IMG/VR virus record: IMGVR_UViG_3300035121_000001 | Location: 1 to 26,468 of that record | Source of the DNA: a virus | Strand: one strand, 5' to 3' | Length of the DNA: 26,468 nt | Shown here: positions 1 to 26,468 of the stretch, piece after piece | Layout of the letters: each line of letters opens with the position of its first letter | How positions within the stretch are numbered: position 1 is the stretch's first letter | Translations under genes and position numbers: made by a program | The notes under the pieces: generated by a model | Seen by the model: the letters and a program-made list of their open reading frames with translations, nothing else | What the model was told of the DNA's origin: nothing | Databases searched by the model: none

Positions 1-1
1 G

Positions 2-238
2 ATGGCTACAGCGCTGAGCCGGTGCAAGGTCTGCATGCGGATGCACTCACCGCACTGTGGGGCCGTCACCGTAACGGAATTGCTGCCAGAGCAGCCTGTT
101 GCCCGACCGCATGGCGTAACGGAAATTGTGCCAAGCAAGACAAACGCAGGTCGTCAGGCGCGGTACATGGCTCGGAATGCTGAGTCCGTGAGGGCTGCCG
201 ATCGACTGCGCAAGCGCGCCAAGAAGGCCGCCACCTGA
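2..238 (+). CDS. Small basic Cys/His protein, function unknown
   Basis: This frame encodes 78 residues from an ATG at the second base of the window. The true start may lie upstream, so the protein may be partial. Residues 8-19 hold a tight Cys/His cluster (C8, C11, H15, H18, C19) that could bind a metal. The C-terminal 30 residues are strongly basic and helical, containing NAGRQARYMARN, a pattern common at the ends of small phage proteins and compatible with nucleic-acid binding. That role is inference. The stop is followed after 8 bases by an inverted repeat covering the next gene's start. I do not recognise the family. Confidence 0.45.
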   Translation: MATALSRCKVCMRMHSPHCGAVTVTELLPEQPVARPHGVTEIVPSKTNAGRQARYMARNAESVRAADRLRKRAKKAAT

Positions 239-246
239 CAGGCGCT

Positions 247-280
247 ATGATTCGCCCCAATGCAACGAGGGGCGAATCAT
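247..280 (+). promoter_or_regulatory. Perfect 12-bp hairpin covering a ribosome binding site and start codon
   Basis: Bases 247-258 (ATGATTCGCCCC) and 269-280 (GGGGCGAATCAT) are exact reverse complements with a 10-base loop. The right arm contains part of the GAGGGG Shine-Dalgarno sequence and ends on the AT of the ATG at 279. If the RNA folds, the ribosome binding site and start of the 279 gene are hidden. There is no T-run after it, so a plain intrinsic terminator is unlikely. A protein operator is an alternative reading. Confidence 0.6.
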
Positions 281-650
281 GAGTGACCTGGCTGGCGGCC
301 TGATCGCCAATACCGATGTTGATGCGATCGAACAGATTGCGCTGATACCCGTCAAGGGACGAGAGCGGCTGAACGTGGAGTTCACCGTAGCCGTTGCGTC
401 ACTCACGGCCTTCGAGGTGGCCCTGCAACCAGCCGACAGCGCATCATCGCTGTTCATGGTGGTCGCCAGCGCCACGGCCGACTACACCGCGCCGGCCGTG
501 AACTCGGCGGTTCGTGGCGCATCCGGTGACCTGACCGGCGCAGCGGCCGGGGCGCACTGGATCGTGCTGGACGTGAAGGGTGTTGCCTTCGTGCGGCTGC
601 GCGCGGCTGGCGCGAACACCACAATCTCCGGCTCCTGGGGGGCTGCGTGA
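279..650 (+). CDS. Small beta-rich virion-like protein
   Basis: The product has 123 residues, with no signal peptide and no membrane segment. It is rich in Ala, Val and Thr with alternating hydrophobic residues (for example FTVAVASLTAFEVALQP), as expected of a beta-sandwich. The overall pattern, a line of short strands ending in a Gly/Ser/Ala tail, resembles small phage structural proteins. I cannot assign a named family. The start is the ATG after GAGGGG, and both lie inside a perfect hairpin. The stop overlaps the start of the next gene (TGATG), implying translational coupling. It is the first of four similar-looking small genes, so a surface or appendage role is inferred. Confidence 0.6.
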   Translation: MSDLAGGLIANTDVDAIEQIALIPVKGRERLNVEFTVAVASLTAFEVALQPADSASSLFMVVASATADYTAPAVNSAVRGASGDLTGAAAGAHWIVLDVKGVAFVRLRAAGANTTISGSWGAA

Positions 651-1018
651 TGGCCTGGGGCGATTTCTACGCGAAGCCGCTGTTTGCGCTCATCGGCGCC
701 AACATGAACGTCACCACGGATCAGCCGCTTGTCAGGCAGTGGGGCTTCACGAACTACATCATCGACCGAATCGTGGTGACGAATGCCAGCATCAGCCTGA
801 CCACTGCGGCGGGTGGCGTCTACTCAGCGGCCAGCAAGGGCGGGACTGCCATCGTGGCGGCGGGACAGGTGTACTCTGCGCTGACGAGCGCGCCCGTGGT
901 GTTGGCCCTGACGTTGGGGAACACCAATCGGCGCAGCGAGACGCCGATTCTGTCTCTTACGACTGGCCAGGGGGCTGCGGCCACGGCAAACATCTACGTC
1001 TTCGGGGTGGCGGCGTGA
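650..1018 (+). CDS. Small beta-rich virion-like protein
   Basis: The protein has 122 residues from the ATG at 650, which overlaps the previous stop as TGATG. A GTG at 647 would add one residue. It is almost entirely short beta-type segments with a central YIIDRIVVTNASISLTTAAG stretch. The middle resembles in style the IIVERVAIY region of the protein at 1516-2049, so the two may be distant relatives; this is a by-eye similarity. No catalytic motif is visible. Its position between two other small structural-looking genes suggests a virion component such as a decoration or appendage protein. Confidence 0.6.
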   Translation: MAWGDFYAKPLFALIGANMNVTTDQPLVRQWGFTNYIIDRIVVTNASISLTTAAGGVYSAASKGGTAIVAAGQVYSALTSAPVVLALTLGNTNRRSETPILSLTTGQGAAATANIYVFGVAA

Positions 1019-1449
1019 TTGCCCAGCCGCTGGCGCTGCCAGGCGAGTACACGGTGGCCACGATGCCGGCGGCGGCCAGCTACTACGGCAAGATGGCGTG
1101 GGTCACCGATCGCCCTGGTGGCGCCGGCCCGATGATCTCTGACGGCGCGGTGTGGCGTTTCCTGGCATCCGGCAAGAGGCCGGAGGTATTCACTGGCACC
1201 ACGAACGGGTCTGGCCTGTTCAGCGGCACATTCTCGGCGGCCTACGCCAGTGTGCCGGCCATGAGCTTGGAGCGCGCGCCAACGGCGGATCCGGCCGTGG
1301 TCTTGCGGCTCACCGTGCTGAGCACGACAGCATTCACGCTCATCGCTGAGCGCCGCTCTACGCTGACCATCCTGGGCCTGGACGTACTGTCGAGCGCCCT
1401 GACGCCGGCCGCATCGCAGCCAGTCAGTGTCATCTCTGTGGGAGATTGA
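1015..1449 (+). CDS. Short fibre-like or tail-appendage protein
   Basis: A GTG at 1015 overlaps the previous stop as GTGA, giving 144 residues. The frame stays open upstream to about 580, but that stretch is out of frame with the neighbouring gene and has the Cys/Arg/His-rich look of a shadow, so I chose 1015. Residues 17-51 (TVATMPAAASYYGKMAWVTD onward to SDGAVWRFLASG) match a module common near phage fibre and tail-appendage proteins, in which a short strand pair is followed by sDG..WR.L.SG. The C-terminal half, from about residue 60, is a compact beta domain. A role in the virion periphery is inferred from these patterns. Confidence 0.6.
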   Translation: MIAQPLALPGEYTVATMPAAASYYGKMAWVTDRPGGAGPMISDGAVWRFLASGKRPEVFTGTTNGSGLFSGTFSAAYASVPAMSLERAPTADPAVVLRLTVLSTTAFTLIAERRSTLTILGLDVLSSALTPAASQPVSVISVGD

Positions 1450-1491
1450 CGGGCGCCGTAGAATCTGGCCTAGCGCAATCCGCGCGTTCAT

Positions 1492-1503
1492 GCCCGAGCG
1501 GGC
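1492..1503 (+). promoter_or_regulatory. Small GC hairpin before a strong ribosome binding site
   Basis: GCCC (1492-1495) and GGGC (1500-1503) pair around a GAGC loop, immediately upstream of a strong GGAGGAA Shine-Dalgarno sequence at 1504-1510. The 66-base gap 1450-1515 is one of the few breaks in the gene chain. No convincing sigma-70 promoter is seen: TTGACG and TAGAAT are present but only 8 bases apart. Confidence 0.3.
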
Positions 1504-1515
1504 GGAGGAAGAATC

Positions 1516-2049
1516 ATGGGACACGAGATTCAGCGCAGGCTGGACAACGGACTCGGCTTGACTGCCGAGCAAAACTTGGTCTTGGAGTACAGCGGCCTGG
1601 CCAATGCCAAACGCCTGCTTGGCTTCGGGCGCAAGGTCACCACGGTCACCAGTGCCCAGCTTCTGGCGCTCAACGCCACACCGCAAAGCGTCGTGCCGGC
1701 TCAGGGCTCTGGCGTGGCGATCATCGTGGAGCGGGTGGCAATCTACAAGCCGGCCGGTACCGCCTACGCTGGCATCGCAGCCGGAGAAGACTTGGTGCTC
1801 AAGTACACCAACGGTTCCGGCGCCCAGGTGTCGAGTGTGATCGAAACAACGGGCTTTCTGGACCAGACTACTGCCCAGGTTCGCTACGCCTTCGCGCCGT
1901 CCACGACTGGCTCCACGGCCGGCGACATCACGCCGGTGGCGAATGCCGCGGTGGTGCTGCACTTGCTGGTGGGTGAAATCACCACTGGCGACAGCCCGAT
2001 CTATGTCGAGGTGCTGTACGACATCATGCGGACGGTTTTCACGTCGTGA
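1516..2049 (+). CDS. Beta-rich virion-like protein
   Basis: The protein has 177 residues, starting at an ATG with an excellent Shine-Dalgarno (GGAGGAAGAATC before ATG). The N-terminal 40 residues are helical (RRLDNGLGLTAEQNLVLEY). The remainder is beta-rich, with VAIIVERVAIYKPAGTAYAG and a long Thr/Ala/Gly-rich middle, ending in YVEVLYDIMRTVF. It is a plausible virion structural protein and the largest of the group of four small genes before the packaging block. No enzyme motif is visible. The strong ribosome binding site suggests a product made in quantity. Confidence 0.65.
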   Translation: MGHEIQRRLDNGLGLTAEQNLVLEYSGLANAKRLLGFGRKVTTVTSAQLLALNATPQSVVPAQGSGVAIIVERVAIYKPAGTAYAGIAAGEDLVLKYTNGSGAQVSSVIETTGFLDQTTAQVRYAFAPSTTGSTAGDITPVANAAVVLHLLVGEITTGDSPIYVEVLYDIMRTVFTS

Positions 2050-2071
2050 GCCAGCGTCTGACCTGGGCCGA

Positions 2072-2227
2072 ATGCGCGCCGGTCTTGACCATCACGCCGT
2101 GAACATGGCCGAGGTGCGACAGCGGGCGCGAGAGATTGAATCGCTGGCATGGTGGCGCCAGCGGCAAGCGGCTCGCTACGCGGAGTCTGGGGCGTTCGCG
2201 CTGCGGTTCCGCGCAGTGGGCAGGTAA
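2072..2227 (+). CDS. Possible very small basic protein
   Basis: A frame from the ATG at 2072 encodes 51 residues rich in Arg, Ala and Trp (contains LAWWRQRQAARYAES); an ATG at 2105 would give 40 residues. The Shine-Dalgarno region is weak. The segment 2050-2234 would otherwise be empty between a strong gene and an intrinsic terminator, which is the main reason to consider it real. Short helical Arg-rich proteins like this are common as phage late genes. Evidence is modest. Confidence 0.35.
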   Translation: MRAGLDHHAVNMAEVRQRAREIESLAWWRQRQAARYAESGAFALRFRAVGR

Positions 2228-2234
2228 TCAACAT

Positions 2235-2256
2235 GGCCGCCGCAGAGCGGCCTTTT
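2235..2256 (+). terminator. Intrinsic terminator
   Basis: GGCCGC (2235-2240) pairs with GCGGCC (2247-2252) around a 6-base loop, followed directly by TTTT. It sits between the first gene cluster and the packaging block and so marks a transcription unit boundary. Confidence 0.7.
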
Positions 2257-2270
2257 ACATGGGGTGGTGA

Positions 2271-2471
2271 ATGGTTCGACTGGCGTTGGTAGATGTGCGC
2301 TCAACGTGGCGCACGCGGGACGGGGATGGGGAGCAAAAAGACTCCGTGTCCATGCTGGCCGAGACGGAGCGCGAGGCGGAAGATCTTGCCGCGGCGCGCG
2401 TCACTCGGAAGCCTGAACTGCAATCGCGCCTCGTGCGGATGCAGTGCACGTTCAGGGAGTGGCTCACATGA
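2271..2471 (+). CDS. Small hypothetical protein
   Basis: The product has 66 residues from an ATG preceded by GGGGTGGTGA. The sequence is charged, with an acidic/basic helix in the middle (MLAETEREAEDLAAARVTRK). The stop overlaps the ATG of the next gene (ATGA at 2468-2471). It opens the packaging block just after an intrinsic terminator. I do not recognise it. Its size and position allow a small packaging accessory role, but nothing in the sequence demands it. Confidence 0.5.
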   Translation: MVRLALVDVRSTWRTRDGDGEQKDSVSMLAETEREAEDLAAARVTRKPELQSRLVRMQCTFREWLT

Positions 2472-2707
2472 CCGGCCACGCATCAGTACTTGCCGCCATC
2501 GGAGGCATGTCGCGCATCGAGCTGACGGAGCTGCACAAGGTGGTGCAACACGAGATGGTTCGCCGCGGCGGTGCGATGCAGATGGTTCCGTCGGAGTGGG
2601 CGCTGGTGAAGCGGCGCGACTATGCTGAAGGCGAGTACACGCCCAAGCCAACGGCAATCGAAGAGATGGATGCGCTTGAGGCGGCGCTCAAAAGGATCGG
2701 CCGATGA
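2468..2707 (+). CDS. Small helical protein sharing a motif with the terminase N-terminus
   Basis: The ATG at 2468 overlaps the previous stop and has AGGGAG upstream, giving 79 residues. Residues 8-26 (AAIGGMSRIELTELHKVVQ) align without gaps to residues 14-32 of the terminase large subunit encoded 460 bases downstream (ALIAGMPDAELLELSKAVM), with 10 of 19 identical by eye. The rest is charged and helical. Since no classical small terminase subunit is seen in the window, this protein is a candidate packaging partner, for example a terminase regulator, but that is inference. The stop overlaps the next start (ATGA). Confidence 0.55.
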   Translation: MTGHASVLAAIGGMSRIELTELHKVVQHEMVRRGGAMQMVPSEWALVKRRDYAEGEYTPKPTAIEEMDALEAALKRIGR

Positions 2708-3180
2708 CCGTCATCGCATGGGATGGTCGCACCCTCGCGGCCGACAAGCGGTGCACACTGGGTGGGATGATCGTAGCCGTGAGCAAGCTCAAGGCACACG
2801 AAGGCTGTCTGCTTGCTGCAAGCGGTGAGTCGTCCATGGGCCGCGAGCTGGTGGCGTGGTTCTGCGCTGGTGCCAAGGCGGCGGACTGGCCGGCGAACAA
2901 CCGCGATGCCGACAAGGGCGCGTGCCTGGTGGTGGTGAGGCCAGAAGGCACGCTGTGGCGCTACGAAAACGGTCCGCACCCATACCGCGTTGAGTCGGTT
3001 CCAGCGGCGTTCGGCAGTGGCAGCGAGGCCGCCATGGGCGCGATGCTTGCCGGCGCTGATGCTGCCACGGCAGTGAAGATCGCGGCCCAGGTCAACGCAT
3101 ACTGCGGCAACGGCGTGGACTGGATGCGCCTGGATGGCGCCTATAGCCTGGGTGCGCCATCGCCGTATGAACCTCGCTGA
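2704..3180 (+). CDS. Phage Ntn-hydrolase, proteasome/HslV-like
   Basis: The 158-residue protein begins M-T-V-I-A-W-D-G-R-T-L-A-A-D-K-R. This matches the start of mature proteasome beta subunits and HslV: a Thr directly after the initiator Met, a short strand-turn-strand and then LAAD. Thr2 would be the N-terminal nucleophile after Met removal, Asp14 corresponds to Asp17 of the proteasome, and Lys28 or Lys30 to Lys33. A small-residue loop (AASGESS, residues 38-44) follows, as in the family. The protein is shorter than HslV (about 175 residues). It lies directly before the terminase, with a 14-base overlap. Its substrate is unknown; prohead protein processing or a role against host proteins are both possible. 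Confidence 0.75.
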   Translation: MTVIAWDGRTLAADKRCTLGGMIVAVSKLKAHEGCLLAASGESSMGRELVAWFCAGAKAADWPANNRDADKGACLVVVRPEGTLWRYENGPHPYRVESVPAAFGSGSEAAMGAMLAGADAATAVKIAAQVNAYCGNGVDWMRLDGAYSLGAPSPYEPR

Positions 3181-4765
3181 CCTACTCAAAGCCGCGCAGG
3201 AGATCCCGGCGCTGATTGCAGGGATGCCTGATGCGGAGCTGCTGGAGCTGAGCAAGGCGGTGATGGCTGCCACTGGCAATCGGCGCTTCGTGCCAAGCCC
3301 GGGGCCGCAGACCATGGCCCAGTTATCTACCGCAGAGATAATAGGGTATGGCGGCGCTGCTGGATCTGGGAAAACATACCTATCTGTCGGCCTGGCTGAA
3401 GAGCACCTGCACAGCATCATATTCAGGCGTGAGGCTAGTCAGGCGGATGGCATCGTCAAGGAATCAAAACTCATGTACGCAGGCTCCACGCGGTGGGTCG
3501 GCGGACACGAGAATATGCACACGTGGCCTGATGGCAGGACGCTTAAGATCGCCGGCATGCAGTTGGCCGATGACTGGATGAAGTCGGCCGGCCGAGAGCG
3601 CGACCTGATGGTGTTCGATGAGGGTGCCGAGTTCCTGGAGGCCCAGGTATCAAGCATTATGGCCTGGAACCGCGGTCCGAAGGGGCAGCGTTGCCGCATG
3701 CTGTTCCCCATGAACCCGCCCCGGTCCAGTGACGGCGCGTGGGTGCGCAAGTGGTGGGCGCCATGGATAGACCCGTCCTACCCGGTCCCCGCAGAGTCTG
3801 GAGAAATCCGCTGGGTTTGCATGGTGGCGAACCCGGAGGGCTCCGTCGATATGCACTGGCAGGATGGCCCAGGCCAGTACGACATCGGCGGTGAGATGTA
3901 CACGGCCAGATCCATGACATTCGTGCGGGCCAGTCTGGCCGACAACCCATACCGTGACACGCCGGAGTACCGGGCGCGGCTTCAGTCGCTGCCGGAGCCG
4001 TTGCGCAGCCAAGTGCTGTACGGCGACTTCGCGGCCGGCACCGAAGATGTGGAGTGGCAGGCCATCCCAAGCGCATGGGTGCGACAGGCGCAGGCCAGGT
4101 GGGTACCGCACCCGCCCGTGGGTATTCCGATGTGCGCAATGGGCGTTGACTGCGCGCTCGGCGGCAAGGACAAGGCCGTAACGGCCCGCCGGCACGACGG
4201 CTGGTTCGCCAGGCTGGACAGCGTGGACGGCAAGCGGATCAAGCATGGCGCCGAACTGGGCGGGCACGTCATGTCGCTGCGCACCGGGGATGCGCGGATC
4301 ATTGTTGATGCGGGGGGCGGATGGGGCGCGGATTGCCACGCGCACCTAGCTCGCAATCAGTTGCCTGTAGATTCATACCACGGCATTAAGCCTAGTATGG
4401 CGCGGACACGAGAGGGTCTGCATGGGTTCTTCAATACCCGCAGCCAAGCAATATGGCAGTTTCGCGAGGCGCTGGACCCAAACCAGCCGGGCGGGAGCCG
4501 CATCATGCTTCCGCCCGGCGCCACGTTGGCCGCTGATCTGTGCGCCCCGCGGTATGACGAAGTAAAAGGACAGATCCGCGTGGAAAGCAAGGTGGATGTG
4601 TGCGACCGACTGAAGCGTTCCACAGACGAAGGCGACGCCGTGGTGATGTGCTGGCACGTCGGGGCTAAAATGGCGGACAGCTATCACAAGTGGCAGGGCG
4701 ATAGGTCTTTGCCAACCAGCACAGGAACGCGCTCACTCAGCGCGCGCATCAGGGGACGAAAGTGA
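3167..4765 (+). CDS. terL: Terminase large subunit (packaging ATPase and nuclease)
   Basis: With the start at 3167 the protein has 532 residues; an ATG at 3134 would add 11 residues and a longer overlap with the previous gene. Residues 62-70 form the Walker A loop (GGAAGSGKT), and the Walker B acidic pair is D151-E152 in LMVFDEGAEF. The C-terminal RNase H-like nuclease shows D328 (AMGVDCALGG), D381 (IIVDAGGG) and D490 (DEGDAVVMCW), the expected three acidic positions. It powers DNA entry through the portal and cuts the concatemer. The first 45 residues form a helical extension resembling the 79-residue protein at 2468-2707. The stretch 3361-3480 is lower in G+C (31 of 60 bases in each line). 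Confidence 0.95.
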   Translation: MNLADLLKAAQEIPALIAGMPDAELLELSKAVMAATGNRRFVPSPGPQTMAQLSTAEIIGYGGAAGSGKTYLSVGLAEEHLHSIIFRREASQADGIVKESKLMYAGSTRWVGGHENMHTWPDGRTLKIAGMQLADDWMKSAGRERDLMVFDEGAEFLEAQVSSIMAWNRGPKGQRCRMLFPMNPPRSSDGAWVRKWWAPWIDPSYPVPAESGEIRWVCMVANPEGSVDMHWQDGPGQYDIGGEMYTARSMTFVRASLADNPYRDTPEYRARLQSLPEPLRSQVLYGDFAAGTEDVEWQAIPSAWVRQAQARWVPHPPVGIPMCAMGVDCALGGKDKAVTARRHDGWFARLDSVDGKRIKHGAELGGHVMSLRTGDARIIVDAGGGWGADCHAHLARNQLPVDSYHGIKPSMARTREGLHGFFNTRSQAIWQFREALDPNQPGGSRIMLPPGATLAADLCAPRYDEVKGQIRVESKVDVCDRLKRSTDEGDAVVMCWHVGAKMADSYHKWQGDRSLPTSTGTRSLSARIRGRK

Positions 4766-5013
4766 AGCCACTCAAGAAACTTGCGCCCAAAGGCGGACCC
4801 ATGCAGAGCCTGCTTGGAGACCCGCTCGGCTTGGTCATCAAGGGTCCGACTCTCGATGATCAGCAGACCGCCGAGGCCTTGCCTGCGACAGCAATGATGC
4901 CCACTGCGAACGATGCCGCCGCCCAGGCCGCGCGCCGTCGCAGGATGCTGATGAACCAAGCCCGCAGCGGCCGGCAGTCCACCATGCTGAGCACCACGGA
5001 CACGCTGGGATGA
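4762..5013 (+). CDS. Small linker protein between terminase and portal
   Basis: A GTG at 4762 overlaps the terminase stop (GTGA) with AGGGGA upstream, giving 83 residues. The C-terminus (RRRRMLMNQARSGRQSTMLST) has the basic helix plus GRQST.L motif seen in a widespread family of short phage proteins encoded next to the portal gene. Function is not established. The position suggests a head assembly or portal-associated role. The stop overlaps the portal start (ATGA). Confidence 0.7.
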   Translation: MKPLKKLAPKGGPMQSLLGDPLGLVIKGPTLDDQQTAEALPATAMMPTANDAAAQAARRRRMLMNQARSGRQSTMLSTTDTLG

Positions 5014-6632
5014 GCACGACTCAGGGCGTCAAGGACGCCATCAAGCTGGGCGACACGATGTTCAGCGACCGGCAGGGCCTCGTTGGGCTCTGGCAGGACA
5101 TCGCGGAGCAGTTCGACCCGACCGGCGCCGACTTCACGCGGCAGTCGCAGATCGACAAGGACTACGCCTCGGACTTGGCAACGAGCTACCCGCTGCTTGT
5201 GCGGCGCGACCTGAAGGAGCACTTCAGCGCCATGCTGCGCCCTGTGGGCGTGACCTATTCGGAGATGTACGTCGAGGGGCTCAAGGATCACGAAGGCCTC
5301 GCGTGGCTCCAGTGGGCCAGTGGTGTGCAGCACCGCGCCAGGTCTGAGCGGCGGGCCCAGTTCGACAGCGTGATGACCGACCAGGACGGGGACCTGTCGC
5401 TGCTTGGCAATGGCGTGTCATCCACCAATGCCAGGCCGGATCGTTCGGGGCTTCTGGTGCAGGGCTGGCACCTCCGTGATGTGGTGTGGGATGACGACCT
5501 GAGCGGCATGACCGAGCACGTGCAGCGCAACTGGTCGCCCACGCTTGCCACGCTGGTGCGCAAGTTCGGCGTTGAAAAGCTGAGCCAAGAATCTCGGCGC
5601 ATGTGGGCCATGCCGGGCGAGCAATACCGACGCATCGCGTGCCGGCACATCGTCATCCCGGCCGACATCTACCACGGCGAGACGAAGTATCGAACCCCAT
5701 TCGTTTCGATCCTGTGCGAGGTGCAGGCGCAGCACGAGATCGAGTGCGTCGGCGCGCGGTCCATGGAATACGTGATTGCGCGCTGGCGTAGGCTCAAGGG
5801 CTGCCAGTACGGCATCAGCCCGGCCGCTGAGGTGGCAATGCCTGAGGCGCGGCTGCTGCAGTCGATGGTGCTGACGATGCTGGAAGCCGGCGAGAAGGCC
5901 GTGAACCCGCCGCTGATGGCCACTGAGGGCGTGATCAGGCCCGACATGGACACCAGGGCGGGCGGCATCATCTGGCGCGCACGTGACTACGATGACCGCA
6001 ACGGAAACCCGCTGACGCCTATCCAGGCCGACAAGAGCGGCATTCCGATTGGCTTCGAGATGCAGGCCCGCAGCGAGAATCTATTGCGCCAGGCGTTCTA
6101 CCTGGACAAGCTGCAGCTTCCGATGCGTGACGGGACGCAGATGACGGCGTACGAGTTCGCCCGGCGCACGGAGCAGTACATCCGCCAGGTGGGGCACCTT
6201 TTCTCGCCCGTAGAGGTAGAGTACACCGGGGCGGTGGAAGAGCGAATCTTTGAGGTGCTGCGCGACAATGGCGCCTTCGGCCCACCCGAGACATGGCCGC
6301 GATCACTGCGTGGCGCTGACATCCGCTTCCGCTTCCGCAACCCGATCCGTGAGGCTGCCGAGATGGGCAAGGCCGAGATTCTGCGCGAGGGCTTGGAGCT
6401 GGCCCAGGTGGCTGCGACGGTTGATCCAACTGCGCCGATGGTGATCGACATCAAGCCGGCCCTGCGTGATGCGCTGATCGGCAAGCGGTATCCGATGAAC
6501 TGGCTGAAAACGCCTGAGGCGATTGCTGCCGAGGATGAAGCTGACGCCCAGGCCGCCCAACAGCAGGAGATGCTTGCCGCGGCGGCCTCCGCATCGCAGT
6601 CGGCGGCCAACCTCGCGAAGGTAGCCGCATGA
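5010..6632 (+). CDS. Portal (head-tail connector) protein
   Basis: The product has 540 residues, the usual length of T7 gp8-type head-tail connectors. The N-terminal region (WQDIAEQFDPTGADFTRQ, residues 28-45) and the following RRDLKEHFSAMLRP stretch match that family, which forms the dodecameric portal ring for DNA entry and exit. The C-terminal 35 residues are rich in Ala, Gln and Glu (EDEADAQAAQQQEM), a typical helical tail of these connectors. It directly follows the terminase group and precedes the scaffold and capsid genes, the standard order. Starts and stops overlap its neighbours by 4 bases. Confidence 0.92.
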   Translation: MSTTQGVKDAIKLGDTMFSDRQGLVGLWQDIAEQFDPTGADFTRQSQIDKDYASDLATSYPLLVRRDLKEHFSAMLRPVGVTYSEMYVEGLKDHEGLAWLQWASGVQHRARSERRAQFDSVMTDQDGDLSLLGNGVSSTNARPDRSGLLVQGWHLRDVVWDDDLSGMTEHVQRNWSPTLATLVRKFGVEKLSQESRRMWAMPGEQYRRIACRHIVIPADIYHGETKYRTPFVSILCEVQAQHEIECVGARSMEYVIARWRRLKGCQYGISPAAEVAMPEARLLQSMVLTMLEAGEKAVNPPLMATEGVIRPDMDTRAGGIIWRARDYDDRNGNPLTPIQADKSGIPIGFEMQARSENLLRQAFYLDKLQLPMRDGTQMTAYEFARRTEQYIRQVGHLFSPVEVEYTGAVEERIFEVLRDNGAFGPPETWPRSLRGADIRFRFRNPIREAAEMGKAEILREGLELAQVAATVDPTAPMVIDIKPALRDALIGKRYPMNWLKTPEAIAAEDEADAQAAQQQEMLAAAASASQSAANLAKVAA

Positions 6633-6901
6633 GCAGGAAGGTCTACAGCGGCAGGGCCGCGCAAAGCGACCCGCTCACCGCGGCGGACTGGGATGCGTCA
6701 GACCGCGCTGCGCTCATGGCCTTGCGCGAGTGCAGGGCCACTCCTGAAGAGCAGCGGCTGTACCTGGCGTGGTTCCTGCGTGCCACCGGCGGGGATGAAT
6801 TGGAGTTTCGCCCAGATGCGAGGCTGTCTGCTATCGCTACTGGAAAGCGGTGGATTTTGAAGCAGTTCAGCGACATCTGTGCCTCAACGGTCAGAGACTA
6901 A
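6629..6901 (+). CDS. Bbp19-like small phage protein
   Basis: The protein has 90 residues and overlaps the portal stop by ATGA. The core, EEQRLYLAWFLRATGGDELEFRPDARLSAIATGKRW, follows the pattern of the Bbp19-type family of short helical phage proteins (a helix ending in G, an F.PD element, then an A..GKR helix). This is my recognition by eye and not a search result. Such proteins are found beside portal and capsid genes; their function is unknown. It is followed by a hairpin and then an inserted HNH gene. Confidence 0.55.
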   Translation: MSRKVYSGRAAQSDPLTAADWDASDRAALMALRECRATPEEQRLYLAWFLRATGGDELEFRPDARLSAIATGKRWILKQFSDICASTVRD

Positions 6902-6907
6902 AATCGC

Positions 6908-6943
6908 GAAGCCCGCAAGCGTTGGACGCGCTATGCGGGCTTC
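6908..6943 (+). terminator. Terminator-like hairpin
   Basis: GAAGCCCGCA (6908-6917) and TGCGGGCTTC (6934-6943) are exact reverse complements. Inside, AGCG and CGCT can extend the stem with one bulged A. Only a weak TTCT tract spans its end, so termination would be partial. It separates the portal group from the HNH gene. Confidence 0.55.
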
Positions 6944-6970
6944 TACCATCAACGCAAGAGAGGTGCATCA

Positions 6971-7483
6971 ATGGCTAGGCAAGAGCTTACCGCAGAGCGG
7001 CTGCGCGAGGTGCTTCATTACGACCCTGAAACAGGTCTGTTCACTTGGCGCATAGATCGAGGCGGACGAAAAGCCGGGACCGTCGCCGGAAGCGCCCACA
7101 ATGCCGGTTATGTAAGCATTAGGGTATATGGCATCAGGTACCTATCGCACAGACTGGCTGCGCTCTACGTGACCGGGAAATGGCCGGAGCACCAGGTCGA
7201 TCACAAGTACGGAGTACGTAGCGACAACAGGTGGACAGAGCTTAGGCCGGCAACCCATGCACAGAATCAACACAACAAACGCAGCGCGAACAGCAACAAC
7301 AAGGTTGGGTTGCTCGGAGTAAGTGTTAGCAGGGGGCGCTACCTGGCGCAAATCAAAGTTGCAGGAAAGAGAAAGTTCCTGGGCCGTTTCGGCACGCCTG
7401 AGATGTCCCACAATGCATATCTGACGGCCAAGGCGGCCATTCATCCATTTCAAACTCTTGTGGAGAAAACATGTACAAACTGA
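6971..7483 (+). CDS. HNH homing endonuclease with AP2-type DNA-binding domain
   Basis: The protein has 170 residues, with GAGAGGTG upstream of the ATG. Residues 50-102 match the HNH_3 group: HRLAALYVTG, then VDH (H78), SDNRWTELRPAT and QNQHN (N99). Compared with the usual H-N-N set, the central Asn (in the NLR motif) is replaced by Glu90, so activity may be lost or altered. Residues 113-158 (GVSVSRGRYLAQIKVAGKRKFLGRF and following) fit an AP2-like DNA-binding domain. The gene sits alone between the Bbp19-like gene and the scaffold, has lower G+C (30 and 32 of 60 bases in lines 7261 and 7081), and overlaps the scaffold start by 13 bases. It is a free-standing selfish gene. Confidence 0.85.
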   Translation: MARQELTAERLREVLHYDPETGLFTWRIDRGGRKAGTVAGSAHNAGYVSIRVYGIRYLSHRLAALYVTGKWPEHQVDHKYGVRSDNRWTELRPATHAQNQHNKRSANSNNKVGLLGVSVSRGRYLAQIKVAGKRKFLGRFGTPEMSHNAYLTAKAAIHPFQTLVEKTCTN

Positions 7484-8472
7484 AGCGCGGTGTATTCATG
7501 GCCCCGGACGGTGATGGCGGTGGCGGTGCGCCGCCTCCTGCCCCGGCACCAAGCCCAACGCCAGCCCCTGCCCCTGCGCCGGAACCGACTCCGTCGCCCA
7601 GTCCTGCGCCTGCGCCAGGCCCATCACCTTCGCCATCGCCTGCGCCAGCCCCTGTTGACCCACCTGACTTCCGCGCGCGGATGGTCGGCAAGTTGCCGGA
7701 CGGGGCGAGCCCGGCGCAATTGAAGGAGCATGAGGCCAAGATGAACTTGGCGAAGCGGTACACATCTGAAGAGGCTGTGCTGCAGGCCCTGCGGGATGCG
7801 CAACTCAAGTTCACGAGCGGCCAGGTCAAGACCAAGAAGCCAGACAACGCAACCCCCGAGCAATTGAGCGCATGGCGCGCAGAGAACGGCATCCCCGATG
7901 CGCCTGACAAGTATGATTTGAAGCTCGACGCCGGAATGGTGATCAGCAAAGAGGACAAGGCGATGCTGGCGCCGATCCTCACGGCCATGCACGGCGTGGA
8001 CGCCCCACCCGAGGCGGTGTCCGCTGGCGTAAAGGCGTACTTCGACATGCGCGAGCAAGAGATCGTGGCCATGGTCAACGACAACGCCAAGGCCGAGAAG
8101 GAAACCAAAATCCAACTCACGGAGTTGTGGGGCGCGCGGGATACCGCACAGAACTACGACGGCATCAACTTCATGATTCAGCAGGCCGGCCAGGACGTGC
8201 TGCAGGCGCTTCACAACGCAACGGACGTGGACGGCATCAAGATCATGAACAAGCCTGCGGTGCTGACCTTCTTCGCCAAGATGGCGCGCGAAGGCGGGTT
8301 CGTCGGCTCCACGCCCACCGGCGGAGACTTCGGTGCGGCGGCCCAGGGCGACAAAGACCGGCTGACCGAGATGCTTGCCAAGGACCCGGACAAGTATTAC
8401 GCCGACCCGAAGAACGCCGAGCGGCTGCGCGACATACTGGCCGGTGAGCAGCGAAGGGCGGGCAAGAAATGA
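7471..8472 (+). CDS. Scaffolding protein with Pro/Ala-rich N-terminus
   Basis: The protein has 333 residues from the ATG at 7471, chosen because TGTGGAGAAAAC gives it a good ribosome binding site; an ATG at 7498 has a poor one. Residues 20-65 are nearly all Pro, Ala and Ser. From residue 122 the KPDNATPEQLSAWRAENGIP and DAPDKYDL segments match a motif of phage capsid assembly scaffolds. The rest is acidic and helical, ending with a basic tail (EQRRAGKK), the usual capsid-binding end. It would guide procapsid assembly and leave or be lost during packaging. It lies just before the capsid gene, as expected. Confidence 0.85.
   Translation: MYKLKRGVFMAPDGDGGGGAPPPAPAPSPTPAPAPAPEPTPSPSPAPAPGPSPSPSPAPAPVDPPDFRARMVGKLPDGASPAQLKEHEAKMNLAKRYTSEEAVLQALRDAQLKFTSGQVKTKKPDNATPEQLSAWRAENGIPDAPDKYDLKLDAGMVISKEDKAMLAPILTAMHGVDAPPEAVSAGVKAYFDMREQEIVAMVNDNAKAEKETKIQLTELWGARDTAQNYDGINFMIQQAGQDVLQALHNATDVDGIKIMNKPAVLTFFAKMAREGGFVGSTPTGGDFGAAAQGDKDRLTEMLAKDPDKYYADPKNAERLRDILAGEQRRAGKK
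7528..7665 (+). repeat. Low-complexity Pro/Ala/Ser coding tract
   Basis: This C-rich tract of CCN and GCN codons (CCTGCCCC, CCTGCGCCTGCGCCA and similar units) encodes an irregular PAP/PSP repeat of about 46 residues in the scaffold protein. The units are imperfect, so it is a low-complexity region and not an exact tandem repeat. It could vary in length by slippage. Confidence 0.7.
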
Positions 8473-8666
8473 TGACCATCGCGAGGATTCAAGAGCGCAT
8501 GGCCGTGCTTGAAGAGCTTCTGGTCGAGCTGCGCGCCATGATGAACTCCGAAGATTTCCCGTCGTTCCCAGGGCCGGCGCGCGAGTTCATGGGGTATGAG
8601 CACCACTGGTTGGCCAGCGCGCAGAGCGCCATGCAGGACCAGATCAACGCGCGAGGGGGCGTGTAG
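8469..8666 (+). CDS. Small hypothetical protein between scaffold and capsid
   Basis: The product has 65 residues from ATGATG at 8469, overlapping the scaffold stop. A helical first half (RIQERMAVLEELLVELRAMM) looks like a short coiled coil. The second half, FPGPAREFMGYEHHWLASAQ, is less ordered. It could be a minor head assembly factor, but the family is not recognised. Its TAG stop is followed by a 168-base non-coding leader. Confidence 0.55.
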   Translation: MMTIARIQERMAVLEELLVELRAMMNSEDFPSFPGPAREFMGYEHHWLASAQSAMQDQINARGGV

Positions 8667-8834
8667 TAGTTCAGCACGGCGGATGTGCTATTCTTCCGCC
8701 GTGCGAAAGCACGAAGCCGCAAGCGAGGCCCTGACCCCGCGGTGAGCTGGCCCGGCGCAACGCCGTAACCCAGCAACCTGCCAAGTTGGTATCCCGAAGC
8801 GAAGGCAATCCCTTCAATCTTCTGGAGCAATACC
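8667..8834 (+). promoter_or_regulatory. Structured 5' leader of the capsid gene
   Basis: This is the longest non-coding gap in the window (168 bases). It contains: (a) a perfect 10-bp hairpin, GCACGGCGGA 8674-8683 with TCCGCCGTGC 8695-8704; (b) an overlapping, mutually exclusive 5-bp hairpin with a GAAA tetraloop (8700-8713); (c) a long imperfect hairpin, 8739-8781, whose core pairs GCTGG with CCAGC and CGGCG with CGCCG; (d) a 5-bp hairpin, GAAGG 8801-8805 with CCTTC 8811-8815. A GGAG ribosome binding site follows at 8824-8827, then ATG at 8835. No open frame crosses it convincingly. It may stabilise the capsid mRNA, act as a processing site or control translation. Confidence 0.6.
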
Positions 8835-9668
8835 ATGGCAGAGAATGCCGACATCGTTCTATACGACACCGAGATGGTGGGCGCTTTCCAGCGCAAGAAA
8901 TCTCTCCTTCGCCCAACCTGCACGACCCGCGGCATGAACAAGGGCGGCTCGTTCGTCTTTGACGTGTACGGCGACCGCACCGATGCCGCCGTGACCCGCG
9001 GCGCCAACGGCGACATCCCCTACGGCACCACCTCGCAATCGCAGCTCACCCTGACGATGGAAGAGTGGCACGCGCCCAAGGAGAAGAACGGCTTCAACAT
9101 CTTCAAGGGCCAGGCCGACCAGAAGCGCGCGATGCAGGAGGAAGTGGTCTACATCGCCAACCGCAAGATGGATGCGCAGATCATCACGGCGCTGGAAACG
9201 GCAACGGTGGTCAACACGACCGCTGTAGCCGCGACGTACGACTTCGTGATGGCTGCCATCGTGAACCTGGCGCAGAACGATGCGGGCGAGGGCACCATCA
9301 CCGGCGTGATCACCCCGGCCTTCTTCGGTCACCTTGGCAAAATCAAGGAGTTCACCAGCGCCGACTTCACGGACAACAAGATGTTCTCCGCGAAGCCGAT
9401 GGAGCGCACCTTCCGCTGGTGCGGCATCGACTGGATCATCCACACGGGCCTGACTGGCATGGGCACCGCCGCTGAGACGTGCTTCATGTACAACAGCGCC
9501 GCCATCGGTCACGCCCTGGCGGACGGCCACCCGCGGCACTCTGCGGACTACGAGGAAAAGCACGATCGCTCGTGGGCTCGCAGCACGTTCTTCGGTGGCG
9601 CCAAGCTGCTGCAGAACTCCGGAATCATCAAGCTCAAGCACCTCGGTGACGGCTTCGTGATTTCGTAA
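8835..9668 (+). CDS. Major capsid protein
   Basis: The product has 277 residues. It follows the scaffold gene and has its own leader and a GGAG ribosome binding site, as expected for the most abundant virion protein. The N-terminal MVGAFQRKKSLLRPTCTTRG and GGSFVFDVYGDRTDAAVTRG segments, then the helix around EEVVYIANRKMDAQIITALE and the beta-rich C-terminus (FGGAKLLQNSGIIKLKHL), are in line with HK97-fold major capsids of small podoviruses. The call rests on pattern, length and gene order. No frameshifted longer form is visible. It is followed by a decoration-like gene and a terminator. Confidence 0.85.
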   Translation: MAENADIVLYDTEMVGAFQRKKSLLRPTCTTRGMNKGGSFVFDVYGDRTDAAVTRGANGDIPYGTTSQSQLTLTMEEWHAPKEKNGFNIFKGQADQKRAMQEEVVYIANRKMDAQIITALETATVVNTTAVAATYDFVMAAIVNLAQNDAGEGTITGVITPAFFGHLGKIKEFTSADFTDNKMFSAKPMERTFRWCGIDWIIHTGLTGMGTAAETCFMYNSAAIGHALADGHPRHSADYEEKHDRSWARSTFFGGAKLLQNSGIIKLKHLGDGFVIS

Positions 9669-9692
9669 TCGAGACGAACAGGAGAAATTGAA

Positions 9693-9956
9693 ATGAGCTA
9701 CAGCACCAGCAATCCGCCCAAGTTGTTCGCACAGGTCGGCGGCGCGGGGCCGCGTCAGTGGTACTACGCGAGCACGGATGTTCATACCGACGTGGACGCG
9801 ACAGACTACTTCAGCAACGGCGATGCGCTCGGCATGAAGGTCGATGACCTTGTGTTCGTGGTCAAAACCACAGCCACGGTCGGGGCCACGCTTCACAGCG
9901 TTTCGGCCGTCACGGCCGGCGGCGCGGCCACCATCTCGCCGGCCATCCTGGCGTAA
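9693..9956 (+). CDS. Small decoration-like head protein
   Basis: The product has 87 residues, with AGGAGA before the ATG. The pattern NPPKLFAQVGGAGPRQWYYAST, then DYFSNGDALGMKVDDLVFVV and a Thr/Val/Ala-rich end, is that of a short beta-sandwich protein found next to the major capsid gene in many phages. I infer a head surface or stabilising (cement) role from position and composition. The gene ends just before a strong terminator, so it and the capsid gene form the end of one unit. Confidence 0.7.
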   Translation: MSYSTSNPPKLFAQVGGAGPRQWYYASTDVHTDVDATDYFSNGDALGMKVDDLVFVVKTTATVGATLHSVSAVTAGGAATISPAILA

Positions 9957-9976
9957 CAGCAGAGCATCACCACCTT

Positions 9977-10012
9977 GCCCGCCCTCCGGTCTCCGGGGCG
10001 CGGGCCTTTTTT
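9977..10012 (+). terminator. Strong intrinsic terminator
   Basis: GCCCGC (9977-9982) pairs with GCGGGC (10000-10005). The interior can also pair (CCGG with CCGG around TCT), making a long GC-rich stem followed by C and six T residues (10007-10012). It closes the capsid unit. The next gene starts only 13 bases later, with no obvious promoter, so partial read-through probably feeds the tail genes. Confidence 0.85.
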
Positions 10013-10025
10013 CAGGATCAAAGCA

Positions 10026-10472
10026 ATGAGCGATCAAGCGCAAGTCAAGCGGCCGGCCGTCATCCCGAGCGGCTCGAAGTACTTCCAGGCCGGCGTGCAC
10101 GCCCACAATGTCTACGTGGCCCGCCCGCGGTACGACGACACGCTTCAGGAAGTTCTGCAGCCGGAATACTGGCGGCACCACTGTGGGCTGATGCGCGCGG
10201 ACGACTTCATCGAGGTGTTGCCGGAGGGAAGCGAGTGGTACGCGCGCCTGCTGGTGATCCAGGCCGACAAGTTCGGCGCTCGGGTCAAGGTGCTGCAGCA
10301 CACGGTGCTTACCGAGCAGGTGCTGGCGAAGGAAAGCGCGGCGGGGTTCAAGCACGAGCGCAACGGCCGGTGGTGGCGCGTCATCCGCACTGCCGATCAG
10401 TCGGTGGTGAAGGGCGGCATGACCGAAGAGGCCGAAGCGGTCGCCTGGATCGCTGAGAACACCAAGGCGTAA
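10026..10472 (+). CDS. Hypothetical protein before the tail tubular gene
   Basis: The product has 148 residues. The start at 10026 was chosen because an upstream start in the same frame lies inside the terminator; AGGAT is present upstream. The protein is mixed alpha/beta, with YFQAGVHAHNVYVARPRYDD and a C-terminal FKHERNGRWWRVIRTADQSVV that resembles a small beta domain followed by an acidic helix (MTEEAEAVAWIAEN). I do not recognise it. Its place between the head genes and tubular protein A suggests a head completion or connector role. Confidence 0.65.
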   Translation: MSDQAQVKRPAVIPSGSKYFQAGVHAHNVYVARPRYDDTLQEVLQPEYWRHHCGLMRADDFIEVLPEGSEWYARLLVIQADKFGARVKVLQHTVLTEQVLAKESAAGFKHERNGRWWRVIRTADQSVVKGGMTEEAEAVAWIAENTKA

Positions 10473-10475
10473 GCT

Positions 10476-11123
10476 GTGAGCGCCACCAAGCTCACCGTGG
10501 CAAATGGCGCGATGCGCCTGCTGAAGACGCGTAAGCTGACCGCTGCGGAGCTGTCTGGCAACACGCGTGAATCGGCGCGTGTCGTGAACGAGGTTTGGGA
10601 TGGCGACTTCGTGCGCGGCATCCTGGAGGCCGGCAACTGGCGCTTTGCGGTTCGCTCTCGGCAGATCACGGCAGATCCTGGCATTGACCCGCAGTTCGAC
10701 GGCGAGGGCGGCTACCTGTACGCCTACGCCAAGTCGGACGACTGGCTGCGCACGTGCGGCGTGTTCAGTGATCCGGACATGCGCCAGACGTGCAGCGATT
10801 ACAACGATGAGGCCGGGTACATCTTCGCCAACGTGGACACGCTCTACGTGCGGCACATCAGCGACGATGTGAGCTTCGGCGGCAACCTTGCCATCTGGCC
10901 ACGCAGCTTTCAAGAGTTTGCCGAAGCGAAGCTGGCCGCCAACGTGGCCGGGCCGATGACGCAGGAGGCTGAATCGCTGGAAGCACTGGCGGCGCGCCGG
11001 CTGGCTGCGGCCATCAGCAAGGACGTGATCAACGAGCCGACCCGCAGGCAACAGCACAGCTCGTGGGTGCGCGCCAGGTTTTCCGGTGGCGGCGATCAAC
11101 AGCGCCGGTCGGGGTCCTCGTGA
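10476..11123 (+). CDS. Tail tubular protein A (T7 gp11-like adaptor)
   Basis: The product has 215 residues from a GTG 3 bases after the previous stop. It has the gp11 pattern: an N-terminal LTVANGAMRLLKTRKLTAAE, then an alpha-helical region ESARVVNEVWDGDFVRGILEAGNWRFA and the YAYAKSDDWLRTCGVF segment, with a C-terminal helical bundle (EFAEAKLAANVAGPMTQ). In T7 this protein forms the 12-fold adaptor ring below the portal. The order before tubular protein B supports the assignment. The stop overlaps the next GTG (GTGA). Confidence 0.88.
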   Translation: MSATKLTVANGAMRLLKTRKLTAAELSGNTRESARVVNEVWDGDFVRGILEAGNWRFAVRSRQITADPGIDPQFDGEGGYLYAYAKSDDWLRTCGVFSDPDMRQTCSDYNDEAGYIFANVDTLYVRHISDDVSFGGNLAIWPRSFQEFAEAKLAANVAGPMTQEAESLEALAARRLAAAISKDVINEPTRRQQHSSWVRARFSGGGDQQRRSGSS

Positions 11124-13858
11124 GGGGCGGCCTGGAGTTTCTCAGATTCAACGCAGGGCTTGTCAGCGAGTACCTGATAGCCCGGCTAGATCTGCGCAAG
11201 CTGGCGGTTTCGGCCGTCGAGATGACGAACTGGATGCTCCGGTCTGTGGGGTACATGTTCTTGCGGCCAGGCATGCAGTACATCGGTGGTATCGCATCGG
11301 GCACGGCCGGCCGGCAGATCGCGTTCATCAAGTCCGTCACCGACACGGCGATCATTGAGCTTTCGACCAGCGCCATGCGTGTCAGCATCAACGATGTGCT
11401 GCTGACCTATCCGACCGTGAGCACGTCGGTCGCAAACAGCGGCTTCAGCGGTGCCGGTAGTTGGACGGACATGGACGAGGCGGGCGGAACGTCAAGCATC
11501 GGTTCCGGCACGCTTGACCTTGTGAGCAACGGCACCGCATTGGCGATCCGAGAGCAGACGCTGACGATTGCGGCCGGCGACCAGGGCGTAGAGCACTGCC
11601 TCAGCATCCGCGTTCTTCGTGGTCCGGTCACGTTTCAGGTCGGCTCAACATCTGGTGGCGATGACTACGTGTCATCGTCAAGCCTTGGCGTCGGCGACCA
11701 CATGCTTGCATTCACGCCCAGCGGCGCGAGTGCATACGTGCGGTTCTCATCGACATTCCAGCGCATCATCCGTGTGGACTTCTGCACTGTAGCCACAGGT
11801 GTGATGAGCATCACAACGCCTTGGAGCAGCCAGGCGGCCATGCGTAGCCTGCGCTATGACCAGAGCGGAGACGTGATCTTCATCGCCAGCGCCAACACGA
11901 CAGGAGTGGCGCTGCATCAGCGCAAGATCGAGAGGCGCGGCACGGGGCGCTCTTGGTCTCTGGTTGCCTACGCGCCGGAGGATGGGCCATTCCTGACCGA
12001 GAACCTGACGCCCACCACCATCACGGCTAGCGCCCTGACTGGAAATGTCACGCTGACGGCAAGCCGGTCTCTGTTCAGCATCAACCACGAGCCGCCCGAC
12101 AAGGGCGTGGGAGCGCTGTTCAGCATCAGCAGCCAGGGCCAGAATGTCGAGGCCAGCATCACGGCCGAGAACAATTTCAGTGATGCCATCGAGGTGACAG
12201 GTGTAGATGCGGCGCGCGCCTTCTCCATCATCATCACCGGCACGTTCGTCGCCACGGTGACGCTTCAGAGGTCTGTTGATTCCAGCGCCGGGCCATGGAC
12301 GGACGTGACCGGTGCCGGGCCATGGACCGCTCCGGTATCAACCACGTTTGACGACACGCTAGACAATCAAATAATCTGGTACCGCATCGGCATCAAGACT
12401 GGCGGCTTCACCAGCGGCACCGCTGCCGTGCGCCTGACTATCACATCGGGCAGCGTGCGAGGCATCGCGCGCATCACGCAGATATCGTCCGCCACCAGTG
12501 CCAGCGCAGAGGTGCTCAAGGCCCTCGGCGCGACCACTGCAACCGACGTTTGGCAAGAAGGGTCGTGGTCAACCAAACGCGGCTACCCGTCCGCCACTCA
12601 CTTTCACGGGCTCAAGCTGTGGTGGGCCGGTAAGGGGTCCGTGTGGGGCTCCGTGTCTGACGCATTTGCCTCGTTCGACGAAACGTTCGAGGGGGACGCT
12701 GGCCCCATCAATCGCAACCTCACGAGCGGGCCGGTGGATGCGGTGTCGTGGATTGCCTCCCTGCGCCGGCTGATATTCGGCGCCCAGGGTGCGGAGGTAT
12801 CCGTCATCACGTCGGCGCTGGACGAGCCCATCACGCCAACCAACTTCGACCCAAGGCGCACCAGTGGGCAGGGCAGCGGAGGCGTGCAGGCAGCGGACGG
12901 TGATGACTCGGTTTACTTCGTCAATCGCTCCGGCATGAAGGTATTCCTGTTGAGCCCTGACGCCAGTGGGTTCAACTATTCGCCGTTTGACGTGCTCAAG
13001 TATTGCCCGGAGGTTGGCTACCCCGGCATCGTTGGTATCGCGATTGCGCGCCAGCCGGAGACGATGATTTTCGTCCTGCGCAGCGATGGGAAGTGCGTGG
13101 TGCTGACGCGTGATGCCGAAGAGCAACTGAACTCGTTGAACCTGATCGAGACGGACGGAACCATCATCGATGTGCTGGTGATGCCTGCGCAGGCCGGGCA
13201 GCTTGATGACAACGTGCACTTCATGGTCACCCGCAACATCAACGGAACGGACGTGACCTACCGTGAGAAGCTGGCGCAGCAGGTGGAATGCCGCGGCGGC
13301 GTGCTGAACAAGGTGTGCGACTCGTTCGTGTACTACTCTGGCGCGGCAACGACGACGATTACCGGGCTCGGCCACCTCAACGGCGAAGAGGTGGTTGTGT
13401 GGGCCAACGGTGCGCGCGTCAGCACTGGACACGGCGATGACCAGATCACCTACACCGTGAGCAGCGGGCAGATCACCGGGCTTCCGGTGTCGGCCACCAC
13501 AGCATGCGTTGGCAAGGCGTATCGCGCCCGCTGGAAGTCAACGAAGCTTGCCTACTTGGCCGCGAACGGGAAGTCGGCGCTGGGTGCGCGCAAGAAAGTG
13601 GACAATATGGGTTTGGTGCTGGCGGCTACGGAGCGCGGCAGCCTACGATTCGGGCCGACGTTCGACACCATGGACCCGATGCCTGATGTTGAGTTTGCCG
13701 AAGAAAACCCGTCTGCGAATATCGACGCACTGGAAGGCGACATGATGCCGTTCCCTCGCGACGATTGGACCACGGACGCACGCTCCTGCATCGAGGCGGA
13801 TGCGCCTGGGCACGCCCACCTGTTGGCGATGACATTGGATTTGGAAAGCAACAAATGA
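11120..13858 (+). CDS. Tail tubular protein B (T7 gp12-like nozzle)
   Basis: From the GTG at 11120 the protein has 912 residues; the frame remains open upstream to 11063, but coupling to the previous stop favours 11120. The N-terminus contains FLRFNAGLVSEYLIARLDL and YMFLRPGMQYIGG, the typical RPG motif of gp12-type proteins. The body is beta-rich, with propeller-like repeats. In the family it forms the hexameric nozzle at the tail tip, closing the DNA channel and holding fibres. At 912 residues it is longer than T7 gp12 (about 794), and an extended Ser/Thr/Gly-rich middle (about 11460-12480) accounts for some of this. Confidence 0.88.
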   Translation: MRGGLEFLRFNAGLVSEYLIARLDLRKLAVSAVEMTNWMLRSVGYMFLRPGMQYIGGIASGTAGRQIAFIKSVTDTAIIELSTSAMRVSINDVLLTYPTVSTSVANSGFSGAGSWTDMDEAGGTSSIGSGTLDLVSNGTALAIREQTLTIAAGDQGVEHCLSIRVLRGPVTFQVGSTSGGDDYVSSSSLGVGDHMLAFTPSGASAYVRFSSTFQRIIRVDFCTVATGVMSITTPWSSQAAMRSLRYDQSGDVIFIASANTTGVALHQRKIERRGTGRSWSLVAYAPEDGPFLTENLTPTTITASALTGNVTLTASRSLFSINHEPPDKGVGALFSISSQGQNVEASITAENNFSDAIEVTGVDAARAFSIIITGTFVATVTLQRSVDSSAGPWTDVTGAGPWTAPVSTTFDDTLDNQIIWYRIGIKTGGFTSGTAAVRLTITSGSVRGIARITQISSATSASAEVLKALGATTATDVWQEGSWSTKRGYPSATHFHGLKLWWAGKGSVWGSVSDAFASFDETFEGDAGPINRNLTSGPVDAVSWIASLRRLIFGAQGAEVSVITSALDEPITPTNFDPRRTSGQGSGGVQAADGDDSVYFVNRSGMKVFLLSPDASGFNYSPFDVLKYCPEVGYPGIVGIAIARQPETMIFVLRSDGKCVVLTRDAEEQLNSLNLIETDGTIIDVLVMPAQAGQLDDNVHFMVTRNINGTDVTYREKLAQQVECRGGVLNKVCDSFVYYSGAATTTITGLGHLNGEEVVVWANGARVSTGHGDDQITYTVSSGQITGLPVSATTACVGKAYRARWKSTKLAYLAANGKSALGARKKVDNMGLVLAATERGSLRFGPTFDTMDPMPDVEFAEENPSANIDALEGDMMPFPRDDWTTDARSCIEADAPGHAHLLAMTLDLESNK

Positions 13859-14184
13859 TCGTGCGCCCGGCCACCCAGCAGGACCTGGACGCATGGTTCG
13901 GCGCCGAAATGCCGTTCAGCATGCGCGCGGCCGTGCTCGCCGATGGTGATCGTGTGCTGGCGCTGGGCGGCATAGGGTACGCTGGCGGCCACATGCAACT
14001 GTTCAGCCAGGTGACCGACGAGGCCCGCCCGCACAAGATGGCCCTGGGCCGTCTGGCAGCCCTGGTCCGATCCATGATCCGCGGCCCGGTGCTGGCGGTG
14101 CAGGACTGCGACGAGCCAACCTCGCGCCGACTGCTGGAATGGTGTGGTCTGCGCGAGCAGGCAGATGGGCTGTGGAGCAACTGA
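13855..14184 (+). CDS. GNAT-like protein, T7 gp13 position
   Basis: The ATG at 13855 overlaps the previous stop (ATGA), giving 109 residues. The N-terminus IVRPATQQDLDAWFG and the C-terminal SRRLLEWCGLREQADGLW are GNAT acyltransferase patterns (an R.AT..D..A start and an L...GL helix end). No clear acetyl-CoA pyrophosphate loop (R/Q-x-x-G-x-G/A) is seen. It lies exactly where T7 gp13 lies, between tubular protein B and the internal proteins. A catalytically inactive GNAT fold used in virion assembly is possible. The assignment of fold is moderate and of activity low. Confidence 0.65.
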   Translation: MIVRPATQQDLDAWFGAEMPFSMRAAVLADGDRVLALGGIGYAGGHMQLFSQVTDEARPHKMALGRLAALVRSMIRGPVLAVQDCDEPTSRRLLEWCGLREQADGLWSN

Positions 14185-14726
14185 TGGCCGCCGCACTCCC
14201 ATACGCGATTCAGGCAGGCGCAACGCTGCTGAGCATGTCGGCCCAGCGGAAGCAGGGCAAGGCCGACGAGAAGGCGGCTGCGCTTGAGTCGGCCCAGATG
14301 GAGCGTCGGGCCCAGATCGAGCGCGCCATGTCGCAGCGCGATGCGCTTGAGGAGCGCCGCCAGGCCCGGCTTGTCCAGTCGGCACTGCAGGCGCGCGCAG
14401 GCGGTGGCGGGCCCGACATCGAGCGCATATCAGGCGACATCGCGGCCGAGGGTGAGTATCGGGCTCTGTCTGCTCTGTACGCCGGGGAGACCGGCGCGCG
14501 CAGTTCGGAGTTTGCCGCATCGCAGCGCAGGCAGCGCGGGCAGGATGCATCGCGCGCTGGCCGCATCGGCCAGATGAGCACGCTACTGAGTGCAGCATCG
14601 AAGATGTATGGAAACTTCGGCGGCGGCGGCAGTGGCGCAGGAGGTTTCAATACCTACAACTACAACAATGACGCTGGCGGCCAGGGATATTCGGCTACTG
14701 GCGCCGACATTCGGGCTCGTCGCTGA
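14184..14726 (+). CDS. Internal virion protein B (T7 gp14-like)
   Basis: The ATG at 14184 overlaps the previous stop (TGATG), giving 180 residues. After a short hydrophobic N-terminus (LPYAIQAGATLLSM), residues 20-75 form a charged Gln/Glu/Arg/Ala coiled-coil region, then a GISGDIAAEGEYRALSALYAG-type segment and a Gly/Asn-rich end. In T7, gp14 is ejected and forms a pore in the outer membrane. Length and order (before two larger internal proteins) support the call. The stop overlaps the next gene (TGATG). Confidence 0.75.
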   Translation: MAAALPYAIQAGATLLSMSAQRKQGKADEKAAALESAQMERRAQIERAMSQRDALEERRQARLVQSALQARAGGGGPDIERISGDIAAEGEYRALSALYAGETGARSSEFAASQRRQRGQDASRAGRIGQMSTLLSAASKMYGNFGGGGSGAGGFNTYNYNNDAGGQGYSATGADIRARR

Positions 14727-16471
14727 TGGCAACCCTTCCAGACGTCTACGGACGCCGGCCAACTCCGCAAGATCAAACGCGCTTCGTTGGCGTGTCGGAT
14801 CAGTCGCGCACGGCCCAGGCCGTGGGGCAGGTGGCCGGCCAGGTGGAGCAGATTGGCGAGCAGTACCAGAGACGCCAAGACGTCGCCGCGGTATCTGCCG
14901 CTCGGCGTGCACTGGACGACTGGGAGCGGTCCGCGCTGTTTGACCCGGAGAAAGGCGCGATCAACAAGCGCGGCCAGGATGCCTTCGGCGTGCCGGATGC
15001 CCTGCGCGAGGACTTCGACAATACGGCCGGCAAGGTGCTGCAGGGGCTGACCACGCAGCGCCAGCGCGAGGCGTTCCAAGAGGTTGCTGATGGCCGCCGC
15101 GGGCAGGTGCTTGACTGGGCTGCCAAGCATGCCGGTCGCGAACGAGATTCCTACGAAGAGGGCCAGTACCAGGCCGACGTGAAATCCTTCGTTGACCGGG
15201 CCGCGCTGTTCCCTGACAAGGCGGATGCAGAGGTGGCCACGCTTCGGCAGCGAACAGTGGGCTACATGCGCGACCGTGGCCGCAGCACCGAAGAGATCAA
15301 CGGCGCCTTGCGCGACGTGACCGACAAGGCGCACATCGGCGTGGTGTCGTCGCTGCTGAACGCGAATGACGATGCCGGCGCGCAGGCGTACTACGAGCGC
15401 AACCGGGCCAGCATGTCGGCAGACGTGGGCGCCAGGATCGGGCAGGAGGTCAAGGCGCGCGCCACGCTGCTGAAGGCCCAGAGCAACGCCGATGACATGG
15501 CCGCCCGAGGCGTGCCCCAGGCGGATGCCATCGCCGAGACACGCAAGAAATTCAGCGGCCAGGATGAAGAGGCGGCGGTGTCGCAGCTCAAGACGCGATA
15601 CGCCGAGGTAGAGACGGCCAGATTGCAGCAGGCGCGCCAAGTTTCGAACAGCGCGTGGTCTGTGCTCATGGAGAATGGCAGCATGTCGGCCATCCCGGCG
15701 CAGACCATGGCGGCGTTGCGCACCCAGGCACCCGAGGAAGAGCGCCAGATGCGCGACTGGCTGCAATCGAAGGCGGATCAGGCCAGGGCGCGCGCCAAGG
15801 GCACATTCGAGGCTGACGACAACCTCTACATCGGACTGCGCCGTATGGCATGGGAAGAGCCGGCGAAGTTCCAGGCGTTCGTCGATGGCAAGGGCATTGA
15901 GCGATCGGCGCCGAAACTGGCCGATGGGCAGGTGAACGCGCTGCTGAACGTGGCCCAGGGCATGCAGCGTCAGGACGCGAAGGCGATGGAGACCAACCGC
16001 GTGGTGGCGTCCACCGTCAAGGCCATGGATGCGCAGATCCGCGATGCTGGCCTAAAGGTCAACGCCAAGCCAGACAGCGCCCAGGCAAAGGAGTACGCCA
16101 AATTCCAAACCGCGCTCACCGATGCGCTGGAAGCGAAGATGGCGGACATCAAGCGCCCGCTCACGGATCCTGAGGCCCGTGAGATTGCGGCCGGCATGCT
16201 GCGCCAAGGGATCGAGCAGGGCTCCGGCATCTTCGGCATGTTCCAGACGAAACGCAAGGGGTACGAGATCGCCACTGATCCTGCGCTTGCGGGCAAAGCG
16301 TTCATCGCGAAGCCGTATTCACAGATCCCAACAGCCGCCAGGGATGAGCTCATGAAGACCGTTCGCGACAAGGAGGGTGGCAAAGGCCCGCGCGGATCCC
16401 TGAGCGAAGAACAGCAGGCGCTGGTTGAGAAGATGTACCAAGCTGGCATTGAAGCGGGGAGGTACAAGTAA
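14726..16471 (+). CDS. Internal virion protein C (T7 gp15-like)
   Basis: The product has 581 residues, with starts and stops coupled to both neighbours. It is almost wholly helical, with repeating Ala, Gln, Arg and Glu residues, as for T7 gp15, which spans the periplasm during DNA ejection. T7 gp15 is longer (about 747). The N-terminus MATLPDVYGRRP shares its first residues with the next protein (MATLDDLYSSAK). No lytic transglycosylase motif is visible. The role is inferred from composition and gene order. Confidence 0.78.
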   Translation: MATLPDVYGRRPTPQDQTRFVGVSDQSRTAQAVGQVAGQVEQIGEQYQRRQDVAAVSAARRALDDWERSALFDPEKGAINKRGQDAFGVPDALREDFDNTAGKVLQGLTTQRQREAFQEVADGRRGQVLDWAAKHAGRERDSYEEGQYQADVKSFVDRAALFPDKADAEVATLRQRTVGYMRDRGRSTEEINGALRDVTDKAHIGVVSSLLNANDDAGAQAYYERNRASMSADVGARIGQEVKARATLLKAQSNADDMAARGVPQADAIAETRKKFSGQDEEAAVSQLKTRYAEVETARLQQARQVSNSAWSVLMENGSMSAIPAQTMAALRTQAPEEERQMRDWLQSKADQARARAKGTFEADDNLYIGLRRMAWEEPAKFQAFVDGKGIERSAPKLADGQVNALLNVAQGMQRQDAKAMETNRVVASTVKAMDAQIRDAGLKVNAKPDSAQAKEYAKFQTALTDALEAKMADIKRPLTDPEAREIAAGMLRQGIEQGSGIFGMFQTKRKGYEIATDPALAGKAFIAKPYSQIPTAARDELMKTVRDKEGGKGPRGSLSEEQQALVEKMYQAGIEAGRYK

Positions 16472-19400
16472 TGGCGACGCTTGATGATCTGTACAGCTCC
16501 GCCAAAAGCGTGCAGCCGTCCACACTGAAGCCGCCAGATTCGTCTGGTGTGGATGCGCTCTACGATGCGGCCAAGAACCCAAACGCCAAGCCGAACATGA
16601 TGCTTGGCGTCGGCGCGAATCCAGACCAGGAGGCCGAGAAGCAACGCCTGGCGAAGCGGTACAACCTGCCGCCCGACGTGGTTGACGCGTTCAGCGATGA
16701 CTACAAGCAGAAGGCCAAGTTGGACGACGCAAACTCTGCCATGGAGCGTGCGCCGGCCCTGCGCTCATGGATCGCCGCGGACGGTGCGCGTGCCAAGGTG
16801 GCGCATGACGACGTGGACAACATGTCTGCGTTGGAGCGGGTGTGGTACGAGGGCGCATCCGCAGTGCGCACGCTGGCATCCGGGATCCCGTCCGCCGTGG
16901 GTGGCGTGGCCGGCCTGGCCGAGGGCATCTCGCAGGCCAAGGAAGACATTTCTGCCAGAGTGCGCCAGGATGCCCGCGACATGGGCAGGTTCCTCACGGC
17001 TGCTGCTGTTGGATCCAATGCCGGTCCGCTCGGCATGGCTGGATTCGCGCCTGAGCCAGACATCCGCCCGGCCGGCCCGCAGCCCGCCACGGCAACCGAC
17101 ACCATCAAGGCGTTCCGCAAGGGCGCTGAGCAAGTCACAGAAGACGTGGCGGGGTCGCTGCCGGAGGATGCTGGCGTGATTCGCCGCGGCGTGCGCTCAG
17201 GCATTCAGTCCATCGGCCAGCAGGCGCCCGGCATTGCCGCCTCGATTGCCACCGGAAACCCGGCATTCGCCCTGCTGAGCGCTGGCGTGACAACTGCCGG
17301 GCAGTCAACCGCCAAGGCGCTGGATGCCGGGCTGAGCGGCACGCGTGCGCTTGCCTTCGGTGCCATCGACGGTGCGATTGAGGTTGCCACCGAGAAACTT
17401 CCGGTTGCCAAGCTGCTTGGCGACTTGAAGGCCGGATCCTCGTTCATGAAGACCATCATGCACCAGATGGTCACGGAGATCCCGGGCGAACAGGTTGCCA
17501 CGCTGGCGCAGGACTTCAACGAGTGGGCCACGCTGCACCCAGAAAAGCCGTTCAGCGCCTACGCTGCTGAGCGGCCAGCAGCGGCAGTTGAAACGCTGAT
17601 TGCAACCATCGTTGGCACCGGTGCGCAGACGGGCGCTGCCCACGCGCTGGCGAAGGTGGCCGGAAAACTGGAGGCTGACCCGCAGAAGCTGGCCGCCGAC
17701 AAGGCCGCGGCGGTCGCGCCGGCGCTTGAGGAAATCAACAAGCTGGCCCAGGCATCCAAGGTGCGCGAGCGAAGCGCCGATGACTGGCAATCTTTCTGGC
17801 AGGAAGTCACCCGTGATGGCCCTGTAAAGGATGTTTACGTCGATGCGAGGGACTTGGATGAGGCTGCGCTACGTCAACTGGTTGAGGTGTCTCCTGCCGC
17901 GGCTCAGCAGGCCGCCGAGTCGCTAGCGTCTGGCGTGGACATCCAGATCCCAGCGGCAGAGTTCGGCGCCAACGTGGCCGGGCAGTCGTTCGCGCAGGGC
18001 ATCATCCCGCACCTGAAGACCGATCCGAACGGCATGAGCAAGGCCCAGGCGGATGTGGTCATGAAGGATGCCGGCCCAGATGCCGAGAAAGCCTTGTCTG
18101 AAGCGCTTGCCAAGGCCGACCAGCAAGACGCGCAGGATCGCAGCCGAAGCGCGCTGGCGCAGCAGTTCCTGGAGCAATTGAACGCCACGGGCAGATTCAC
18201 GCCAGACGTGAACAAGCAGAATGCGGCGCTGCTGGCGGCCCGCTATGTGGCTCTGGGGTCGCGCCTGGGCATCACACCTGAGCAGGCATTTCAGCAATAC
18301 CCGGTGAACATCGCAGGCGCCACGCCCACCGGTGGCGCTCTGGAACAGGGCACGATCAACAACGCCAGCGGCGAGAGCGCGGCCAGCATGGAGGCGCAGA
18401 GCCGGTTGGCGCAGGAGAAGGCGCGCGGCCAAGTCCGACTGATGGTGGATAAGAGCGGGGCCGTGCGCCCGTTGATCGGTGTCGATGCGGTTGACACGAT
18501 GGCGCGCGCTGGCCAGGTAGTCCTGCAGCGCGGAGTCGGCGCCAAGGAATGGACGGTACTGAGCCAGGGCGACGATGTGAAGGCGTCAGCGGTGGCGCGT
18601 GCCAGGGCGCAGGCAGAAGCGCACGCGAAGTCACTCAACCAGAAGCAAGGTCAGGCAGGCCCTGCCGGCCCGCAAGCGCCAGCCCTACGCGGCACCTACA
18701 CGCCAGACGCCAACACGATTGCGCTGCTTGCTGACGCGAATTTTTCGTCGCTCATCCACGAGAGTGGACACCTGTTCCTCGACCAGATGGGCGCCATTGC
18801 AGCGCGCGCCGATGCGCCGGCCGACATCAAGGCCGACATGGAGACGGTGCTTGACTGGTTCGGCATCAAGGCTGAAGAGGGCCTGACGGCAACCGAGGTG
18901 TGGAACTCCATGCCACTGGAGCAGCAGCGCGAGCACCACGAGAAGTTCGCCCGCGGCTGGGAGGCCTACGCCTTCGATGGCAAGGCGCCAAGCTCGGCCC
19001 TGGCCGGCGCCTTCCAGCGCTTCCGCGGCTGGCTGCGCAGGCTATACCGATCCATGACTGCTTTGGACGTGAAGCTGTCCGACGAAGTGCGCGCGGTGAT
19101 GGATCGCATGATCGCCACCGATGACGAGATTGCACAGGCCAAGGCGGCGCAGTCCATGGGGCTGATGTTCAACGAGGCCGATGCGAAGAAGCTGGGGCTT
19201 GATTACCGCGCCTACCAGAACGCCGACGCCGATGCCGATGCCGATGCCGAAACCACACTGGACAAGCGCCGGTTGAGCGATCTGAAGTGGCTAGAGAACG
19301 CCAAGTCGGCCAAGCTCAAGGAGCTGCAGCGCGAGGCGGCCGACAAGCGCCGCGAGGTCAAGGCTGAGGCGCGCAGCATCGTCATGGCGCGGCCTGTGTA

Positions 19401-22400
19401 TCGCGCCTGGGCGTTCCTGACCGGCAAGTCCGGCGAGGCTGTGGTGCCCGGCGTCACGGACGTTGAGCGGCTTGACATGACGGATAGCGTCGGCAAGTTG
19501 CGCACGTCGGCCATGCGGGAGATGTTCGGCGACTCGCCAGATGCCGCGTGGCGCAAGCTGGAAGCGCTGCGCATGACGCAAGAGAGTGGCGGCATGCATC
19601 CCGACATCGTGGCCGAGCTGTTCGGGTACGACTCAGGCGAGGCGCTGGTTGACGCGTTGCGGATGGCCGAGACGCCGGCCCAGGCCGTGGAGGCACAAAC
19701 AGATGCCATGATGATGGAGCGCTACGGCGACATCGCCAACCCTGAAGAGCTGGCCCAGGCGGCCCTTGAGGCGGTATCGAACGATGCCCGCGCCCGCGTG
19801 CTGGCCACGGAGCTTGGCGCGCTGGAGAAGGCGGCCGGCACGCGCACGAAGACGGTCACCAAGGCAGCCAAAGCGTTCGCGGCCCAGGTTGTCGGCCGGC
19901 AGAAGGTTGGCGAACTGCGCCCGGAGAAGTTCGAGGCGGCGGCGCGCAAGGCGGCCATCGCATCCAGCAAGGCATTCAAGACCGGCGACATCGCAAAGGC
20001 CGCCACGGAGAAGCGTAACGAGCTGGTGAACGTCTACGCTGCTGCGGCGGCCCGCGATGCCCAGGCGCTCATCAAGCGTAAGGTGGATGTGTACCGACGC
20101 GCTGCCAACAAGTCCATCAAGGAAGTCGCCAAGACCCGCGACGCTGACATGGTGCAGGCCATGCGCGCCATCCTGGCGGACTACGGCATCGGCACCAAGG
20201 GCGAGCCGGCCATGAAGTACCTGGAGGCGCTCAAGGGCCACGACCCGGACAGTCGTGCTCGGATGTTCGATGTTGTGGCGCAACTGACGGCCGACGCGAA
20301 GGACTACAAGCTCACCACGGTGGACGAGTTCCGCGCGCTGGCCGATGAGCTTGATGTGTGGTGGGCACAGTCCCGGCGCGTGCGGCAGATGGAGATCGAT
20401 GGCAACCTGATCGACCAGCAGGAGGCGGCCGAAGAGGTCGCGGCATCCCTGGCGGCAGAGGGTGTGCCGGCCCGCATCCCGGGCGAAGGCTATGCTGTCA
20501 CCCCGGCCGAAACGGTTGTTGCCACGCTGCGCTCTGCCCGTGCCGGCCTGCGCCGGGTGGAGTCGTGGGTGAACGCTCGCGATCTGGGCCACCAAGGTGC
20601 GTTGCGCAAGTACATCTGGAACCCGATCAAGGACGCGGCCGACAAATACCGCGCCGCCCAGGCCGTCTACCGCAAGCGCTACCTTGCTCTGCTGGATAAG
20701 CTAGAGCTTGGCAGCGCCCGCATCGAGGCGAAAGAGCTTGGCTACACGTTCGGTCGTGACACTGGCGGCAGCGGCAAGCAGGAGATCATCCACGCCATCC
20801 TGCACACCGGCAACGACAGCAACAAGCGCAAGCTGCTGCTTGGGCGCAAGTGGGCCACGCAAAACGCTGACGGCACGCTCGACACGACGAAGTGGGATTC
20901 GTTCCTGAAGCGCATGCACGACACTGGCGTGATCGGAAAGGCCGAGTACGACTTTGCCCAGGGCGTGTGGGATCTGCTGGAAGAGACCAAAGCCGAGGCC
21001 CAAAAGACGCACCGCGAGGTGTTCGGCCGCAGCTTCGATGAGATCACGGCAAACGAGGTTGTGACGCCGTTCGGGACCTACCGCGGCGGCTACGTGCCGG
21101 CCATGGCGGACCCGCGCGCTGTGAGCGATGCCAAAACACGCGCAATCATTGAGGAAGAAAACCAGACGATGGCGCAGGCGTACCCGTCCACGTCAAAAGG
21201 ATTCACCAAGGGACGCGTCGAATACAACAAGGCGCTGCTACTAGACTTGCGCAGCCTGAGCGGCCACCTTGACAAGGTGCTGATGTTCACCCATATGGAG
21301 CGCCCGGTACGCGAGGTGCGCCGGCTGCTGGGCGATTCGTCAGTGCGCGAGCCGCTTTCGCGCATGGACCCGAGCGCCTACGATGGCATGCTGATACCGT
21401 GGCTGAACCGGGCGGCGCGCCAACAGATCGAAACTCCGGTGCCGGCGTACAACGGCCTGATGCGCTACATCAGCATCGCCCGCTCACGCGCCGGCATGGC
21501 CGCGATGTTCGCCAACGTGGTGAATGCAGCACAGCAGATCACCGGCTTTGGCCTGGCGGCCCTGCGTGTGAAGCCGAAGCATCTGCGCGCAGGGTTGGTG
21601 CAATACCTCAAGAACCCCAGCAAGACCGCCAAGGCCGTTTCAGACGCATCTTCCTACATGTCATCGCGCATGGACAGTGAGGTGCACGCGATGAACTCGG
21701 CAATCGACGAAATCCTCCTGAACCCAAACGTGTTCCAGAAGGCGCAGGCGTGGGCAGCTCGGCATGCCTACTTCATGCAGTCGGCCGTGGATAACGTGAT
21801 GGGGCCGATCATCTGGACGGGCGCGTACAACGAGGCCATGGAGGCCGGCGTTGGCGAGCTTGACGCGCGCCGGCAGGCTGATTCAGTGGTGCGAGAAACT
21901 CAGGGCAGCAACCTGCCGGAGGACATCAGCAACTTCGAGGCCGGCACGCCCATCGTGCGCGTGCTTACGCAGTTCCAGGGTTACTTCAACATGCAGGCCA
22001 ACCTACTCGGTACGGAGTTCGCCAAGACACAGCGCGAGCTTGGGCTGCGCGCCGGAATGGGCCGTGGTCTCTACGTCTTCACCATGGGGTTCTTTGTGCC
22101 CGCCCTCATCAGCGAAGTGATCGTGCAGGCTGCGCGCGGCGGCCCGGCGGATGATGATGGAGACGGCTACATCGATGACTGGCTTGCAAGCCTTGGGCTC
22201 GGGCTTGGAAAGTCGGCCTGGGCGATGATTCCAGTCGCCGGGCCAGTCGCCAATGTCGCCATCAACTCGTGGAATAACAAGCCCTACGATGACCGTGTGG
22301 GCACTGCACCAGCAATCAGCATGATTGAGCAGGCGGCCCACTCTCCGCGGTCCGTCTATGACGCCGTGGCCGGCGAAGGCTCTGCGCGCAAGGCAGTCAA

Positions 22401-22569
22401 GGACGTGGCCGCCCTGATCGCGGTCACCGTGGGCTTGCCAGCGCCGGCCCTGGCTAGGCCGCTTGGTTACCTCGCTGACGTAGCGCAGGACCGCGTTGCA
22501 CCCACCGGCCCGGCAGATGCCGTGCGCGGCACCATCACTGGCGTACCATCGCCACAATCCAGGCAATAG
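16471..22569 (+). CDS. Giant internal virion protein with HEXXH zincin domain
   Basis: The product has 2032 residues (about 215 kDa), larger than T7 gp16 (1318). Residues 1-40 carry two short repeats (LDDLYSSAK, VDALYDAAK). Residues 250-420 are Ala/Gly-rich and may contact membranes. Residues 763-767 read HESGH in a LIHESGHLFLDQM segment, the HEXXH zinc-metallopeptidase motif; a later FARGWEAY (residues 826-833) supplies Glu831 as a possible third ligand. Long charged helices follow, then a VWDLLEETKA ... PFGTYRGGYVP segment common in large phage polyvalent proteins. Near the end are a hydrophobic segment (LYVFTMGFFVPALISEVIV) and DDDGDGYIDD (1894-1903). It is inferred to be ejected into the cell during infection. 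Confidence 0.85.
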   Translation: MATLDDLYSSAKSVQPSTLKPPDSSGVDALYDAAKNPNAKPNMMLGVGANPDQEAEKQRLAKRYNLPPDVVDAFSDDYKQKAKLDDANSAMERAPALRSWIAADGARAKVAHDDVDNMSALERVWYEGASAVRTLASGIPSAVGGVAGLAEGISQAKEDISARVRQDARDMGRFLTAAAVGSNAGPLGMAGFAPEPDIRPAGPQPATATDTIKAFRKGAEQVTEDVAGSLPEDAGVIRRGVRSGIQSIGQQAPGIAASIATGNPAFALLSAGVTTAGQSTAKALDAGLSGTRALAFGAIDGAIEVATEKLPVAKLLGDLKAGSSFMKTIMHQMVTEIPGEQVATLAQDFNEWATLHPEKPFSAYAAERPAAAVETLIATIVGTGAQTGAAHALAKVAGKLEADPQKLAADKAAAVAPALEEINKLAQASKVRERSADDWQSFWQEVTRDGPVKDVYVDARDLDEAALRQLVEVSPAAAQQAAESLASGVDIQIPAAEFGANVAGQSFAQGIIPHLKTDPNGMSKAQADVVMKDAGPDAEKALSEALAKADQQDAQDRSRSALAQQFLEQLNATGRFTPDVNKQNAALLAARYVALGSRLGITPEQAFQQYPVNIAGATPTGGALEQGTINNASGESAASMEAQSRLAQEKARGQVRLMVDKSGAVRPLIGVDAVDTMARAGQVVLQRGVGAKEWTVLSQGDDVKASAVARARAQAEAHAKSLNQKQGQAGPAGPQAPALRGTYTPDANTIALLADANFSSLIHESGHLFLDQMGAIAARADAPADIKADMETVLDWFGIKAEEGLTATEVWNSMPLEQQREHHEKFARGWEAYAFDGKAPSSALAGAFQRFRGWLRRLYRSMTALDVKLSDEVRAVMDRMIATDDEIAQAKAAQSMGLMFNEADAKKLGLDYRAYQNADADADADAETTLDKRRLSDLKWLENAKSAKLKELQREAADKRREVKAEARSIVMARPVYRAWAFLTGKSGEAVVPGVTDVERLDMTDSVGKLRTSAMREMFGDSPDAAWRKLEALRMTQESGGMHPDIVAELFGYDSGEALVDALRMAETPAQAVEAQTDAMMMERYGDIANPEELAQAALEAVSNDARARVLATELGALEKAAGTRTKTVTKAAKAFAAQVVGRQKVGELRPEKFEAAARKAAIASSKAFKTGDIAKAATEKRNELVNVYAAAAARDAQALIKRKVDVYRRAANKSIKEVAKTRDADMVQAMRAILADYGIGTKGEPAMKYLEALKGHDPDSRARMFDVVAQLTADAKDYKLTTVDEFRALADELDVWWAQSRRVRQMEIDGNLIDQQEAAEEVAASLAAEGVPARIPGEGYAVTPAETVVATLRSARAGLRRVESWVNARDLGHQGALRKYIWNPIKDAADKYRAAQAVYRKRYLALLDKLELGSARIEAKELGYTFGRDTGGSGKQEIIHAILHTGNDSNKRKLLLGRKWATQNADGTLDTTKWDSFLKRMHDTGVIGKAEYDFAQGVWDLLEETKAEAQKTHREVFGRSFDEITANEVVTPFGTYRGGYVPAMADPRAVSDAKTRAIIEEENQTMAQAYPSTSKGFTKGRVEYNKALLLDLRSLSGHLDKVLMFTHMERPVREVRRLLGDSSVREPLSRMDPSAYDGMLIPWLNRAARQQIETPVPAYNGLMRYISIARSRAGMAAMFANVVNAAQQITGFGLAALRVKPKHLRAGLVQYLKNPSKTAKAVSDASSYMSSRMDSEVHAMNSAIDEILLNPNVFQKAQAWAARHAYFMQSAVDNVMGPIIWTGAYNEAMEAGVGELDARRQADSVVRETQGSNLPEDISNFEAGTPIVRVLTQFQGYFNMQANLLGTEFAKTQRELGLRAGMGRGLYVFTMGFFVPALISEVIVQAARGGPADDDGDGYIDDWLASLGLGLGKSAWAMIPVAGPVANVAINSWNNKPYDDRVGTAPAISMIEQAAHSPRSVYDAVAGEGSARKAVKDVAALIAVTVGLPAPALARPLGYLADVAQDRVAPTGPADAVRGTITGVPSPQSRQ
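19222..19251 (+). repeat. GCCGAT hexanucleotide tandem repeat
   Basis: Five consecutive 6-base units (GCC GAC, three GCC GAT, GCC GAA) encode (Ala-Asp)4-Ala-Glu in the giant internal protein. Copy changes would stay in frame, lengthening or shortening an acidic linker between the zincin region and a long helix. Confidence 0.7.
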
Positions 22570-22572
22570 CAC

Positions 22573-24468
22573 ATGACCACATCTTCCGCTGATCGGCTTG
22601 CCGGCGTGTCCAGCAGCCTCGCCATCAAGGCCCCCTGCGACTACACCACGACGGCGAATATCACGCTGTCTGGCCTTGCTGTGCAGGCTGGAGGCACATG
22701 GGTATCGACGCTCACGCAGGACGACGGCAACCCGACTCGCATCCTGGTGAAGAACCAGGCCAACGCCATCGACAATGGAATCTGGAACCCGGGCGCTGGC
22801 ACATGGACTCGCGCAAAGGATTTCGACGGTGCGCGCGATGTGGTGCGCGGCAGCGTCGTCCACGTATACCAGTTTGACGGCGACCTGTGGTTTGAGGTGT
22901 CCACAGCGAACCCTATCACCATCGGCACATCGTCAATCAACTTCGTCGCCAGCACCGCAGCCAGCATCCTGGCCCGCCTCGCCGACCCCACCAGCGCGAG
23001 CAATGGGACCGGGCTGCTCGGCTGGCTGCGCGCGGCAACCGGGGCAGTCGCATCGACCCTCTATCGCTGGCTCGACTGGCAGGCTCCGAGTGTGGCCGAG
23101 TTCATGACTGAGGCGCAGCGCGCAGACTGCAAAGCCGGTACGGCCTTGATTGATTGTTCGGCCGCGGTTCAGGCTGCGGTGACTCATTGCGTCACCAACA
23201 ACGTTAATTTGAAGAACCCATACAAAAAAGTATATCTGGCATCTTCAGTTAATATTGATCGGCAGGTGGATGGTGCGGCCTTCGACTCATTCTTCACGAT
23301 CCATGGTGGCGGCTTCTACGCTAAGTCAGCAATTGCTCTTTTCTCTTCGTCTATTGCGTTCACAACGGCCGCTGTTTCGCAACTCGTTCGGTTCAATCAA
23401 GTTAACTTTGAGGCCAGCGGAACTGGCTTTGATGCCTATGTGCTGGATAACGCGAAGTTTCTGCGCACACAATTTGTCGGCTGCGATTTTGTGAAGATTA
23501 AATGCCTGTATGCGCCGACTGTGCTTACGCAGTCAATCTATTTCTTTAGATGCAACATGAGGCGCTGGACAGGCATATTCTACAGGTCCTTGAGCGTGAA
23601 CTTTGATACAAAGTTTCACGGGTGCCTGGCCGAGGCTGGTGACCAGTTCGCTCGCATGGCCTTCCCGGTTGGGTGCAGTTTCCACCAAAACACGATTGAG
23701 GGCATGTCTGGGACGGCAATTCGTGCGTGGGGCAGCCAGGGGCTGTCTATCAAGGGCAACTATTTTGAGCAGAACGATTGCGACCTCGACCTCAGGCCGT
23801 CAGCCGCCGAATCGAGTTTCGGTGTCACGGCACAAGGAAATTATTTCAGCCACACGCCAGGCGGCTCCTATGCGCCAAGCAGTACATATTCTTTGCGTTG
23901 GGGCAATTGCTTCAACTCGGTGGCAGAGGGAAACTACGGAACTACCTATCTTCATGAACTGAATGCAGGCGCGCAAGTTCGTATTGATGACTATGCGGTC
24001 ACGGCGGTGACGAACGCAAGCGGCACATACTATAGGCCGCCATACAACGCCCCTGCATTTAGCGCTAGGGCTGACGTAGATCAAAGCATCACCACGACAA
24101 CGTTCACAAAAATAACGTTCGGCACCGAAGAGTTCGACACAAACGCAAACTTCGCATCAAGCACGTTCACGCCTACGGTTGCGGGGTACTATGCGTTTGA
24201 TGCCGTTGTTAAGGTCGCCGGCACAAGTATTACGCGCGTGGCCATTGGCTTGTACAAAAACGGATCTGAATTCGCGCGCCTGTACGACGTGCCGCTAGCG
24301 GCTGTTGCCTCATGGATGACGGGGGTTTCTGGCTGTGTTTCTATGAACGGCACAACCGACTTCATAGAGCTGTGGGTGTTTGTGGTCGCAACTACTCCGA
24401 TAGTTGATTTTGCTGCGGCCTCTGACACGTCTCGGTTCTCTGCTCGATATCTGCGCAACAATAATTGA
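22573..24468 (+). CDS. Tailspike or tail fibre with beta-helix and C1q-like end
   Basis: The product has 631 residues. Residues 10-125 form a virion-binding head (SSSLAIKAP, ILVKNQ, NGIW, TRAKDFDGARDVVRGS) that is common in phage tailspikes. Residues 130-190 form a linker, followed by a pectate-lyase-like entry (DCSAAVQAAV) and a right-handed beta-helix with short strand turns (GGGFYAK, VNFEAS, CDFVKI, CNMRR, NTIEGMS, GNYFEQND). Residues about 497-628 look like a C1q/TNF-like jelly roll (TFTPTVAGYYAFDAVV ... LYKNGSEFARLY), often used for trimerisation or receptor contact. G+C drops from 36/60 (line 22741) to 26/60 (line 23221) after the head. It recognises and perhaps degrades a host polysaccharide. 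Confidence 0.88.
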   Translation: MTTSSADRLAGVSSSLAIKAPCDYTTTANITLSGLAVQAGGTWVSTLTQDDGNPTRILVKNQANAIDNGIWNPGAGTWTRAKDFDGARDVVRGSVVHVYQFDGDLWFEVSTANPITIGTSSINFVASTAASILARLADPTSASNGTGLLGWLRAATGAVASTLYRWLDWQAPSVAEFMTEAQRADCKAGTALIDCSAAVQAAVTHCVTNNVNLKNPYKKVYLASSVNIDRQVDGAAFDSFFTIHGGGFYAKSAIALFSSSIAFTTAAVSQLVRFNQVNFEASGTGFDAYVLDNAKFLRTQFVGCDFVKIKCLYAPTVLTQSIYFFRCNMRRWTGIFYRSLSVNFDTKFHGCLAEAGDQFARMAFPVGCSFHQNTIEGMSGTAIRAWGSQGLSIKGNYFEQNDCDLDLRPSAAESSFGVTAQGNYFSHTPGGSYAPSSTYSLRWGNCFNSVAEGNYGTTYLHELNAGAQVRIDDYAVTAVTNASGTYYRPPYNAPAFSARADVDQSITTTTFTKITFGTEEFDTNANFASSTFTPTVAGYYAFDAVVKVAGTSITRVAIGLYKNGSEFARLYDVPLAAVASWMTGVSGCVSMNGTTDFIELWVFVVATTPIVDFAAASDTSRFSARYLRNNN

Positions 24469-24475
24469 GGACGCC

Positions 24476-24640
24476 ATGTTCGTCATACACGACAAAACGC
24501 TTGATCTATACCGCTGCGGCGCGGGCTGGGTAGGAAGCCGGGCCGAGGCCGATCAATTCGCCTCGGAAACCGTTGCCAAGAATATTGCGCGCACACTTTC
24601 TGCTGGCCACGGCAGAGACATCGTTTGCATTCCAGCATAA
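24476..24640 (+). CDS. Small hypothetical protein after the tailspike
   Basis: From the ATG at 24476 (GAGGAC upstream) the frame gives 54 residues; the open frame continues upstream inside the tailspike, but coding there belongs to the spike. The sequence FVIHDKTLDLYRCGAGWVGSR followed by an Ala/Glu helix is a compact alpha/beta peptide. I do not recognise it. It begins the lysis-type cluster, and a perfect AAGGAG site follows its stop. Confidence 0.5.
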   Translation: MFVIHDKTLDLYRCGAGWVGSRAEADQFASETVAKNIARTLSAGHGRDIVCIPA

Positions 24641-24648
24641 GGAGCATC

Positions 24649-24753
24649 ATGAATACAATCAAACGCATCCCCGCGGCAATCGCCGCAGCCTACCGAGAAC
24701 TTCTGCGCGTGCTCGGCGGTGGTGGCAGCGGGCCGCCCACGTTGCCGAAGTGA
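24649..24753 (+). CDS. Possible 34-residue peptide
   Basis: A very good Shine-Dalgarno (AAGGAGCATC before ATG) starts a 34-residue frame with a basic amphipathic helix (IKRIPAAIAAAYRELLRVLG), then GGGSGPPTLPK. Its stop overlaps the ATG at 24753 (TGATG), so even a short leader role would couple translation of the membrane protein behind it, which lacks a good ribosome binding site of its own. Function is unknown. Confidence 0.45.
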   Translation: MNTIKRIPAAIAAAYRELLRVLGGGGSGPPTLPK

Positions 24754-25166
24754 TGCGCTATCCGCCTGCGCCCTGGTGGTCCGCTGCAGCCGTCGTGCTG
24801 GGCGGGTTTGCCGTCTATGGCGAGCACCTGTTCGTCGATGCCGGAAAGCGCCAGTGGGTGCACTACATCGCCGATGCGGCCCAGGCCGGCGCCCTGTGGG
24901 TGTGCGTGGCAATCTTCGCCGCGGCGCTGATGCGCCACCGTACGGCGCGCGCCGTGGCGCTCGCCGCCTCGACGTGGTACGGCGCAGAAGCCGTGCTGAC
25001 GCAGGTGTGCGGCGTCGCCGGCTTCCTGGGTGTCACGGGCGAGCCTGGGCAGTGGCAAGGGTTATGTGGCCGCCATCTGGGCGTGCCAATGGCGGCCATC
25101 GGGCTATCATCCCTCGCTGTGTTCCTGACTGGATTGCTATGGGGCCGAAATGGATCTGAAACCTGA
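24753..25166 (+). CDS. Four-helix membrane protein, possible lysis role
   Basis: The start at 24753 overlaps the stop of the preceding short frame. The open frame extends upstream to 24573, but that part is basic and shadow-like. The protein has 137 residues with about four hydrophobic segments (residues 8-28, 38-60, 64-93, 110-131) linked by short loops. It directly precedes a holin-like gene and overlaps it by 17 bases. A role in lysis control, such as a holin or antiholin, is inferred only from membrane topology and position. Confidence 0.6.
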   Translation: MRYPPAPWWSAAAVVLGGFAVYGEHLFVDAGKRQWVHYIADAAQAGALWVCVAIFAAALMRHRTARAVALAASTWYGAEAVLTQVCGVAGFLGVTGEPGQWQGLCGRHLGVPMAAIGLSSLAVFLTGLLWGRNGSET

Positions 25167-25488
25167 TGACCTGATCGGCAACCCATGGGTGCCTGGCTTC
25201 CTTGGTGCCTTGCTGGGGCAGCGCGCGCTGGGCCCGGCCGGCCTGATGGTGCGCCTCGGCTACCTGGCGTCATCGTGGGGCGCCGCCACGCTCTTTGGTC
25301 CACTGCTGGCTCGCTACCTCGGGGCCACTGGCGATGCAACGGCAGAGGCGGCCGTGATCGGGTTCGTCGGGGCATTCGGCATTGTGATTTTCGACAGCGC
25401 GCTACGGTGGGCGAAGTCAGCGGAGGCGCCCGACCTACTGGGGCGCCTTGTGAATGCGCTCAACGCGCTCAAGGGAGCTGGGAAATGA
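25150..25488 (+). CDS. Putative holin
   Basis: The product has 112 residues, with GGGG before the ATG. It has hydrophobic stretches around residues 14-56 (WVPGFLGALLGQ ... WGAATLFGPLLARYL) and 68-92 (AEAAVIGFVGAFGIVIFDSA), then a polar C-terminus (LLGRLVNALNALKGAGK). The pattern of a hydrophobic pair, an acidic AEAA helix start and a polar tail is that of small phage holins placed after the tail genes. Holins open the inner membrane at the end of infection. No endolysin follows within the window, so the assignment is moderate. Confidence 0.6.
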   Translation: MDLKPDDLIGNPWVPGFLGALLGQRALGPAGLMVRLGYLASSWGAATLFGPLLARYLGATGDATAEAAVIGFVGAFGIVIFDSALRWAKSAEAPDLLGRLVNALNALKGAGK

Positions 25489-25748
25489 ACGAGTTTGTGG
25501 GCGCCGTCGTCATCCTGCTGGCTGTATGGACGGCACTGGATCCGCATATTGAAACCGGGGTAGTGCTGACGATCGGCCTCGCCCTGTTCGCGTTGTCCGG
25601 TATCTGCATCACATTCGGCCTCGCGCTACCTGGGTGGATGCTGCCGGCCGCCGTCGTCGTGTCATGCGTCGGTGAGGCGATGCTGTGGCGCGGCTTGCGC
25701 AAGGTGCGCCACCGGCCGCAGAATGGTGGCGCAGACCAAACAGCGTAG
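25485..25748 (+). CDS. Three-helix membrane protein, possible lysis role
   Basis: The ATG at 25485 overlaps the previous stop (ATGA), with GGGAGCTGG upstream. The protein has 87 residues with three hydrophobic segments (residues 4-19, 24-47, 50-71) and a basic, polar C-terminus (LRKVRHRPQNGG). Translational coupling to the putative holin suggests a partner, such as an antiholin, but the sequence alone does not decide this. Confidence 0.6.
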   Translation: MNEFVGAVVILLAVWTALDPHIETGVVLTIGLALFALSGICITFGLALPGWMLPAAVVVSCVGEAMLWRGLRKVRHRPQNGGADQTA

Positions 25749-25757
25749 GGAGTCGGC

Positions 25758-25979
25758 ATGACGAAAGACGGACCGCATCCAGCAAGCAGTGTGCTGCGCT
25801 GGTGCCACTACTGCCGCAAGGACTCGCACCACGATGCAGAGTGCTGGAGTACACGGCCGGTCAACTGGAGTCCAGACGGCATGCGCACCCACTTCAGCAA
25901 TCCAGACTGGATGCGATCGAATCGGCAATTCCAGCCGATGTCGCTCGAAGATCTGCTGATCCGATTCGGAGGCCGTTGA
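25758..25979 (+). CDS. Zinc-knuckle protein
   Basis: The product has 73 residues, with GGGAGTCGGC before the ATG. Residues C16, C19, H24 and C29 fit C-x2-C-x4-H-x4-C exactly, the CCHC zinc knuckle found in retroviral nucleocapsid and some phage proteins that bind single-stranded nucleic acid. The remainder is rich in Trp, Asn, Pro and Arg, ending in LEDLLIRFGGR. What it binds is unknown. Its late position is unusual for a regulator and could suit an RNA-binding or host-directed role. Confidence 0.6.
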   Translation: MTKDGPHPASSVLRWCHYCRKDSHHDAECWSTRPVNWSPDGMRTHFSNPDWMRSNRQFQPMSLEDLLIRFGGR

Positions 25980-25980
25980 C

Positions 25981-26208
25981 GTGCAGCACACCAGCCCGCA
26001 GGACATCGTTTGCACGGTCACCGACCCGAACGGGGCCTATGCATTCTTCGCTGACGAAACCGGGGCGCTGACGTATGCAGCCAAAGTGCACGGCCAGATC
26101 GGGCCATGCATGACTCGCGCCCAGGCCTATGAGTTGGTCCAGCGCGTCTACGAGGCGCGCTTCGGCAGCCTGTCGCACCACCCGGTTGGTGGTGTGCACG
26201 GATTCTGA
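25981..26208 (+). CDS. Small hypothetical protein
   Basis: The product has 75 residues from a GTG one base after the previous stop, with GGAGG at a good spacing. The sequence VTDPNGAYAFFADETGALTYAAKV suggests a small beta-hairpin unit, followed by a helix (TRAQAYELVQRVYEARFG). The last codons form a perfect 7-bp inverted repeat (26176-26182 with 26188-26194) that encodes HHPVGGVH. I do not recognise the family. Confidence 0.5.
   Translation: MQHTSPQDIVCTVTDPNGAYAFFADETGALTYAAKVHGQIGPCMTRAQAYELVQRVYEARFGSLSHHPVGGVHGF
26176..26194 (+). repeat. 7-bp inverted repeat at a gene end
   Basis: CACCACC (26176-26182) and GGTGGTG (26188-26194) are exact reverse complements around CGGTT. A second weak pair of overlapping stems (CTGAG 26205-26209 with CTCAG 26215-26219, or GAGCG with CGCTC) lies just after. 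Neither has a T-run, so these look like mRNA-end structures at most. Confidence 0.35.
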
Positions 26209-26243
26209 GCGATACTCAGCGCTCCACAAACTCAGGAGTTCGC

Positions 26244-26456
26244 ATGGAACTGAAGCCGCATCAGCAGCGCGTCGTCGCCGAGAATGAAGAGCTTGCAGAG
26301 AAGCTCGCAAAGCTGCTCTCGTTCTTCCAAACCAAGATGTTCGAGGGCCTGAGCGAGGCTGAGCGTTCGCGCCTGCGCAATCAGGCGCGGTTCATGGATG
26401 GGTACGCCGCGGTGCTTGAAGAGCGTATCGAGGCATTCAAGGCGGAGGCCGCGTGA
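26244..26456 (+). CDS. Helical phage protein of unknown function
   Basis: The product has 70 residues from an ATG preceded by CAGGAG. It is highly helical and charged (LKPHQQRVVAENEELAEKLAKLLSFF ... LSEAERSRLRNQ ... GYAAVLEERIEAF). The LKPHQQRVV and LRNQARFM patterns belong to a widespread small phage protein group that I recognise by pattern; its function is not known. The stop overlaps another ATG (TGATG). Confidence 0.65.
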   Translation: MELKPHQQRVVAENEELAEKLAKLLSFFQTKMFEGLSEAERSRLRNQARFMDGYAAVLEERIEAFKAEAA

Positions 26457-26468
26457 TGCACAACATTC
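26456..26468 (+). CDS. Start of a further gene, cut by the window end
   Basis: An ATG at 26456 overlaps the previous stop, with GGAGG nearby. Only four codons (Met-His-Asn-Ile) are visible, so nothing can be said about the product beyond its coupled position in the chain. Confidence 0.4.

Follow-up and report, generated by a model that had tools for sequence, protein, structure and literature searches.

The genes of the window analysed here, a whole IMG/VR virus record of 26,468 bases, are ordered much as in podoviruses, with the large terminase followed by the portal (PF12236), an HNH endonuclease, a scaffold-like protein, a 65-aa ORF, the major capsid protein (MCP) and tail genes. The HNH endonuclease gene (6971-7483), between the portal and scaffold genes, is free-standing and shares bases with the beginning of the scaffold ORF, while the 65-aa ORF (8469-8666), between the scaffold gene and the leader, has no PHROG or Pfam match. 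The stop of this ORF at 8666 and the MCP start codon, the ATG at 8835, delimit the 168-nt non-coding gap that the first-pass annotation had reported before the capsid gene. The stems described within this gap were also recovered: a perfect 10-bp stem (8674-8683/8695-8704), a stem with a GAAA loop (8700-8704/8709-8713) that shares 8700-8704 with the 10-bp stem, a long hairpin (8739-8781) with its core at 8746-8774, and a 5-bp stem (8801-8805/8811-8815) before the Shine-Dalgarno (SD) sequence. The minimum free energy of 8667-8834 was -64.1 kcal/mol, compared with -52.4 ± 3.8 for 200 dinucleotide shuffles, none of which was as low (z -3.05). The promoter zone and the start of the capsid gene contain the following features:

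8674-8704, + strand: perfect 10-bp inverted repeat, read from the sequence, whose loop holds the predicted -10 box; putative role
8686-8694, + strand: predicted extended -10, TGcTATTCT (PWM scan, z 2.5), with a weak -35
8701-8712, + strand: GUGC-GAAA-GCAC hairpin, from the fold and the predicted start; expected mRNA 5′ end
8824-8827, + strand: SD GGAG, with G8824 and G8825 >99% paired in the predicted ensemble
8835-9668, + strand: MCP gene (phrog_3437, Pfam PF19821)

A DNA search found no close relative of the window among known phage records (0 matches), and a protein search of known phages returned remote capsids only; one of these phages, Hodr, has a gap of only 39 nt and no such leader. 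Relatives were reached via the terminase, the portal and then MCP alignment. At least 564 IMG/VR stretches encode an MCP relative, and the best 80 of these 564 were used. The relatives' MCPs are mostly 33-50% identical, and in most of them a non-coding leader, usually of 120-290 nt and strongly diverged in sequence, lies between the scaffold gene and the MCP. In the nearest relatives examined the leader is directly 3′ of the scaffold gene, unlike in the window, where the 65-aa ORF intervenes. The relatives' leaders have in common a sigma70-like promoter, a core with two nested copies of one internal loop, and an SD hairpin. The leader RNA is thus shared within a large group of tailed phages, most of them uncultured.

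The internal loop, X, has the form 5′-GG-CC-CC / GG-NYAMC-CC and is asymmetric (5′-CC / 5′-NYAMC). Strand A (GGNYAMCYY) occurred in 94 copies in 62 of 80 leaders, against 4.6 expected from shuffles, with 9 copies in the MCP-coding controls and 1 in the upstream controls. Strand B (GGCCCC) occurred in 60 copies in 50 of the 80 leaders (7.3 expected from shuffles) and was absent from both the coding and the upstream controls. A structure-only search, restricted in region and to a 2x5 internal loop between two stems, recovered the loop in 37 of 79 leaders versus 13.7 in shuffles (maximum 18), and the letters CC / NYAMC emerged from it without having been specified. Since both strands recur and the structure-only search recovers the loop, we conclude that the leader contains a repeated internal loop X. 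Extra copies with reversed strand order were seen by eye in some leaders (e.g. L059 and L030). A MAFFT alignment that was fitted to no structure gave the core order P0-X1-P1-P2-X2-P3, in which the inner module is nested in the outer one. In the window, the corresponding elements are:

8725-8797, + strand: conserved RNA core P0-X1-P1-P2-X2-P3, the best covariance-model match in the window
8727-8728, + strand: P0 5′ strand GG, SD-like, pairing with CC 8794-8795 (P0 covariation in relatives)
8729-8735, + strand: X1 strand B CC (8729-8730) and P1 5′ strand CUGAC (8731-8735, with 8785-8789), from the alignments
8746-8774, + strand: inner module (structure-only search, covariation, fold), comprising P2 8746-8750/8770-8774, X2 CC 8751-8752 / UAAC 8766-8769, and P3 8753-8757/8761-8765
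8785-8799, + strand: switch strand, pairing upstream or with the SD, spacer and AUG, and comprising P1 3′ strand 8785-8789, X1 strand A UAUC 8790-8793, P0 3′ strand 8794-8795, and P4 arm GAAG 8796-8799
8796-8822, + strand: upper P4 hairpin, 8796-8799/8819-8822 and 8801-8805/8811-8815, from the fold

Both X loops are thus present in the window, as CC/UAAC and CC/UAUC, each one nucleotide below the consensus length, and the inner loop appears in the predicted fold. Hairpins comparable to upper P4 were found in most of 24 relatives.

The core is supported by covariation. In the MAFFT alignment without the window, 84% of core cells were paired and covariation was 0.345, compared with 0.149 ± 0.015 after shuffling (0/500) and 0.045-0.083 in slid registers; including the window gave 0.348. 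In an 85-leader alignment, which was fitted to the model and consists partly of loci retrieved by the inner-module pattern, covariation was 0.383 versus 0.144; here the inner P0 pair was GC in 57 leaders, AU in 27 and unpaired in none, and three inner P2 pairs were 100% paired with changes on both sides. When the strands of P0 were swapped between 74 leaders of <60% identity, at two P0 positions, 128 of 148 native cells were paired versus 95.9 ± 3.7 swapped (0/3000, a count that, as in all the swap tests, is not an exact probability because some kinship between the phages is retained), and shifted registers gave no excess. The main P0 combinations were GA/UC (22 leaders), GG/CC (21 of the 74 non-redundant leaders, and the type found in the window), CG/CG (8) and AG/CU (5). 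By duplex energy alone P0 was not significant (z -1.0) because it is short, and the fixed-column test is the decisive one. Support for P1 was weak (z -2.2 with GC matching), and RNAalifold on alignment A3 predicted the inner module only. We regard it as very nearly certain that the leader encodes a real, conserved and covarying RNA. Conservation and compensatory changes in homologous leaders, which the first-pass annotation had named as the check on its structured leader, were thus both found, and its observation stands.

Covariance models were used to assess how specific this RNA is to the capsid leader. The best match of model R3, whose training excluded the window, was 8725-8797, rank 1 of 26.5 kb with 16.1 bits and E 0.0065, the next match having 10 bits. 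The identical place ranked first with model R2 (E 0.045 with filters off), which gave no match in the window with default filters. Because the R2 match is weak and both X loops are one nucleotide short, the window is, on sequence grounds, a divergent member of what we call the capsid-leader X-loop RNA family. Model R1 produced 50 matches at E ≤ 1 in 510 kb searched on both strands; 49 of these, spread over 49 of 71 capsid loci, were coding-strand matches immediately 5′ of the MCP, and the remaining one lay before the coat gene of L158. R3 gave 28 matches at E ≤ 0.01 in 60 untrained loci (420 kb), all at the leader, and whole-record searches mostly returned one strong match per phage, also at the leader. 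Searching Rfam 15 with cmscan yielded nothing at gathering score in the window, nothing up to E 5 in 8600-8900, nothing up to E 0.5 in nine relatives, and tRNA only in nine further loci. RNA motifs published in surveys are generally in Rfam, and in the openly accessible literature searched we came across no account of a conserved RNA preceding phage capsid genes. As far as these comparisons reach, the capsid-leader X-loop RNA is a new family, absent from Rfam 15. A self-cleaving ribozyme was considered and rejected, as there was no Rfam match and the hammerhead core was absent by eye.

The inner module is also found before a different coat family. An IMG/VR search for the inner module combined with another outer stem (GUGG/CCAC) gave 11 matches, of which 5 lay before the same MCP family and 2 were in HMO-2011-type phages. 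In L158 and L230 the module lies 168-173 nt before a P22-type coat gene of a family other than PF19821 (phrog_267 in L158). The inner X module was noted before the HMO-2011-type coat gene in L158 (1350-1376), L230 and L237. Cultured HMO-2011-type phages (HMO-2011, CRP-1, CRP-345, CRP-3 and phiM6) have long coat-gene leaders, several with clear promoters; R2 found no match in the leaders searched among them, and the likeness was seen by eye only. By eye, X-like modules of the form UUAG-CC-hairpin-AUAC-CUAA are visible in the phiM6 and RHph_N3_13 leaders (L224 and L225, upstream of 501); R2 gave no match there, and the outer loop is possibly in reversed strand order.

We also investigated where the capsid mRNA is likely to begin. 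The predicted -10 lies 140 nt before the ATG in the window and often 130-155 nt before it in relatives, and in a PWM scan 38% of the 114 leaders had a sigma70-like promoter (z>2) ahead of the core, compared with 2.6% of MCP-coding controls. Intrinsic terminators separate the scaffold gene from the promoter in some 10 of the 112 relatives, a list that includes one slicing artefact (L028), versus 0.2 in shuffles. Since a promoter precedes the core and terminators lie upstream in some relatives, the capsid mRNA probably starts near 8701. This predicted start would leave most of the 10-bp stem in promoter DNA and put the GAAA hairpin at the mRNA 5′ end. The 10-bp and GAAA stems had been named in the first-pass annotation as the mutually exclusive pair; this assignment is not supported, as the 10-bp stem encloses the predicted extended -10 and most of it is probably absent from transcripts of that promoter. 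Nor are the hairpins it named the conserved element, which is the core described above; the 10-bp stem is lineage-specific. A structured leader with mutually exclusive pairings nevertheless survives, and is both conserved and covarying; the exclusive pairings supported by comparison are P0/P1 (8727-8735 with 8785-8795) versus P4/P5 (8787-8799 with 8819-8835).

Inverted repeats with arms of at least 9 bp were found in the promoter zone of 9 of 114 leaders versus 0.8 expected, and their sequences differ between phages. Long perfect repeats over or beside the predicted promoter are present in L076, L083, L060, L053, L100 and the window (8674-8704), mostly with unrelated sequences. This recurrence with unrelated sequence suggests that the repeats are operator-like dyads; the repeat at 8674-8704 may be one of these or, with upstream transcription, may form a lineage-specific hairpin.

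The switch strand has a second set of partners at the ribosome-binding site. In GC-matched swaps, its flank paired better with its own SD region (P4) than with the SD regions of other phages' leaders (z -7.3, 0/5000, against 1.3 and -1.3 in two controls), and its 5′ part likewise paired with its own spacer and AUG (P5) at z -5.3 (0/5000; control -0.2). GC matching was adopted for these later tests because pairing of the upstream region with the SD, which was meant as a negative control, gave z -3.8 and was probably confounded by base composition. Local folding paired the SD with the switch strand in 58 of 87 leaders, and 11 of 88 leaders, those of P0 type CG/CG, lacked the P4 signal (z -0.9), so that SD occlusion appears to be common but not universal. 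With automatic strand placement, the signal of the P4 arm without the SD was weak (z -2.9 minus the CG-type leaders, -1.6 with all leaders). In the predicted ensemble of the window the start codon lies within a helix. Stretches resembling CTTAACTTTT occur directly before the SD in marine leaders (e.g. L033, L091, L122 and L154) and are reminiscent of the T7 gene 10 translation enhancer.

By sequence comparison, then, the core, P0, P4 and P5 are kept by compensatory changes and share nucleotides. P0 and P4/P5 cannot form together because of this sharing, and since both alternatives covary, the leader is best read as a translational switch whose two pairings exclude each other. One strand pairs exclusively with either the aptamer strand or the SD, with both pairings covarying across relatives, as is expected of a translational riboswitch. 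The capsid mRNA, transcribed from its own sigma70-type promoter, would have the leader as its 5′ untranslated region (UTR), and the core of the leader would form a rod with two nested copies of loop X. The 3′ strand 8785-8799 would have two mutually exclusive partners: in a putative OFF form it would pair with the SD, spacer and start codon (P4 and P5), while in the ON form it would pair with the strand that follows the promoter (P0 and P1), X1 would form and the SD would be free. OFF is the predicted default in the window (-60.5 versus -50.3 kcal/mol), since forcing P0/P1 costs 10 kcal/mol in a nearest-neighbour model that leaves out any special contribution of the X loops. This gap counts against a switch, being large unless the X loops or a ligand contribute. 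A binder of the X loops, which may be a small molecule or a protein of phage or host origin, would favour ON and thereby time or tune capsid synthesis. On balance we think it reasonably probable that the leader is a cis-acting translational switch that times or tunes capsid production.

Could the same structures serve repression by a virion protein? In such autogenous control, a virion protein (capsid, scaffold or another) would bind the X loops and repress translation when in excess, and the ON form would be unneeded. The location at the capsid gene is consistent with this, and the recurrence of one loop at least twice in each leader, in some cases with the strand order reversed, would suit a repeated protein site. 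However, the occurrence of the inner module before the unrelated HMO-2011-type coat family argues against the PF19821 capsid as the sole binder, and the conservation of P0, a competitor of SD pairing, points to activation and not to repression alone; we consider autogenous control unlikely. Somewhat less likely still is that the folded 5′ UTR is a constitutive stabilizer or enhancer that protects the abundant capsid mRNA or fixes its translation rate, the alternative pairings being only folding intermediates, for example because nascent RNA is translated before OFF closes. The GAAA hairpin at the predicted mRNA end, the leader's own promoter and its position before the gene for the most abundant protein would all fit, and the T7 gene 10 leader is a precedent for translation-enhancing capsid leaders. 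On the other hand, the exclusivity of P0 and P4/P5 is under compensatory selection, which a mere stabilizer would not need, and the predicted fold occludes the SD, spacer and AUG. That the locus is a DNA element only, a promoter with an operator dyad and incidental structure downstream, would account for the sigma70-like -10 and the inverted repeats overlapping promoters, but is contradicted by the compensatory changes seen 3′ of the promoter in RNA helices that are tied to the SD, and is highly improbable.

The translational switch that we favour resembles ON-type riboswitches built on an anti-SD and an anti-anti-SD, in that the closing helix P0 of a sensor-like domain competes with the SD for one strand. 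It differs from these in that the leader has no Rfam match, controls a phage capsid gene and carries two internal loops rather than a junction aptamer, any ligand being hypothetical; the repeated X motif is reminiscent of tandem aptamers such as those for glycine. Like the autogenous operators of phages (T4 gene 32, regA targets and the ssRNA-phage coat operator), it is a structured leader over the ribosome-binding site of an abundant protein; its sequence and fold are not known to be related to these, its alternative pairing is more elaborate and any binder is likewise hypothetical. The T7 gene 10 leader similarly has its own promoter, lies directly before the capsid gene and shapes capsid expression; it has been described as a constitutive enhancer and is not known to contain a covarying switch. 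Marine phages are known to carry cis-regulatory glutamine riboswitches that resemble the glnA RNA motif and target the tmRNA gene region (PMC9004378). Both they and the leader are phage cis-regulatory RNAs, whereas the leader targets a capsid gene and is without an Rfam match.

A broader and more tentative proposal, which we hold to be possible rather than probable, is that these leaders form a new class of sensor RNA in large uncultured phage groups, two of which have unrelated coats, and that capsid translation is held off until a signal of infection progress binds the twin loops. The candidate signal may be a virion protein, a host factor or a metabolite, and the RNA may thus act as a checkpoint on capsid production. 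A cis-regulatory RNA that is widespread among phage structural genes, backed by compensatory changes and outside Rfam 15, would be a new orphan-regulator family, and would make testable a neglected question, the post-transcriptional control of the timing and dose of the most abundant protein of dsDNA phages. With short RNAs and reporter fusions, the twin-loop module is open to immediate assay, and it also provides a marker for capsid mRNAs in metatranscriptomes.

The survey of capsid loci also revealed an insert within the MCP gene itself in two distant phages, L011 (7692-8818) and L116 (near 1230-1500), at an identical site directly after the FQTQ/FQIQ codons. Although cmscan at gathering scores assigned no intron family in L011, the insert there is group I intron-like and carries a LAGLIDADG ORF.
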